Shown here one piece after another: positions 1 to 64,000 of a stretch of 64,000 nucleotides of DNA. The position numbers were made by a program, and so were the translations under genes. Numbering within the stretch: the first letter of the stretch is position 1; the number at the start of each line of letters is the position of its first letter. A model generated the notes under the pieces. That model had not been told where the DNA came from. It did not search any database and worked only from the letters and a program-made list of their open reading frames with translations. Source of the stretch: Streptomyces griseorubiginosus (lineage in GTDB: Bacteria > Actinomycetota > Actinomycetes > Streptomycetales > Streptomycetaceae); NCBI RefSeq assembly GCF_001514195.1, contig NZ_KQ948735.1, positions 1,291,413-1,355,412 on the forward strand, read 5' to 3'.

Positions 1-1027
1 CACCGTGGTCGTCAGCAATGTCACCGACCTGTCCAACGCCGTCAAGAACGCCACCCCCGGCACCGTCATCCAGGTCCGCGGCGGCACCTACCGCCCGACG
101 GCCACCCTCCAGTCCACGGCCAACGGCACCTCCTCCTCGCCGGTCACCCTCACCGCGTACGGCTCGGAGACCGTGAAGATCGACGGGTCCTCCCTCCCCG
201 CCGGTGCCTGGATCTTCAAGCTGACCGCCGACTACTGGAACGTCTCCAACCTGACCTTCCAGAACTCCCCGGACAGCGCGGTCGTCTGCCAGTCCTGCAC
301 CGGGACGGTCTGGAACAACATCAAGACCATCGACGGGGGCGACTCCGGCTTCACGCTCACCGGCGACGGGACCGTGAACAACACCGTGCGCAACATCGAC
401 AGTTACGGCAACTACGACGCCGCGAACCACGGCGAGAACGCCGACGGCATCGCCGTGAAGTTCGGCTCCGGCACCGGCAACCTCATCACCGGGGCCCGCC
501 TCTACAACAACTCGGACGACGGCATCGACTTCTGGTCCTTCTCCTCGCCGGTCACCGTCGAGCACACCTGGTCCATGGGCAACGGCGTCAACCGCTGGTC
601 CGACTCCGCCTTCGCGGGCGACGGCAACGGCTACAAGCTGGGCGGTGACGGCGAGGTCGTCGCGCACGTCGTCAACAACTCCGCCGCCTGGGGCAACGCG
701 GGCAACGGCTTCACCGAGAACTCCAACACCGGCGCCCTCGTCCTCAACCGCACCACCGCCTACGCCAACAGCAAGTGGGGCTACTACTTCGCCACCAGCT
801 CCGCGAAGCTCGGCAAGAACCTCGCCGTGAGCAACGGCAGCGGCTCGGTCAACAAGGGCTCCAGGGTGACCTCGTCCGGCAACAACTGGGACAGCGGGAT
901 CGGCACCCCCGCGTTCCGGTCGACGGACGCCTCGACGACGTACAACGCCCGCTCCTCCAGCGGCACCCTGCCCGCCACCACCTTCCTGACCACCGGCAGC
1001 ACCACCATCGGGGCGACCATGAACTGA
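1..1027 (+). CDS. Right-handed beta-helix pectate lyase-like protein, 5' end cut by window edge
   Basis: The reading frame is open from the first base; the first in-frame start-like codon (GTG at 5) has no ribosome site, so the gene probably begins outside the window, together with its secretion signal. The visible 340 residues are rich in Asn, Gly and Ser and show the rung-like pattern of a parallel beta-helix, with the stretch DGIDFWSFSSPVTVEHTWS that resembles family 9 polysaccharide lyases (PelX type). The expected role is extracellular cleavage of pectate. No carbohydrate-binding module follows; the protein ends soon after the helix. The enzyme class is inferred from fold and motif, and another beta-helix polysaccharide lyase is possible. 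Confidence 0.75.
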   Translation, partial: TVVVSNVTDLSNAVKNATPGTVIQVRGGTYRPTATLQSTANGTSSSPVTLTAYGSETVKIDGSSLPAGAWIFKLTADYWNVSNLTFQNSPDSAVVCQSCTGTVWNNIKTIDGGDSGFTLTGDGTVNNTVRNIDSYGNYDAANHGENADGIAVKFGSGTGNLITGARLYNNSDDGIDFWSFSSPVTVEHTWSMGNGVNRWSDSAFAGDGNGYKLGGDGEVVAHVVNNSAAWGNAGNGFTENSNTGALVLNRTTAYANSKWGYYFATSSAKLGKNLAVSNGSGSVNKGSRVTSSGNNWDSGIGTPAFRSTDASTTYNARSSSGTLPATTFLTTGSTTIGATMN

Positions 1028-1055
1028 TCCCGGCGCACCCATGATCAAGGCGCTT

Positions 1056-1079
1056 GACCCGTTTTTTACCGGGCGGGTC
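1056..1079. promoter_or_regulatory. Inverted repeat with T-run between lyase and phosphatase genes
   Basis: GACCCG at 1056-1061 pairs with CGGGTC at 1074-1079 around a centre holding six T residues. It may end the upstream lyase transcript. TTGACC at 1054-1059 could equally be a -35 element for the phosphatase gene. The sequence alone does not separate these. Confidence 0.35.
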
Positions 1080-1116
1080 TCGCGCCCGACATGGTGACGC
1101 GCGTAGAACCTCTGTC

Positions 1117-1914
1117 ATGCATAAGACATTGCGTATCGCCGCCGTCGCCTCGGCGTGTGCCGTCGCCGCCGGCGCCCTCTACGGCGCCGGTGCGGCCACC
1201 GCCGGCCAGTCCACGGCGAACTCCACGCACGAGCCCTACAACATCGGGCTCCTGGTCAAGGACATCGACACCTACTACGGCACCGCGGCCGACGCGAACG
1301 GTGTCTACCAGGCGTCGCCCACCAGCCCCTACGCCAAGGACCTGGCGGCCATCGACAAGGCGGCCAGGAAGTACATCGACCAGGCCACCCGCAAGGCGCA
1401 CCACAAGGGCGAGAAGCCCGCGGTCGTCTTCGACATCGACGACACGCTGCTGCTCAGCCTCGACTACGAGAAGCGCTACAACTACACCTACAACGCCACC
1501 ACGTGGGCCGACTACGTCAACAAGGCCGACCGCCCGGCCGTCTTCGGCAGCCCCGAGCTCGTGCAGTACGCCGCGAAGAAGGGCGTCGCGGTCTTCTACA
1601 ACTCCGGTCTGAGCGAGGCCCAGCGCACCGCCGCGGTCGAGAACCTGAAGAAGATCGGCGCCGACGTGAACCTCGACGCCGCCCACATGTTCCTCAAGGA
1701 CAAGGCGAACCCGCCGTCCTACCTCAGCGCCTGCGCCACGCCGGGCACCTGGACCTGCACCACCGTGCAGTACAAGTCCGGTACCCGCGCGCACATCGAG
1801 AACGACCTCGGGTACGAGATCATCGCCAACTTCGGCGACCAGTACTCCGACCTCGACGGCGGCTACGCCGACCGGACGTACAAGCTCCCGAACCCGACGT
1901 ACTTCGTCAGCTGA
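1117..1914 (+). CDS. Secreted HAD-superfamily acid phosphatase
   Basis: This 265-residue protein starts with a typical signal peptide (MHKTLRIAAV, then an Ala-rich core, with probable cleavage near residue 30). The HAD motif FDIDDT at residues 105-110 supplies the nucleophile Asp and the acid/base Asp two residues later, as in class B/C acid phosphatases. The expected role is removal of phosphate from phosphomonoesters outside the membrane. A longer in-frame start at 1054 was rejected because it adds an Arg-rich stretch that would bury the signal peptide. The natural substrate cannot be read from sequence. Confidence 0.85.
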   Translation: MHKTLRIAAVASACAVAAGALYGAGAATAGQSTANSTHEPYNIGLLVKDIDTYYGTAADANGVYQASPTSPYAKDLAAIDKAARKYIDQATRKAHHKGEKPAVVFDIDDTLLLSLDYEKRYNYTYNATTWADYVNKADRPAVFGSPELVQYAAKKGVAVFYNSGLSEAQRTAAVENLKKIGADVNLDAAHMFLKDKANPPSYLSACATPGTWTCTTVQYKSGTRAHIENDLGYEIIANFGDQYSDLDGGYADRTYKLPNPTYFVS

Positions 1915-1917
1915 GGC

Positions 1918-3999
1918 TCACCTCCGTACCGGCCGGATCCCTTCGAGGGTCGGCACCACCGGCCTGATCGAACCGTCCGCCGCGAACTCCATGCGGTCGA
2001 CGGTGGTCTCCCGGTGCGTGCCGTCCCCGCCCGGCCGCCCCGGCCCGTTCAGGGCGAACCGGTGGTAGACGATGTACCAGTCGTCGGTGCCGGGGACGTT
2101 CACCACGGAGTGGTGACCGGTGGCGAGGATGCCGTACTCGGGACGCTTGGACAGGATCGTCCCCTGCTTGGTCCACGGACCGAGCGGGGACGGTCCCGTC
2201 GCACAGGCGACGTGGTAGTCCTCGCTGCGGGTGTCGTCCTCGGACCACATGAAGTGGTACGTGCCCCGCCGCTTGATCACGAAGGACCCCTCGCGGAAGT
2301 CGTCCGGCGTGATGTCCTCGACCTTCGCCGGGTCGTACGAGGTCATGTCGTCGTTCAGCGGCACCACGTACGCGTGCCCGTTGCCCCAGTAGAGGTACGA
2401 CGTCCCGTCGTCGTCGGTGAAGACGGCCGGGTCGATCATCTGGCCCTTCAGCGAACCCCCCTTCGCCACCAGCGGCCTGCCCAGCGCGTCCCTGAAGGGC
2501 CCGGCGGGGGAGTCCGCCACCGCCACGCCGATCTGCTGCTCGGCACAGAAGTAGAAGTAGTACTTCCCGTCCCGCTCGGCGATCGCCGGCGCCCACGCGT
2601 ACGAGTCGGCCCACGACACGTCCGTACCGAGGTCGAGTATCACCCCGTGGTCCTTCCAGTGGACCAGGTCCGTGGAGGAGTACGCCGTGAACTTCGTGCC
2701 GCCCCAGCCGTCGAAGCCGTCTGTGGTCGGGTAGATCCAGTACTCGCCGTCCAGGTGGTGCACGTCCGGGTCGGCGTGCAGACCGGGCAGGACGGGACTG
2801 CCGGTCGGCACGGCCTCGACGCTCCAGCGGCGGCTGGTCCCGTCCGGGGCCGTCACGGTGTACGTCTGCGGCGTGCGGAAGTCCCGGCGGGTACCGGACG
2901 CGGGGCTCACACGGGCCCCCTCGCCGACCGCCAACTCCGGTGCCAGCACGGAGAGATCGACGCCCGGCCGCATCGGCAGCACGATCTTCGACGCGGCCTC
3001 CGTGACGATCGCGTACCCCTTCTGGCCGGCGGCCGTCGCGTCCACGACGGACGTCCCGGAGACCGGATACGCGGCCAGCAGCCGGTCGTACTCCTCCCGT
3101 GTCACCGCAAGCACCGAGCCGTGGCGCGGACTCGCGGGCAGCCGGTAGGCCGTGCACGGCGTCCACCTGCCCGAGTCGAGGTCGGTGGTCTCGAAGGGGA
3201 CGTACCCGCGACCGTCGTACTCGTCGATGAACAGGTACCACCTTCCCCCGGAGTTGGCCCGGAAGACGATCGGCCCCTCGCCCCGGCTCAGCACCCCGCC
3301 CCCGATGCCGTCCGCGACCGGTGTGTACGAAGTGCCGGTGAGCGTCGGCGACTTCTCGGCGGTGATGAACTTCGACCCCGGTGAACCGGACGCCGGATCC
3401 CGCTCGTCCTTGGTGTAGCGGTAGTAGGTGCCGTCGTGCTCCAGCACCGTCGAGTCGATCACCGAATGCCCGGGGTCGTGCCAGACCTGAGGGGCGCTGA
3501 AGACGCGGAAGTCCTTCGTCGTCGCGTACAGCATGGTGTGGTACGTCGAGCCGCGCAGCCTCGACGCCCAGAAGACGACGTACGCGCCGAGCTCGGGGTC
3601 GTAACAGGCCTCCGGCGCCCAGGCGTTGCCCGCTCCTTCGGGAGCGACCTCCACCAGCCATGGGTCCGTCCAGTGGACCAGGTCGGTCGACTCCAGGATC
3701 ACGATCGACCTGCTGCCGCTGTGCTGCACCTCGTCCCAGCTGCCGCTGCTCTCCCGGTACATCCGCAGGTCCGTGGCGAGCAGGAAGAACCGGTCGCCCT
3801 CGGGGGAGCGGACCAGGAACGGGTCCCGCAGCCCCCTCTCGCCGATCGCGGAGGTGACGACGGGTGCGCCGCCGTTCAGCTCCCGCCAGTGCAGGGGGTC
3901 GTCGCCGCGGCTGAGGGCGTAGCGGATCTGCTCGCCGTCGGCGGTGCCCTCGCCGGTGAAGTAGGCGAAGAGATATCCGGCGTAGGGGGGACGGGTCAC
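1918..3999 (-). CDS. Two-domain glycoside hydrolase family 43 protein
   Basis: The protein has 693 residues from the GTG at 3999, which is preceded by GAGGAG at good spacing; the longer frame to 4173 adds only low-complexity sequence. Two five-bladed propeller domains are visible. The N-terminal one contains the LRDPFLV catalytic-base region and ESTDLVHW. The C-terminal one begins at LHADPDVHHLDGEYW and contains YSSTDLVHW and MIDPAVF. A short Ig-like segment links them. GH43 enzymes cut arabinofuranosyl or xylosyl linkages. No signal peptide is seen from this start, so the enzyme is probably cytoplasmic and acts on imported oligosaccharides. It ends three bases after the convergent phosphatase stop. 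Confidence 0.85.
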   Translation of the reverse strand: MTRPPYAGYLFAYFTGEGTADGEQIRYALSRGDDPLHWRELNGGAPVVTSAIGERGLRDPFLVRSPEGDRFFLLATDLRMYRESSGSWDEVQHSGSRSIVILESTDLVHWTDPWLVEVAPEGAGNAWAPEACYDPELGAYVVFWASRLRGSTYHTMLYATTKDFRVFSAPQVWHDPGHSVIDSTVLEHDGTYYRYTKDERDPASGSPGSKFITAEKSPTLTGTSYTPVADGIGGGVLSRGEGPIVFRANSGGRWYLFIDEYDGRGYVPFETTDLDSGRWTPCTAYRLPASPRHGSVLAVTREEYDRLLAAYPVSGTSVVDATAAGQKGYAIVTEAASKIVLPMRPGVDLSVLAPELAVGEGARVSPASGTRRDFRTPQTYTVTAPDGTSRRWSVEAVPTGSPVLPGLHADPDVHHLDGEYWIYPTTDGFDGWGGTKFTAYSSTDLVHWKDHGVILDLGTDVSWADSYAWAPAIAERDGKYYFYFCAEQQIGVAVADSPAGPFRDALGRPLVAKGGSLKGQMIDPAVFTDDDGTSYLYWGNGHAYVVPLNDDMTSYDPAKVEDITPDDFREGSFVIKRRGTYHFMWSEDDTRSEDYHVACATGPSPLGPWTKQGTILSKRPEYGILATGHHSVVNVPGTDDWYIVYHRFALNGPGRPGGDGTHRETTVDRMEFAADGSIRPVVPTLEGIRPVRR

Positions 4000-4064
4000 G
4001 GGTGGGGCTCCTCGGGGGGCGGAAGGTGTGGGGGTGTGGGGGTTTCTGTCGGGTCCGCAACGAG

Positions 4065-4100
4065 GAAGCGCCCCGCCTGTCGTCACAGGCGGGGCGCTTC
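4065..4100. terminator. 16-bp perfect hairpin
   Basis: Arms at 4065-4080 and 4085-4100 are perfectly complementary with loop CGTC. It lies downstream of the minus-strand gene ending at 4268 and upstream of the GH43 start, so it most likely ends the sigma factor/partner transcript. There is no T-run, as is usual in Streptomyces. Confidence 0.75.
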
Positions 4101-4105
4101 TGGTG

Positions 4106-4172
4106 CCGGCCCGAGGGGGGCTCCAGCCGGCAGCTGTCGACCGAGGGGGGCTCGGGCCGACAGGTCTGTGCA
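4106..4172. repeat. Imperfect direct repeat of about 32 bp
   Basis: The motif CCGAGGGGGGCTC occurs at about 4109-4121 and again at about 4141-4153, with similar GCCGRCAG sequence after each. It looks like a decayed tandem duplication between the hairpin and the end of the membrane-protein gene. Confidence 0.45.
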
Positions 4173-4267
4173 CTGGAAAGGACGTCTGAATCGAACATGA
4201 GGTTGTGTCACTTCTACCCCAAGGGAGAAATCCTGCACATGCGGAGCCTTCGCGTCCCGGCGGGCGG

Positions 4268-5131
4268 CTACGAGCCCCCCGCGTCCGCCGAACCGCCGCT
4301 CTGCGCGGCGAAGCCGCCCTTCACCGAGAGCTTGTCGGATTTTGTGGCCGCCGTGGCCGCCGTCGCCGTATAGCCGTCGCCCTTCGCGTCCCGGTCGGCA
4401 CGCCCGCGGTTGTACTGCGCGGCGAACACCCACTCGCCCGCCGGGACCGTGCGGCCCTCCTTGAGCACCCAGGTGTAGACGAGGAAGCCGTCCTTCTCGG
4501 CGACCGTGAACGTGTAGTCGTCCGCGGGCAGCGAGCGCCAGCCACCGGTGCTGGTGACACCGCCGGTCTGGGCGATCCGCACCTCCACCGTGAGCGAGGT
4601 CAGCTGCTCGGAGGTCTTGAGGGTCACATCGCTCTGCGCCCAGAACTCGTTGCTGTTCGAGTCCAGCGAGCCCGCCGACCGGAGCGGGCCGTCCTCGGCA
4701 CCGGAGGCCGGCACCTGGGGGGACGCCTCCGATGTGCGCGAGGGCGTGCCGGTCGGACGGTCCGTGCCGTGGGTCGGGGTGGAGCGCGGGGTCGGGTCGG
4801 CCGGCGGGGCGGGCGGACGGCTCGTCGCGTCGGGTGACGGGCTGGGCGTGCCCGTGGCGGCGACCGACCTCTCCGCGGTCGGCTCGTCCTTCACGGCGGA
4901 CGCCACCGCAAAGCCGCCGAACCCCAGGACGCAGGCGACCGCGGCCGTGGCGCCGGCCACCCGCACCCAGCCGTACACCGGCGGCCGGGTCGCCCGGTGG
5001 TCGGGACGGCCCTGCTCCGCCATGCCGCGCTCGACCCGGGCGAGGATCCGCTCACGGTCCGGCTCGTGCTGCCCGGCCGCGTCCCGCAGCCGGGCGCGCA
5101 GTTCGCCGTGCCCGTCCCGCCGCATGGTCAT
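4268..5131 (-). CDS. Single-pass membrane protein coupled to the sigma factor; possible anti-sigma factor
   Basis: This 287-residue protein has a charged cytoplasmic N-terminus (residues 1-53), one hydrophobic segment near 55-77, a long Pro/Thr/Ser-rich external linker (about 90-150) and a C-terminal globular part with WVLKEG and WVFAAQYNRG. Its ATG overlaps the stop of the sigma factor gene as ATGA, implying translational coupling and a 1:1 product ratio. That arrangement is typical of sigma/anti-sigma pairs. No HXXXCXXC zinc anti-sigma motif is present, so if it binds the sigma factor it does so by another fold. The function is inferred from context only. Confidence 0.6.
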   Translation of the reverse strand: MTMRRDGHGELRARLRDAAGQHEPDRERILARVERGMAEQGRPDHRATRPPVYGWVRVAGATAAVACVLGFGGFAVASAVKDEPTAERSVAATGTPSPSPDATSRPPAPPADPTPRSTPTHGTDRPTGTPSRTSEASPQVPASGAEDGPLRSAGSLDSNSNEFWAQSDVTLKTSEQLTSLTVEVRIAQTGGVTSTGGWRSLPADDYTFTVAEKDGFLVYTWVLKEGRTVPAGEWVFAAQYNRGRADRDAKGDGYTATAATAATKSDKLSVKGGFAAQSGGSADAGGS

Positions 5132-5694
5132 CGGTCCCTTCCTCCGGTCTCACCGGTGCGCGCCATCGCCGCACGCATCCTCAGCGGGGCGTCCTGGATG
5201 CCCAGCAGGCGCTGCAACTCGGCCATCCCCTTCGAGGTCTGGCTCTTCACCGTACCGACCGACACACCGAGGGCCAGCGCGGTGTCCTTCTCGGAGAGGT
5301 CGAACGCGTGCCGCAGCACGACACAGGCCCGCTTGCGGAACGGCAGCCTGCGCAGCGCCTCCCGCACGTCGACCACGCCCGCCACGTCCGGGTTCTCGAC
5401 CTTCTCCGCGCGCTGGGACCAGAACAGGGCGATCCGGCGGCGTTCGCGGACCGTGCCGCGGATGCGGGTGCGGGCCAGGTTGGCGACCACCCCGCGCGCG
5501 TAGGCCGCCGGGTGCTCGGCCGCGCGCACCCGGTCCCAGCGCTGCCACAGCGCCAGCAGCGCGTCCGCCGCCAGATCGTCCGCCGCGTCCGACTCGCCGG
5601 TCAACAGATGGGCGAGACGGGACAGTTCGGCGTAGTGGCGCTCGAAGAAGGCATGGAACTCCACGGAGGCGTCGTCGTCGACGACTGTGCCCAC
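5128..5694 (-). CDS. RNA polymerase sigma factor, SigE/ECF family
   Basis: The protein has 188 residues. Region 2 covers about 15-80 (FFERHYAELSRLAHLLTG, ADDLAADALLALW) and region 4 about 108-165 (LRRLPFRKRACVVLRHAF, then the helix-turn-helix VSVGTVKSQTSKG). The GTVKSQ recognition helix is typical of the actinobacterial SigE-like subgroup. It should direct polymerase to a small set of envelope or stress promoters. It is the first gene of a two-gene unit with the overlapping membrane protein and is divergent from the permease. Confidence 0.9.
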   Translation of the reverse strand: MGTVVDDDASVEFHAFFERHYAELSRLAHLLTGESDAADDLAADALLALWQRWDRVRAAEHPAAYARGVVANLARTRIRGTVRERRRIALFWSQRAEKVENPDVAGVVDVREALRRLPFRKRACVVLRHAFDLSEKDTALALGVSVGTVKSQTSKGMAELQRLLGIQDAPLRMRAAMARTGETGGRDR

Positions 5695-5852
5695 GGGCTA
5701 CCTCTCTCACGGGTGTGTGCCATGTGGATGACATGTGATCGTTCCGGGCGGGCCCGGGACGATCCGGAGCGTAGCAGTGGCGTGTGTGCGGTTCTCGTAC
5801 GGGTCTTCGAACGATGTCCGGCTCATCGGGTCCGATTCCGTAACACGGGGAA

Positions 5853-5867
5853 AACCCGAACCGGGTT
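5853..5867. promoter_or_regulatory. Palindrome upstream of NCS2 permease
   Basis: AACCCG at 5853-5858 and CGGGTT at 5862-5867 form a 6-bp inverted repeat with a 3-bp centre in the divergent gap between the sigma factor and permease genes. It is a candidate repressor site, about 65 bp before the permease start. Confidence 0.35.
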
Positions 5868-5931
5868 CTTGGCATGCACAATCCAGCCAGCATCCGCACA
5901 CCGATCACTGAGGCACCAGGGAGCCGCCGGC

Positions 5932-7335
5932 ATGTCCGTCGACCAGTACTTCAGGATCTCCGAACGGGGATCCACCTACACCAGAGAGATACGCGGCGGC
6001 CTCGCCACGTTCTTCACGATGGCCTACATCCTCGTCCTGAACCCGATCATCCTCGGCAGCGCCAAGGACAAGTTCGGGCACCACCTGGACGCGGTCCAGC
6101 TGACCACCGCGACGGCCCTGGTGGCCGCGGTGATGACGGTCATCATGGGCGTGGGCGGCAACCTGCCGCTCGCGCTCGCCGCCGGGCTCGGGCTGAACGC
6201 CGTCGTCGCCTTCCAGATCGCCCCGCTGATGAGCTGGGACGACGCGATGGGGCTGGTCGTCCTGGAAGGACTGCTGATCTGCGTCCTCGTGGTCACCGGA
6301 CTGCGGGAGGCCGTCATGCGGGCCATCCCGCAACCGCTCAAGCAGGCGATCAGCGTCGGCATCGGCCTGTTCATCGCCTTCATCGGCTTCGTGGACGCGG
6401 GATTCGTCAGCCGTATCCCCGACGCCGCGAACACCACCGTGCCGGTGCAGCTCGGGGGCACCGGCGCCCTCGGCGGCTGGCCGATCCTGGTGTTCTGCCT
6501 CGGTGTGCTGCTGACCATCGGACTGCTCGCCCGCAAGGTCAAGGGCGCCATCCTGATCAGCATCGTGACCATGACGGTCCTCGCGATGATCATCAACTCC
6601 GTCGCCGACATCAAGTCCTGGGGGCTGACGACCCCGGCCTGGCCCGACAAGATCGTGGACACCCCCGACTTCGGACTGATCGGCCACTTCAGCCTGTTCG
6701 GCGCCTTCAGCGCGCCCGGTGTGGGCGTGGTCACCGTCGTGCTGCTGATCTTCACGCTGATCCTGTCCGACTTCTTCGACACCATGGGCACGGTCGTCGG
6801 CATCAGCGCCGAGGCGGGCCTGCTGGACGAGGAGGGGAAGGTGCCCAACCTGGGTCGCGTGCTCCTCATCGACGGGGCGGCGGCGGTGGCCGGCGGCGCC
6901 GCGTCCGCGTCCTCCGCGACCTCGTACATCGAGTCGGCGGCCGGCGTCGGTGAGGGCTCGCGCACGGGCTTCTCGAACCTGGTCACCGGCGGGCTGTTCG
7001 CGCTGGCGCTCTTCCTGACCCCGCTGCTGACCATCGTCCCGCTCCAAGCCGCCGCGCCCGCGCTCGTCGCCGTCGGGTTCCTGATGATGACGCAGGTCAA
7101 GCACATCGACTGGGACCAGTACGACATCGCGATCCCGGCGTTCCTGACCATCGCCGTGATGCCCTTCACGTACTCGATCACGAACGGCATCGGGGCGGGC
7201 TTCCTGGCCTACGTCGTGATCAAGGTCGTGCTCGGCAAGGCCAAGGAGATCCACTGGCTGCTGTGGGGGACGTCCGCGCTGTTCCTGGTCTACTTCGCGA
7301 TCGACCCCATCGAGCAGGTGCTCGGGGTCAAGTGA
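5932..7335 (+). CDS. NCS2-family purine/xanthine permease (AzgA-like)
   Basis: The protein has 467 residues with about 12 hydrophobic segments. The N-terminus (RGGLATFFTMAYILVLNP) and the later GTVVGISAEAGLLDEEG followed by SSATSYIESAAGVGEG are hallmarks of the AzgA-like branch of NCS2 transporters, which import adenine, guanine or hypoxanthine with protons. The ATG at 5932 was chosen because upstream in-frame sequence is shadow of the divergent sigma gene. Its end lies 13 bp from the convergent PBP stop. The exact substrate is not resolvable. Confidence 0.9.
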   Translation: MSVDQYFRISERGSTYTREIRGGLATFFTMAYILVLNPIILGSAKDKFGHHLDAVQLTTATALVAAVMTVIMGVGGNLPLALAAGLGLNAVVAFQIAPLMSWDDAMGLVVLEGLLICVLVVTGLREAVMRAIPQPLKQAISVGIGLFIAFIGFVDAGFVSRIPDAANTTVPVQLGGTGALGGWPILVFCLGVLLTIGLLARKVKGAILISIVTMTVLAMIINSVADIKSWGLTTPAWPDKIVDTPDFGLIGHFSLFGAFSAPGVGVVTVVLLIFTLILSDFFDTMGTVVGISAEAGLLDEEGKVPNLGRVLLIDGAAAVAGGAASASSATSYIESAAGVGEGSRTGFSNLVTGGLFALALFLTPLLTIVPLQAAAPALVAVGFLMMTQVKHIDWDQYDIAIPAFLTIAVMPFTYSITNGIGAGFLAYVVIKVVLGKAKEIHWLLWGTSALFLVYFAIDPIEQVLGVK

Positions 7336-7348
7336 CCCCCGGGACGGT

Positions 7349-8800
7349 TCAGTTCCGGACGGCCGCCTCCATCATGGCCTTGGCCACGGGGGCGGCCAGT
7401 CCGTTGCCGCTGACCTCCGAGCGGGCCGCGTTCGACTGCTCCACCACGACCGCCACGGCGACCTCCTTGCCCCCGGCCTTAGCGTAGGACGTGAACCAGG
7501 CGTAAGGCGTCTGGCTGTTGTTCTCGCCGTGCTGGGCGGTGCCCGTCTTGCCGCCGACCGTGACCCCGTCGATCCGGGCGTTGGTGGCGGTGCCGTCCGT
7601 CACCACCGACTGCATCGCCGACTGGAGTTGCTCCGCGGTCCGCGCGCTGACGACCCGCGTGGTCCTCGCCTCGTCGTCGTAGTTCTTCAGGACGTCGCCG
7701 CCGTTGTCGGTGATCGACGAGACCATGTGGGGCGTCACCAGCTCGCCGCCGTTGGCGATGGCCGCGGAGACCATGGCCATCTGGAGGGGGGTGGCCGTGA
7801 CGTCGTACTGCCCGATACCGGTCAGAGCGGTGGAGGACTCGTTCATGTCCGAGGGGTAGACGCTCTCGTACGCCCGCACCGGGACGTCCTGCTCGGTGTC
7901 GTTGAAGCCGAACTTCTCGGCCATCGCCCGCACCTTGTCCTGGCCGAGGTTCACGGCCATCTTCGCGAACACGGTGTTGCAGGAGTACTCGAGCGCGACC
8001 CGGATCGAGGCGTTCTTGCAGGGCGCCGAGGAGTTCTCGTTCCCCAGCGGGGTCACCGTGCCCGGCAGGGTGTACGGGTCCGGGCTGTCGGTCTTCTCGT
8101 CCACCGAGGAGTACAGGCCGTCCTCCAGCGCGGCCGCGGCCACCACCAGCTTGAACGTCGAACCGGGCGGCAGCGGCTGGCGCAGCGCGCGGTTGGTGAG
8201 CGGCTTGTCGGGGTCGGCGTTGAGCTGCTTCCAGGCGCCGGCCGCGGTGTTGGCGTCCGTCAGCGAGGACGGGTCGTACGACGGCGTCGACACGACCGCC
8301 AGGATCTTGCCGGTCGTCGGGTCGATGGCGACGGCCGCGCCCTTCTTGTCGCCGAGCGTGTCGTAGGCCGCCTTCTGCACGGCCGGGTCGATCGTCGTGA
8401 TCACATCACCGGGCTGGGCCCGCTGGTTGGTGAGGGTGTCCATGACGGTCTTCAGCCGGGTGTCCGTGCCGTTGAGGAGGTCGGCGTAGATGCCCTCCAA
8501 CTGGGTGGGGGCGTAGGCCTGCGAGGCGTAGCCCGTCACCGCCGCGTACAGCTTGCCGTTCGTGTACGTCCGCTTGTACGCGAGGTCGCTGTCCTTGGTC
8601 CGCGCGGAACCCGTGACCGCCTTTCCGGCCACGATGATGTTCCCGAGCGGTGAGGAGTACGTCTCGATGACGTTCCGCCGGTTGTCCTTGTCGTCCGCGA
8701 GTGCCTGGCCCTCGTAGAACTGCACCCAGGTCGCCCGCAGCAGCAGAGCGAACACCAGGAGCAGCGAGAAGACCGATGCGCGCCTGATCGTCTTGTTCAT
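7349..8800 (-). CDS. Class B penicillin-binding protein (PbpA/FtsI-like transpeptidase)
   Basis: This 483-residue protein has an N-terminal membrane anchor (about residues 9-25), a dimerisation-type region, then a transpeptidase domain with all three active-site motifs: STFK at 214-217 (nucleophile Ser214), SCN at 273-275 and KTG at 418-420. It should cross-link peptidoglycan on the outer face of the membrane. Its length fits the short PbpA-like group rather than full FtsI. The start codon lies in the loop of a 17-bp hairpin (8778-8826). It follows the GNAT gene on the same strand with an 80-bp gap. Confidence 0.93.
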   Translation of the reverse strand: MNKTIRRASVFSLLLVFALLLRATWVQFYEGQALADDKDNRRNVIETYSSPLGNIIVAGKAVTGSARTKDSDLAYKRTYTNGKLYAAVTGYASQAYAPTQLEGIYADLLNGTDTRLKTVMDTLTNQRAQPGDVITTIDPAVQKAAYDTLGDKKGAAVAIDPTTGKILAVVSTPSYDPSSLTDANTAAGAWKQLNADPDKPLTNRALRQPLPPGSTFKLVVAAAALEDGLYSSVDEKTDSPDPYTLPGTVTPLGNENSSAPCKNASIRVALEYSCNTVFAKMAVNLGQDKVRAMAEKFGFNDTEQDVPVRAYESVYPSDMNESSTALTGIGQYDVTATPLQMAMVSAAIANGGELVTPHMVSSITDNGGDVLKNYDDEARTTRVVSARTAEQLQSAMQSVVTDGTATNARIDGVTVGGKTGTAQHGENNSQTPYAWFTSYAKAGGKEVAVAVVVEQSNAARSEVSGNGLAAPVAKAMMEAAVRN

Positions 8801-8826
8801 CCCACTCAGAAGACGATCAGGCGCGC
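8778..8826 (-). promoter_or_regulatory. 17-bp inverted repeat framing the PBP start codon
   Basis: Arms 8778-8794 and 8810-8826 are perfectly complementary. In the minus-strand mRNA the 15-nt loop holds GUGGG and the AUG, while the 3' arm is codons 3-8. A second hairpin (8843-8848 with 8859-8864) lies just upstream. This is a candidate translational control element. Confidence 0.7.
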
Positions 8827-8880
8827 GCGAGTCGTTCCCGTCCGTCCGCTTTTCTCATCGGACGCTCATCTACGACGGTC

Positions 8881-9351
8881 TCAGGCCTCCAGCGTGAGCA
8901 CGAGCTCGTCGATCTCCGCGCCGCGCGCGTTGGCGTACCCGGAGGCCTCGGCGGTCACCCGGAACCCGCACTTGTGGAGCACCCGCAGCGAGCCCGCGTT
9001 GTCGGCGGCGGCCCGGGCGTACAGGGGCCGCTCGGGCACCTGGACGATCAGCTCCCGCAGGGCCGCGGTGGCGATGCCCCGCCCCCAGTAGGCGCGGTCG
9101 ATCCAGTACGTCACCTCGCGCTCGCCCGCCTCGCCGTACACCGCCGCGCTGCCCACCACGTCCCCGTCCGCGAGGACCGTGCGGTGCACGGCGTCCGAGG
9201 CCCTGATCCGTTTCCAGTGGGCGTCGAAGGCGTCCCGGTCGCCCGGGTCCTTCGGGGTGAACGCGGCCATGTGCAGGGCCTCGGGATCGTTCATCTGCCG
9301 GAAGAAGACCGGCAGATCACTGTCGTGGACCTCTCGGAGCGCGATCTGCAT
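8881..9351 (-). CDS. GNAT-family N-acetyltransferase (RimJ/RimL type)
   Basis: This is a 156-residue cytoplasmic protein. It contains the acetyl-CoA loop region YWGRGIATAALRELI (about 98-112), preceded by VTYWIDRAYWG, and the C-terminal YARAAADNAGSLRVLHKCGF stretch typical of RimJ/RimL-like GNAT enzymes. It transfers an acetyl group to an amine of unknown identity. It is upstream of the PBP gene on the same strand but separated by a gap with its own structured leader, so co-transcription is uncertain. Confidence 0.85.
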   Translation of the reverse strand: MQIALREVHDSDLPVFFRQMNDPEALHMAAFTPKDPGDRDAFDAHWKRIRASDAVHRTVLADGDVVGSAAVYGEAGEREVTYWIDRAYWGRGIATAALRELIVQVPERPLYARAAADNAGSLRVLHKCGFRVTAEASGYANARGAEIDELVLTLEA

Positions 9352-9376
9352 CCCCCCACCCTAGGGGCAGGGTCTG

Positions 9377-10150
9377 TCAGAGCCTGCGGGTCGCGAGGGT
9401 CAGCCGGTCGCGGGCGTCGAACAGGGCGTCCTTCACCAGCTGTTCATGGGCCGGGGTCAGGCGTGCGACCGGCACCGAGCAGCTGATCGCGTCCCGCGCG
9501 GGGGTGCGGTAGGGGATCGCCACCCCGAAGCAGCGCAGGCCCAGGGTGTTCTCCTCACGGTCGACCGAGAAGCCCTGCTCGCGGATCTGGTGCAGCTCCT
9601 CGATGAGCTTCTCGCGGTCGGTGATGGTGTGCTCGGTCAGCGCGGGCAGGGTCTCCGGCAGCATCTTGCGGACCTGCTCGTCGGAGTACGTGCTCAGCAG
9701 CGCCTTGCCGAGGGAGGTGGAGTGCGCCGGGAGGCGGCGGCCGACCCTCGTGAAGGGGCGCAGGTAGTGCTGGGACTGCCGGGTCGCGAGGTAGACGACG
9801 TTCGTGCCGTCCAGCCGCGCCAGGTGGATGGTCTCCGTGGTGTCGTCGGAGAGCCGGTCCAGGGTCGGCCGGGCCGCCGCGACCACCTCGTCGCCGTCGA
9901 TGTAGGAGGTGCCGACGAGCAGCGCCCGCACCCCGATGCCGTACCGCGTGCCCGTCGCGTCGGTCTCCACCCAGCCCAGCTCCACCAGCGTGCGCAGCAG
10001 CATGTAGAGGCTGGACTTGGGGTACCCGACGGCCTCCTGCACGGCGGCCAGGGAGTGCATGCCGGGGCGCCCGGCGAAGTATTCGAGCAGTTCGACCGTC
10101 CGTACCGCGGACTTGACCTGTGAACCGCCGCCCGTCTCGCCTGCCGACAT
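9377..10150 (-). CDS. IclR-family transcriptional regulator
   Basis: This 257-residue protein has an N-terminal winged helix-turn-helix (about 14-75; SAVRTVELLEYFAGRPG, VGYPKSSLYMLLRTL) and an IclR effector domain (about 85-255; RLPAHSTSLGKALLS, GFSVDREENTLGLRCFGVAI). The ATG at 10150 starts the compact family-length protein; the frame continues to 10306 through the control region. It is divergent from the aldehyde dehydrogenase gene, which it probably controls in response to a sugar-acid-derived ligand. Palindromes in the shared gap are candidate sites. Confidence 0.92.
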   Translation of the reverse strand: MSAGETGGGSQVKSAVRTVELLEYFAGRPGMHSLAAVQEAVGYPKSSLYMLLRTLVELGWVETDATGTRYGIGVRALLVGTSYIDGDEVVAAARPTLDRLSDDTTETIHLARLDGTNVVYLATRQSQHYLRPFTRVGRRLPAHSTSLGKALLSTYSDEQVRKMLPETLPALTEHTITDREKLIEELHQIREQGFSVDREENTLGLRCFGVAIPYRTPARDAISCSVPVARLTPAHEQLVKDALFDARDRLTLATRRL

Positions 10151-10181
10151 CGCCCTTGACCCCTTCGTTGGACGAGAACCA

Positions 10182-10239
10182 GAGATATAGTCTCGGACAG
10201 CATATTCACCACCAGAGACAGCGTTCAGCATATCGAACG
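10182..10239. promoter_or_regulatory. Candidate IclR operator region
   Basis: The gap between the divergent regulator and dehydrogenase holds a GAGA-TATAG-TCTC palindrome (10182-10194) and a CGTTC-N8-GAACG palindrome (10222-10239), with CAGCATAT occurring twice (about 10198 and 10226). Local A+T content is raised. These are suitable dimer sites for the adjacent IclR protein. Confidence 0.45.
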
Positions 10240-10245
10240 TTCCTG

Positions 10246-10275
10246 GTGGATGACCCGGATGTGGATGACCCGGAT
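10246..10275. repeat. Perfect 15-bp tandem duplication
   Basis: GTGGATGACCCGGAT occurs at 10246-10260 and is repeated exactly at 10261-10275, between the candidate operator and the ribosome site of the dehydrogenase gene. The perfect identity suggests a recent slippage event in the 5' leader. Confidence 0.85.
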
Positions 10276-10293
10276 ACACGTGGAGGGACCGCG

Positions 10294-11823
10294 GTGGCAG
10301 CAGCACCAGTCTGGAGTGTCGACCCCCGAACCGGGAAGCAGCGCGAACAGGTTGCGGTGGAGGCCACAGCCCAGGAGGTGGACGCCACGGTCCGCGCCGC
10401 GCACGACGCGCGCGCGTCCCTCGCCGACCGCGCCGTCCGCGCGGCCTTCCTGCGCTCCGCCGCCGACCTGCTCCAGGCCTCCAAGGACCACCTCGTGGAG
10501 GCCGCCGACGCCGAGACGGCGCTCGGCCCGGTCCGGCTCACCGGCGAGCTCGCCCGCACCAGCTACCAGTTGCGGGCCTTCGCCGACATCGTCGACGAGG
10601 GCGAGTTCCTCGGCGTGGTGATCAACCACCCCGACGACACCGCCACCCCGCCCATCCCCGACCTGCGCCGCTACAAGGTTCCCCTCGGCGTCGTCGCCGT
10701 CTACTCGGCCTCCAACTTCCCCTTCGCCTTCTCCGTCGCCGGCGGCGACACCGCGAGCGCGCTCGCCGCGGGCAACCCGGTCGTCGTCAAGGCCCACCCC
10801 GACCACCCGGCCCTGTCCGAGCTGGTCGCGTCCGTACTGCGCCGGGCCGCGGCCGAGCACGGCATCCCGGCCGGTGTCCTCGGCCTGGTCCACGGCTTCG
10901 AGGCGGGCCTCGAACTGATCAGGCACCCCCTGATCGCCGCGGCCGGCTTCACCGGGTCGGTGAAGGGCGGCCGCGCCCTGTTCGACGCGGCGGCCGCGCG
11001 CCCGGTGCCGATCCCCTTCCACGGCGAGCTGGGTTCGCTGAACCCCGTCGTGGTCACCGAGGAGGCCGCCGCCGAGCGCGCGGAGGCCATCGGCGCCGGG
11101 CTCGCCGGCTCGATGACCCTCGGGGTCGGCCAGTTCTGCGTGAAGCCGGGCCTGGTCCTCGTGCCGTCCGGCGCGGCGGGCGACGGCCTGGTGAAGTCGC
11201 TGACGGACGCCGTCAGCGACACCGACGCGGGCGTCCTCCTCGACCACCGCATGCGGGACAACTTCGTCGCCGGGGTCGCCGAGCGCAGGCAGCTCCCCGA
11301 GGTCGACTCCCCGGTGACGCCCGGCGCGGGCGGCGAGCACACGGTCAGCGCGGGCTTCCTCACCGTGGCGGCGGAAAAACTGGCCGAGGAGGGGGCGTAC
11401 GACCTGCTCCTGGAGGAGTGCTTCGGCCCGGTGACCGTGGTGGTCCGCTACGACGACGACGCCCAGGCGCGCGCGGTGCTGTCCCGGCTGCCGGGCAACC
11501 TCACCGCGACGGTCCACCTCTCCGAGGCCGAGGCGGCGGGCCAGGGCCGCGGCGCGGAGATCCTCGCGGAGCTGACCCCGCTGGCCGGCCGGGTCCTCGT
11601 GAACGGCTGGCCGACCGGAGTCGCGGTGGCCCCCGCCCAGCACCACGGCGGCCCGTACCCGGCGACCACGTCCACCTCGACGTCGGTGGGCGGTACCGCG
11701 ATCGAGCGCTGGCTGCGGCCGGTGGCGTACCAGAACGCCCCCGAGGCGCTGCTCCCGCCGGAGCTGCGGGACGACAACCCGCTGGGCCTGCCCCGCCGTT
11801 TCGACAACCGTCTCGAACGCTGA
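10294..11823 (+). CDS. Alpha-ketoglutarate semialdehyde dehydrogenase (NADP+), KGSADH family
   Basis: This 509-residue aldehyde dehydrogenase has catalytic Cys in GVGQFCVKPG and Glu in FHGELGSLNP, with SASNFPFAFSVAGGD marking the 2,5-dioxopentanoate (ketoglutarate semialdehyde) dehydrogenase group. It oxidises 2,5-dioxopentanoate to 2-oxoglutarate, the last step of non-phosphorylative pentose, glucarate or galactarate breakdown. The GTG at 10294 follows GGAGGG with 6-bp spacing. It is divergent from the IclR regulator. No other pathway genes are adjacent, so the feeding sugar acid is unknown. Confidence 0.88.
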   Translation: MAAAPVWSVDPRTGKQREQVAVEATAQEVDATVRAAHDARASLADRAVRAAFLRSAADLLQASKDHLVEAADAETALGPVRLTGELARTSYQLRAFADIVDEGEFLGVVINHPDDTATPPIPDLRRYKVPLGVVAVYSASNFPFAFSVAGGDTASALAAGNPVVVKAHPDHPALSELVASVLRRAAAEHGIPAGVLGLVHGFEAGLELIRHPLIAAAGFTGSVKGGRALFDAAAARPVPIPFHGELGSLNPVVVTEEAAAERAEAIGAGLAGSMTLGVGQFCVKPGLVLVPSGAAGDGLVKSLTDAVSDTDAGVLLDHRMRDNFVAGVAERRQLPEVDSPVTPGAGGEHTVSAGFLTVAAEKLAEEGAYDLLLEECFGPVTVVVRYDDDAQARAVLSRLPGNLTATVHLSEAEAAGQGRGAEILAELTPLAGRVLVNGWPTGVAVAPAQHHGGPYPATTSTSTSVGGTAIERWLRPVAYQNAPEALLPPELRDDNPLGLPRRFDNRLER

Positions 11824-11868
11824 GGCTTGTCTGACCATCCCCGTCCGCCGCGCGACGCCATGCACGCT

Positions 11869-11890
11869 CCCCCCCAGAGGGGGTACCCCC
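11869..11890. repeat. C-run/G-run hairpin in intergenic gap
   Basis: CCCCC at 11871-11875 and GGGGG at 11879-11883 flank AGA, with a further CCCCC at 11886-11890. The 241-bp gap 11824-12064 otherwise holds no gene I can support. The hairpin probably ends the dehydrogenase transcript. Confidence 0.4.
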
Positions 11891-12064
11891 ATCGCCGCAC
11901 CGGGCGCAGACCCAAGTACGTCCAGTACGAGGGCCGACGCCCGGCACGCCGAGAGCACGCACCTGACGCCGCGAGGCCGCCCTTCGGGCGACGACGGGAA
12001 TGGTCGGACAGGCCCTGGGCAACCCGAGGTCCGCACGCGCGGAGGGAACTGGAAAACTCTGAGG

Positions 12065-12673
12065 ATGGACGTCGAACTCTCCGAGCTCCCTTTCCCTCTC
12101 CGCACCTACGGCCCCGACGGGCACTGGGCGTACGAGGACGGCATACTCTCCGGCTGGGCCGGCCCCCGGCAGGACCGGTTCGTGCCGCCCACCGGGGAGT
12201 CGCTCGACCCCGCCGCCGACGCGCCGCGGCTGCTCGGCGCCCCCGAGGGGGACTTCCAGCTGATAGCCCGCGTCACCGTGGGCTTCAACGGATCGTTCGA
12301 CGCGGGCGTGCTGTACGTCCACGTCGGCGAGCGGGCCTGGGCCAAGCTCTGCCTGGAGAACTCCCCGGACGTGCCCACCGTCTGCACGGTCGTCACCCGA
12401 GGCCACTCCGACGACTGCAACTCCTTCACCGTGGACGGCAGTTCGGTCTGGCTCCGGGTCAGCCGCACCGGCCGCGCCTTCGCCTTCCACGCCTCCCGCG
12501 ACGGCGAGCGCTGGACCTTCGTCCGCCTGTTCACCCTGGGCGACGAGAAGGAGACCGGCGCGGCCCTGGTCGGCTTCATGGCCCAGGCCCCGATGGGAGC
12601 GGGCTGCGTGGTGACCTACGACCACATCGAGTTCAGGAACGCCTGGCCGGACGACCTGCGCGACGGAAGCTGA
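12065..12673 (+). CDS. DUF1349 (concanavalin A-like) protein
   Basis: This 202-residue protein has the pattern of DUF1349 beta-sandwich proteins: DFQLIARVTVGFNGSFDAGVLYVHVGERAWAKLCLE, then WLRVSRTGRAFAFHASRDG and a C-terminal FMAQAP segment. There is no signal peptide, so it is probably cytoplasmic. Members resemble lectin-like or glycosidase-associated modules, but no reaction is established. It stands alone in the local layout. Confidence 0.8.
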   Translation: MDVELSELPFPLRTYGPDGHWAYEDGILSGWAGPRQDRFVPPTGESLDPAADAPRLLGAPEGDFQLIARVTVGFNGSFDAGVLYVHVGERAWAKLCLENSPDVPTVCTVVTRGHSDDCNSFTVDGSSVWLRVSRTGRAFAFHASRDGERWTFVRLFTLGDEKETGAALVGFMAQAPMGAGCVVTYDHIEFRNAWPDDLRDGS

Positions 12674-12968
12674 GCGCTGCGCTCGGCCTCAACCGGACGC
12701 CTGGAAGACGCCTCACCATGTCGTCGGGCGGCTTCGGGACACAGGGGGCCGATCGCGCCCGCCCGCTGCCGCCGCCCGAGCCACCTGGAGAACTGTGGCG
12801 GCCCGAAACGACGGCGCCCGGCACACACCCGCCACCGGTGACAGCTACCAGCGTGACGACTGGTCCCGCGCGCACTCCGGCCCCTGGGAATGGAACCCGC
12901 TGCTTGAACGTTCACTCATCGATGCGGAGGGAGTCTCCGTGACCGTCCGACCTGGAGAGAGCCGAACC

Positions 12969-13694
12969 ATGCGCGTCGAGATCTGGAGCGACATCGCCTG
13001 CCCCTGGTGCTACGTGGGCAAGGCCCGCTTCGAGAAGGCGCTGGAGGCCTTCCCGCACCGCGACGGCGTGGAGGTGGTGCACCGGTCGTTCGAGCTGGAC
13101 CCCGGGCGGGCCAAGGGGGACGTGCAGCCCGTGCTCGCCATGCTCAGCAAGAAGTACGGCATGAGCCAGGCCCAGGCCCAGGCCGGCGAGGAGAACCTCG
13201 GTGCCCAGGCCGCCGCCGAGGGGCTCGACTACCGCACCCGTGACCGCGACCACGGCAACACCTTCGACCTGCACCGCCTCCTCCACCTCGCCAAGGAGCG
13301 GGGCCGGCAGGACGAGCTGATCCAGATCTTCTACCGGGCCAACTTCGCCGAGGAGCGCTCCCTGTTCAGCGAGGGCGACGAGCGGCTCGTGGAACTCGCC
13401 GTCGAGGCCGGACTGGACGCCGACGAGGTCCGCAAGGTCCTCGCCGACCCCACCGCCTACGCCGACGAGGTCCGCGCCGACGAGCGAGAGGCCGCCGAGC
13501 TTGGTGCCAACGGCGTCCCCTTCTTCGTCCTGGACCGCAAGTACGGCGTCTCCGGCGCCCAGCCCGCCGAGGTCTTCACCCAGGCCCTCACCCAGGCCTG
13601 GGGCAACCGCTCCCCGCTCCAGCTGATCGACCAGGGCGCCGCGGACGCCGAGGCCTGCGGTCCCGACGGGTGCGCGGTACCGCAGCAGCACTGA
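12969..13694 (+). CDS. DsbA-family (FrnE-like) thioredoxin-fold oxidoreductase
   Basis: The protein has 241 residues. MRVEIWSDIACPWCYVGKARFEKAL places a CPWC redox motif at residues 11-14, and GVPFFVLDRKYGVSGAQP near 180-200 carries the cis-Pro loop (GVPFF). This is the cytosolic FrnE/DsbA-like group involved in thiol-disulfide exchange. The ATG at 12969 follows GGAGAGA with 8-bp spacing; the frame is open upstream to 12795 with a weaker case. Tandem repeats span the stop codon. Confidence 0.88.
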   Translation: MRVEIWSDIACPWCYVGKARFEKALEAFPHRDGVEVVHRSFELDPGRAKGDVQPVLAMLSKKYGMSQAQAQAGEENLGAQAAAEGLDYRTRDRDHGNTFDLHRLLHLAKERGRQDELIQIFYRANFAEERSLFSEGDERLVELAVEAGLDADEVRKVLADPTAYADEVRADEREAAELGANGVPFFVLDRKYGVSGAQPAEVFTQALTQAWGNRSPLQLIDQGAADAEACGPDGCAVPQQH

Positions 13695-13737
13695 CGGCCG
13701 TACCGCGGCAGCACTGACGGCCGTACCGCGGCAGCAC
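13674..13737. repeat. 23-bp tandem repeat spanning the DsbA-family stop codon
   Basis: Two exact 23-bp units occupy 13692-13714 and 13715-13737. The preceding 18 bp (13674-13691), the last sense codons, match the 3' part of the unit with two changes. Each copy begins with TGA, so the stop codon was duplicated. Confidence 0.85.
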
Positions 13738-13771
13738 CGACAAAGGCGCAGGTCGGCGCGGACGTATAAGC

Positions 13772-13786
13772 GTTCCTTAGCGGAAC
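13772..13786. promoter_or_regulatory. GTTCC-N5-GGAAC palindrome upstream of aminotransferase gene
   Basis: Perfect 5-bp arms (13772-13776, 13782-13786) lie about 53 bp before the aminotransferase start. This is a candidate regulator site. Confidence 0.3.
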
Positions 13787-13838
13787 CACGTAAGAAATCG
13801 CAATGGACCGAGAGGTCTCCCGGCCCCACAGTGGACCC

Positions 13839-14900
13839 ATGGAGACCTTCGAGAGCCTCGTCCGCGCCGAGTTCGCCCCGAAGAACACCTTCCTCAACAC
13901 CGCGAGCAGCGGCCTGCTGCCCGCCCGGACCGTGACCGCCCTCCGGGAGGCGGTGCTGATCCGCGCCGAGGGCCGTCCGCTGGACCCCCTGTTCCAGGAC
14001 GTGGAACAGTCCCGCGCCGCGTTCGCCCGACTGGCCGGCGTGCCGGTCACCCGGGTCGCGGCGGGCGCCTCCGTGTCCGCCCACTCGGGCCTGGTCGCCG
14101 CCTCCCTGCCCCCGGGCGCCGAAGTCCTCACCGCCGAGGACGACTTCACCTCCGTGGTGAACCCCTTCCACACCCGCGGCGACCTCAAGGTCCGGATCGT
14201 GCCGCTGGAGCGCCTCGCCGAGTCCGTCCGTCCCGGCACCGTGCTCGTCGCGGTCAGCGCCGCCCAGTCCGCCGACGGCCGGATCGCCGACCTGGCCGCC
14301 CTGCGGGAGGCCGCGCGCGCCCACGGCGCCCGCACCTACGTCGACTTCTCCCAGGCCGCCGGCTGGCTCCCGGTGGACGCGGAGTCGTACGACTACACCG
14401 TCTCCACCACCTTCAAGTGGCTCCTCGGCCCGCACGGCGCCGCCTTCCTCGTCGTGCCGCCGGAGTCCGAGGGCTTCGGCGAGCTCAAGCCCGTGCTCGC
14501 CGGCTGGGTCGCGGGGGAGGTGCCCTGGGACAGCTGCTACGGCCCGATCGCCGAACTGGCCCACTCCGCCCGGCGGTTCGACGTCAGCCCGGGCCTGTTC
14601 ACCTACACCGGAACCCGCAGCTCCCTCGAACTCATCGAGGAACTCGGCGTGGACGCCGTGCGTGCCCACGACCTCGCCCTCGCCGACCGCTTCCGCACCG
14701 GACTCGCCGACCTCGGGTACGCCCCGCTGCCCGCACCCGATTCACCCATCGTCTCCGTGCCCGGACTCGGCGCGCGTCAGGGCGAGTTGAGCGCGGCGGG
14801 CCTCGAGGTCTCCAACCGGGCCGGCAACCTGCGGGCCTCCTTCCACCTGTACAACACACCCGCGGACGTGGACCGGCTCCTGAACGCCCTGTCTCCCTGA
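13839..14900 (+). CDS. Class V aminotransferase-fold PLP protein (cysteine desulfurase-like)
   Basis: The protein has 353 residues. The N-terminal FLNTASSGLLP is typical of SufS/CsdA-like class V enzymes, and TVSTTFKWLLGPHGAAFLVV near 190-208 carries the PLP-binding lysine. YVDFSQAAGWLPVD supplies the cofactor-contacting Asp and Gln. There is no partner SufE/U or Fe-S gene nearby, so a cysteine desulfurase role is unproved; it may be a kynureninase- or isopenicillin-epimerase-like enzyme. The ATG at 13839 was preferred over 13803. Confidence 0.8.
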   Translation: METFESLVRAEFAPKNTFLNTASSGLLPARTVTALREAVLIRAEGRPLDPLFQDVEQSRAAFARLAGVPVTRVAAGASVSAHSGLVAASLPPGAEVLTAEDDFTSVVNPFHTRGDLKVRIVPLERLAESVRPGTVLVAVSAAQSADGRIADLAALREAARAHGARTYVDFSQAAGWLPVDAESYDYTVSTTFKWLLGPHGAAFLVVPPESEGFGELKPVLAGWVAGEVPWDSCYGPIAELAHSARRFDVSPGLFTYTGTRSSLELIEELGVDAVRAHDLALADRFRTGLADLGYAPLPAPDSPIVSVPGLGARQGELSAAGLEVSNRAGNLRASFHLYNTPADVDRLLNALSP

Positions 14901-14923
14901 CCCGACAACCGCGATGAACGCGA

Positions 14924-14975
14924 CAGGCGACGCGGCCGCCGTACGGAACGTACGGGAGCGGGCCGCGCCGCCTGT
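14924..14975. terminator. Bidirectional hairpin between aminotransferase gene and ectD
   Basis: Arms 14924-14938 and 14961-14975 form a 15-bp stem with one mismatch. The centre contains a smaller CGTAC-GGAAC-GTACG palindrome. It sits between convergent stops at 14900 and 15016. Confidence 0.75.
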
Positions 14976-15015
14976 TCGTAGGTGAGACCACCTCACCCGG
15001 TCACGTCACCGGTGG

Positions 15016-15912
15016 TCACTTCACCGGCGTGAAGTCCCTCGCGCCGATGAACTCCGGCCGCCGGATGGGCGCCGCGAACGGCTCCACGGCCTCGTTCTCC
15101 ACGCTGTTGAACACGATGAACACGTTGCTGCGCGGGAAAGGCGTGATGTTGTCACCGGAGCCGTGCATGCAGTTGCAGTCGAACCAGGTCGCCGAACCGG
15201 CCTTGCCCGTGAAGAGCTTGATGCCGTACTCGGAGGCCATCGCGGTCAGCGCCTCGTCCGAGGGCGTGCCCGCGTCCTGCATCTGGAGCGACTGCTTGTA
15301 GTTGTCCTTCGGAGTGGCCCCCGCGCACCCGAGGAAGGTGCGGTGCGACCCCGGCATGATCATGAGGCCGCCGTTGGTGTCGTAGTTCTCGGTCAGCGCG
15401 ATCGAGACGGACACCGTGCGCATGTTCGGCAGGCCGTCCTCGGCGTGCCAGGTCTCGAAGTCGGAGTGCCAGTAGAAGCCGCTGGCCCCGAACCCGGGCT
15501 TGACGTTGATCCGCGACTGGTGGACATAGACGTCCGAGCCGAGGATCTGCCGGGCCCGGCCGACCACCCGCTCGTCGCGCACCAGGTTCGCGAACACCTC
15601 GCTGATCTTGTGCACCTCGAAGACCGAGCGGATCTCCTTGGACTTCGGCTCGACGATCGAGCGCTCGTCCGCGCGGATCTCCGGGTCCGTGACGAGACGC
15701 TCCAACTCCCGCTGGTACACGGGGACTTCGTCGGGGCGGATGAGCTGGTCGACGGCGAGGAAGCCGTCGCGCTCGAACGACTCCAGCTCGGCCGTGGCGA
15801 TCGGTCCCGGCGCGCCGGGCGCCGACCAGACGACCGGGTCCTTGCGCGGGACGGACACCTCGGTGGCGCCTCGGCTGGGGTAGAGATCGGTGACGGTGGT
15901 CATGGTGGTCAT
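15016..15912 (-). CDS. ectD: Ectoine 5-hydroxylase
   Basis: This 298-residue non-haem Fe(II)/2-oxoglutarate dioxygenase converts ectoine to 5-hydroxyectoine. The iron facial triad is visible: His149 and Asp151 in FYWHSDFETWHAEDG, and His250 in FDCNCMHGSGDN. The segment VYVHQSRINVKPGFGASGFYW matches the EctD signature. The ATG at 15912 follows GAGGAGG with 9-bp spacing and lies 4 bp after the ectC stop, so it is the last gene of ectABCD. The cell can therefore make both compatible solutes. Confidence 0.97.
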   Translation of the reverse strand: MTTMTTVTDLYPSRGATEVSVPRKDPVVWSAPGAPGPIATAELESFERDGFLAVDQLIRPDEVPVYQRELERLVTDPEIRADERSIVEPKSKEIRSVFEVHKISEVFANLVRDERVVGRARQILGSDVYVHQSRINVKPGFGASGFYWHSDFETWHAEDGLPNMRTVSVSIALTENYDTNGGLMIMPGSHRTFLGCAGATPKDNYKQSLQMQDAGTPSDEALTAMASEYGIKLFTGKAGSATWFDCNCMHGSGDNITPFPRSNVFIVFNSVENEAVEPFAAPIRRPEFIGARDFTPVK

Positions 15913-15916
15913 GTGG

Positions 15917-16333
15917 TCACACCTCCTCGGTTTCGGCTTCGGGTTCCGTGAGCAGCGGGTAGACGCCGTTCTCGTCGTGGTCCTCCCGGCCGGTGACCGG
16001 CGGGTTGAACACGCACAGGCAGCGGAAGTCCTCCTTGACGCGCAGCGTGTGCCGCTCGTGCCCGTCCAGCAGATACATGGTCCCGGGCGTGATCGAGTGG
16101 GTCAGCCCGCTCTCGTGGTCGGTCAGCTCGGCCTCGCCCTCGACGCAGACGACGGCCTCGACGTGGTTGGCGTACCACATCGACGTCTCCGTACCCGCGT
16201 ACAGGATGGTCTCGTGCAGGGAGAAGCCGACCCGCTCCTTGGCGAGCACGATGCGTTTGCTCTCCCAGGTGCCGGACGCGGCCTTCACATGCCGGTCGGT
16301 GCCTTCGATGTCCTTGAACGAACGGACGATCAC
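15917..16333 (-). CDS. ectC: L-ectoine synthase
   Basis: This 138-residue cupin-fold protein closes N-gamma-acetyl-diaminobutyrate to ectoine. [18 protein letters not shown] at the start and [20 protein letters not shown] with [16 protein letters not shown] in the middle match EctC. Translation starts at GTG 16333, preceded by AGGAGG in the 45-bp gap after ectB. It is the third gene of the operon. Confidence 0.97.
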
Positions 16334-16378
16334 GGTGCTGCGATGCCTCCTAGTTAGACGGTGTGCTGAGACGGGGTC

Positions 16379-17650
16379 TCAGACGGTTTCCCGTACGGCA
16401 CGGGCGAGGATGCTCAGCCCCTCGTCCAGCTCCTCCGGGGTGATCGTGAGTGCCGGGAGCAGCTTCACGACCTCGCTCTCGGGGCCCGAGGTCTCGATGA
16501 GCAGCCCGAGTTCGAAGGCCCGCTGCGCCACCTTCCCGGCGCGCGCCTTGTCGTGGAACTCCAGACCCCACACCAGCCCGCGGCCGCGGTACTCCTTGAT
16601 GTCGGCCAGGTTCTCCTCGGTGATGGAGATGAGCCCCTGCTCGACCTGCTCGCCGCGCTGGCGGGTCTGCTTCTCCATCGCGGAACCGTCCGCCCAGTAC
16701 TGCTCCAGGGTGGCGGTGGCCGTGACGAAGGCCGGGTTGTTGCCGCGGAACGTGCCGTTGTGCTCGCCCGGCTCCCAGATGTCCAGCTCGGGCTTGAACA
16801 GGCACAGCGACATGGGAAGGCCGTAACCGCTGATCGACTTCGAGACGGTGACGATGTCGGGCGTGATGCCCGCCTCCTCGAACGAGAAGAAGGCCCCCGT
16901 CCGTCCGCAGCCCATCTGGATGTCGTCGACGATGAGCAGCATGTCCTGCCGCTCGCACAGCGCGGCGAGGGCCTGGAGCCACTCGCGCCGGGCGACGTTG
17001 ATGCCGCCCTCGCCCTGCACGGTCTCCACGATCACCGCGGCCGGCTTGTTGAGGCCCGAGCCCTGGTCCTCCAGGAGCCGCTCGAACCAGAGGAAGTCCT
17101 CGACGGTGCCGTCGAAGTAGTTGTCGAACGGCATCGGGGTGCCGTGCACCAGCGGGATGCCGGCGCCGGCCCGCTTGAAGGCGTTGCCGGTGACGGCGAG
17201 CGACCCGAGCGACATCCCGTGGAACGCGTTGGTGAAGGACACGATCGCCTCGCGGCCCTTGACCTTGCGCGCCAGTTTCAGCGCGGACTCCACGGCATTC
17301 GTCCCCGTCGGACCCGGGAACATGACCTTGTACGGCAGGTCCCGCGGGCGCAGCACCAGGTCCTGGAAGGTCTGGAGGAAGGCGCGCTTGGCGGTGGTCG
17401 ACATGTCGAGCCCGTGCGTGACCCCGTCCCGCTCCAGGTAGTCGATCAACGCCCGTTTCAGCACCGGGTTGTTGTGGCCGTAGTTCAGTGAACCGGCGCC
17501 GGCGAAGAAGTCCAGGTACGCGCGGCCGTCCTCGTCGTACATACGGCTGCCCTGCGCGCGGTCGAAGACGGTGGGCCAGCCGCGGCAGTAGCTGCGCACC
17601 TCGGACTCGATGGTCTCGAAGACGCTGAGGTCGGGCTGGGTGATGGTCAC
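16379..17650 (-). CDS. ectB: Diaminobutyrate--2-oxoglutarate transaminase
   Basis: This 423-residue class III aminotransferase makes L-2,4-diaminobutyrate from aspartate semialdehyde and glutamate, the entry step of ectoine synthesis. MLLIVDDIQMGCGRTG holds the cofactor Asp and ITPDIVTVSKSISGYGLPMS the PLP lysine. The DFFAGAGSLNYGHNN region is characteristic of EctB. It starts at GTG 17650, 80 bp after ectA. Confidence 0.97.
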   Translation of the reverse strand: MTITQPDLSVFETIESEVRSYCRGWPTVFDRAQGSRMYDEDGRAYLDFFAGAGSLNYGHNNPVLKRALIDYLERDGVTHGLDMSTTAKRAFLQTFQDLVLRPRDLPYKVMFPGPTGTNAVESALKLARKVKGREAIVSFTNAFHGMSLGSLAVTGNAFKRAGAGIPLVHGTPMPFDNYFDGTVEDFLWFERLLEDQGSGLNKPAAVIVETVQGEGGINVARREWLQALAALCERQDMLLIVDDIQMGCGRTGAFFSFEEAGITPDIVTVSKSISGYGLPMSLCLFKPELDIWEPGEHNGTFRGNNPAFVTATATLEQYWADGSAMEKQTRQRGEQVEQGLISITEENLADIKEYRGRGLVWGLEFHDKARAGKVAQRAFELGLLIETSGPESEVVKLLPALTITPEELDEGLSILARAVRETV

Positions 17651-17730
17651 GACGAATCGCTCCTCGGGTGCGTGGGGGTGCGTGGGGGAGGGGAGTACGG
17701 GGTGGTCGGTCTTCGGTTCTCGTCCGGCCG

Positions 17731-18237
17731 TCAGGGGGAGAGGGGGCCGATGCGGTAGAGGACCTCGGGGTCGTGCGGTCCGTCGGGGAACTGGCTGGTG
17801 TCGAACAGCACCTCGCGCTCCACGGTGGCGCCACGGCGTTCGGCGAACGAGGTGAACAGCCGCTCCGAGGCGGTGTTCCCCGGGGTGATGGTGGTCTCGA
17901 CGGTGGTCAGCCCGCGCTCGGCGACGAGCCGGGCGGTGAGGCCGTCCAGCAGGGCGGCGGCGAGACCGCGGCCGCGGTAGGCGGAGTCCACGGCCACCTG
18001 CCAGACGAGGAGGGTGCCGGGCCGGTCCGGGCGGACGTACCCGGTGACGAAGCCGACCGGCTCCCCACGCTCGTTCCGTGCGACGGCCGAGGTGGCGGCG
18101 AAGTCACGGCACCACAGCAGATAGCTGTACGACGAGTTCAGGTCGAGGACTTCGGAGTCGCGGGCGATGCGCCACAGCGCGGCTCCGTCCGCGACCGTGG
18201 GCCGGTCGATTTGCAGGTCTGCTTGTACGGCAGTCAT
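17731..18237 (-). CDS. ectA: L-2,4-diaminobutyrate acetyltransferase
   Basis: This 168-residue GNAT enzyme acetylates diaminobutyrate at N-gamma. VAVDSAYRGRGLAAALLDGL (about 81-100) is the acetyl-CoA loop, and VETTITPGNTASERLFTSFA near 115-134 is the EctA signature. It is the first gene of ectABCD. No clear ribosome site precedes the ATG; TAAATT lies 8 bp upstream, so the transcript may be nearly leaderless. Its upstream region is unusually A+T-rich and holds a 12-bp inverted repeat. Osmotic induction is known for the pathway and is not shown here. Confidence 0.96.
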   Translation of the reverse strand: MTAVQADLQIDRPTVADGAALWRIARDSEVLDLNSSYSYLLWCRDFAATSAVARNERGEPVGFVTGYVRPDRPGTLLVWQVAVDSAYRGRGLAAALLDGLTARLVAERGLTTVETTITPGNTASERLFTSFAERRGATVEREVLFDTSQFPDGPHDPEVLYRIGPLSP

Positions 18238-18543
18238 GCGAATTCAATTTACCGACGGAAATAGAAAAATGCATCGCCGGGTGGGGTTACGTGAGGGCGT
18301 CCCATGTGTTATCACGCGTGCGCGCAGCAGGGCGCAAGGGGTGCCCGATATGGAATATTTCGACCCATCCATATCGGGCAAATCTCCCGCCATGTGTAAC
18401 GCGTCACAACCGTGTAACCCCCACGAGATCTCCGCGAATTCTGCCTCGATGCGTTCGCAGAATCTTTGCGTTTAGGGAGAGGGAAAGCGGGCAGGAGAAT
18501 ACGGGAAGCTAAGCTCTTATAAACCCGGGAATTACCCCGCCAA
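18238..18543. promoter_or_regulatory. A+T-rich control region upstream of ectABCD
   Basis: This 306-bp gap holds no gene I can support. It is visibly richer in A+T than the rest of the window (runs such as AATTTACCGACGGAAATAG near ectA and TTATAAA near 18518). It should carry the ect promoter and the end of the DinB-like gene transcript. Confidence 0.6.
18342..18380. promoter_or_regulatory. 12-bp perfect inverted repeat upstream of ectA
   Basis: TGCCCGATATGG (18342-18353) and its complement (18369-18380) flank a 15-bp A+T-rich centre. It lies about 105-143 bp before the ectA start and 164 bp after the DinB-like gene stop. It may be an ect operator or a terminator for the upstream gene. Confidence 0.55.
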
Positions 18544-19062
18544 TTATGCTCCGGTAACCCCGTCGATGCGTTCCCGCAAGATGTCGGCGTGTCCGTTGTG
18601 CCGCGCGTATTCCTCGACCATGTGGATGAGCACCCACCGCATACTGACCTCGACCCCGGCCATGTCCCCGTCCACGATCCGCCCCACCGCGTCGAGCGAC
18701 CGCCCCGCACACACCTCCCGCCCCCGCGCGATTTCCCGCCGCCAGACGTCCAGCGCCTCGTCGAGCCCACGACGCGGATCGAGGACGTACCCGGTGGGCT
18801 CGTCGAACACGGGCGGCAGATCGATCCCCCCGACGACCCGCTGGAACCAGTTCCGCTCCACCTCGGCCAGATGCTGCACCAGCCCGAGCAACGTCAGCGC
18901 GGACGGCTCGGCGGCCGCGTCCCGCACCTGCCGGTCGTCCAGCCCCCGGCACTTCAGCTCCAGGGTGGCCCGGTGAAAGTCGAGCCAGCTCTCCAGCATG
19001 GGCCGCTCGTCACCGGTGAGCAGGGGGACGGGCCGGCCGTCGGGAAGTGTGTGAGTGGTCAT
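18544..19062 (-). CDS. DinB-like (DUF664) four-helix protein
   Basis: This 172-residue protein matches the DinB/DUF664 metal-binding four-helix bundle: [21 protein letters not shown] supplies the first His and [21 protein letters not shown] supplies two more near the C-terminus. Actinobacterial members are often mycothiol- or bacillithiol-dependent transferases, but the substrate is unknown. No ribosome site precedes the ATG at 19062, so it may be leaderless. Confidence 0.85.
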
Positions 19063-19138
19063 GGATCGAGGGTGTCATTTCGAGGCTGGTCGCCGCCCCC
19101 GGTTCAGCGCTGAGCACAGACGAACGCCGGTCACAGGT

Positions 19139-19203
19139 GCGCCCCTTCAGGGGCGCGGGGAACTGCGCGACAAGCCACGACCAGCCCGCAGTCGACAACG
19201 GAC
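19139..19203. repeat. Dispersed palindromic repeat, copy 1
   Basis: This contains the core GGGGCGCGGGGAACTGCGCG preceded by CCCCTTCAGGGG, a small palindrome. The same core recurs at 31207 and three times at 47160-47395. It lies between the DinB-like gene and the end of the aminotransferase gene. Confidence 0.8.
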
Positions 19204-19226
19204 CGGAGCGGCATACCGCAGGGTGC

Positions 19227-20324
19227 TCAACGCCAAGCCTCCTCCGCCGCGCGCAGCGCACCCTCCACATCCACCGACACGTTCTCACCCAGCGCCGCCC
19301 CCAGAGCCGCCAAGCACCCCCGCACAACCTCCCACGTCGCATCCGCCCCGTAATGGTTGACCCGGATCATCTCCGCGGCCAGCGCACCCCCACCCGCCGC
19401 CAGCGGCAACGCGGGGTCGAGGGACAGCGCCCGGGACACCAGTTCCGAGGCCACCACACCCCCCGGCGTGCGCAGCGTCGTGGCGACCGGTGCCGCCGCC
19501 CCGTCCTCGTGGACGTACGGCTCGAGGCCGCCGCCCAGGACCCGCGCCCCCGCCCGCGTCGCCGCGGCCGCGGACCGGTGCCGGGCCATCACCGTCTCCA
19601 GGCCGTCCGCCTCGATCCGCTCGACGCACGCCTCCAGCGCCAGCATCTCCAACTGCGCCGGCGCGTGCAGCAGAGCACGGCGGCCGCCGTCGATCCAGCG
19701 CTCCTTCCAGTCCAGCAGGGAGAGGTACGACCGCCTCGGCGCCCCCGGGTTCGCGGCCATCCGCTCCCACGCCCGCGCGCTCACCGACACCGCCGACACC
19801 CCCGCCGGCCCGCCCATCGCCTTCTGCGCCCCGATCACGCACAGGTCCACACCCCACGCGTCCGGCAGCACCGGCTCGGCGCCCACGGAGGCCACCGCGT
19901 CCAGGTAGAACAGGGCACCCCGCCGCCGTACGACCCCCCCGATCTCCGCGACCGGGTTGGTGTTGCCGGTCGCCGCCTCCGCGTGCACCAGCGACACGAA
20001 GTCGATCTCCGGGTGCTCCTCGAACGCGGCGGAGATCTGCCCGGCCGTCACCGCCGTGTGGAACGGCACCGCCAGGTCGATCACCTTCGCCCCGCAGTCC
20101 CGCAGCCAGTTCCCGAAGGTCTGCCCGTACGGACCGGTGATGACGTTCAGCGCGGTCGTCCCCGGGCCGGCGGTCCCCCGGATCGCCCCCTCCAGCGGCA
20201 GCAGCGCCTCGCCCTGCATGATCACCACGTCCTGCCTGGTGTCCAGCAGACGGGCCACCCGGTCCTCGATCTCGGCGAAGCGGGCGGCGCTCAGCGGGGC
20301 CAGGTCCAGGAGCGGGTGTGTCAC
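19227..20324 (-). CDS. Class V aminotransferase (alanine-glyoxylate/pyridoxamine-pyruvate type)
   Basis: The protein has 365 residues from GTG 20324. The order of motifs fits the alanine-glyoxylate aminotransferase group: MQGEALLPLEGAIRG, LNVITGPYGQTFGNWL, FYLDAVASVGAEP, and VIGAQKAMGGPAGVSAVSV with the PLP lysine. It is divergent from an amino acid ABC importer with a shared 94-bp control gap, suggesting it processes the imported amino acid. The long upstream extension of the frame overlaps the importer gene and was rejected. Confidence 0.85.
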   Translation of the reverse strand: MTHPLLDLAPLSAARFAEIEDRVARLLDTRQDVVIMQGEALLPLEGAIRGTAGPGTTALNVITGPYGQTFGNWLRDCGAKVIDLAVPFHTAVTAGQISAAFEEHPEIDFVSLVHAEAATGNTNPVAEIGGVVRRRGALFYLDAVASVGAEPVLPDAWGVDLCVIGAQKAMGGPAGVSAVSVSARAWERMAANPGAPRRSYLSLLDWKERWIDGGRRALLHAPAQLEMLALEACVERIEADGLETVMARHRSAAAATRAGARVLGGGLEPYVHEDGAAAPVATTLRTPGGVVASELVSRALSLDPALPLAAGGGALAAEMIRVNHYGADATWEVVRGCLAALGAALGENVSVDVEGALRAAEEAWR

Positions 20325-20418
20325 GGCGGTGCCTTTTTCTCGGATGGGGTAGAGGTGTCGAGAGTAACCGGCGCCCCAACCCGACCGGCGACCACATCGC
20401 CCCCCACCGGAGGTCCTC

Positions 20419-21282
20419 GTGCACACCGTCCCCGGCCGCAGAGCCCACACCCCGGCCCGTCTTCTGGCCGCGACCACCGCCGCGGCCGGACTGCTGCTCC
20501 TGACCGCCTGTACCTCGACCGACGACGGAGGCAGCGGCTCGAAGACCGCCGCCGGCGGGGTCGAACTGGTCAAGGCCGGACAGCTCACCACCTGCACCCA
20601 CCTGCCGTACCCGCCCTTCCAGTCGGAGATCGACGGCAAGGTCCAGGGCTTCGACGTCTCGCTGATCGACCTGGTCGCCAAGGACCTGGGGGTGAAGCAG
20701 GAGATCCTCGACACCCCCTTCGAGAACTTCAAGACCGGCGCCTTCCTCAACTCCGGCCAGTGCGACCTGGCCGCGGCCGGCATGACCATCACCGAGGAAC
20801 GCAAGAAGAACGTCGACTTCTCCGACCCCTACTTCGAGGCCACCCAGGCCCTCCTGGTCGCCAAGGGCAGCGGGATCACCTCGCTCGCCGACGCCAAGGC
20901 CAAGAAGGTCAAGCTCGGCGCCCAGGCGCAGACCACCGGCGAGGACTACGCCAAGAGCCAGGGCTTCGACCCGGTCTCCTTCGAGTCCTCCGACGCCGTC
21001 CTCAGCGGCCTGCGCTCCGGCCAGGTCAAGGCCGTCGTCATCGACTACCCGGTCGTCCAGGGCTGGCTGAAGGACAAGGCGAACGCCGACGCCTTCCAGG
21101 TCGCCGACAACATCAACACCGGTGAGCAGTACGGCTTCACGGTGAAGAAGGGCAACACCAAGCTGCTCGCCGCCGTCAACAAGGCGATCGCGGACGCCAA
21201 GGCCGACGGCACGTACAAGAAGCTCTACGAGAAGTGGATCGGTCCCTACGACGAGTCCGCGGCGTCCCCGTCCGCCTCATGA
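20419..21282 (+). CDS. Polar amino acid ABC transporter, substrate-binding lipoprotein
   Basis: The protein has 287 residues with a lipoprotein signal ending in LLTAC (lipidated Cys31). The mature part is a family 3 solute-binding protein: [27 protein letters not shown], then [35 protein letters not shown]. It captures a polar or basic amino acid outside the membrane. The GTG at 20419 follows GGAGGT. It is the first of three coupled genes. Confidence 0.93.
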
Positions 21283-22112
21283 CAGCCGCCGGCACACCCG
21301 TCCAGCCCCGCCGGAAGGGCCTGACCCGGCGTCAGAAGCGCAGCGTCTCGCGCGGTGTCCAGTACGTCGTCTTCGTGGCCGTCGTGATCGCCTTCGCGGT
21401 CTCGGCGGACTGGGGGCGGCTGAAGAACCAGTTCGCGCAAGGGGACATCGCCCGGCAGATGTTCCCGGACGTCATCACCCTGGCGCTGAAGAACACCGTG
21501 CTCTACACGCTGTCCGGCTTCGTCGTCGGACTCGTGCTCGGCATGGTCATCGCGCTGATGAGGCTGTCCTCGGTCGGGCCCTACCGGTGGTTCGCCGGCG
21601 TCTACATCGAGATCTTCCGCGGCCTGCCCGCGCTGCTGATCTTCATCTTCATCGGCGTGGCCGTCCCGCTCGCGTTCCCCGGCACGGAGATCGTCGGCGG
21701 CACCTATGGCAAGGTCGCCCTCGCGCTCGGCCTGGTGGCGGCGGCCTACATGGCGGAGACGATCCGCGCGGGCATCCAGGCGGTGCCCAAGGGGCAGATG
21801 GAGGCGGCCCGTTCACTCGGCTTCTCGCCCGCCCGGGCCATGGTCTCGATCATCGTTCCGCAGGCGTTCCGGATCATCCTCCCGCCGCTCACCAACGAGT
21901 TGGTCCTGCTGTTCAAGGACTCCTCGCTGGTGCTGTTCCTCGGCGTCACCCTCGAGGAACGCGAACTGTCCAAGTACGGCCGCGACCTGGCCAGTACGAC
22001 CGCCAACTCCACGCCGATCCTCGTCGCCGGCCTGTGCTACCTGCTGGTGACGATCCCGCTCGGGTTCGTGGTCCGCCGTATGGAGGCGAAGGCCCAGGAG
22101 GCCGTGAAATGA
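21279..22112 (+). CDS. Polar amino acid ABC transporter, permease
   Basis: The protein has 277 residues and several hydrophobic segments. [25 protein letters not shown] is the HisM/GlnP-type EAA loop that contacts the ATPase. Its ATG overlaps the stop of the binding-protein gene (ATGA at 21279), and its own stop overlaps the ATPase start in the same way. Confidence 0.93.
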
Positions 22113-22936
22113 CCGTTGGAGCGAGCAGCCCGGAGTCTGTCGGAGCGAGCGGTCCGGAGATCGAGGTGCGGGGCCTGCGCAAGTCGTTCGGCGCCCACGA
22201 GGTCCTCAAGGGCATCGACCTGGAGATCGGCCGGGGCGAGGTCGTCTGTGTGATCGGCCCCTCCGGCTCGGGCAAGTCCACGCTGCTGCGGTGCGTGAAC
22301 CTCCTGGAGGAGCCGACGAAGGGTCAGGTGTTCGTCGGCGGCGCCGAGTTGACCGACCCGGACGTCGACATCGACGCCGTGCGCCGCCGTATCGGCATGG
22401 TCTTCCAGCAGTTCAACCTGTTCCCGCACCTCACGGTGACCGAGAACCTCACGCTGCCGCAGCGCAGGGTCCTCAAGCGGGACAAAGCGAAGGCCGCGAA
22501 GGTGGCCGCCGAGAACCTGGAGCGGGTGGGGCTCGCCGAGAAGGCCGACGCCTACCCGGCCTCCCTCTCCGGCGGCCAGCAGCAGCGGGTCGCGATCGCC
22601 CGCTCGCTGTCCATGGGCCCCGAGGTGATGCTCTTCGACGAACCGACCTCGGCCCTGGACCCGGAGCTGGTGGGCGACGTCCTCGCGGTGATGCGGATGC
22701 TCGCCCGGGAGGGCATGACGATGATGGTCGTCACCCATGAGATGACCTTCGCCCGCGAGGTGGCCGACCGGGTCGTCTTCATGGACGACGGGGTGATCGT
22801 CGAGGACGGCACCCCGGCCCGGGTGATCGGCAGCCCCTCGCACGAGCGCACGCGTCATTTCCTGTCCCGGTTGCTGGACCCGGCCATGGCCGAGGTGGAG
22901 GAGGAGACGTCGGACCAGGTGGGCGAGGACGGCTGA
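22109..22936 (+). CDS. Polar amino acid ABC transporter, ATP-binding protein
   Basis: The protein has 275 residues. Walker A is GPSGSGKST, the Q-loop is [12 protein letters not shown], the signature is LSGGQQQR and Walker B is [14 protein letters not shown], with the switch His in VVTHEM. This is the GlnQ/HisP group that powers amino acid uptake. The ATG at 22109 forms ATGA with the permease stop. A Ser/Glu-rich N-terminal extension of about 15 residues and an acidic C-terminal tail are unusual but small. Confidence 0.94.
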
Positions 22937-22981
22937 AGCGGGGACATACGTTCCTCTGTCGGCAAGGGGTCGCGGACCTGC

Positions 22982-23776
22982 ATGATTCGGGACATGACGA
23001 CTCTGCATGACAAGGGCGGCAGCGCACTGCCCCCGCTGCCGGAGAACTGGGAGCGATGTCTGGCCGTGGCCTCGCATCCCGACGACATCGAGTACGGCGC
23101 CGCCTCGGCCGTGGCTCGCTGGACCGCGCAGGGCAAGCAGGTCACGTACCTGCTGGTCACCCGCGGCGAGGCCGGCATCGACGGGCTGCACCCGGACGAG
23201 GCGGGCCCGCTGCGGGAGGCCGAGGAGCGGGCCGGGGCGCGTGAAGTGGGCGTCGGCACCGTGGAGTTCCTCGACGGTCACCGCGACGGCATGATCGAGG
23301 AGGGCCCGGCCCTGCGCCGCGACATCGTGCGGGCGATCCGCAGGCACCGGCCCGAGGTGGTGGTGACCGGGGCGTACACCGTGCGGATGATCGCCGGTGT
23401 CGTCAACCAGGCCGACCACCGCGTGGTCGGGCTCGCCACGCTGGACGCGGCCCGCGACGCGGGCAACCGCTGGATCTTCCCCGAACTCGCCGAGGAGGGC
23501 CTCGAACCCTGGGGAGGCGTCCGCTTCGTGGCCGTCGCCGGCACCGACCGGCCCACCCACGGGGTCGACATCACCGGCGAACCCCTGGAGCGCGGCATCG
23601 CCTCCCTGGCCGCGCACGCCGAGTACACCAAGGGCCTCGGCGCCGGAGCCTTCGAACCGCGCCCCTTCCTGACCTGGGCGGCCCGCCAGGGCGGACCCGC
23701 CCTCGGCGTCGAGGCGGCGGTCCTCTTCGACGTCCACCAGCTCGCCTTCGACGGCCCGCCGCCCTGGGAGCAGTGA
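22982..23776 (+). CDS. PIG-L family N-acetyl sugar deacetylase
   Basis: The protein has up to 264 residues. The zinc motif HPDD sits in AVASHPDDIEYGAASAVARW, and NQADHRVVG supplies the third ligand His. Members remove N-acetyl groups from glucosamine-containing molecules such as mycothiol precursors or antibiotic sugars. Two starts are possible, ATG 22982 or ATG 22994; neither has a strong ribosome site. The substrate is unknown. Confidence 0.85.
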   Translation: MIRDMTTLHDKGGSALPPLPENWERCLAVASHPDDIEYGAASAVARWTAQGKQVTYLLVTRGEAGIDGLHPDEAGPLREAEERAGAREVGVGTVEFLDGHRDGMIEEGPALRRDIVRAIRRHRPEVVVTGAYTVRMIAGVVNQADHRVVGLATLDAARDAGNRWIFPELAEEGLEPWGGVRFVAVAGTDRPTHGVDITGEPLERGIASLAAHAEYTKGLGAGAFEPRPFLTWAARQGGPALGVEAAVLFDVHQLAFDGPPPWEQ

Positions 23777-23820
23777 CGGCGCTCCGACCGGCCGGCCGGA
23801 GCGCGCCTCCCGCGGAACGT

Positions 23821-23908
23821 CCGGCTGACCAGGGTGCGAGCCCCTCGGACCTTCCGGCTGACCAGGGTGCGGACCCCTCGGACCTTCCGGCTGGCTAGGG
23901 TGCGGTCC
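23821..23908. repeat. 33-bp tandem repeat (2.6 copies) at the amidohydrolase promoter
   Basis: Units lie at 23821-23853 and 23854-23886 and a partial third at 23887-23908. Copies 1 and 2 differ at two positions. The third carries TAGGGT (23896-23901) where the others have CAGGGT, 7 bp before the ATG. Confidence 0.8.
23896..23908 (+). promoter_or_regulatory. Probable leaderless promoter -10 element
   Basis: TAGGGT at 23896-23901 is followed by 7 bp and then the amidohydrolase ATG at 23909, with no ribosome site. This is the usual layout for leaderless transcription in Streptomyces. Confidence 0.5.
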
Positions 23909-25000
23909 ATGAACGATCACGCGGTGCTGCACGTGAAGGGCCGGATCCTGGTCGGCCCCGAGGAGGTCCGGGACGAACTGTGGGTGGTCGACGGGCGGAT
24001 CTCCTACGACCGTCCCGTCGCCGCCCGTGACGTCCGCACGGTGTCGGGCTGGACGCTGCCCGGCCTGGTCGACGCCCACTGCCATGTGGGTCTCGGCCCG
24101 CACGGCCCGGTCGACCAGGACGTGGCCGAGCAGCAGGCCCTGACCGACCGGGAGGCCGGCACCCTGCTGATCCGGGACGCCGGTTCCCCCTCCGACACCC
24201 GCTGGGTCGACGACCGCGAGGACCTCCCGAAGATCATCAGGGCCGGTCGGCACATCGCCCGCACCCGCCGCTACATCAGGAACTTCGCCTGGGAGATCGA
24301 GCCCGAGGACCTCGTCGCGTACGTCGCCCAGGAGGCCCGGCGCGGCGACGGCTGGGTCAAGCTCGTGGGGGACTGGATCGACCGCGAGGTGGGCGACCTG
24401 GCCCCCAGCTGGCCCCGCGAGGCGGTCCAGGCCGCCATCGCGGAGGCCCACCGCCTCGGCGCCCGGGTCACCGCCCACTGCTTCGCCGAGAACTCCCTCC
24501 AGGACCTGGTGGAGGCCGGCATCGACTGCGTCGAACACGCCACGGGCCTCACCGAGGACCTGATCCCGCTGTTCGCCTCCCGAGGTGTCGCGATCGTCCC
24601 CACCCTGGTCAACATCGCGACCTTCCCGAAGCTGGCGGACGGCGGCGAGTCCAAGTTCCCCCGCTGGTCCGCCCATATGCGCCGGCTCCACGAGCGCCGC
24701 TACGACACGGTCCGGGGCGCCTTCGACGCCGGCATCCCGGTCTTCGTCGGCACCGACGCCGGCGGCACCCTCCCGCACGGTCTGGTCGCGGCGGAGGTCG
24801 CGGAACTGGTCACGGCCGGCATCCCCCCGCTGGACGCCCTGGCCGCGACGACCTGGAGCGCCCGCGCCTGGCTCGGCCGCCCCGGCCTCACCGAGGGCGC
24901 CCCCGCCGACCTGGTGGTCTACGGACAGGACCCCCGCGCGGACGTCCGCGTGCTGGCGGACCCGGCGCACATCGTGCTGAACGGCCGGGTGGTGCGGTAG
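23909..25000 (+). CDS. Amidohydrolase-superfamily protein
   Basis: The protein has 363 residues. The metal-binding HXH is in GLVDAHCHVGLGPHG, further ligands fall in ARVTAHCFAENSLQDLVEAGIDCVEHATG, and FVGTDAGGTLPHG supplies the catalytic Asp. This pattern matches imidazolonepropionase/prolidase-like amidohydrolases that hydrolyse C-N bonds of cyclic or dipeptide substrates. The ATG at 23909 is likely leaderless. It is not overlapped with the preceding deacetylase gene. Confidence 0.87.
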   Translation: MNDHAVLHVKGRILVGPEEVRDELWVVDGRISYDRPVAARDVRTVSGWTLPGLVDAHCHVGLGPHGPVDQDVAEQQALTDREAGTLLIRDAGSPSDTRWVDDREDLPKIIRAGRHIARTRRYIRNFAWEIEPEDLVAYVAQEARRGDGWVKLVGDWIDREVGDLAPSWPREAVQAAIAEAHRLGARVTAHCFAENSLQDLVEAGIDCVEHATGLTEDLIPLFASRGVAIVPTLVNIATFPKLADGGESKFPRWSAHMRRLHERRYDTVRGAFDAGIPVFVGTDAGGTLPHGLVAAEVAELVTAGIPPLDALAATTWSARAWLGRPGLTEGAPADLVVYGQDPRADVRVLADPAHIVLNGRVVR

Positions 25001-25169
25001 CGCCCGGGCGGCGGGGGCGCGGTCGGCGCCCGGGGCCGTGAAGGCGCGCTCGAAAGCGTGCACGGGTGCGCCACGATCGTGTGAACTCCCGGGGGAACGC
25101 TGTCGAACGACGAGGGGTGCGACATCCTTTCGAGGTCCCGAGCCAGTTCTCTCTGGGGGTCCCACCACC

Positions 25170-26102
25170 TTGAACAGCACCAACTTCCGCATGCCCGCAC
25201 GCCGGTTCGCCACCGTGGCGGCGGCCACGGCCCTCGCCGCCGGTCCCACGGCACTGGGGGGCGCGAGCGCCGCGCACGCGACCGGCGAACAGGGCCGGGC
25301 GAGCGCCGTCGTCCTGCGCACCGGGCTGGACGTCTCCCTCCTCGGCAGGACCGCGAACGTCCCGCTCGCGGTCGCCCTCAACGAGGTCGAGGCACCCCGG
25401 AGCGCCCGGAAGACCGCCCTCACCGCCACATTGGACGGCGTGGACGGCGGCCGGCCGTTCAGCGTGCTCGCCGCCGAGACCGCCGACGCGAAGGCCACGG
25501 TCACGGACGGGACGGCGGAGGCCACCACCGAGCTCGCCCACGCGAAGGTCCACGTCCCCGGACTCCCGCTGCTCTCCCTCGTCGAGATCGAGGGGGTCAC
25601 CTCGAAGGCGACCTGCGAGGCCGGAAAGACCCCGACGGCCTCCTCGAACCTCCTGGGCGCGGTCACGGTGCTCGGCAGGAAGGTCACGGTGACCGCGGGC
25701 GGTCCCACCGACGTCAAGGTCCCGGGCGTCGGGGAGGTCCGCCTCGACCTGTCGACGAACGCCACCACCTCGCGCACGGCCGCCGCCACCGCACTGCAAC
25801 TCCGTGTCTCGGTGGACCCGTTGAAGCTGGGCGTCGCCGCGGTCGACGGCACCCTCACCCTCGCGAAGGCCACCTGCGAGGCCCCGCCGGCCCCCGCCGC
25901 GTCGGCGGCGCCCCAGGACGAGGCGAAGCCTCCGGCCGAGGCGAAGCCCCAGGGCGAGGTGAAGCCCCAGGGCGGCCCCGCCAAGGAGGCCGGCCTGGCC
26001 GAGACCGGCGGCGGCTCCCTGACGCCGTACCTCGCGGGCGGCGCGCTCGCCCTGCTCGTGGCGGGCGGGGCCGCGGCGGCGACGGCCCGGCGCCGGGGCT
26101 GA
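25170..26102 (+). CDS. Cell-wall-anchored protein with LAETG sortase E signal
   Basis: The protein has 310 residues from TTG 25170, which follows GGGGGT at 9 bp; ATG 25191 is the alternative. The N-terminus is a signal peptide ending near HA-TGEQ. The C-terminus has LAETG at 276-280, a hydrophobic stretch and ARRRG, the layout recognised by class E sortases in Streptomyces, so it is probably linked to peptidoglycan. A Pro/Lys repeat (AEAKPQGEVKPQG) precedes the signal. The body has two Cys in similar KATCEA contexts, possibly a disulfide. Its molecular function is unknown; it resembles a family of Streptomyces secreted proteins. Confidence 0.8.
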   Translation: MNSTNFRMPARRFATVAAATALAAGPTALGGASAAHATGEQGRASAVVLRTGLDVSLLGRTANVPLAVALNEVEAPRSARKTALTATLDGVDGGRPFSVLAAETADAKATVTDGTAEATTELAHAKVHVPGLPLLSLVEIEGVTSKATCEAGKTPTASSNLLGAVTVLGRKVTVTAGGPTDVKVPGVGEVRLDLSTNATTSRTAAATALQLRVSVDPLKLGVAAVDGTLTLAKATCEAPPAPAASAAPQDEAKPPAEAKPQGEVKPQGGPAKEAGLAETGGGSLTPYLAGGALALLVAGGAAAATARRRG

Positions 26103-26111
26103 CCGAGCCTC

Positions 26112-26148
26112 CGGTCGGCCGGCGCGGAGGGGGCGCCGGCCGGCCGGG
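26112..26148. terminator. Bidirectional hairpin between sortase-substrate gene and cobC
   Basis: Arms 26112-26126 and 26134-26148 form a 15-bp stem with one mismatch and a 7-bp loop. It lies between convergent stops. Confidence 0.75.
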
Positions 26149-26191
26149 AGCGCCCGCGAGCCCAGAGGTGAAGACGTCCACCCGGGGGCCG

Positions 26192-27262
26192 TCACCCCTT
26201 GGCCAGCGTCACCGCCTGGTCCAGCGCCTGGAGGAAACGGTTCACCGTCGGCCGGTCCCGCACCGCGAGCCGTAGCCACTCCTCGTCGAGCCCCGGGAAC
26301 GTGTCCCCGCGCCGCACCGCCCACCCGAGATCCCGCAGATGCCGTCGTACGGCGGTGGCGCGCGGCAGGCGGACGAGGACGAAGGGGCCCTCCGCCGGTT
26401 CGACGACCCGGAGCCCGTCCGGGGCGAACTCCCGCAGTCCGGCGACGAGATGGGCCCGGTCGGTGGCGACGCGGTGGGCCGCGTGGGCCGCCTCCGCGAG
26501 GGCCCGCGGCTCCATGCAGGCCTGCGCCGCGGCGAGGGCCGGGGTGGAGACCGGCCACAGGGGCTGGGCCCGTTCCAGGGCGGCGATCGTCTCCGGGGCG
26601 GCGAGCACGTACCCGATCCGGAGGCCCGCGAGACCCCAGGTCTTCGTCAGGCTGCGCAGGACGACCAGACCGGGCACGTCCGTCCGCCCGGCCAGGGCCT
26701 CGCGCTCGCCCGGCACCGCGTCCAGGAACGCCTCGTCCACCACCAACGTCCGCCCCGGACGGGTCAGTTCGGCGATCGTGGCGGCCGGGTGCAGGACCGA
26801 CGTGGGGTTGGTCGGATTGCCGACGACCACCAGGTCGGCGTCCTCGGGGACGGCCGCCGGGTCCAGCCGGAAGCCGTCCTCCTCCCGCAGCAGCGCCCGC
26901 TCGACCCGGTGCCCGGCGTCCCGCAGCGCCGCCTCCGGCTCGGTGAACTGGGGGTGCACCACGACCGCATGACGCACCGTCAGGGCGCGGGCGAGCAGCA
27001 CGAACGCCTCGGCGGCCCCCGCCGTCAGCAGCACCCGCTCCACGGCCACCCCGTGCCGGGCCGCCACCGCCGCTCGCGCCGCGCGGCCGTCCGGGTACGC
27101 GGCGAGCCCCGCCAGGGACCCGGCGATGCGCTCCCGCAACCACGCCGGGGGAGTGTCCGCGCGGACGTTCACGGCGAGGTCGGTGAGCTTCGCCCCGTCG
27201 TCCCGCACCTCGGCGTCGCCGTGGTGCCGCAGGTCGTGGGCCCCGGCGGGTTCAGTGCGCAT
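26192..27262 (-). CDS. cobC: CobC-like aminotransferase (threonine-phosphate decarboxylase type)
   Basis: This 356-residue class I/II PLP enzyme has VVVGNPTNPTSVLHPA, LVVDEAFLDAVPGE and VLRSLTKTWGLAGLRIGYVL with the PLP lysine. In cobalamin synthesis CobC/CobD-type enzymes make the aminopropanol-phosphate linker from threonine phosphate. It is the last gene of the minus-strand cluster, overlapping cbiX by 11 bp. The name follows context; the exact decarboxylase activity is inferred. Confidence 0.85.
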   Translation of the reverse strand: MRTEPAGAHDLRHHGDAEVRDDGAKLTDLAVNVRADTPPAWLRERIAGSLAGLAAYPDGRAARAAVAARHGVAVERVLLTAGAAEAFVLLARALTVRHAVVVHPQFTEPEAALRDAGHRVERALLREEDGFRLDPAAVPEDADLVVVGNPTNPTSVLHPAATIAELTRPGRTLVVDEAFLDAVPGEREALAGRTDVPGLVVLRSLTKTWGLAGLRIGYVLAAPETIAALERAQPLWPVSTPALAAAQACMEPRALAEAAHAAHRVATDRAHLVAGLREFAPDGLRVVEPAEGPFVLVRLPRATAVRRHLRDLGWAVRRGDTFPGLDEEWLRLAVRDRPTVNRFLQALDQAVTLAKG

Positions 27263-28178
27263 GGGTGTGCGCGCCGTGGTGGTGCCCGTGGTGATGGTGG
27301 CCGTCGTCGTCCGGGTGGAAGTGCGGCTGCTGCGCCAGGCCCACCTTGTCCTCGAAGCCGGGCAGCGCGATGCGGTACACGCAGGTGTCGCAGTTCATCC
27401 TGAGGTCGCCCTTGACGGCCTCCTCGTACCGCTCGAGGACCAGGTCCAGCAGCTCCGGCTCCGGGCCGATCACCTCCGCCGAACGCACCTCGACCTCCGG
27501 GTGCGCGGCCGCCCAGCCCTCGGTCTGCTGCTTCACCCGGTCCGGCAGGATCCCGGTGAACAGGAAGTAGGGGAGCACGACGATCCGCCGCGCCCCCAGC
27601 GCCGCACACCGGTCGAGCCCGCTCGGCACGTCCGGCGCGGCCAGCGACACGAACGCCGTCTCCACGCCCGCGTACCCGCGCCCCTCCCACAGCAGCCGGG
27701 CCGCCTTGTGGACCTCCGCGTTGGCGTCCGGGTCCGTGGAGCCGCGGCCGACGAGCAGCACGGTCACGTCCGCGCGGTCCAGGGGCGTACGCCCCCCGGT
27801 GGCGCCCAGCGCCTCGTCCAGGCGGCGCTCCAGCACGTTCAGCAGTGCCGGGTGCGGGCCCAGCGGACGGCCGTAGGTGTACGAGATCCCCGGGTGCCGC
27901 TCCTTCTCGCGGGCCAGCGCTGCCGGGATGTCTCCCTTGGCGTGTCCGGCGGACACCAGCATCAGCGGTACCGCGGCGAACCGGCGGACCCCGCGCTCCA
28001 CCAGCTCGCCCACCGCCTCGGTGAGCGGCGGCGGGGACAGCTCGATGAAGCCGCCCGCGACGGGCAGGTCGGGACGGCGGGCCCCCAGCTGCCGGACGAA
28101 GTCGCGGAAGGCCTCGGCTCCGGCGTCGTCCCGGGTGCCGTGTCCGGCGATGAGCAGGGCGGGCGGCGGGGTGGTCAC
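27252..28178 (-). CDS. cbiX: CbiX-type sirohydrochlorin chelatase with Fe-S motif and His-rich tail
   Basis: This 308-residue protein has two CbiX-like halves beginning at LLIAGHGTRDDAG and VTVLLVGRGSTDPDAN. It inserts cobalt (or iron) into sirohydrochlorin, the early step of the anaerobic-type corrin route. MNCDTC at 261-266 matches the MXCXXC motif that holds a 4Fe-4S cluster in long CbiX proteins, and the last 15 residues are mostly His, a likely metal store. It starts at GTG 28178, overlapping the cobH stop as GTGA. Confidence 0.9.
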   Translation of the reverse strand: MTTPPPALLIAGHGTRDDAGAEAFRDFVRQLGARRPDLPVAGGFIELSPPPLTEAVGELVERGVRRFAAVPLMLVSAGHAKGDIPAALAREKERHPGISYTYGRPLGPHPALLNVLERRLDEALGATGGRTPLDRADVTVLLVGRGSTDPDANAEVHKAARLLWEGRGYAGVETAFVSLAAPDVPSGLDRCAALGARRIVVLPYFLFTGILPDRVKQQTEGWAAAHPEVEVRSAEVIGPEPELLDLVLERYEEAVKGDLRMNCDTCVYRIALPGFEDKVGLAQQPHFHPDDDGHHHHGHHHGAHTHAH

Positions 28179-28765
28179 GATGTCTCCTCAGAGGGGTGGG
28201 TGGGGTGGTACAGCAGGGCGTTGAGCGCGGCCGAGGCGACCGCCGAACCGCCCTTCTCGGACACGTTGCTCACGGCGGGCAGCCCGCTCGCACGCAGCGC
28301 GGCCTTGGACTCGACCGCGCCGACGAAGCCGACCGGCAGCCCGATGACGAGCGCAGGGGCCGCGTCCAGGGTCAGCAACTCCTCCAGCGCGGTGGGGGCG
28401 TTGCCGATCACCCAGATCGCGCCCGGCCCGACCTGCTCATGGGCCAGCCGGATGGCGTGGGCCGAACGCGTCAGCCCCGGGCCCGACTTGGCGTCCCGCA
28501 GCCGGCAGACGGTCTCCCGCCGGGTGATCCCGGCCGCGACCATCTCCACGTCCGTGACGACGGGCGCCCCGGCGTGCAGCGCCCGGTGCGCCTTCTCCAA
28601 CTCGCCCTCGTCCATGACGAGATCGCCGGCGTACTCCAGGTCGGCGGCGGAGTGGATGACCCGCTCCACCACGGCCCGGGTCAGCGGCGGGAAGTGCGAG
28701 GTGTCCAGGCGGGCGCGCAGCCGCCGGTAGGACTCCACCTCGATCGGGTGGACGACACGGTTCAC
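28175..28765 (-). CDS. cobH: Precorrin-8X methylmutase (CbiC/CobH)
   Basis: This 196-residue protein moves the methyl group from C11 to C12 to give hydrogenobyrinate or cobyrinate. RVIHSAADLEYAGDL carries the conserved active-site His, and VEMVAAGITRR and PALVIGLPVGFVGAVESK are family signatures. It starts at GTG 28765 with GTGA overlap to the upstream gene. Confidence 0.95.
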   Translation of the reverse strand: MNRVVHPIEVESYRRLRARLDTSHFPPLTRAVVERVIHSAADLEYAGDLVMDEGELEKAHRALHAGAPVVTDVEMVAAGITRRETVCRLRDAKSGPGLTRSAHAIRLAHEQVGPGAIWVIGNAPTALEELLTLDAAPALVIGLPVGFVGAVESKAALRASGLPAVSNVSEKGGSAVASAALNALLYHPTHPSEETS

Positions 28766-30453
28766 CGGGTGCCCTCCTGCCAGCGGTAGCCGCGCGGGGT
28801 CACCATGCGCCCCGCGATGTCACGGGTGGCCGTGTTGCCCACGGTCACGACCGTCATCATGTCGACCGTCGCCGGGTCGAGCTCGGCCAGGGTCGTCAAC
28901 CGCGCGGACTCGTCCGGCCGCGACGCGTTCCGTACGACACCGACCGGTGTGGCCGGCTCCCGGTGCCCGGCGAGGATCGCCAGCGCCTTGGGCAGCTGCC
29001 AGTCCCGGCCCCGGGAGCGCGGGTTGTAGAAGGTGACCACGATGTCCGCCTCGGCCGCCGCCCGCACCCGCCGCTCGATGACCTCCCACGGGGTGTGCAG
29101 GTCGGACAGGCTGATGGACACGTGGTCGTGGCCCAGCGGGGCCCCCAGGATCGCGGCCGCGGCGAGCGCCGCCGTGACCCCCGGGACGCCGATCACGTCG
29201 ATGTCGTCGGAGGCCTCGGCGAGCGCGGGGGACGCCATCGCGTACACCCCGGCGTCCCCGCTGCCGATCAGCGCGACGGCCTGCCCCTTGCGGGCCTCCT
29301 CGACGGCCGTGCGCGCCCGCTCCTCCTCGGCTCCGAGCCCCGACTCCAGGACCCGGGTGCCGGGCCGCAGCAGATCGCGGATCTGGTCGACGTACTGGTC
29401 GAGCCCGACCAGCACGGAAGCGCGCCGGAGTTCCGCCTTCGCGCGGGGCGTGAGCAGGTCCCGGGCGCCGGGACCGAGCCCGACGACCGCGAGCCGGCCG
29501 CGCGCGGGACGCCGTACGACCGCACAGGTCGCCATGGCGGGCGCCCCGTCCGCACGGACGGACTTCCGCTTGGGCACGAGGAGTTCACCGCCCTCCGCGA
29601 GGGCCGAGGCCTCCGCGACCGAGGGGGTCCCCACGGCGGCGAGGGGCGCGTCGGAGGGGTTCGGGACCTCGACGGCCGCCAACTCCTCGGCGGCATAGGT
29701 GACCACAGGCACCCCGAGCCGCTCGGCCGCCGCCACGATCCCCGGTTCCCCGGCCTTGGCGTCCACGGTGACGAGTGCGGCGACACTACGACGGGACAGC
29801 CCGGCCTCGCGCAACGCGCCCTCGACCAGCTCCAGCACCTCGTCGGCGGGCGCCCCCTTGGAGGCACCGACCCCGACGACGAGGGTGGGCGGACGCAGCA
29901 CGACCTCCCGCTCGGAGGACTCGACGAGCCGGTCCGTGACACGGATGCCGTACGCACCCTCCCCGGCGACCGGCAGCGGAGGCAGCGGCCAGCCCGGCTC
30001 GTTGTGCAGGACGACGGGTTCACCGTCCAGAAGCGCCCGCGACACGGCCGCCACGGCCCCTTCGACGGGCAGCCCGAGGGTGTCGAGCCCCGGCACCCCC
30101 ACCGCGTCGGTCGCCGTCGTCACCACGGGCTCGGCACCGAGCAACTCCCCGACCTCCCGGGCGAGTTCATTGGCGCCGCCGCCATGCCCGCCGACCAGGG
30201 ACACGGCGAACCGCCCGCCCTCGTCGACACACACCACACCCGGGTCGGACGCCTTGTCGCCGAGCAGCGGGGCGATCAGCCGTACGACCGCTCCCGTCGC
30301 CAGGAAGCACACCAGCTGCTCGCACTCCGCGAACGCCAAGCGCACGGCCTCCGCCACGGGACCGTCGTACACCCGCGTGCGGTCCGGCCAGGCCGCGGCC
30401 AGCCGGTCGCGCGCCGCCGCCCCCGCCGCGGTGGCGGAAATAAGGCCGATCAC
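28762..30453 (-). CDS. cobJ: CbiG-CbiH/CobJ fusion: cobalt-precorrin-5A hydrolase and precorrin-3B C17-methyltransferase
   Basis: This 563-residue protein has two parts. Residues 1 to about 330 are CbiG-like, which opens the ring lactone and releases acetaldehyde: FLATGAVVRLIAPLLGDKASDPGVV, SLVGGHGGGANELAREV, LVVGVGASKGAPADEV. Residues from about 333 are a SAM-dependent C17 methyltransferase: LAVVGLGPGARDLLTPRA, IGSGDAGVYAMASPA, DIVVTFYNPRSRGRDWQL. The fusion joins consecutive ring-contraction steps. It starts at GTG 30453, overlapping the cobL stop. Confidence 0.93.
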   Translation of the reverse strand: MIGLISATAAGAAARDRLAAAWPDRTRVYDGPVAEAVRLAFAECEQLVCFLATGAVVRLIAPLLGDKASDPGVVCVDEGGRFAVSLVGGHGGGANELAREVGELLGAEPVVTTATDAVGVPGLDTLGLPVEGAVAAVSRALLDGEPVVLHNEPGWPLPPLPVAGEGAYGIRVTDRLVESSEREVVLRPPTLVVGVGASKGAPADEVLELVEGALREAGLSRRSVAALVTVDAKAGEPGIVAAAERLGVPVVTYAAEELAAVEVPNPSDAPLAAVGTPSVAEASALAEGGELLVPKRKSVRADGAPAMATCAVVRRPARGRLAVVGLGPGARDLLTPRAKAELRRASVLVGLDQYVDQIRDLLRPGTRVLESGLGAEEERARTAVEEARKGQAVALIGSGDAGVYAMASPALAEASDDIDVIGVPGVTAALAAAAILGAPLGHDHVSISLSDLHTPWEVIERRVRAAAEADIVVTFYNPRSRGRDWQLPKALAILAGHREPATPVGVVRNASRPDESARLTTLAELDPATVDMMTVVTVGNTATRDIAGRMVTPRGYRWQEGTR

Positions 30454-31748
30454 TGAGCAACTCCCTCTCGATACGCGGGGTTTCGGACGCCCCACAGCAG
30501 AAAAACCGGATTGGTCGCCGCGAGCCGGGTCACGTCACCCGGCAGCGGCGCGAGCCGGGACGACTGGAGCAGGACGCCCTCGCAGTCGAACCCGGCATCG
30601 GTGAGGGCCGCGCGCACGGCCGGCACCCGGTCCAGGGCGGCCATCGCCACCACGACACTCCGCCGGGCCCGGCGCGCACAGGCGGCCACGATCCCGGGCA
30701 GCTCACGCCCACCACCACCGACGAAGACGGCGTCGGGATCGTCCAGCCCGGCGAGCGCGTCCGGCGCCGACCCGTGCACGACCTGTACGTCGACGCCGTG
30801 CGCGTCGGCGTTGGCACGGATGCGCTCGACTCCGTCGGCGGCCTTCTCGACGGCGACGACAGCAGCCCCGAGCCGCGCACACTCCACGGCCACGGACCCG
30901 GACCCCGCACCGACGTCCCAGACGAGATCCCCGAGCCGCGGCCCCAGCCGGGCCAGCGCGAGCGCCCGCACCTCGAACTTGGTGATCATGGAATCCCGAT
31001 GGGCGAACTCACCTTCTTCCAGGGCCCATTGAGAGGGGGCGGGGGGAGGCCCGGCGACGGTCCGCACACCACCAAGAGCCCGAGACTCGTCGAGACAGAG
31101 AACGACACTCACCCCGGAACCCCAGTCCCGGGCGGCGGCTTCAGCGGGGGTGACCCGTTGGACACGCTCGTCCTTGGTGCCGAGGTCAGAGGCAACGAGC
31201 AGTACGCGCTTCAGGGGCGCGGGGAACTGCGCGACCAGCCCCGACGCAGCCGCACCCGCCCAACCACCTCTCTCGGCACCCCCTGAGGCGAGCGCAGCTC
31301 CAAGCTCCGCAGGCCCGGCCCCGGGCCCCGTAAGCACCGCCACTTTCCCCCGCGCCCGGCACACATTCACCGCCGTCCGCAGATCCCGCCCATGCGTACT
31401 GACCACCACCGCGTCGTCCCACGGCACCCCCACCCGGGCAAAAGCCGCGGCCACAGAAGACACACCAGGACGGACGTCCAACGCACCCGCCCCGAACCGC
31501 TCCGCCAGCACCCGCACGATCCCGAAGAACCCCGGATCCCCCGAGGCCAGCACGACCACCCGGGACCCCTTGTCCAGATGCCGCTCGACGACATCCAGCG
31601 CAGGAGCAAGCGGCCCCAGAACGACCCGCTCGGCGGACGCGGGGACCGCCGCCGCGTCCAGATGCCGCCGCCCGCCCACGACCAGCCCGGCCCCGGCGAG
31701 CACGTCCGCGGGCGGTGCCGAAACCCCCGTACCCACGACCGTGATCAC
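30450..31748 (-). CDS. cobL: Precorrin-6Y C5,15-methyltransferase (CbiE-CbiT/CobL)
   Basis: This 432-residue protein joins a CbiE methyltransferase (LASGDPGFFGIVRVL, VRPGVSSVAAAFARVG) to a CbiT methyltransferase/decarboxylase (MITKFEVRALALARLGPRLGD, WDVGAGSGSVAVE). It methylates C5 and C15 and removes the C12 acetate carboxyl. Residues about 161-180 (including GLVAQFPAPLK) are encoded by a dispersed genomic repeat that is intergenic elsewhere, an in-frame insertion within CbiE. It starts at GTG 31748 with GTGA overlap. Confidence 0.94.
   Translation of the reverse strand: MITVVGTGVSAPPADVLAGAGLVVGGRRHLDAAAVPASAERVVLGPLAPALDVVERHLDKGSRVVVLASGDPGFFGIVRVLAERFGAGALDVRPGVSSVAAAFARVGVPWDDAVVVSTHGRDLRTAVNVCRARGKVAVLTGPGAGPAELGAALASGGAERGGWAGAAASGLVAQFPAPLKRVLLVASDLGTKDERVQRVTPAEAAARDWGSGVSVVLCLDESRALGGVRTVAGPPPAPSQWALEEGEFAHRDSMITKFEVRALALARLGPRLGDLVWDVGAGSGSVAVECARLGAAVVAVEKAADGVERIRANADAHGVDVQVVHGSAPDALAGLDDPDAVFVGGGGRELPGIVAACARRARRSVVVAMAALDRVPAVRAALTDAGFDCEGVLLQSSRLAPLPGDVTRLAATNPVFLLWGVRNPAYREGVAQ
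31207..31258. repeat. Dispersed repeat, copy 2, inside cobL
   Basis: The same GGGGCGCGGGGAACTGCGCG core as at 19139 and 47160-47395, but here read through in frame as part of cobL. Confidence 0.85.
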
Positions 31749-32566
31749 GTGCCCGCACCCTTCGCCGCCCGCAGCGCCCGCCGGGCCTCCGGGTCGGCCT
31801 TGCGGTACCCGTGGAAGTGCCCGGGGTGGTAGAGGTGCGAGCGCGTGCCCTCGGCGTCCAGCGCCGGTCCGACCAGGAACAGCGTGTGCTTCCAGAGCTT
31901 GTGCTCCTTGACCGTCTCCTCCAGGGTGCCGATCGTGCACCGCACCATCAGCTCCTCCGGCCAGGTCGCCTGGTAGGCCACGACGACCGGGGTGGACGTC
32001 GGATACCCGCCCTCCAGCAGCTCCCGCACCAACTGTCCGCTGCGCGCGGCGGACAGGAAGATCGCCATGGTGGTGCCGTGCTTGGCGAACTCCCGCACCT
32101 CCTCGCCGGGCGGCATCGGCGTCTTGCCGCCGCCGAGCCGGGTCAGCACCACGGACTGCGCGACCTCCGGGATGGTCAGCTCCCGCTGGGCGAGCGCGGC
32201 CACGGCCGAGAACGCGGAGACGCCGGGCACGACCTCGGTCTCGACGCCGATCGCCGCGCACCGGTCGAGCTGCTCCTGCGTGCCGCCCCACAGTGCGGGG
32301 TCGCCGGAGTGGATACGGGCCACCTTGAGGCCCGACCCGTGGGCCCGCTCGTACACCGCGACGACGTCCTCCAGCGACATGGTCGCCGAGTCCAGGATCT
32401 CCGCGTCCGCACGGGCGTGTTCGAGGACCTCCGCCTGCACCAGGCTCGCGGCCCAGATCACGACGTCGGCCTCGGCGATGGCGCGCGCGGCACGGAACGT
32501 CAGCAGGTCGGCGGCGCCGGGGCCGGCACCGACGAAGGTCACCTTGCCGGTGGTGGCATCGGCCAT
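31745..32566 (-). CDS. cobM: Precorrin-4 C11-methyltransferase (CobM/CbiF)
   Basis: This 273-residue SAM-dependent tetrapyrrole methylase has VTFVGAGPGAADLLTFRAARAI, RIHSGDPALWGGTQEQLD and EVVPGVSAFSAVAAL. It methylates C11 of the corrin precursor. The ATG at 32566 follows GAGAGGA; a longer start at 32587 is weaker. It is the first gene of the second minus-strand block, divergent from the ZIP transporter, so it probably has its own promoter in the 106-bp gap. Confidence 0.95.
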   Translation of the reverse strand: MADATTGKVTFVGAGPGAADLLTFRAARAIAEADVVIWAASLVQAEVLEHARADAEILDSATMSLEDVVAVYERAHGSGLKVARIHSGDPALWGGTQEQLDRCAAIGVETEVVPGVSAFSAVAALAQRELTIPEVAQSVVLTRLGGGKTPMPPGEEVREFAKHGTTMAIFLSAARSGQLVRELLEGGYPTSTPVVVAYQATWPEELMVRCTIGTLEETVKEHKLWKHTLFLVGPALDAEGTRSHLYHPGHFHGYRKADPEARRALRAAKGAGT

Positions 32567-32672
32567 GGAAATCGGTCCTCTCATCACAAAGGGTCTGGAA
32601 AAGGTCTCAGGGCTGCGGTCGGCCGGGTGGCCGGATGTGCGCGAACGCGGGTCGATCGGATACCAAGTCCCT

Positions 32673-33401
32673 ATGGCGGTCTTCGTAGCGCTCGGCGCGT
32701 TCCTGATGACGCTGGCCGGCGGCTGGACGGCACAGCGCGTGACCGACCGCCGTCACCTGGTCCTGGGCCTGGCCGGCGGACTGATGCTCGGTGTGGTCGG
32801 CCTTGACCTGCTGCCGGAGGCCCTGCACGCGGCCGGCGACGAGGTCTTCGGCGTCCCCGCGGCCCTGCTCCTGTTCGTGGCCGGCTTCCTGCTGGCCCAT
32901 CTGGTGGAACGCCTGCTGGCCGCCCGCCAGGCCGCGCACGGCGGCGGTGAGCACTCCCACCGGGTCCCCGAGGTGGGCCTGACGGCCGCGGCCGCGATGG
33001 TCGGCCACAGCGCGATGGACGGCGTGGCGATCGGCGCGGCCTTCCAGGTGGGCGGCGGCATGGGCACGGCGGTCGCGCTGGCCGTGGTCGCCCACGACTT
33101 CGCGGACGGCTTCAACACGTACACGATCACGAGCCTGTACGGGAACGCCCGCCGACGGGCGCTGGTCATGCTGTGGGCGGACGCGGCGGCCCCGGTGCTG
33201 GGCGCTGCCTCGACGACGTTCGTGACCATCCCGGAGGGCCTGCTCGGCGGCTATCTCGGCCTCTTCGGCGGCGCGCTCCTCTACCTGGCGGCCGCCGAGA
33301 TCCTCCCCGAGGCCCACCACGAACACCCCGCCCGCTCCACCCTGCTGTGCACGGTCGCGGGGGTCGGCTTCATCTGGCTGGTGGTGGGCCTCGCGGGCTG
33401 A
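32673..33401 (+). CDS. ZIP-family divalent metal transporter
   Basis: This 242-residue protein has about seven to eight membrane segments. The metal-site motifs of ZIP transporters are present: GHSAMDGVAIGAAF and VAHDFADGFNTY. A short His-containing loop (HGGGEHSHRVPE) follows the third segment. It is the only plus-strand gene inside the cobalamin cluster, so cobalt or zinc supply for corrin synthesis or regulation is a reasonable inference. A 39-bp triple repeat starts in its last codons. Confidence 0.87.
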   Translation: MAVFVALGAFLMTLAGGWTAQRVTDRRHLVLGLAGGLMLGVVGLDLLPEALHAAGDEVFGVPAALLLFVAGFLLAHLVERLLAARQAAHGGGEHSHRVPEVGLTAAAAMVGHSAMDGVAIGAAFQVGGGMGTAVALAVVAHDFADGFNTYTITSLYGNARRRALVMLWADAAAPVLGAASTTFVTIPEGLLGGYLGLFGGALLYLAAAEILPEAHHEHPARSTLLCTVAGVGFIWLVVGLAG

Positions 33402-33484
33402 CCTGGGGGCATCCGGCTGGTGGTGGGCCGCGGGGGCTGACCCGGCTTCATCCGGCTGGTGGTGGGGCCGGTGGGCCGACCCGG
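33368..33484. repeat. 39-bp tandem repeat, three copies, spanning the ZIP stop codon
   Basis: Copies lie at about 33368-33406, 33407-33445 and 33446-33484. The first encodes the last residues and stop of the ZIP protein; the second keeps the TGA. The third ends 22 bp before the convergent cobI stop. Confidence 0.85.
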
Positions 33485-33505
33485 CGGCTCTGTCCGCGGT
33501 GGGGT

Positions 33506-34240
33506 TCACAACTTGCCACCCCGTGAGCCGTCCCGACGCGCGGGCGCGATGAGGGTGGAGAGATACGGCAGGGCGGCCCCGTCGAGCTCGGCGGCCGACC
33601 GGATGGACTCGCCGTCCAGCCCCAGCGCCGATCCCCAGACGGCGTCCTCGATCCGCCCGGTCTCCCGGAGCGCCTCGGCCACCTCGGCGGCCTGCCGCCC
33701 GAACTTGTAGGCGACGACGGTCCCGGGACCGGCGAGGGCGTCCTTCAGCACGGCGGCCCCCGCGGTCACGGGCACCAGAGTGAGCGGCTCGGTGCCCTCG
33801 GTCAGCACGGCACCGGACCGCGCCGCGAGATCCTGCATCGCGGTGATGCCGGGCACGGTCTCCACGACCACGTCGGGCACGAGTTCGCCGATGGTGTGCG
33901 CGAGATAGGTGAAGGTGGAGTACACGTTGGGGTCGCCGATGGTGGCGAAGGCGACCGAGCCGTGGGCGCGCAGCAGCTCGGCGACTTGCTCCCCGGCGGC
34001 GTCCCAGGCGGCCTCGCGCCGGCTGCGGTCACTGCGCTCGTTGAGCGCGAACACGACCCGCAGGATCTTCTCCTGCGGCACGTAATGCACCACGGTGGCC
34101 TCGGCCCGGCCCACCTCTCCGGTGTCCATGACCGGTACGACGACCACGTCGGCGGCGCGCAGGGCGTTGACGCCCTTGACGGTCACCAGCTCCGGATCCC
34201 CGGGCCCGACACCGACCCCGACCAACCTGCTGCTGCTCAT
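33506..34240 (-). CDS. cobI: Precorrin-2 C20-methyltransferase (CobI/CbiL)
   Basis: This 244-residue tetrapyrrole methylase has LVGVGVGPGDPELVTVKGVNAL at the start, VAFATIGDPNVYSTFTYL and VVVETVPGITAMQDLAARSG. It adds the C20 methyl to (cobalt-)precorrin-2. The ATG at 34240 overlaps the cobB stop (ATGA). It is the last gene of the riboswitch-led block. Confidence 0.95.
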   Translation of the reverse strand: MSSSRLVGVGVGPGDPELVTVKGVNALRAADVVVVPVMDTGEVGRAEATVVHYVPQEKILRVVFALNERSDRSRREAAWDAAGEQVAELLRAHGSVAFATIGDPNVYSTFTYLAHTIGELVPDVVVETVPGITAMQDLAARSGAVLTEGTEPLTLVPVTAGAAVLKDALAGPGTVVAYKFGRQAAEVAEALRETGRIEDAVWGSALGLDGESIRSAAELDGAALPYLSTLIAPARRDGSRGGKL

Positions 34241-35670
34241 GACGTCCGGCACCTCTCCACGAACCGACGGGCGACACCGGGCTCCGAGGCCCAGTGCGTG
34301 TGCAGATAACTCGCGTGCACACCACGCTGTACGAAACCTTCGAGCCGCCGCCGGGGCGTCCGCACACCCCAGGCGGCGATGTCCCCGGCGCCGGGCTCCA
34401 CCACGGTCCGGTGGAACTCGTGCCCCCGCATCCGGGTCCCGGCGACGGCCAGCGCACTGTCGCTCACGGCGACGGCGTCCCGGTACCCGAGCGTGAGCGT
34501 CTCCGTCATCCGTGCCTCGGCATCCAGCACCCCGCACATCGGCTGGCCGTCCAGCTCCCGGCACAGATACAGCAGCCCGGCACACTCGGCGGCGACGGGA
34601 GCGCCGGTCTCCGCGAGGGCGGAGACGGCTTTGCGGAGGGGTTCGTTGGCGGACAGCTCAGCGGCGAAGACCTCGGGAAACCCGCCCCCGATGACCAACC
34701 CGGCCGCACCGTTCGGAAGTTGCTCATCGCGCAAGGGGTCAAAAACGACTACCTCGGCCCCGGCCGCGGTGAGCAGCTCGCTGTGCTCGGCATAGGAGAA
34801 GGTGAAGGCGGGACCACCGGCGACGGCGACCACGGGAACTGTCGAGCCCGCCGAGGTTGAATCCAGCCCGTCCGGCGTTTGAGGACGAGGCCCTTCGGGC
34901 CGACGGGGGTCTGGGGGCGCAGCCCCCAGGGCCTCAGCCGCGTCCCAGGCCGCACGCGTCAACGCGCCCGCACCCCGTGCCAGCCCGACCAACGCCTCCA
35001 GATCGCACCCTTGAGCAACCTGCTCCGCCATCGCCGCCACGGAGTCCACCGCCTCCGCCCGCCGCTCGGCGACCGGCACCAACCCCAGGTGCCGCGACGG
35101 CGTGTCCACCTGCGCCGCCCGCCGCAACACCCCGAACACCGGCACCCCGGCCGACTCCAACGCCTCCCGCAACAACGCCTCGTGCCGATCGGACGCGACC
35201 TTGTTGAGAATCACGCCCCCGACCCGCACCTCCGGATCCCACGAGGCGAACCCGTGCACCAGAGCCGCCACCGACCGGGACTGCGACGACGCGTCCACGA
35301 CCAGCACCACCGGCGCCCGCAGCAGCTTGGCGACCTGCGCGGTGGACGCCAGCTCACCCTCCCCCGCGGCCCCGTCGAACATCCCCATCACGCCCTCGAC
35401 GACGGCGATGTCGGCGCCGCGCGCCCCGTGCAGGAACAGCGGAGCCATCAACTCCGGCCCGCACAGGTACGCGTCGAGGTTCCGCCCCACCCGCCCGCTC
35501 GCGAGCGCGTGGTACCCGGGGTCGATGTAGTCCGGCCCCACCTTGTGCGGGGACACGACTAGCCCCCGCGCGGCGAACGCGGCCATCAGACCCGTGGCGA
35601 CGGTCGTCTTTCCGCTGCCCGAGGAGGGCGCGGCGATGACCAGCCGGGGGACGGAGGACGAGGAAGTCAC
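34237..35670 (-). CDS. cobB: Cobyrinic acid a,c-diamide synthase (CobB/CbiA)
   Basis: The protein has 477 residues. An ATP-binding N-domain (APSSGSGKTTVATGLMAAF, HKVGPDYIDPGYH, VMGMFDG) is followed by a glutamine amidotransferase domain (ECAGLLYLCREL with the nucleophile Cys, and a late His in VHASYLHTHW). It amidates the a and c carboxylates. Residues about 249-272 (PPDPRRPEGPRPQTPDGLDS) form a linker encoded by a Streptomyces dispersed repeat. The GTG at 35670 lies 7 bp after cobO. An upstream in-frame extension was not used. Confidence 0.94.
   Translation of the reverse strand: MTSSSSVPRLVIAAPSSGSGKTTVATGLMAAFAARGLVVSPHKVGPDYIDPGYHALASGRVGRNLDAYLCGPELMAPLFLHGARGADIAVVEGVMGMFDGAAGEGELASTAQVAKLLRAPVVLVVDASSQSRSVAALVHGFASWDPEVRVGGVILNKVASDRHEALLREALESAGVPVFGVLRRAAQVDTPSRHLGLVPVAERRAEAVDSVAAMAEQVAQGCDLEALVGLARGAGALTRAAWDAAEALGAAPPDPRRPEGPRPQTPDGLDSTSAGSTVPVVAVAGGPAFTFSYAEHSELLTAAGAEVVVFDPLRDEQLPNGAAGLVIGGGFPEVFAAELSANEPLRKAVSALAETGAPVAAECAGLLYLCRELDGQPMCGVLDAEARMTETLTLGYRDAVAVSDSALAVAGTRMRGHEFHRTVVEPGAGDIAAWGVRTPRRRLEGFVQRGVHASYLHTHWASEPGVARRFVERCRTS
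34857..34935. repeat. Dispersed repeat of a second family inside cobB
   Basis: The stretch with GTCCGGCGTTTGAGGACGAG, CTTCGGGCCGA and CTGGGGGCGCAGCCCCCAG is a dispersed element I recognise from other Streptomyces genomes, usually between genes. Here it is in frame within cobB. Confidence 0.75.
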
Positions 35671-35677
35671 GACGACA

Positions 35678-36277
35678 TCACCACTCGATGCCCCTCTGGC
35701 CCTTCTGCCCGGCGTCCATGGGGTGCTTGACCTTGGACATGTCGGTGACGAGATCGGCGAATTCGACAAGCTTCTCGGGTGCGTTCCGCCCGGTGATCAC
35801 GACATGCTGCGTCCCCGGCCGGTTCCGCAGCACCTCGACGACCTCATCGGTGTCCACCCACCCCCAGTGCATCGGGTAGGCGAACTCGTCGAGCACGTAC
35901 AGCTTGTACGTCTCGGCGGCGAGGTCCCGCTTGACCTGCTCCCAGCCCTCCCGGGCCTTCTCCTCGTTGTCCATCTGGGCATCGCGCTGGACCCAGGACC
36001 AGCCCTCACCCATCTTGTGCCAGTCGACGGACCCGCCCTCGCCGCTCGCCCCGAGCACCCGCAGCGCGTTCTCCTCGCCGACCTTCCACTTCGCCGACTT
36101 GACGAACTGGAACACCCCGATGGGCCACCCCTGGTTCCAGGCCCGCAGCGCGAGCCCGAACGCGGCGGTCGACTTGCCCTTCCCGATCCCGGTGTGCACG
36201 ACCACCAGCGGCCGGTTACGGCGCTGACGGGTCGTCAGTCCGTCGTCCGGCACGACACTCGGCTGACCCTGCGGCAT
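35678..36277 (-). CDS. cobO: Cob(I)yrinic acid a,c-diamide adenosyltransferase (CobO/BtuR)
   Basis: This 199-residue protein has P-loop GIGKGKST at 30-37 and the CobA/CobO motif YVLDEFAYPMHWGWVD, with HVVITGRNAPEKLVEFADLVTDM after it. It transfers the 5'-deoxyadenosyl group of ATP to cobalt. The ATG shares one base with the TAA of the chelatase gene upstream. Confidence 0.96.
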   Translation of the reverse strand: MPQGQPSVVPDDGLTTRQRRNRPLVVVHTGIGKGKSTAAFGLALRAWNQGWPIGVFQFVKSAKWKVGEENALRVLGASGEGGSVDWHKMGEGWSWVQRDAQMDNEEKAREGWEQVKRDLAAETYKLYVLDEFAYPMHWGWVDTDEVVEVLRNRPGTQHVVITGRNAPEKLVEFADLVTDMSKVKHPMDAGQKGQRGIEW

Positions 36278-38282
36278 TACGCGGCCCTCCTCTTCGACCC
36301 GCCCTGTACGTCCTTCACCAGCCCGGCGATCGAGTCGGCCCGCAACTCGTCCAACGTCACCGCCGTACCGCCCAGTTCACCGGCGAGCTGCCCGGCGAGC
36401 CCCAGCCGTACGGGCCCGGACTCGCAGTCGACGACGACCGAGGCGACCCCCTCCGCGGCGAACAGCCGAGCCGCCCGCCCCGCGAGAGCGACCGGCTCGG
36501 GACCGCCGGTGGCCCGGCCGTCGGTCACCACGACGACGAGCGCCCGCCGCGCGGGATCCCGCAGCCGCTCCACCCGCAGCACCTCGTGCGCCCGCAGCAG
36601 CCCCGCCGCGAGCGGGGTGCGCCCACCGGTCGGCAGGGTCTCCAGCCGGGCCGCCGCCGCGTCCACCGACGAGGTCGGCGGCAGCGCCACCTCACCCGTC
36701 GTCCCCCGGAACGTCACCAGCCCCACCTTGTCCCGCCGCTGGTACGCGTCGAGGAGCAGCGACAGCACGGCCCCCTTCACGGCGCTCATCCGCTGCCGCG
36801 CCGCCATCGACCCCGAGGCGTCGACGACGAACAGCACGAGATTGCCCTCGCGCCCCTCGCGCGTCGCCTGCCGCAGATCGTCCCGCCGTACGACGAGACC
36901 GCGCCCGGAGCGTCCACGGGCTCGCTGATGCGGCGCCGCCGCCTGCACGGTGGCCGCCAGGTGCAGCTTGGTGAGCGCCCCCTGGGGCCGCCGCGCCCCG
37001 GTCGTCCGCCCGTGCTCGGTCCGCGCCCGCGACCGCCGCCCGGCGGCACCGTCGCCCAGCCCGGGCACACTGAGCACCTTCGTCCGGAAGGGCTCGGAAG
37101 CCCGTACGGCCGACTGCTCCCCGGAACCGCCCCCGGAAGGCTGCGGCTCGCCGCCGTCACCGGCCTCCGGCTGAGCGCCGGACCCACCACCGTCGGCCTG
37201 CGGCCCGTCCGACGACGGCGGCTGCCCGCCACCCCCACCGGGCCCGTCCGGATCCGGCTGGTCATCGTCGTCGGAGCCGCCGAACTCCTCCAGCGTCTCG
37301 TCGAGCTTGTCCTCGTCGAGGCCCGGCGCGTCAAAGGGGTTGCGGCGCCTGCGGTGCGGCAGCGCGAGCAGCGCGGCCTGCCGTACGTCCTCCGCGAGCA
37401 CATCGGTCCGCCCGGCCCACGCGGCCAGCGCGGTCGCCGTGCGCGCCATCACGATGTCGGCCCGCATGCCGTCCACCTCGAACGCGGCACAGGTCGCCGC
37501 GATCTGCCGCAGCGCCCCGTCCCCGAGCCGCACCGACGGCAACAACTCCCGCGCGGCGACGACCCGTTGCCGTACGGCGGTCTCCTCGGCCGCCCAACGG
37601 GCCGCGAACCCGGCCGGATCGTCGTCGTAGGCGAGCCGCCGCCGTACGACCTCCACCCGCTGGTCCGGCTCCCGCGAGGCCGCGACCTCGACGGTCAGCC
37701 CGAACCGGTCGAGCAACTGCGGCCGCAGCTCGCCCTCTTCGGGGTTCATGGTGCCGACCAGCAGGAACTTCGAGGCGTGCCGCACGGACACGCCCTCACG
37801 CTCCACGTACGACGCCCCCATCGCGGCGGCGTCGAGAAGCAGGTCGACCAGGTGGTCGTGGAGGAGGTTGACCTCGTCGACGTAGAGGATCCCGCGGTGC
37901 GCGTCGGCCAGGAGGCCCGGTTCGAAGGCCTTCACACCCTCCGCGAGCGCCCGCTCGATGTCGAGGGCACCGACGAGCCGGTCCTCGGAGGCGCCGACGG
38001 GCAGTTCGACCATGCGGGAGGGGCGCGTGGTGCCGTTGCCGGGCTCGTGCGGTCCGTCCGGGCAGGACGGGTCGGGGGCCGCCGGGTCACAGGAGAAACG
38101 GCACCCGGCGACGACCGGGACCTCCGGCAGCAGTGCCGAAAGGGCCCGTACCGCCGTGGACTTGGCGGTGCCCTTCTCGCCCCGCACCAGCACCCCGCCG
38201 ACCGCCGGCGAGACGGCGTTGAGCAGCAGCGCGAGCCGCAGGTCGTCCTGGCCGACAACGGCCGTGAAAGGGAAGGGGGTGG

Positions 38283-38286
<4 letters not shown>
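36277..38286 (-). CDS. Chelatase ATPase/VWA fusion (ChlI-ChlD type), partner of CobN
   Basis: This 669-residue protein has an AAA+ module with Walker A GEKGTAKST at 36-44 and Walker B ILYVDEVNLLHDHLVDLLLD. A long Asp/Gly/Pro-rich linker (about 330-400) follows, then a von Willebrand A domain with MIDAS DASGS at 489-493. Such single-chain BchI/BchD-like proteins replace CobS and CobT in actinobacteria and drive cobalt insertion with CobN. The GTG at 38286 overlaps the cobN stop. Confidence 0.9.
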
Positions 38287-41935
<3,649 letters not shown>

Positions 41936-41939
<4 letters not shown>

Positions 41940-43444
41940 GCGGGCGCTCCCGGTGGAATGAAAGGCAGTCCTTGCGGCGCGCCGGACTCGATGAGCCGCC
42001 ACAGCGCGTCCGTGTCCGCGTGCTGTTCGATCAGGTCGCCGAGCCGGTCGAGCTGCTCCTCGCGCAGCGCGGCGAACGAGGTGTCGGGGGCGGGCACGAA
42101 CCGGCGGCCCGCGGCGGCCGCCACCTCCCGCAGGAAGGCCCGCCGGAAGCCGTCCGACTCCAGGGAGCCGTGCCAGTGCGTGCCCCAGGTCTGGCCGACC
42201 CGGCAGCCGTCCAGGAAGGCTTCTCCGCCGCCTACTCGGGCGACCCCGTGATGGATCTCGTACCCCTCGACCGGCTCCCCGAGGGCCTCGCCGACCGGCC
42301 GGGTGAGGGTCTTCTCCCGCGCGAACCGCACGCGGACGGGCAGCAGCCCGAGGCCGTCGACCGAGCCGGCGCGCGATTCGACCTCGTCCTCGATGTGCTC
42401 CCCGAGGATCTGGAACCCGCCGCAGATGCCGAGCACGGGCCGCCCCTCGGCGGCCCTTCTGACGAGCGCGTCCGCGAGCCCCCGCTCGCGCAGCCACGCA
42501 AGGGCCCTGACGGTGCCTCGGGTTCCGGGAATCACCACGAGATCGGCGTCGGCCAGCTCCTCCGGCCGGTCCACGAACCGCACCACGACACCCGGTTCGG
42601 CGGCCAGGGCGTCCACGTCGGTGAAGTTGGACATGAGCGGGATCGCGCAGACGGCGACCCGCAGCACGTCCTCACCCACCGGAGGACTCACGGAGGACTC
42701 CCGGACGGTGCCCCGCAGGGAGACCCTCAGCCCGTCCTCCTCGTCGATGCCGAGTCCGTGCCGGAAGGGCAGCACGCCGTACGTGTGCCGCCCGGTGAGC
42801 CCGTGGAGCATGTCGAGTCCGGGTTCCAGGAGGCTGACGTCCCCGCGGAACTTGTTGACGAGGAACCCGGCGACCAGCGCCTGGTCCTCGGGCGAGAGCA
42901 GCGCGACGGTCCCGAAGAAGGAGGCGAAGACGCCACCGCGGTCGATGTCCCCGACGACCAGCACCGGCAGTCCGGCATTGCGGGCGATGCCCATGTTGAC
43001 GATGTCGGTCCGCCGCAGATTGATCTCCGCCGGACTTCCGGCCCCCTCACAGATCACCGCGTCATACGTGCCCCGCAACTCGGCGAGGCAGTCGAGCACG
43101 GTCCCGAGCAGCTTCTGCTGCCGCCCGCCGTGATAGCCGCGCGCGCTCAGCTCGCCCACGGGCTTCCCGAGCAGCACGACCTGACTGCTCTGCTCCCCAC
43201 CGGGCTTGAGCAGCACCGGATTCATCAGCGCGGTCGGCTCGACCCGGCAGGCCTGCGCCTGCATGGCCTGCGCCCGCCCGATCTCGGCACCCTCCCTCGT
43301 CACGAACGAGTTGAGGGACATGTTCTGCGCCTTGAACGGCGCGACCTTCACTCCCTGCCGCACCAGCCACCGGCAGATCCCGGCGGTCACGACGCTCTTC
43401 CCCGCGTCGGAGGTGGTGCCGGCGACGAGAAGCCCCCCGCTCAT
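41936..43444 (-). CDS. cobQ: Cobyric acid synthase (CobQ/CbiP)
   Basis: This 502-residue protein has an N-terminal ATPase domain ([32 protein letters not shown]) and a class I glutamine amidotransferase domain with nucleophile Cys341 in [11 protein letters not shown] and a late His in [12 protein letters not shown]. It amidates carboxylates b, d, e and g. The ATG at 43444 overlaps the cobD stop. Confidence 0.96.
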
Positions 43445-44385
43445 GCCGTACGTCCCTTCCGGATCAGCCGTGCGGCGACCGCACCGGCACCGAGCGCGAG
43501 CAGCCCGACCCGCCGCGACAGCCGTACGGCACGCTCGATGTCGTACGAGGCCACAGCGCGCCCTTCCCCGTTGAGCACGGGCCGGTGCTCGACCCGCCCC
43601 CCGTACGAGAGCGTCCCGCCGAGCCGCACCCCGAGCGCCCCCGCGAAGGAGGCCTCCACGGGCCCGGCGTTGGGGCTCGGATGCTTGCCGGCGTCCTTGC
43701 GCCACGCCCGCAGGGCGCCCTGCGGATCCGCCCCGGCGACCGTCGCGAGTACGGCGGTCAGCCGGGCCCCCGGCCACCCGGCCAGGTCGTCGAGCCGGGC
43801 GGAACCCCACCCGAAACGCCGGTAGCGGACCGACTTGTGACCCACCATGGCGTCCAGCGTGTTGACGGCCCGGAACCCGAGCAGCCCCGGCACCCCAGCG
43901 ACGGCACCCCACACGAGCGCGCCCACGACGGCGTCGGAGGTGTTCTCGGCGACGGACTCCACGACGGCCCGGGCGATCCCGTCGGCGTCGAGGGCCTGCG
44001 GGTCCCGGCCGCACAGATGCGGCAGCCGTTCCCGGGCCGCCTCGACGTCCCCGGCCTCCAGCGCCCGCCCGATGAGCCGCGCCTCGCGGGCCAGCGAAGT
44101 GCCGCCCACGACGGCCCAGGTGGCGGCGGCGGTCAACGCGACGGAAGCGGTACGGGACGGACGTACGACATGCTGCGCCACGGCCCCGAGCCCCACCGCA
44201 CCGCCCACGCAGACGGCGGTGTGCAGTGCGCCCCAGCCCCGGTGGTCCCGCCACAGCACCCGCTCCACGGCACCCGCGGCCCGCCCGAACACGGCGACCG
44301 GGTGCCCGCGGCGCGGGTCACCGAGCAGGAGGTCACCGATCAGACCGGCGGCGGCGCCGTACGCGAAAACGCGATCGGCACGCAC
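43441..44385 (-). CDS. cobD: Adenosylcobinamide-phosphate synthase (CobD/CbiB)
   Basis: This 314-residue integral membrane protein attaches the aminopropanol(-phosphate) arm to adenosylcobyric acid. [51 protein letters not shown] and [27 protein letters not shown] are CbiB signatures. It starts at GTG 44385 and is the first gene after the cobalamin riboswitch. Confidence 0.95.
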
Positions 44386-44469
44386 CGGGTCAGCCGATCG
44401 CGGGGTCGTTCAGGTGCCTGGCAGCGCGGGTGGATCGGCAGGCGAGCATCGCGTCATGTCCTCACTCAG

Positions 44470-44640
44470 GGTGTCCACGCCCTGGTTCGACGAGTCCGGC
44501 GGCGAGAGTTCCTGGCTCCCGGGGGTGTCTACCCCGGTGACAGTGGCGGGACCGCGCCGGATTCGCACCGGCTTCCTCTCCTGCTGCCGTAAATGGCTCC
44601 GGCAGTCCACCACGGGCCTTCGAGACCCGTCAACTTGCTG
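44470..44640 (-). ncRNA. Cobalamin (AdoCbl) riboswitch
   Basis: On the minus strand the region reads GAAGCCGGTGCGAATCCGGC, then GGTCCCGCCACTGTCACCGG (the B12 box), then GAGCCAGGAACTCTCGCCGC, in the order and spacing of cobalamin riboswitches. It lies 85 bp before cobD. It should lower expression of the block when adenosylcobalamin is plentiful. The end points are approximate. Confidence 0.95.
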
Positions 44641-44692
44641 TTGACCTGCGACGGGGGAGTGTGCAGAACCCCACACGACCGGTCATGGAAGA

Positions 44693-44739
44693 ACGGCCGG
44701 GCGGGCACGGAACGGGGAGTTCCGTGCCCGCCCGGCCGT
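44693..44739. terminator. 21-bp perfect hairpin terminator
   Basis: Arms 44693-44713 and 44719-44739 are perfectly complementary with a 5-bp loop. It lies just after the small pitH2-linked gene and just before the riboswitch, insulating the cob transcript from phosphate-controlled transcription. Confidence 0.9.
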
Positions 44740-44754
44740 CGGACGAGGCGGTGG

Positions 44755-44976
44755 TCAGGCCACGATCAGATAGATCCCGTACGCCACCGCCGCCGCGCAG
44801 GCCGCGAAGCAGGCGTAGGCGCCGGTGACCGCGAGAGCGGCCGAGCCGCCCTGGGCGGTGGCCCGCTCCTGGCGGGAGAGGCCCATGATGCCGAGGGTGA
44901 ACAGGGCCACGAGGCCCACGGTGACGACGAGGCTGACGCCGAAGACGGAGCCGAGGGCTTCCCAGTCGATCTTCAT
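44755..44976 (-). CDS. Small two-helix membrane protein linked to the phosphate transporter
   Basis: This 73-residue protein has two hydrophobic segments (about 10-33 and 45-72), a short charged loop SRQERATAQ and the N-terminus MKIDWEALGSVFG. It follows pitH2 by 29 bp on the same strand and ends at a strong terminator, so it is the second gene of that operon. It may be an accessory to the Pit transporter; the function is unknown. Confidence 0.75.
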   Translation of the reverse strand: MKIDWEALGSVFGVSLVVTVGLVALFTLGIMGLSRQERATAQGGSAALAVTGAYACFAACAAAVAYGIYLIVA

Positions 44977-45005
44977 GGTGAGGCTTCCTTAGGACTGGTG
45001 CGGGC

Positions 45006-46259
<1,254 letters not shown>

Positions 46260-46295
46260 TTACCCAGGCAATCGTTCGAGGTCATTGGCATGTTG

Positions 46296-46328
46296 AAGGT
46301 AAGTAACCTGAGTGAACGGAAGATGAAC
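46296..46328 (-). promoter_or_regulatory. PHO-box-like 11-bp direct repeats upstream of pitH2
   Basis: Read on the minus strand, GTTCATCTTCC (46318-46328), GTTCACTCAGG (46307-46317) and a weaker third unit (46296-46306) are head-to-tail 11-bp units matching the PhoP consensus GTTCACC. They lie 37-69 bp before the pitH2 start. Confidence 0.75.
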
Positions 46329-46435
46329 TGAGGCAGGCCGCACGGTGACCGTAATCTCAGGCGATTGCCGGGCCCGGCCCCGCGCCCCCCGCCCGACCCA
46401 CCCGCCCCAGGCCCACGGCCTGGCAGGATCACGGC

Positions 46436-47122
46436 ATGGCTGAGGAACAGCGGGATCCGCGACACGTACAGGACAGCGGACAGGAGGAGGCGGAGGCCTG
46501 GTCCGAGCTGGTCGACACGGCCCGCCGGACGGTCTCCGACGGACTGGTCGTCGGCACCTCCGGCAACGTCTCGGTCCGGGTCGGGAACACGGTCCTGGTC
46601 ACCCCGTCCGGCGTCCCCTACGACCGCCTCACACCGGCCGACCTGACGGGCGTCGACCTCCAGGGCCGGCAGGTCCTCGGCACCCTGGTCCCCACCAGCG
46701 AACTCCCCATGCACCTCGCGGTCTACCGCAGCACCGACGCCCGCGCGATCGTCCACACCCACGCCGTGCACGCCACGGCCGTCTCCACCCTCGTCCCCGA
46801 GCTCCCGGCGATCCACTACATGACCGGCGCGCTCGGCGGCCCCGTCCGGGTCGCCCCCTACGCCACGTACGGCACCGACGAGCTGGCCGAGAACATGCTC
46901 CGGGCCCTCACCGGCCGCACCGCCTGCCTCCTCCAGAACCACGGCACGATTGCATACGGCGCGAGCCTGTCCCAGGCGTACGACCGCACGGCCCAACTGG
47001 AATGGATGTCCCACCTCTGGCTCACAGCCCGCGCGGTACCGGGCCTGACGCCTCACCTGCTGACGGAGGAGCAGGTTGCCGAGGCCGGTGAGAGGTTGCG
47101 GGGGTACGGGCAGCGGGGGTGA
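46436..47122 (+). CDS. Class II aldolase/adducin-family protein (fuculose-phosphate aldolase-like)
   Basis: This 228-residue protein has the zinc site AIVHTHAVHATAVS and a late His in LLQNHGTIAYGASLSQAYDR, with the catalytic Glu in TSELPMHLAVYR. It should cleave or isomerise a sugar phosphate such as L-fuculose-1-phosphate or ribulose phosphate. GTSGNVSVRVG near 40 is the substrate phosphate loop. No pathway partners are adjacent. Confidence 0.88.
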   Translation: MAEEQRDPRHVQDSGQEEAEAWSELVDTARRTVSDGLVVGTSGNVSVRVGNTVLVTPSGVPYDRLTPADLTGVDLQGRQVLGTLVPTSELPMHLAVYRSTDARAIVHTHAVHATAVSTLVPELPAIHYMTGALGGPVRVAPYATYGTDELAENMLRALTGRTACLLQNHGTIAYGASLSQAYDRTAQLEWMSHLWLTARAVPGLTPHLLTEEQVAEAGERLRGYGQRG

Positions 47123-47159
47123 CGGCGCCTATGGGGGTGCCGGGTGCGGTTTTCGGGCG

Positions 47160-47395
47160 GCTGCGGGTGCGTTGTGGCTGGTCGCGCAGTTCCCCGCGCC
47201 CCCGCTGCGCTGGGCTTGAGCGGGGCGCTCACTTGGGTGCCGGGTGTGGTTCGCGGGCGGGTGCGGGTCCGTTGTGGCTGGTCGCGCAGTTCCCCGCGCC
47301 CCTGGGGGCGTGCAGCGGGCCTGCGCCACGACGGATCGCCCCTTCAGGGGCGCGGGGAACTGCGCAAAACGCCCGCCCCCACCCAGCCGCAGACA
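47160..47395. repeat. Three dispersed-repeat copies in mixed orientation
   Basis: Copies of the GCGCGGGGAACTGCGC core lie at about 47160-47206 (reverse), 47253-47310 (reverse) and 47338-47395 (forward). They fill most of the 329-bp gap 47123-47451, which otherwise has no gene. Reverse and forward copies can pair to form a large cruciform. Confidence 0.85.
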
Positions 47396-47451
47396 ACCGG
47401 ACGACCCCCGCCCACTGGCCCAACCCACCCGACCCCGCGAAACTGAAACAC

Positions 47452-48639
47452 GTGCGCACTATCAAGACGAAGGCCGCCGCAGTCACCGCAACCCTGGCCG
47501 CCGGCGCCGCCGCGGCCGCCGCAGGCATCGTCGCCGGCCGCCTCGCCAGCGACGCCGGACTGAAGGCACCCCCCGGCCGCCCCCTCCCCGGTGAACCCCG
47601 CCTGACCGTGCACTCCACCGCGGCCGGCCGCATCGCCCTCACCCGCGACCTCGCCGCCCTCCGCCCCGGCACCTACGGCCTGGCAGGCGACGCCGCACAC
47701 GCCGTCGTCGGCCCCGTCCTCACCGGGGAACCCCACTCCGCCGACACCGTCGTACGCCGCCTGGAACGCGTCACCCACGGCACCCTGAAACCCGGCGACA
47801 AGGTCCATCTCACCCCGAACGCCCACGTCGGCGACCCGACGTCCGCCCTCGGCCTCGACCACACGGACGTCGAGATCCCCGGCGAACTCGGCCCCCTGCC
47901 CGCCTGGTTCGTGCCCGGCACCAGGAACACCTGGGTCATCGCGGTCCACGGCCTCGGCCCGACCCGCGAACACGCCCTGAACGTGATGGAGTTCCTGCAC
48001 CACCACCGCTTCCCGGTCCTCGCCCCCGCCTACCGCGGCGACGCCGACGCGCCCCGCCCGCCCGACGGCCTCCACCACTTCGGCGAGACCGAGTGGCGCG
48101 ACCTGGACGCCGCGATGCGCTGGGCCGTCGACCACGGCGCCCGCCAACTCGTCCTGCACGGCTGGTCCACCGGCGCCACCATGGCCCTGCGCGCCGCCGC
48201 CCGCTCCCCACTGCGCGGCCGCGTCAAGGGACTCGTCCTGGACTCCCCGGTGCTCAGCTGGGAACGCACCCTGCGCGCCCTCGCCGCCGCCCGCCACACC
48301 CCCGGCGTCCTCCTGCCGCTCGCCGTGCGCGCGGCCCAGGGCCGCACCGGCCTGCCCAGCGACCACTCCGGCCTGTACGCCGACCGGACCGTCCCCTACG
48401 CCGACCACGCGGACCGTACCGACGACATGGGCCCCGACCGGCCCCCGCCCCCCACCCTGATCTTCCACGGCCCGGACGACACGATCGCCCCCTGGGACCT
48501 CTCCCGCCGTCTCGCCGCCACGCACTCGGACCGGATCACCCTCCACACGGTCGACCAGGCCCCCCACGCGGCCATGTGGAACGCCGACCCGAGCGCCTAC
48601 GAGGAAGCACTGCGCCGCTTCCTCACGCCGCTGATGTGA
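47452..48639 (+). CDS. Alpha/beta hydrolase with N-terminal membrane anchor
   Basis: This 395-residue protein starts at GTG 47452 with a hydrophobic Ala-rich helix (about 8-28) likely to anchor it. The hydrolase domain has the oxyanion region WVIAVHGLGPTREH, nucleophile elbow GWSTGAT, acid in IFHGPDDTIAPWD and a late His in DQAPHAAMW. The triad is complete. The substrate is unknown; peptidases and esterases of this fold are common. Gene order matches conserved Streptomyces neighbours. Confidence 0.85.
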   Translation: MRTIKTKAAAVTATLAAGAAAAAAGIVAGRLASDAGLKAPPGRPLPGEPRLTVHSTAAGRIALTRDLAALRPGTYGLAGDAAHAVVGPVLTGEPHSADTVVRRLERVTHGTLKPGDKVHLTPNAHVGDPTSALGLDHTDVEIPGELGPLPAWFVPGTRNTWVIAVHGLGPTREHALNVMEFLHHHRFPVLAPAYRGDADAPRPPDGLHHFGETEWRDLDAAMRWAVDHGARQLVLHGWSTGATMALRAAARSPLRGRVKGLVLDSPVLSWERTLRALAAARHTPGVLLPLAVRAAQGRTGLPSDHSGLYADRTVPYADHADRTDDMGPDRPPPPTLIFHGPDDTIAPWDLSRRLAATHSDRITLHTVDQAPHAAMWNADPSAYEEALRRFLTPLM

Positions 48640-48670
48640 GCCCCCGGCCCCCTGATCGGGCACTCGGAGG

Positions 48671-48741
48671 GTGGTACGGACCCCCCGCCCCCACCCCGTT
48701 CCCACCCCCGGTCCCACACCTTCCGTTTAAGCCCGTACCAC
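48671..48741. promoter_or_regulatory. 9-bp inverted repeat in intergenic gap
   Basis: GTGGTACGG (48671-48679) and its complement (48733-48741) lie in the 213-bp gap after the hydrolase gene. This may be terminator or operator. Confidence 0.3.
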
Positions 48742-48852
48742 TGGCCTGATCTCGGCGTATACCCCTCCGCGCGGCCCCTGCGTCGGCCCGGCCCGTCGCC
48801 CGCGGTGACATTCCGTTTGGGTTTTCGGACCGTCAACCGGAAGACTGCACCC

Positions 48853-50256
48853 GTGACGTCCCGTATCCCGCGCGACTCCAGGCTTCGACTCGTCCGCCCG
48901 CGACCCCTGGCCGCCGCCCCCACAGCTGTGAACCAGCGACGCCCTCGCCGCCCCGCGCCCCGCCCCCCGGAGGGCACTCCGGCCCCCGCGGAACTGGCCA
49001 GAATGGCGCGCTCCGGCCTGGCCGACGCGGCCCGCCTCGCCCACTGGGCCGACGACGCGCTACGGCCCGGCGGCGACGGCGCGAGCGACGGCAAGGGCAC
49101 GCTCTCCGACGAGACGGCCGAACGCGCGGCCGCGGACCTCGGACTGACCGCGGCTCAGATCCGCGCCGACTGGGACACCGCCCGCCTCGCCGGCCTGGTC
49201 GAGGTGCACGGGAACAGCGCCCGCCCGGGCTGGCGGCTGCGCGCCTGGGACCGCGACGACAGTGCCGTGCTGCGCGGCTGGGTCGCCCTCTTCGACGCCT
49301 GGTCGCTCGCCCACCCGGAACCCGGCGACCGCGAGCCCGCCGCCGTCGCCGAGGTCGTCTCGGCCATGCCCCAGGTCCTCTCCTTCCTCCAGCTCTCCGC
49401 CGGACCGGTCCCCGTCGAGCAGCTCCTGGACCTCCTGGAGCAGCGCGTCGTCGAACTGCGCACCGAGCGCTGCGAGATCCCCTACGGCCCCCAGCCCGAG
49501 CCCGTGGAGGAGCCCGAGGCGACGGAGCCTCAGGACGCCCCCCTCGCCCCCCTTCTGGACTGGGCCCTGCGCGCCCTCGCCTCCGTCGGCGCCCTGACCT
49601 ACGGCGACGGCCAGGCCACCCTCACCCCGCTCGGCAACTGGGCGGTGTGGGTCAAACTGGAGCAGATCTGCGTGGCCGCCCAGAGCCCCGCCGGGAACAT
49701 CGAGGTCGCCGCCGAGGAGATGCTCCGCGGCTGCGCCCAGCTGCGCCCCAACGCGGCCCGCGCCGAGTACCGCGCCTGGCTCGCCGCCCGCCCGGTCGGC
49801 AGCGCCGTCACCGACTTGCTCGGCGCCGCCCGCGGCGACGACGCCCTGCTGCGCGGCCTCGCCTTCGAGGCCCTGCGGGTGGTCGGCGCCCCCGCCGAGC
49901 CCGACGTCCGCGCGGTGGCCGAGGAGCCCACCCTGCGGCCGTACGCCCTGCTGTGGCTGGCCGAGCACGACGGCATCGACCCTGAGGACGCCCACGAGGT
50001 CCTCACCCGGGAGGAGGCCACCTGGCTGTGGGTCGACACGGCTGCCGCCGTCGCGGACCACGGCGAGGCCCCGATGCTGGTGCGGCACCTGGAGTCCGCC
50101 CTCCAGCCGACCGTGCCCCAACTGCTCGACGAGGTCCGGGCCGTGGGCCATCCCCGCACCGTGCAGGTCCTGGTCGCGCTCGCCGCCGCCCACCCCGACC
50201 CGGCCCTCGCCAAGGCCGTCCGCCGCGCCGCCTTCCAGGTGCACACCGGAGGGTGA
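48853..50256 (+). CDS. Conserved hypothetical protein with helical-repeat character
   Basis: This protein has 467 residues from GTG 48853; GTG 48805 is a longer alternative with no better ribosome site. An N-terminal basic, Pro-rich tail is followed by winged-helix-like segments (LTAAQIRADWDTARLAGLVEVHG; ALTYGDGQATLTPLGNWAVW) and a C-terminal run of short helices suggestive of HEAT-type repeats (LLRGLAFEALRVVGAP onwards). I do not recognise a named family. The stop codon lies in a 14-bp repeat array. Confidence 0.75.
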   Translation: MTSRIPRDSRLRLVRPRPLAAAPTAVNQRRPRRPAPRPPEGTPAPAELARMARSGLADAARLAHWADDALRPGGDGASDGKGTLSDETAERAAADLGLTAAQIRADWDTARLAGLVEVHGNSARPGWRLRAWDRDDSAVLRGWVALFDAWSLAHPEPGDREPAAVAEVVSAMPQVLSFLQLSAGPVPVEQLLDLLEQRVVELRTERCEIPYGPQPEPVEEPEATEPQDAPLAPLLDWALRALASVGALTYGDGQATLTPLGNWAVWVKLEQICVAAQSPAGNIEVAAEEMLRGCAQLRPNAARAEYRAWLAARPVGSAVTDLLGAARGDDALLRGLAFEALRVVGAPAEPDVRAVAEEPTLRPYALLWLAEHDGIDPEDAHEVLTREEATWLWVDTAAAVADHGEAPMLVRHLESALQPTVPQLLDEVRAVGHPRTVQVLVALAAAHPDPALAKAVRRAAFQVHTGG

Positions 50257-50301
50257 GCGCCGAAAGGTGACTGCCGGATGGTGAGCGCCGGAGGGTGAGT
50301 C
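50246..50301. repeat. Four 14-bp tandem units bridging two convergent stop codons
   Basis: Units at 50246-50259, 50260-50273, 50274-50287 and 50288-50301 follow CCGGAGGGTGAGCG with one to four changes. The plus-strand stop (50254-50256) is in unit 1 and the minus-strand stop (50300-50302) is in unit 4. Confidence 0.85.
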
Positions 50302-50713
50302 AGACGCGTATCTCCGGCGCGTAGGTGCCGAAGCTCCAGATGTTGCCCTCGAGGTCCCGGGCCATGTAGTCGCGGGAGCCGTAGTCCTGGTCCGTCGGGG
50401 GCATCAGGATCTCCGCGCCGTGCTCCACGGCCCGGCGGTGGTGTGCGTCGACGTCGTCCACCACGACGTACACCCCGGTCGTGCCCGCCTCTTTCATCGC
50501 CGCGTCGAAGAGGCCGCCGCGGCCCTTGGAGCCGAGCATCACCGCGCCGTTGCCCTGCACCAGCTCGGCGTGCATCACCAGGCCGTCCTCGCCCTCGTAC
50601 ACCGACGACTCGGTGAACCCGAACACCTCCGTCAGCTGCCTGATCGCCGCCTTCGCGTCGGCGTACAGCAGGGTCGGGTAGATGCTCGGACGCGTGCCGC
50701 TCGTCCCCGTCAT
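50300..50713 (-). CDS. VOC-family (glyoxalase/PhnB-like) protein
   Basis: This 137-residue protein has repeated beta-alpha-beta halves typical of vicinal-oxygen-chelate proteins: PTLLYADAKAAIRQLTEVFGF and VYVVVDDVDAHHRRAVEHGAEI, ending YMARDLEGNIWSFGTYAP with the C-terminal metal-site Glu. The ATG at 50713 follows GAGGGA with 9-bp spacing. Function within the family (glyoxalase, dioxygenase or resistance protein) is open. Confidence 0.85.
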   Translation of the reverse strand: MTGTSGTRPSIYPTLLYADAKAAIRQLTEVFGFTESSVYEGEDGLVMHAELVQGNGAVMLGSKGRGGLFDAAMKEAGTTGVYVVVDDVDAHHRRAVEHGAEILMPPTDQDYGSRDYMARDLEGNIWSFGTYAPEIRV

Positions 50714-50831
50714 GCCGATCACTCCCTCGTGAACCGAGTGCCGTTGTCCCCTCTGCGAAACAGTCTTGCAGCGACCACTGACAATCGCCTGTGACCAGGC
50801 AGAACAGCCTGCGGCCCGGGCGGATCGCCGC

Positions 50832-51722
50832 TCAGCGGAAGGTGTCGCAGCGGGCCATGTCGCCCGACTCGTACCCCTGCCGGAACCACTGCTGCCGCTG
50901 CTCCGCCGACCCGTGCGTCCACGACTCCGGGGTCACCCGCCCCTGGAAGCGCTCCTGGATCCGGTCGTCGCCCACGGCCGCCGCCGCGTCCAGGCCGTCG
51001 GTGATGTCCGCGTCCGTGAGGCTCGTGATGAGCGGCCGGCCCGTGGACTCGTCCTTCGTGGTGGTCGCGTGCCGCGCCCACACGCCGGCGTAGCAGTCCG
51101 CCTGGAGCTCCACCCGCACCGCGTTGCTGCCGGCCCCGGTGCGCCCGTCCTGCGACCGGCTCAGCGTGCCGGTCAGGTCCTGCACGTGGTGCCCGTACTC
51201 GTGGGCCACCACGTACGCCTGCGCGAACGGGCCGCCGGTGGCCCCGAACTTGGAGCGCAGCTCGCCGAAGAACCCGAGGTCCAGATAGACCTTCCGGTCG
51301 CCCGGGCAGTAGAACGGCCCGACCGCCGAGGTGGCCGACCCGCACGCCGTGCCGACCCGCTCGCTGAAGAAGACCGTGCGGGAGGGCTCGTAGGATGCGC
51401 CGCGCCGCGTGAACTCCTGGTCCCAGTAGTCCTGGACGCTGTTGACCACTGCCACCATGCGGCAGTCGTCGCGGGTGTTCGCGTCCTGCCCGGTCCTGCA
51501 GTCCTGTTCGACCTGCGCGAGCCCGGAGGCCGTGGCGGCCGGCTGTCCGCCGCCGTCGGTGAGGCCGAGCTGGTCGGGGCCGACGCCGAGGAAGAGACCG
51601 AGGAGCAGGACGATCAGGCCGCCGATGCCACCCCCGATGGTCGCCTTCCCGCCCGGGACGCGGCTGCCGCGCACGTCCTGCACCTCGGAGGTGTCCAAAC
51701 TGGCGTCGTCGTCGAACTGCAT
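50832..51722 (-). CDS. YpfJ-type neutral zinc metallopeptidase
   Basis: This 296-residue protein has a cytoplasmic N-tail, a membrane helix (about 29-48), and an external peptidase domain with HEYGHH at 174-179 and [15 protein letters not shown] supplying the third ligand. Four Cys residues could form disulfides. The ATG at 51722 follows AGAGGGCGG; the frame upstream was rejected. It is divergent from the ABC-F leader region. Confidence 0.9.
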
Positions 51723-51905
51723 GCGGACACCGCCCTCTGCGCGTACCGGCCCCCGCAGGGCATCCTCGCCCGGCGGTCCCCGCCCGGCCCAGATCACCCA
51801 CCCGAACGGGGGACGTCGACGGGACCGGCCGACGGAACCGACCGGATACCCGGAGCGAGACCGATCGAACACCCGAACGCAGAAAAAGTGCTTGCACGGC
51901 CCCGT

Positions 51906-51917
51906 TAGACTTGGCCC
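51906..51917 (+). promoter_or_regulatory. Probable leaderless -10 element before leader ORF
   Basis: TAGACT (51906-51911) is 6 bp before ATG 51918, the layout of leaderless promoters. Confidence 0.5.
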
Positions 51918-51941
51918 ATGGCCATTCTCCTCGCGCATTAG
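51918..51941 (+). CDS. Seven-codon leader ORF (MAILLAH) upstream of ABC-F gene
   Basis: ATG to TAG encodes Met-Ala-Ile-Leu-Leu-Ala-His. A -10-like TAGACT lies 6 bp upstream, so ribosomes would begin on this ORF at the transcript 5' end. The 57-bp gap to the ABC-F start contains GGCGGG (about 51944) and CCCGCC (about 51979) able to pair near the ABC-F ribosome site. ABC-F resistance genes are often controlled by such leader peptides through ribosome stalling. The role is inferred. Confidence 0.5.
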
Positions 51942-51998
51942 ACGGCGGGAACGTCCTCAGCCGCCCACCGCCCCACAACCCGCCCCTGGAGTCTGTCC

Positions 51999-53597
51999 GT
52001 GATCTCCGCCTCCGGTATCGAGCTGCGCGCCGGCGCCCGAGTCCTCATCGAGTCCGCCACCTTCCGCGTCGCCAAGGGCGACCGCATCGGTCTGGTCGGC
52101 CGCAACGGCGCGGGGAAGACCACGCTCACCAAGTGCCTCGCCGGCGAGGGCATCCCCGCCGCGGGCCAGATCACGCGCTCCGGCGAGGTCGGCTACCTCC
52201 CCCAGGACCCCCGCACCGGCGACCTCGACGTGCTCGCCCGCGACCGCATCCTCTCCGCGCGCGGCCTGGACGTCCTGCTGAAGAAGATGCGCGACAACGA
52301 ACAGCGCATCGCGAACGGCCAGGGCGCCACCCGTGAGAAGGCCCTCAGGCAGTACGAGCGCCAGGAGACGGAGTTCCTCACCAAGGGCGGGTACGCCGCC
52401 GAGGCCGAGGCCGCCACCATCGCCGCCGCGCTGAACCTCCCCGACCGGGTGCTGGGCCAGCCCCTGCACACCCTCTCCGGTGGTCAGCGCCGCCGTATCG
52501 AACTGGCCCGGATCCTGTTCTCGGACGCCGACACCCTGCTCCTCGACGAGCCGACGAACCACCTCGACGCCGACTCGATCGTCTGGCTGCGGGACTACCT
52601 GAAGACCTACCGCGGCGGCTTCATCGTGATCTCCCACGACGTCGACCTGGTCGAGACGGTCGTCAACAAGGTGTTCTACCTGGACGCCAACCGCGCCCAG
52701 ATCGACGTCTACAACATGGGCTGGAAGCTCTACCAGCAGCAGCGCGAGGCCGACGAGAAGCGCAGGAAGCGTGAGCGGCAGAACGCGGAGAAGAAGGCCG
52801 CCGCCCTGCACTCGCAGGCCGACAAGATGCGCGCCAAGGCCACCAAGACGGTCGCCGCGCAGAACATGGCCAAGCGCGCCGACAAGCTCCTGTCCGGCCT
52901 GGAGGCGGTCCGCCAGCAGGACAAGGTCGCCAAGCTCCGCTTCCCCGAGCCCGCGCCCTGCGGCAAGACCCCGCTGATGGCGGAGGGCCTGTCGAAGTCG
53001 TACGGCTCGCTGGAGATCTTCACCGACGTCGACCTGGCCATCGACAAGGGCTCCCGCGTGGTCATCCTGGGCCTCAACGGCGCGGGCAAGACGACCCTGC
53101 TGCGCCTGCTCGCCGGGACCGAGCAGCCGGACACCGGCGCGGTCGTGCCCGGTCACGGTCTCAAGCTCGGCTACTACGCCCAGGAGCACGAGACCCTCGA
53201 CCCGGAGCGCACGGTCCTGGAGAACATGCGCTCGGCGGCGCCCGACCTCGATCTCGTCGAGGTGCGCAAGACGCTGGGTTCCTTCCTGTTCTCCGGCGAC
53301 GACGTCGACAAGCCGGCCGGGGTCCTCTCCGGCGGCGAGAAGACCCGCCTCGCGCTCGCCACCCTGGTCGTCTCCTCGGCCAACGTCCTGCTCCTGGACG
53401 AGCCCACCAACAACCTCGACCCGGCCAGCCGCGAGGAGATCCTCGGCGCGCTGCGCACCTACAAGGGCGCGGTCGTCCTGGTCACCCACGACGAGGGCGC
53501 CGTCGAGGCGCTCCAGCCGGAGCGGATCATCCTGCTGCCGGACGGCGTCGAGGACCTGTGGGGCGCGGACTACGCCGACCTCGTCGCCCTGGCGTGA
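51999..53597 (+). CDS. ABC-F family ATPase (ribosome-associated type)
   Basis: This 532-residue protein has two ABC ATPase domains and no membrane segment. Domain 1: GRNGAGKTT, LSGGQRRR, LLLDEPTNHLD. Domain 2: GLNGAGKTT, LSGGEKTR, LLLDEPTNNLD. A charged coiled linker (about 235-310) between them is the P-site tRNA interaction motif of ABC-F proteins, which act on the ribosome as translation or antibiotic-protection factors. The GTG at 51999 follows CTGGAG. The 7-codon ORF upstream suggests control by translation. Confidence 0.93.
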   Translation: MISASGIELRAGARVLIESATFRVAKGDRIGLVGRNGAGKTTLTKCLAGEGIPAAGQITRSGEVGYLPQDPRTGDLDVLARDRILSARGLDVLLKKMRDNEQRIANGQGATREKALRQYERQETEFLTKGGYAAEAEAATIAAALNLPDRVLGQPLHTLSGGQRRRIELARILFSDADTLLLDEPTNHLDADSIVWLRDYLKTYRGGFIVISHDVDLVETVVNKVFYLDANRAQIDVYNMGWKLYQQQREADEKRRKRERQNAEKKAAALHSQADKMRAKATKTVAAQNMAKRADKLLSGLEAVRQQDKVAKLRFPEPAPCGKTPLMAEGLSKSYGSLEIFTDVDLAIDKGSRVVILGLNGAGKTTLLRLLAGTEQPDTGAVVPGHGLKLGYYAQEHETLDPERTVLENMRSAAPDLDLVEVRKTLGSFLFSGDDVDKPAGVLSGGEKTRLALATLVVSSANVLLLDEPTNNLDPASREEILGALRTYKGAVVLVTHDEGAVEALQPERIILLPDGVEDLWGADYADLVALA

Positions 53598-53651
53598 TCC
53601 ACAGCGGATGGATCATTCGGCCTATCGGTGATCCACCATCTGTGTGAGATC
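53596..53651. promoter_or_regulatory. Cluster of four GATC sites upstream of gbn
   Basis: GATC occurs at 53596, 53611, 53630 and 53648, and again at 53878; two are GATCAT. Gbn binds GATC-containing sequence, so this may be an autoregulatory region. Sites begin at the ABC-F stop codon. Confidence 0.5.
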
Positions 53652-53920
53652 TCCTCGTACCGAGGTGTGTCCTACATCCATTTCACGGCCGAGTCCTCTA
53701 TCGCGGGGGGCTCGGCCGTCGTACATCGCTGACCTGGTATTTCACAAAAGAACCCGTTCGGTGGTCCGAACACCTCTCTACGGAATTTCACATTCCGTAT
53801 GTGGGGACTCGCTCCTGTCGTCAAAACCATGTCTCACGGACCTTGCCGAATGGGTGGCCATGAACGCCCGGAGGGGTGATCATGAGGAGACCAGAGCGCA
53901 CTTCCCATGAGGAGGCACGG
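53598..53920. other. 323-bp gap between ABC-F gene and gbn
   Basis: It contains the GATC cluster, a 9-bp hairpin (53685-53719) and a moderately A+T-rich stretch (53740-53830) likely to hold the gbn promoter. No coding sequence in it could be supported. Confidence 0.6.
53685..53719. terminator. 9-bp hairpin after the ABC-F gene
   Basis: ACGGCCGAG (53685-53693) pairs with CTCGGCCGT (53711-53719) across a 17-bp loop. It is placed 88 bp after the ABC-F stop. Confidence 0.5.
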
Positions 53921-54142
53921 GTGGCCGAGACTCTGAAGAAGGGCAGCCGGGTGACCGGCGCCGCGCGCGACAAGCTCGCGGCAGACCTGAAGAAGAAGTA
54001 CGACTCCGGTGCGAGCATTCGGGCGCTGGCCGAGGAAACCGGCCGCTCGTATGGCTTCGTCCACCGGATGCTCAGCGAATCGGGCGTCACGCTTCGAGGG
54101 CGTGGCGGAGCGACGCGGGGCAAGAAGGCCGCATCGTCCTGA
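53921..54142 (+). CDS. gbn: GATC-binding nucleoid-associated protein Gbn (SCO1839 type)
   Basis: The protein has 73 residues from GTG 53921, preceded by TGAGGAGGC at good spacing. It is highly basic, with a Lsr2-like helix-turn-helix: LAADLKKKYDSGASIRALAEETGRSYGFVHRMLSESGVTL. Length, start and sequence agree with Gbn (SCO1839) of S. coelicolor, a small DNA-binding protein that recognises GATC and affects development and antibiotic production. The order ABC-F, gbn, enoyl-CoA hydratase is the same as I recall there. Confidence 0.88.
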   Translation: MAETLKKGSRVTGAARDKLAADLKKKYDSGASIRALAEETGRSYGFVHRMLSESGVTLRGRGGATRGKKAASS

Positions 54143-54174
54143 ACCGGGCGGCCCATCGGCTTCGATGGTGGCCA

Positions 54175-54200
54175 CCCGGTCGATCGACCGGTCGACCGGG
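54175..54200. terminator. Palindromic hairpin after gbn
   Basis: CCCGGTCGA (54175-54183) pairs with TCGACCGGG (54192-54200); a 14-bp palindrome CGGTCGATCGACCG (54177-54190) lies inside. It also contains a GATC site. Confidence 0.6.
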
Positions 54201-54271
54201 TGGTTACTGTGCAGTCACTTAGCTGTGCCGAGCCACGGCACTGAGATGACCGCACGCATCGGAGGCGCCTC

Positions 54272-55084
54272 ATGGCTACGTCCAGCCAGGACGGCCAGGA
54301 ACTCGTTCCCCTGCTCGACAAGGACGGCGTACGGCTCACCGTCGAGGACACCCTCGCCACGGTGACGCTGACCAACCCCGCCAAGCGCAACGCCCAGAGT
54401 CCCGCTCTGTGGCGTGCCCTCGGCGAGGCGGGCCGGCTGCTGCCGGGCTCCGTCCGGGTCGTCGTCCTGCGTGGCGAGGGCAAGTCCTTCTCCGCCGGGC
54501 TCGACCGGCAGATGTTCACGCCGGAGGGGATCGAGGGCGAGCCGTCGTTCATCGACCTCGCCCGCAGCGGTGACTCCGAACTCGACGCCGCCATCGCCGA
54601 GTTCCAGGAGGGATTCACCTGGTGGCGGCGCAGTGACGTCGTGTCCATCGCCGCCGTACAGGGGCACGCCATCGGAGCCGGTTTCCAGCTGGCCCTCGCC
54701 TGTGACCTGCGCGTCGTCGCCGACGACGTGCAGTTCGCCATGCGCGAGACCAGCCTCGGCCTGGTCCCCGACCTCACCGGCACCCACCCGTTGGTGGGCC
54801 TCGTCGGCTACGCCCGGGCGCTGGAGATCTGCGCCACCGGGCGCTTCGTCACGGCCGAGGAGGCGGTGAACACCGGCCTCGCCAACCTCGCCGTACCGCT
54901 GGACCAGCTCGACGGCGCGGTCAAGGACCTGGCGGCGGCGCTCCTGTCCGCCCCCCGCGACGCGGTCATCGAGACCAAGGCGCTGCTGCGTGGCGCCCAG
55001 GACCGCACCTACGACGAGCAGCGCGGCGCCGAGCGGGCCGCCCAGACCCGACGGCTGCGGGACCTGGCCGGCATCGGGGACTGA
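54272..55084 (+). CDS. Enoyl-CoA hydratase/isomerase family protein
   Basis: This 270-residue crotonase-fold protein has the oxyanion regions LRGEGKSFSAGLDRQMF and AVQGHAIGAGFQLALACDLRVV, then ETSLGLVPDLTGTHPLVGLVG. The catalytic Glu position of hydratases (usually before GL/GIIPG) reads TSLGLVPDLTG, with Asp in the second acidic position, so isomerase or another crotonase activity is possible. It is downstream of gbn behind a hairpin. The stop codon lies in a tandem repeat array. Confidence 0.88.
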   Translation: MATSSQDGQELVPLLDKDGVRLTVEDTLATVTLTNPAKRNAQSPALWRALGEAGRLLPGSVRVVVLRGEGKSFSAGLDRQMFTPEGIEGEPSFIDLARSGDSELDAAIAEFQEGFTWWRRSDVVSIAAVQGHAIGAGFQLALACDLRVVADDVQFAMRETSLGLVPDLTGTHPLVGLVGYARALEICATGRFVTAEEAVNTGLANLAVPLDQLDGAVKDLAAALLSAPRDAVIETKALLRGAQDRTYDEQRGAERAAQTRRLRDLAGIGD

Positions 55085-55223
55085 CCCGGTCACGGGGGTC
55101 GGCGGGCATCGGGGACGGACCCTGTCACGGCCGTCAGCAGCACCGCGTCGGCGACTGGCCCGGTCACGGCCGTCACCATCACCCGCGTCGGGGACTAACT
55201 CACCACGGCCGTCACCAGCACGG
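55071..55223. repeat. Four 35-40-bp tandem units bridging two convergent stop codons
   Basis: Units begin with GCATCGGGGAC or GCGTCGGSGAC near 55071, 55106, 55145 and 55185, and share GGTCACGGCCGTCA. The plus-strand stop (55082-55084) is in unit 1 and the minus-strand stop (55195-55197) is in unit 4. Confidence 0.85.
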
Positions 55224-55947
55224 CCACCGTCGGATGATCCGGCAGCGCGGCGCCCACGGCGGCGCGGACCTCACGGGCCACGTCCACGGCCCGGCGGCCC
55301 GCGCCGACCGCCAGTTCGACGCGGACATGGCGGCGTGGCAGTGCGCCCTCCCCGGTCTCCCGGTCCCCGATGTGCACGGGGCGCCCCAGGAGACCGGTCA
55401 GCGTGCTCACACCGGGCACCGCCAGCGCGGCGACGGCCGCCAGGGTCTCGTCGCCGGGCGCGGCTTCCGCGGGCTGCCGTACGGACGAGGGCTCCGGTCG
55501 CCCTTCCGGTCGTACGGAGGAGGCTTCCGCCGCCTCGTCCCGCAGGGCCGTCTCGTCCAGCAGAGCCGTCACCCGCAGGTCCACCTCGGCGAGATCGAGG
55601 CCCAGCGACTCGGCGGCCGCCCCGGCGAGGACCGTGCGCAGCAGCTCCGCCGTCTCCGGCAACGGCTCGGCGGGGGTGGCCTCGAACTCCGCGGACAGCC
55701 GCAGCGGGCCGGGCCGCAGCGCGGACGGCGGCGCCGGTACGACGGACTCGTCAGCGTCCCCCGGATGGGCGAGTCCGATGCGCACGGTGCCCAGCCGTGC
55801 CCCCACAAGGCCGTCAGCGGCGGTCCGCAGCACCGCCGTGGCCGCCTCCTCGGAGATCCACGCCCCGTCGCCCGGCCCGCCCAGGGGCAGCAGCCTGCCC
55901 AGTCCCAGCTGGTGCCGCACCGTCCGTGCCCACTGCTCCGCCGTCAT
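55195..55947 (-). CDS. Asp23-like/alkaline-shock-related hypothetical protein
   Basis: This protein has about 250 residues from ATG 55947; GTG 55992 is possible, and GGAGG lies too close to the ATG to decide. The C-terminal half (DETLAAVAALAVPGVSTLTGLLGRPV, then VRVELAVGAGRRAVDVAREVRAAVGAALPDHPTVAVLVTAVV) matches the Asp23/Gls24 pattern. The N-terminal half (WISEEAATAVLRTAADGLVGARLGTVRIGLAH) is less clear. It is divergent from the Asp23 operon and shares its control palindrome. Confidence 0.65.
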   Translation of the reverse strand: MTAEQWARTVRHQLGLGRLLPLGGPGDGAWISEEAATAVLRTAADGLVGARLGTVRIGLAHPGDADESVVPAPPSALRPGPLRLSAEFEATPAEPLPETAELLRTVLAGAAAESLGLDLAEVDLRVTALLDETALRDEAAEASSVRPEGRPEPSSVRQPAEAAPGDETLAAVAALAVPGVSTLTGLLGRPVHIGDRETGEGALPRRHVRVELAVGAGRRAVDVAREVRAAVGAALPDHPTVAVLVTAVVS

Positions 55948-55995
55948 TCCTCCAGCCTGCCGCATCTCCGGCGCGAGATCGCGCCAGCGCACTTA

Positions 55996-56018
55996 CGGTG
56001 GTCGAAGGAGGACCACCG
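55996..56018. promoter_or_regulatory. Perfect 8-bp inverted repeat between divergent Asp23-cluster genes
   Basis: CGGTGGTC (55996-56003) and GACCACCG (56011-56018) are separated by 7 bp, in the only control gap of the cluster. This is a candidate operator for both directions. It also covers the region where the minus-strand gene would start transcription. Confidence 0.6.
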
Positions 56019-56033
56019 AAAGGGGTGACGGCG

Positions 56034-56492
56034 ATGACCGACATGACGCAGAGCACCGAGGCGGAGCCGCAGCTGCGCAAGACCACCAGGCGCGGTGGCG
56101 GCGACCCGGCCACCCGAGGCCGTACCACCATCGCCGACGGGGTCGTGGAGAAGATCGCCGGGCTCGCGGCCCGGGACGTCCTCGGCGTGCACGCCATGGG
56201 CAGCGGCCTGAGCCGCACCTTCGGTGCCGTGCGCGACCGGGTGCCCGGCGGCTCCAAGTCCGTGACCCGCGGGGTCAAGGCCGAGGTCGGCGAGGTGCAG
56301 ACCGCGCTCGACCTGGAGATCGTCGTCGACTACGGCGTCTCGATCGCCGACGTGGCCAAGGCCGTACGGGAGAACGTCGTGGCCGCCGTGGAGCGCATGA
56401 CCGGGCTGGAGGTCGTCGAGGTCAACATCGCGGTGAGCGATGTGAAGCTGCCCGACGAGGAGGACGAGGAACCGGAACCCCGGATCCAGTGA
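56034..56492 (+). CDS. Asp23/Gls24 family envelope stress protein
   Basis: This 152-residue protein has GRTTIADGVVEKIAGLAARDVLGVHAMGSG, VEVGEVQTALDLEIVVDYGVSIADVAKAVRENV and GLEVVEVNIAVSDVKLP, which define the Asp23 (DUF322) domain. In Firmicutes Asp23 coats the inner membrane through AmaP; here an AmaP gene lies four genes downstream. It has an acidic C-terminal tail. It is the first gene of a five-gene operon. Confidence 0.93.
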   Translation: MTDMTQSTEAEPQLRKTTRRGGGDPATRGRTTIADGVVEKIAGLAARDVLGVHAMGSGLSRTFGAVRDRVPGGSKSVTRGVKAEVGEVQTALDLEIVVDYGVSIADVAKAVRENVVAAVERMTGLEVVEVNIAVSDVKLPDEEDEEPEPRIQ

Positions 56493-56528
56493 CCGCACCC
56501 ACCTTGAGGACCTTCAGAGGAGCGCACG

Positions 56529-56723
56529 ATGAGCATGGCCGTGGTCGGCATGATCGCCGGCATGGCGCTGGGCTTCGCAGGGTATTTCGGCGGGTTCGGT
56601 GCCTTCCTGCTGGTGGCGGCGCTGGGCGCCATCGGCTTCGTCGTCGGCCGGTTCCTGGAGGGGGACCTGGAGGTCGGCGACTTCTTCCGCAGCCGTGACG
56701 ACCGGCGTGACCGGCGGCCATGA
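56529..56723 (+). CDS. Small membrane protein of the Asp23 operon
   Basis: This 64-residue protein has one or two Gly-rich hydrophobic segments (about 4-45; GMALGFAGYFGGFGAFLLVAAL) and a charged tail SRDDRRDRRP. It is like the DUF2273-type small membrane proteins found beside Asp23 genes. The stop overlaps the next start as ATGA. ATG 56535 is an alternative start. Confidence 0.75.
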   Translation: MSMAVVGMIAGMALGFAGYFGGFGAFLLVAALGAIGFVVGRFLEGDLEVGDFFRSRDDRRDRRP

Positions 56724-57127
56724 CGCCCGTCAGCAGCGAGACCGGTGAGGCGGGCGAGACGGAGGCGTTCCGCAGACCCGGGACCGCCGACGCCGTGGCA
56801 CCGGGCGAGCGGGGCGCGACCCGCATCGCCGACCGGGTGGTGGCGAAGGTCGCCGGACAGGCCGCCCGCGAGGCGCTCGGAGCGCTGCCCGCCGACGCCG
56901 AACCCCCGTACGCCACCGTCGTCGTCCACCACGGCCTGGCCCGCGTCCGCATGCACCTGGAACTCGACTACCCCTGCGACATCGGGGCGCGTTGCAAAGC
57001 CGTGCGTCAGCAAGTGGTCCAGCGGGTAGTCGCGTTGGTGGGCATGGAGGTGTCGGAGGTCGCCGTCCAGGTGGAGCGGCTGCATCCGGCACAGGGACAC
57101 GGCGCGGCACAGGGGAGGACGCGATGA
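56720..57127 (+). CDS. Second Asp23/Gls24 family protein
   Basis: This 135-residue protein has GATRIADRVVAKVAGQAAREAL, then RVRMHLELDYPCDIGARCKAVRQQVVQRVVALVGMEVSEVAVQVERLHP, the Asp23 domain without the acidic tail of the first copy. Coupled by ATGA to both neighbours. A paralogue next to the first copy suggests a hetero-oligomer. Confidence 0.85.
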   Translation: MTPVSSETGEAGETEAFRRPGTADAVAPGERGATRIADRVVAKVAGQAAREALGALPADAEPPYATVVVHHGLARVRMHLELDYPCDIGARCKAVRQQVVQRVVALVGMEVSEVAVQVERLHPAQGHGAAQGRTR

Positions 57128-57810
57128 GCGAGCCCCAGGGCTCCGAGGGCACCACACAACGACTGCCGGTCATCGAACGGGCGGCCGAACCGGACCAGCG
57201 CGGCCAGTCCGCGTCGGCGGCCGCGTACGGACCCCCACCGGTCCCGGAGGGCGGGACGGGCGGCACCCAACGCCGGTTCTGGTCGGCGCGCAGGATCCCG
57301 GCGGCCGTAGTCGCGCTGCTGCTCCTGCTCACCGCGGGCGTGTTCCTCTACGACATCGCAGCCGTCCGGGCCCACCGGCCGCCTATGCACTGGCGCCGCG
57401 AACTCGCCCACCAGCTCGCCACCCGCCCCCTGGACGACACGTGGGTCCTGGTCGGCGCGGGCGTGGCCGCACTCCTCGGCCTGTGGCTGATCGTGCTGGC
57501 CGTGACACCGGGCCTGCGCGCGGTCCTCCCGATGCACCGCGCCCACCCCGACGTCCGCGCCGGACTCCACCGGGACGCCGCCGCCATGGTCCTGCGCGAC
57601 CGGGCCATGGAGGTGGCCGGCGTCCAGTCCGCGCGGGTCCGGATGAGGCGGCGGAAGGCCGACGTCCGCGCCGTCTCCCACTTCCGCGAACTGGACGACG
57701 TGCGCGCCGACCTGGACCTGACCCTCGCGGAGGCGATCAGGGGACTGGGTCTGTCCCGGCCCCCCGCCCTCGCGGTGCATGTGGCGCGCGCCGCCCGGAA
57801 GAAGGGCTGA
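57124..57810 (+). CDS. Membrane protein of the Asp23 cluster (DUF6286-like)
   Basis: This 228-residue protein has a disordered N-tail (1-50), two hydrophobic segments (about 58-78 and 104-128) and a C-terminal cytoplasmic domain (DAAAMVLRDRAMEVAGVQSARVRMRRRKADVRAVS) that recalls the Asp23 fold. The ATG at 57124 overlaps the upstream stop. It likely helps anchor Asp23 proteins at the membrane. The DUF name is from memory. Confidence 0.75.
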   Translation: MSEPQGSEGTTQRLPVIERAAEPDQRGQSASAAAYGPPPVPEGGTGGTQRRFWSARRIPAAVVALLLLLTAGVFLYDIAAVRAHRPPMHWRRELAHQLATRPLDDTWVLVGAGVAALLGLWLIVLAVTPGLRAVLPMHRAHPDVRAGLHRDAAAMVLRDRAMEVAGVQSARVRMRRRKADVRAVSHFRELDDVRADLDLTLAEAIRGLGLSRPPALAVHVARAARKKG

Positions 57811-57815
57811 GACCG

Positions 57816-58394
57816 ATGCTGAGGACCGTCAACCGCGTACTGATCGGCCTGGTGGGTCTGTCGCTGCTGGTGCTCGGCGGCTCGGTGCTCGCCGTGGGCC
57901 TCGGCGTGGACCCGCCGTCCTGGTGGATCCACGACGGCAAGCACGACGTCCTGCTGAGCGACGCCGAGCGCACCCGCTGGAACGACGAGAGCTGGTGGTG
58001 GCCGACGGTCATCGCCGCGCTGGCCCTCGTGGTGCTCCTGACCCTGTGGTGGCTGACGGCGGTCCTGCGCAGGCGCCGCCTCACGGAGGTCCGCGTCAAC
58101 ACGGGCGACGGCGAGGGCGCGCTGCTGAGGGGCCGGGCCCTGGAGGGCGTACTGGCGAGCGACGCGGGCCGGTTGGACGGCGTGCAGCGAGCCCAAGCCC
58201 GCCTGAAGGGCCGCCCGGACGCCCCGGAGACCCACGTACACCTCCACCTGGAACCGCACGCGGACCCGGGGACAACCCTGAACTACCTGACGGAAGAGTC
58301 CCTGGCACACGCCCGCAATTCAGCGGGGCTCGAGTCCCTTCCGGCCGAGGTCCGCATGACCGCCGTCAAGCACAAAGCAGAAAGGGTCAGTTGA
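57816..58394 (+). CDS. amaP: AmaP-like alkaline shock membrane anchor
   Basis: This 192-residue protein begins MLRTVNRVLIGLVGLSLLVLGG, has a second hydrophobic segment (about 63-84) after a WWW-containing loop, and then a cytoplasmic domain with LRGRALEGVLASDAGRLDGVQRAQARLKG. The two-helix hairpin followed by an Asp23-like domain is the AmaP layout. It is the last gene of the operon, 5 bp after the previous stop. Confidence 0.8.
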   Translation: MLRTVNRVLIGLVGLSLLVLGGSVLAVGLGVDPPSWWIHDGKHDVLLSDAERTRWNDESWWWPTVIAALALVVLLTLWWLTAVLRRRRLTEVRVNTGDGEGALLRGRALEGVLASDAGRLDGVQRAQARLKGRPDAPETHVHLHLEPHADPGTTLNYLTEESLAHARNSAGLESLPAEVRMTAVKHKAERVS

Positions 58395-58410
58395 GGAGCT
58401 TTTGGCTTTT

Positions 58411-58471
58411 AGGGGCGCGGGGCTGTATCGATGTGCGGCTCCGCCGCGTGGGCGCGACAAGCCCCCACCGG
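58411..58471. repeat. Dispersed palindromic repeat of a third type
   Basis: AGGGGCGCGGGGCTGTATCG, a GCGGCTCCGCCGC hairpin and GGGCGCGACAAGCCCCCACCGG make up an element I recognise as common between Streptomyces genes. It shares GGGGCGCGGGG with the 19139 family. It lies between convergent amaP and SDR stops and may act as a terminator. Confidence 0.7.
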
Positions 58472-58479
58472 CCCGCGCC

Positions 58480-59235
58480 TCAAAACCCATGCCTCATGCC
58501 CCCATCAACGGGCAACATGACCCCGGTCAAATAAGAAGCAGCCGGCGACAGCAAAAACGCCGACACCCGCCCGAATTCCTCCGGCGTCCCATACCGCCGC
58601 AACGGAATCCGGGACTCGTTCGCCGCCCGAGTAGCCTCCGGATCCGCGGACATCCCGTCCAGCTCCCGCACACGATCCGTGTCGATACGGGACGGCAGAA
58701 GCCCCACCACCCGAATTCCGCGCGGCCCCAATTCGTCGGAGAGCGACTTCGCGAACCCGGCGAGCCCGGGCCGCAGCCCGTTCGAAATGGTCAACCCGGG
58801 AAGCGGCTCGTGCACCGACGCCGACAGTACGAACCCGATGACACCCCCGGCCTCCAGCTCCGCCGCAGCCGCCCGAGCCAGACGAACGGCCCCCAGGAAC
58901 ACCGACTCGAACGCGGCCTGCCACTGCTCGTCCGTGTTGTCGGCGACGAAGCCGGGCGCGGGCCCGCCGACACTGATGAGCACCCCGTCGAACCCGCCGA
59001 AATGCTCACGCGCGGCGGCGATCAGAGCCTCCGCCGCCGACGGGTCGGCGTTGTCGACGCCCACGCCCACCGCGTTCGGCCCCAACTCCGCCGCCGCAGC
59101 GAGCGCACGCGACTCGTCCCGCCCGGTCACCACGACCTTCGCCCCGTCCGCGACCAGCTCACGCGCGGCCGCGTTGCCCAGCCCACGGGTCGCTCCGGTG
59201 ACGACGTACACACGGTCCTTCAGCCCAAGATCCAT
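58480..59235 (-). CDS. Short-chain dehydrogenase-like protein lacking the usual catalytic Tyr
   Basis: This 251-residue Rossmann protein has the cofactor motif TGATRGLG at 13-20 and a NADP-type Arg nearby. Where SDR enzymes have YXXXK, this one reads SNGLRPGLAGFAKSL, with Asn and Arg in the Tyr and Lys positions; this N/R variant occurs in a subgroup of SDRs whose reaction is not settled. The ATG at 59235 was chosen 5 bp after the GH15 stop, forming a two-gene unit. Confidence 0.85.
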   Translation of the reverse strand: MDLGLKDRVYVVTGATRGLGNAAARELVADGAKVVVTGRDESRALAAAAELGPNAVGVGVDNADPSAAEALIAAAREHFGGFDGVLISVGGPAPGFVADNTDEQWQAAFESVFLGAVRLARAAAAELEAGGVIGFVLSASVHEPLPGLTISNGLRPGLAGFAKSLSDELGPRGIRVVGLLPSRIDTDRVRELDGMSADPEATRAANESRIPLRRYGTPEEFGRVSAFLLSPAASYLTGVMLPVDGGMRHGF

Positions 59236-59240
59236 GGCCC

Positions 59241-61052
59241 CTATCCTGCCTGCTCGGCACCGAAGAGCGTGAGGGCGGTCGTCACCAGTCCGATGTGACT
59301 GAACGCCTGCGGGAAGTTCCCGAGCTGCGCGCCGGCCACCGGGTCGTACTCCTCGGACAGCAGCCCCACGTCGTTGGCGAGGCCCAGCAGCCGTTCGAAC
59401 AGGGCCCGCGCCTCCGTCCTGCGGCCCGTCATGTGCAGCGCGTCGGCGAGCCAGAACGAGCACACCAGGAAGCTGCCCTCACCACCGGGCAGCCCGTCCA
59501 CCGGCGTCTCCTCGGCGCTGTACCGCCGTACGAACCCGTCGTGCTCCAGCTCGGCGCGGACCGCGTCGATGGTGCCGACCACCCGCGGGTCGTCCGCGGG
59601 CAGGAAGCCGACGCGGGGGATCAACAGCAGGGACGCGTCGAGCTCGCGGGAGCCGTAGTACTGGGTGAAGGTGTTGCGTTCGGCGTCGTAGCCCTTCTCG
59701 CAGACCTCGCGGTGGACCTCGTCGCGCAGCGCGCGCCAGCCCTCCAGGTCGCCGCCCAGCTCGGGGAAGGCCTCCAGGGCACGCACCGCGCGGTCGGCGG
59801 CGACCCACACCATGACCTTGGAGTGGACGAAGTCGCGGCGCCCGCCGCGCACCTCCCAGATCCCCTCGTCCGGCTGCCGCCAGGAGGACTGGAGGAAGCC
59901 CAGCAGGACGCTCTGGAGGGACCACATGTGCGGCTGGGCGGACAATCCGGCCCGCCGGGCCAGGAACAGGGAGTCCATGACCTCGCCGTACACGTCCAGC
60001 TGGAGCTGTTTCACCGCCTCGTTGCCGATCCGCACCGGCCGGGAGCCGCCGAAGCCGGACAGCCAGGGCAGTTCGAACTCGGGCAACCGCCGCTCGCCCG
60101 CGACGCCGTACATGATCTGGAGGTCCGCGGGGTCACCGGCGACCGCGCGCAGCAGCCAGTTCCGCCAGGCCTCGGCCTCCTCCAGGTAGCCGCACTGCAC
60201 GAGGGCGCCCAGGGTGAGGGTGGAGTCGCGCAGCCAGCAGTAGCGGTAGTCCCAGTTGCGCACCCCGCCCATCTCCTCGGGCAGCGAGGTGGTGGCCGCG
60301 GCCACGATGCCGCCGGTGGGCCGGTAGGTGAGCGCCTTGAGGGTGATCAGGGAGCGGACCACGGCGTCCCGGTGCGGGCCGTCGTAGCGGCAGCGCGCCG
60401 ACCACTCCTGCCAGTCGGCCACGCTGCTCTCCAGCGTCTCGAACGGGTCGGTCAGCGGAGGGCGCGGCTCGTGCGAGGGGTGCCAGGTGAGGACGAACGC
60501 GACTTTCTCGCCCTCCTCGACGGTGAACTCCGAGTGCGTGCCGAAGTGTTCGCCCCAGGTGTGCACCGGGGGCACGCTGCGCAGCCACGTCGAGTCGGGT
60601 CCCGCGATGGCCACCCGCTGCCCGTGGGCCCTGCGCACCCACGGCACGATCGAGCCGTACTCGAAGCGCAGCCGCAGCGTGCTGCGCACGGTGACCCGGC
60701 CGCGCAGGCCTTCCACGATCCGTACGAGGTCGGGGGCGACGTCGCGCTGCGGCATCAGGTCGGTGACCCGCACCGCGCCCTCGTCGGTCTCCCACTCGGT
60801 GTCCAGGACGAGGGTCCCGGGGCGGTAGCCGCGCCGGGTGCACCGGTCCGCGCCCTGCGGGGCGATCCGCCAGTGGCCGTTCTCCTCGTCGCCGAGCAGC
60901 CGCGCGAAGCAGGCCGCCGAGTCGAAGCGGGGCAGGCACAGCCAGTCCACGGAGCCGTCCGTGCCGACCAGGGCGGCGGTCTGTTCGTCGCCGATGAGGG
61001 CGTAGTCCTCGATACGGGGGATCCGGTGAGCCGGCGGGGTTCGGGGGTGCAC
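59241..61052 (-). CDS. Glycoside hydrolase family 15 (glucoamylase/trehalase-like)
   Basis: This protein has 603 residues from GTG 61052; a TTG at 61085 is a less likely start. Family marks are RIEDYALIGDEQTAALVGTDGSVDWLCLPRFDS at the N-terminus, GVRNWDYRYCWLRDSTLTLGALV in the (alpha/alpha)6 barrel and LLSEEYDPVAGAQLGNFPQAFSHIGLV near the C-terminus. No signal peptide is present, so it is cytoplasmic. Actinobacterial members include trehalases and glucan hydrolases; substrate not resolved. Confidence 0.92.
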   Translation of the reverse strand: MHPRTPPAHRIPRIEDYALIGDEQTAALVGTDGSVDWLCLPRFDSAACFARLLGDEENGHWRIAPQGADRCTRRGYRPGTLVLDTEWETDEGAVRVTDLMPQRDVAPDLVRIVEGLRGRVTVRSTLRLRFEYGSIVPWVRRAHGQRVAIAGPDSTWLRSVPPVHTWGEHFGTHSEFTVEEGEKVAFVLTWHPSHEPRPPLTDPFETLESSVADWQEWSARCRYDGPHRDAVVRSLITLKALTYRPTGGIVAAATTSLPEEMGGVRNWDYRYCWLRDSTLTLGALVQCGYLEEAEAWRNWLLRAVAGDPADLQIMYGVAGERRLPEFELPWLSGFGGSRPVRIGNEAVKQLQLDVYGEVMDSLFLARRAGLSAQPHMWSLQSVLLGFLQSSWRQPDEGIWEVRGGRRDFVHSKVMVWVAADRAVRALEAFPELGGDLEGWRALRDEVHREVCEKGYDAERNTFTQYYGSRELDASLLLIPRVGFLPADDPRVVGTIDAVRAELEHDGFVRRYSAEETPVDGLPGGEGSFLVCSFWLADALHMTGRRTEARALFERLLGLANDVGLLSEEYDPVAGAQLGNFPQAFSHIGLVTTALTLFGAEQAG

Positions 61053-61126
61053 GCAGTGCGGATTCCCGGCTGGCCGAAACGGCAATCAACGGTGGGGCCG
61101 GGGGAGTGACACCGCCGCGCCGGAGA

Positions 61127-61480
61127 AGACCGCCGCCAAGACCGGAAGGGGGCCGCGTGTCCGGTGAGCCTCGGCTCGGCCACGCGGGATCGGAAGGGCC
61201 ATGTGTTCGGTGCGCCTCGGATTACACGGGGGTCGGCTCGGCCAGGTCGGTACCGGGAGGGCCGCGTATCCGGTCCGCCTCGGAACACATGGGGGCCGGC
61301 TCGGCCAGGTCGGGACCGGAAGGGCGGCGCGGCGTGGCCGGTCTGCCTTGGATGAGGCGGCGATCGGCTCGGCCACGCGGGACCGAAGGGCGGCGTGCCC
61401 GTGAGCCTCGGATCAGACGGGCGGTCGGATCGGCCGCGCCGGGACCGGAAGGCCGTGTGTTCGGTGCGCCTCGGATCACA
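61127..61480. repeat. Six-copy tandem array (about 46-68 bp) from the SURF1 stop codon to the GH15 start
   Basis: The marker GCCTCGGATCA or a variant recurs at 61468, 61405, 61345, 61277, 61214 and 61168 (spacing 63, 60, 68, 63, 46). Units share GGATCGGCYCGGCCACGCGG-like and GGGACCGGAAGG-like blocks. The array fills the 423-bp gap and its first unit holds the SURF1 stop. No gene is supported within it. Confidence 0.85.
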
Positions 61481-62273
61481 CCGCGGCGGGCTCTGCCTCC
61501 TCGGCGTTCTCGCGCTCCGCCTTCTCGCGGCGGTCGCGCAGCTCGCGTCGGACCAGGATCACCCAGCCGATCGGCACGCCGACCGAGAATAGCCACCACT
61601 GGATCGCGTACGCGTAGTTCAGCGCGGCGTCCTCACTGCCGGGGTTGCCGCCGATCAGCTCGGGGGTGTCGCCCTTCGGCTCCGGCGAGATCTGCGCGAT
61701 GTAGCCGCCGAGGACCTGCTTGCCGAGCCGCCGGGCCTCCTGCTCGCTGTTGATCAGCATGACCTGCCGGTCCGGGAGCCCCTTGAGGTTCTTGATGCCG
61801 CTCGCCGCGGTCGTCTCGTCGGGCATCAGCCGCCCGGTGACGGTGATCTCCCCGGCGGGGGGTGCGGGGATCTTCGGGAACGCGGTCTGGCTCGGCCCGT
61901 TGGACGGGATCCAGCCCCGGTTGACCAGGAGCACCTTGCCGTCGTCGAGGACGAAGGGGGTCAGGACGTGGTAGCCGACCTCGTCGTCGGAGTTGGTGCG
62001 GCGCCGGACGACCTCCTCGGCGGCGGTGTCGAAGCGCCCCTTGGCCGTGACCTTGCGGTACCGGTCGTGCGTGGTGACCGTGTGCCCCGGGGAGGTCATC
62101 TCCTCCACCGGCACCGGCTCGGCGTTCAGCGCCTGGGTCACCAGGTTGTTGCGGGCGGTGCGCTCCTCGTAGCGGTGCATCTGCCAGATGCCCAGCCGGA
62201 TCATCGTGGGGATGAGGAGCAGGGCGACCAGCGTGAGGATCACCCACTGCCGGGACAACAGGAAGCGGTACAC
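61476..62273 (-). CDS. SURF1-family cytochrome oxidase assembly protein
   Basis: This 265-residue protein starts at GTG 62273. It has an N-terminal membrane helix (about 10-27; WVILTLVALLLIPTMIRLGIWQ), a central external domain with HVLTPFVLDDGKVLLVNRGWIP and a C-terminal helix ending in WWLFSVGVPIGWVILVRRELRDR. This is the SURF1 layout; the protein helps insert haem into cytochrome c oxidase. It ends in a charged tail. Confidence 0.92.
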   Translation of the reverse strand: MYRFLLSRQWVILTLVALLLIPTMIRLGIWQMHRYEERTARNNLVTQALNAEPVPVEEMTSPGHTVTTHDRYRKVTAKGRFDTAAEEVVRRRTNSDDEVGYHVLTPFVLDDGKVLLVNRGWIPSNGPSQTAFPKIPAPPAGEITVTGRLMPDETTAASGIKNLKGLPDRQVMLINSEQEARRLGKQVLGGYIAQISPEPKGDTPELIGGNPGSEDAALNYAYAIQWWLFSVGVPIGWVILVRRELRDRREKAERENAEEAEPAAV

Positions 62274-62343
62274 CCCACGACGGTACCTCCCGGGTCGTGG
62301 GGTGCCATGGGCAGGGGGTGCCCTCCTGTGGGGCAGGGGTGGG

Positions 62344-62577
62344 TCAGACCCGGTCCACGATGCCGGCCTTCCCTTCCGCGCGGGCGCAGTGCGCACCGCA
62401 GAACCAGTGGCCCTCGACCTCCACACCCTGCCCGATGATCTGCACACGACAGTGCTCGCAGATCGGTGCCATCCGGTGGATCGCGCAGGAGAAGCAGTCG
62501 AAGACATGCACCGCGCCCTGGGCGTGCACCTCGAAGGTCATTCCGTAGTTGTTGCCGCAAACTTCGCAAGTCGCCAT
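62344..62577 (-). CDS. Small cysteine-rich zinc-binding protein
   Basis: This 77-residue protein starts at ATG 62577 (MATCEVCGNNYGM). Four CXXC or similar pairs are present: CEVC, CFSC, CEHC and CGAHC, together with His-Arg-Met-Ala and several His. This fits a zinc-ribbon or metallothionein-like protein. The start codon abuts a long nested stem in the leader. Function is unknown; a redox or metal-buffer role is possible. Confidence 0.8.
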   Translation of the reverse strand: MATCEVCGNNYGMTFEVHAQGAVHVFDCFSCAIHRMAPICEHCRVQIIGQGVEVEGHWFCGAHCARAEGKAGIVDRV

Positions 62578-62578
62578 G

Positions 62579-62692
62579 CGCCACAGGGTGAGCGGTGACC
62601 GCCGCGGGGGCGAGCCGACGCCGGGCGAGTCGTACGACAATCACCCGTCCGTCGGCAGCACCGCTCCCGCCGACGCCGGTCACCCTGTGGCG
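62579..62692 (-). ncRNA. Nested stem structure in the leader of the zinc-protein gene
   Basis: Outer arms 62579-62591 and 62680-62692 pair perfectly over 13 bp. Inside them AGCGGTG (62591-62597) pairs with CACCGCT (62659-62665), CCGACG (62615-62620) pairs with CGTCGG (62650-62655), and GTCGTACGAC (62629-62638) is a palindrome. All are compatible. The outer stem ends one base before the ATG at 62577. No such element is known to me. Confidence 0.6.
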
Positions 62693-62819
62693 TACGACCG
62701 TCCTCTGGCGCCGGCGCCGGTTCCGCTTGGCCCCCTGACGCCGCCGGTAGCTTCTCCCTGCGGCCGCCCCTTGCTGTTCCGCACGGCCGCCCCCTGCGCC
62801 AGTGATCCGTGCCGTGCGG

Positions 62820-63803
62820 TCACCCCTCCGACGCCGGTTCCACGTCCCGGAGGAGTTGTCCGAAGGCCGCCTCGTCGACCACGGGGGTGCCGAACTGCCG
62901 GGCCTTGACCACCTTGGACGTGCCCGAGTCCGGGTCGTTGGTGACGAGGAGGCTGGTCAGCCGGGAGATGCTGGTGGCGACATGCAGTCCGGCCTCGATC
63001 GCCCGGTCCTCCAGGAGGTCCCGCTCGGTCGAGGTGTCCCCGGAGAACGCGATCCGCATGCCCTGCTTGAGCGGTCTGCCGTCCACGTACCGCCCCGGGT
63101 TGGGGTAGGGGCACGCGGGCCGCTTGCGCGCCGGCCGCCAACTGGTCGGCCGGTAGCTGCCGTAGCCCGACGGCTGCCGGGGCACGGCCCGGTCCGTCCA
63201 CTCGGTCAGCGGCCGGCACTCGTGCAGCGGCAGCCGCACACTGCGCGCGGCCGCGGCCCGCAGACTCGGCCGGAACGCCTCCGCGAGCACGCGCGCGTCG
63301 TCGAGGGCGTGGTGCGCCCGCCGCTGTACGACGCCGAAGTGGGCCGCCAGCGTCTCCAGTTTGTGGTTGGGCAGCGGCAGCCCGAGCTCCTTGGACAGGA
63401 CGATGGTGCACAGCCGCTGGCTCACCGGAGCCACCCGCCCCGCGCGCGCGTACTCGCGGGCGATCATCTGCCAGTCGAAGACGGCGTTGTGCGCGACGAG
63501 GACGCGCCCGTCGAGACGGGCCGAGAACTCCTCGGCGATGTCCTGGAAGAGGGGCGCGCCTTCGAGGGTGTCGCTCGTCAGCCCGTGGATCCACACCGGA
63601 CCGGGATCGCGCTCCGGGTTGACCAGCGTGTACCAGTGGTCCTCGACCTCACCGCGGGCGTCCAACCGGTAGACGGCCGCCGAGATTATCCGGTCGTCCC
63701 GGGCCAGGCCGGTGGTCTCCACGTCGACGACCGCGTATCCCTGCGGATACGCGGCCGGCCACGCTGTGGGGGAGGACGCTGCGGTCGTCTGGTCTTCGAG
63801 CAT
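62820..63803 (-). CDS. DEDDh 3'-5' exonuclease (DnaQ-like) with C-terminal BRCT domain
   Basis: This 327-residue protein has Exo I VVDVETTGLA (Asp27, Glu29), Exo II LVAHNAVFDWQMI and Exo III HHALDDARVLA, matching DEDDh nucleases. A linker of about 60 residues follows, then a BRCT-like domain (about 245-322; GMRIAFSGDTSTERDLLEDRAIEAGLHVATSISRLTSLLV). Exonuclease-BRCT proteins are typical in actinobacteria; they may act in repair or RNA end trimming. The ATG at 63803 is divergent from the VIT transporter gene. Confidence 0.9.
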   Translation of the reverse strand: MLEDQTTAASSPTAWPAAYPQGYAVVDVETTGLARDDRIISAAVYRLDARGEVEDHWYTLVNPERDPGPVWIHGLTSDTLEGAPLFQDIAEEFSARLDGRVLVAHNAVFDWQMIAREYARAGRVAPVSQRLCTIVLSKELGLPLPNHKLETLAAHFGVVQRRAHHALDDARVLAEAFRPSLRAAAARSVRLPLHECRPLTEWTDRAVPRQPSGYGSYRPTSWRPARKRPACPYPNPGRYVDGRPLKQGMRIAFSGDTSTERDLLEDRAIEAGLHVATSISRLTSLLVTNDPDSGTSKVVKARQFGTPVVDEAAFGQLLRDVEPASEG

Positions 63804-63891
63804 GGTCCCTGAGGATACGGGCCGCGACTGACAGTCCCTCACGGCGGCGTCGGTACCGGGCTCCTGGGGACAGGAGTGCGATCCTCCCGGA

Positions 63892-64000
63892 ATGACCGAA
63901 CCGACGCATGACGAGGCCCACGGCGGCGCCCTCGGCGCCCGCCTCAACTGGCTGCGCGCGGCCGTCCTGGGCGCGAACGACGGCATCGTCTCCACCGCGG
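63892..64000 (+). CDS. VIT1/CCC1-family metal transporter, 3' end outside window
   Basis: The first 36 residues include ALGARLNWLRAAVLGANDGIVSTA, the first membrane helix signature of VIT/CCC1 iron-manganese transporters. The rest of the gene lies beyond the window. Confidence 0.85.
   Translation, partial: MTEPTHDEAHGGALGARLNWLRAAVLGANDGIVSTA

Follow-up and report, generated by a model that had tools for sequence, protein, structure and literature searches.

A dispersed Streptomyces repeat lying in frame within cobL and other protein-coding genes

The repeat copy in cobL

The window, a stretch of 64,000 nucleotides of Streptomyces griseorubiginosus (the genome carrying it is referred to as G000), contains cobL with a copy of a dispersed repeat in its reading frame, as well as further copies between genes (Table 1). 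The original prediction had placed the repeat core in cobL and between genes at 19139 and 47160-47395, and core matches were recovered in all of these places, i.e., at 31214-31233 in cobL and at 19150, 47183, 47283, and 47347 outside of it. Likewise, the translation of the core as GLVAQFPAPLK was reproduced in CobL (residues 170-180, window 31209-31241). The in-frame position of the insert holds as well, but its extent, given as 31207-31258, had to be enlarged: the insert aligns over the full consensus of approximately 80 bp, from the core to the distal end, and the whole element covers approximately 31205-31288. Both domains of CobL are intact, with 153.8 bits for CbiE (cut-off 92.9) and 99.6 bits for CbiT (cut-off 78.3). 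The same window carries a cobalamin riboswitch (RF00174, 50.8 bits, 44487-44626, minus strand), besides which Rfam gave no match on the window.

Table 1. Repeat copies of the window and the cobL features associated with one of them.
Feature	Position	Strand	Basis
cobL, CbiE+CbiT fusion, precorrin-6Y C5,15-methyltransferase, GTG start, 432 aa (host gene)	30450..31748	-	profile match
Whole inserted element, ~80 bp, outer limits approximate	31205..31288	+	alignment to element consensus
Invariant 20-bp core in cobL	31214..31233	+	core match
Extra CobL loop, residues ~155-180, SGGAERGGWAGAAASGLVAQFPAPLK	31209..31286	-	loop comparison, AlphaFold, translation
GLVAQFPAPLK, translated core, residues 170-180	31209..31241	-	translation
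Intergenic copy, core	19150..19169	+	core match
Intergenic copy, core; first of direct pair 100 bp apart	47183..47202	-	core match
Intergenic copy, core; second member of direct pair, also left arm of inverted pair	47283..47302	-	core match
Intergenic copy, other end type GCGCAAAACGCCCGCC; right arm of inverted pair; 1 mismatch	47347..47366	+	core match
Intergenic copy with long core, CTGTATCGATGTGCGGCTCCGCCGCGTGG replacing AACT	58412..58463	+	long-core pattern

We compared 110 CobL loci (30 + 80), 105 loops of which were parsed; three of the five unparsed loci (L096, L097, L098, L109, and L112) showed short loops on later printing. As certain loci from the two sets have the same cobL sequence, fewer species than loci are represented. 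The loop usually comprises 9-13 residues. A perfect core was found in 6 of the 105 parsed loops, and the other 99 have at least 6 mismatches to it on the CobL-sense strand. A general conservation of the peptide in CobL, which according to the original prediction would have marked the match to the repeat as chance, is thereby rejected. The perfect-core carriers are the window genome, G189, S. canus 299MFChir4.1 (L086), NRRL B-24085 (L087), S. pseudovenezuelae DSM 40212 (L088), and S. cylindrosporus (L090); the insert, for which presence only here had been named as a point to check, is thus shared by five other genomes. In G189, L087, and L090, its length is like that in the window, and in L086 and L088 it is 7 residues shorter, in frame.

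In a tree of 106 cobL genes calculated with the loop removed (L096, L098, L112, and L123 of the 110 loci were skipped), the six perfect-core carriers were placed together with LUP47B (L089), which has a long-core variant, in a clade of 8 with an SH-aLRT of 95. The eighth member, S. canus DSM 40017 (L091), is devoid of the insert, corresponding to 2 changes, e.g., one gain and one loss. These comparisons show an in-frame entry of one copy into cobL in an ancestor of a small clade, lengthening the loop by approximately 25 residues.

AlphaFold, run with the window CobL and 49 relatives, assigned a pLDDT below 50 to residues 157-178 (overall 70.6), located between a helix (145-155) and a strand (181-187), and the best structural matches of the model were solved CbiT structures. 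In agreement with the loop that had been suggested near residue 170, the insert is therefore predicted to form an unstructured extra loop of approximately 25 residues, and little effect on CobL activity is expected. With respect to letter composition, cobL of G000 is an outlier among its relatives, and its GC3 is low, at about 0.73, close to the insert.

Anatomy, copy number, and placement of the repeat family

The 20-bp core GGGGCGCGGGGAACTGCGCG occurs in 245 copies in the 9.87-Mb genome G000, compared to 2 for a reversed control (≤2 mismatches), with 125 copies on one strand and 120 on the other. Within the window, 6 matches were found (≤3 mismatches) where 0.13 are expected, a number that was reached in 0 of 100 shuffles. 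An element consensus built from 115 copies (55 G000 stretches and the window) begins with a sharp end, A-GGGG, followed by the nearly invariant core and a tail, ACCAGCCACGACGCACCCGCACCCG..., which fades near ~80 bp; the element itself does not encode a mobiliser. The end type GCGCG was found in 101 of the 115 copies and GCGCA in 14, with the latter located at one end of composite elements that contain a conserved inverted repeat in their interior. Such composite elements, approximately 240-400 bp long and with two end types, were seen in the window (47150-47400) and at L037, L044, L045, L050, L052, L056, L064, L069, and L072; most contain the internal inverted repeat GGGGTGGGGGGTATCCGTCC ... 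GGGCGGACACCCCCCACCCC, and the window copy lacks the interior.

The G000 sample contains 28 close pairs of copies. Of these, 21 are inverted and have their GGGG ends facing inward ('-+'), 0 have the opposite orientation ('+-'), and 7 are direct, all of them with a spacing of exactly 100 bp (L037, L051, L052, L069, and window 47183/47283). The same polarity was found in G109, with 21 inverted pairs and 0 of the opposite kind; its direct pairs have predominant spacings of 28-35 and 64-92 bp, unlike the 100 bp of G000. Furthermore, a long core exists, in which 28-31 nt replace 4 nt. At least 8 copies of this kind are present in the G000 stretches, and the eight lengths seen were 28, 28, 28, 29, 29, 29, 30, and 31 nt, considering only rows with a recognisable long core because chance matches to the pattern were numerous.

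Folded alone, single copies from four natural repeat-bearing loci formed no better hairpins than shuffles, with z-scores of -0.24 and 0.55 for the two strands of the cobL copy and -0.07, 1.08, and 0.19 for other loci; among the six folded stretches, 58470-58570 lies beyond the long copy (end at 58463) and is therefore uninformative about it. A GTAG/CGTC tag is absent from the sharp end of the consensus, where CTCA precedes GGGG (the other end is fuzzy), no terminal inverted repeats were seen in single copies, and no target-site duplication was readable in the filled/empty G000/G189 pairs that show gain or loss.

Allowing for ≤1 mismatch, we found the core in 93 of 150 sampled Streptomyces genomes, 67 of which have at least 10 copies, with numbers ranging from 0 to 867. 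In a class-wide sample of 394 genomes, it was present in 25 of 40 Streptomyces and in 4 of 354 other genomes with one match each; within this sample, the core is multicopy only in Streptomyces. It was also found in thirteen Streptomyces plasmid records, and no match was obtained in phage records. One plasmid match (H5) falls within an annotated CDS, but it is weak (80%) and located shortly after the start of an AMP-binding gene that adjoins another adenylation gene, and was therefore not counted as an in-gene copy.

Placement in G000 was determined with a crude codon-usage gene caller, which renders the counts approximate: 106 of 115 copies fell between genes, 5 inside a gene, and 4 at the edge of one, where coding sequence made up 86% of the total. 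As the caller splits cobL, the cobL copy was miscounted as intergenic, and at least 6 copies are internal; overall, under a tenth of the G000 copies lie in genes. The intergenic copies are unevenly distributed, since a stop codon is found at a distance of up to 60 bp for 57 of the 99 copies flanked by one (33% expected), compared to a start codon for 4 of 71 (35% expected), and convergent intergenic regions harbor 37 of 108 copies (14% expected), compared to 9 of 108 in divergent ones (32% expected). At six sites retained between G000 and G189, the cores have 0-1 mismatches at a flank identity of 0.83-0.90; at a seventh, which holds an inverted pair, the right half is lacking in G189.

Of 156 copies in 800 kb of the high-copy genome G109, none was located inside genes, and no coding-like reading frame spanning a copy was detected. 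This strict test found only the ABC exporter in G000 and is insensitive, having missed cobL and KdgK there; both were also missed by the flank-coding test, which detected 3 of 115 copies. The result for G109 indicates that in-gene copies are rare or bound to certain lineages.

Copies in other genes and alternative cores at one site

Three further in-gene copies were compared with their orthologues in 14 genomes. In the kinase gene KdgK/PfkB, a perfect core was found in G000, G199, G200, and G201, in the same reading frame as in cobL. At this position, G204 has a long-core variant, G203 an apparent relic of the long core, and G189 a low-complexity loop instead. The KdgK proteins of G204 and G203 (L195 and L196) also contain approximately 190 extra in-frame residues, consisting of imperfect tandem repeats, beside the variant core. 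For StiP/PRTase, a perfect short core was present in 7 genomes, a long core in 3, and none in 4. In StiP of G007 (L215), an inverted doublet with two perfect cores is read through in frame (GPVAQFPAPLKQGVAPADLQGARGTARQAPT). The ABC exporter has a core with 0-1 mismatch in 3 genomes and a decayed one (3 mismatches) in 1. In addition, gene calls placed putative copies near the C terminus of MMPL, OppD-like, and EamA proteins and at the N terminus of an ABC-2 protein. The frames read in cobL and the three compared genes yield VAQFPAPL, GARGTARP, and GAGN[GC]ATS. Related copies thus sit in frame in at least 3 genes besides cobL, in other frames and on either strand.

Among carriers, which for this comparison were chosen for having the core, the longest invariant run of the six cobL genes is 24 bp and corresponds to the core, within an otherwise variable loop (mean DNA identity 0.866, pairwise at least 0.82), and in the four KdgK carriers, a 30-bp run over the core is likewise the longest; for StiP, the longest invariant run, with 47 bp, exceeds that over the core (21 bp). 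In the StiP tree, 3 changes between short and long core are found, with both forms alternating in three sister pairs, G203/G204 (100), G200/G201 (99), and G202/G182 (97). The long StiP form adds 27 nt, i.e., nine codons, and all three long cores represent one 31-nt sub-variant, so that the short core may have replaced an ancestral long one more than once, or alleles may have been imported from other strains. Between relatives, the core is either identical or found as a short or a longer frame-compatible form, while the flanking loop sequence drifts.

All five long cores found in genes (31, 31, 28, and 28 nt by pattern, and 31 nt by alignment in G201) are frame-compatible with the 4 nt that they replace; at L208, where the shortest-match pattern stopped early at 25 nt, the alignment gives 31 nt. 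The lengths in the G000 stretches, by contrast, are mixed, and these few cases are suggestive of selection for frame acting on in-gene long cores.

Spread, maintenance, and relation to known repeats

We consider it probable that the family is a non-autonomous repeat of Streptomyces, REPIN-like in its organization and RPE-like in genes, where it is tolerated in loops and where its core is perhaps kept uniform and swapped by gene conversion. Such an element, found alone, in inverted pairs of fixed polarity, or in direct arrays, for the most part shortly after stop codons, would spread by a transposase supplied in trans. In-gene copies would survive only where their length and frame suit a disordered loop or linker, and gene conversion templated on the many other copies would keep the core uniform and swap it; both the mobiliser and gene conversion are what we infer from these patterns. 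No transposase was found for the element. The only transposase family searched was RAYT (Y1 transposase, PF01797), which gave no match in G000 (238 copies) and is lacking in 14 of 23 genomes with at least 100 copies. RAYT as a required mobiliser is thus unsupported in G000, although the median copy number of 41.5 in genomes with PF01797, compared to 1 in those without (p 0.002, uncorrected for kinship or genome size), speaks for some link.

For the defining features of REPINs and MITEs, we drew on general background in addition to the cited passages. The family shares the intergenic and 3'-end proximal location and the inverted dimers of one polarity with REPs and REPINs, and lacks the GTAG/CGTC tag, the palindromic stem-loop of a single element, and a cognate RAYT in the genome; because of these three differences, we did not file it as REP. 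A strict REP/REPIN system, moved by a RAYT that was lost from G000 or acts from elsewhere, therefore appears improbable, even though it would agree with the 21 to 0 polarity of inverted pairs in both G000 and G109, the higher copy numbers in genomes with PF01797, and the 3'-end and convergent bias that passages of PMC3733652 report for REPs: a sharp end without the tag, single copies that fold no better than shuffles, and the missing PF01797 in G000 and most high-copy genomes all argue against it.

It is unlikely, too, that the core serves a function at the DNA or RNA level (e.g., as a site for 3'-end formation, termination, or a nucleoid protein) and that selection on this function, also in genes, maintains its identity in place of conversion. 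This would account for the position of copies relative to stop and start codons and convergent genes and for the 0-1 core mismatches at the six G000/G189 sites despite diverged flanks. However, 57 of the 150 genus genomes are free of copies, so that such a function cannot be essential, copies are gained and lost between relatives, and the core was replaced in place by a different sequence in StiP. More serious, if still doubtful, is an origin of the StiP switches from allele import by homologous recombination, or from insertion or deletion of a 27-nt cassette, instead of conversion between dispersed copies. The single 31-nt sub-variant shared by the three long forms would fit this, as would the left flanks, which differ around the switch in G203/G204, so that the exchange may have extended past the core; on the right side, a portion of the element's flank is common to both forms at the same switch, in keeping with a short tract. 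A chance likeness of coding sequence to the repeat, for which the GC-rich genome and a repeat open in most frames might speak, is practically discarded by the perfect core at the same site in six genomes and the copies in four unrelated genes, along with the reversed control, the window shuffles, and the CobL loop comparison.

Returning to a mobile repeat with core conversion, we tentatively suggest, as a possibility less probable than its opposite, that the copies scattered over the genome serve as a common store of interchangeable, frame-compatible loop cassettes, from which ectopic conversion keeps exchanging the cores in genes. If so, loops of housekeeping proteins would be rewritten repeatedly from intergenic DNA, with cores of 4 nt, 28 nt, or 31 nt or an inverted doublet.

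The in-frame entry of small repeats into proteins is already known from Rickettsia and several REP-bearing bacteria, and in-gene repeats outside Rickettsia are in print (passages of PMC3733652, PMC2267715, PMC10969869, PMC12306157, PMC4681348, and PMC1590033); a MITE review calls in-frame entry into proteins in other prokaryotes 'conceivable' (PMC10969869, in part). In the open literature (subscription papers being outside this scope), the tested repeat letter strings were absent and no description of the Streptomyces family was recognised, and the main text of PMC3733652 names Streptomyces 0 times. What the Streptomyces case offers is a very large number of sequenced species, in which gain and loss can be placed on a tree and alternative cores occur at one in-gene site in sister species, making it testable how small repeats move, stay uniform, and become protein sequence.

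The comparison to Rickettsia made in the original prediction proved apt in one respect: as described in passages of PMC10969869 for RPEs, a dispersed repeat lies in frame in unrelated genes and is read as an extra segment, here in CobL, KdgK, StiP, and the ABC exporter, and is missing in orthologues. It fails for the palindrome, since RPEs are palindromic by name, whereas single Streptomyces copies gave fold z-scores of -0.24 to 1.08. According to the same passages, RPEs are ~150 bp long and nearly half of them lie in genes in R. conorii; the Streptomyces element, set apart here by description, measures ~80 bp, is non-palindromic singly, has under a tenth of its copies in genes (G000), and possesses an exchangeable core. 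REPs and REPINs resemble it in high copy number, 3'-end and convergent bias, inverted dimers, some copies inside ORFs, and ends able to supply stop codons (passages of PMC3733652), but the Streptomyces element differs by the absence of the tag, of a Y1 transposase (G000), and of a significant single-copy hairpin. ERIC, BOX, the enterobacterial RU, and other MITE-like repeats are likewise small, mobile, intergenic as well as intragenic, and in some cases translated (passages of PMC10969869; also PMC2759123 and PMC2229807 as listed); compared by description, they differ in their hosts and from the Streptomyces single copies, in which no terminal inverted repeats were seen.

For the Cod-2 repeats, we presume from the name that the host is Corynebacterium diphtheriae. 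Cod-2 comprises repeats of coding sequences (PMC2267715, in part), and the Streptomyces family, again compared by description, differs in being chiefly intergenic.

At L039:9992 and L065:9991, the element abuts the end of a gene, and its first G completes the TAG stop codon.
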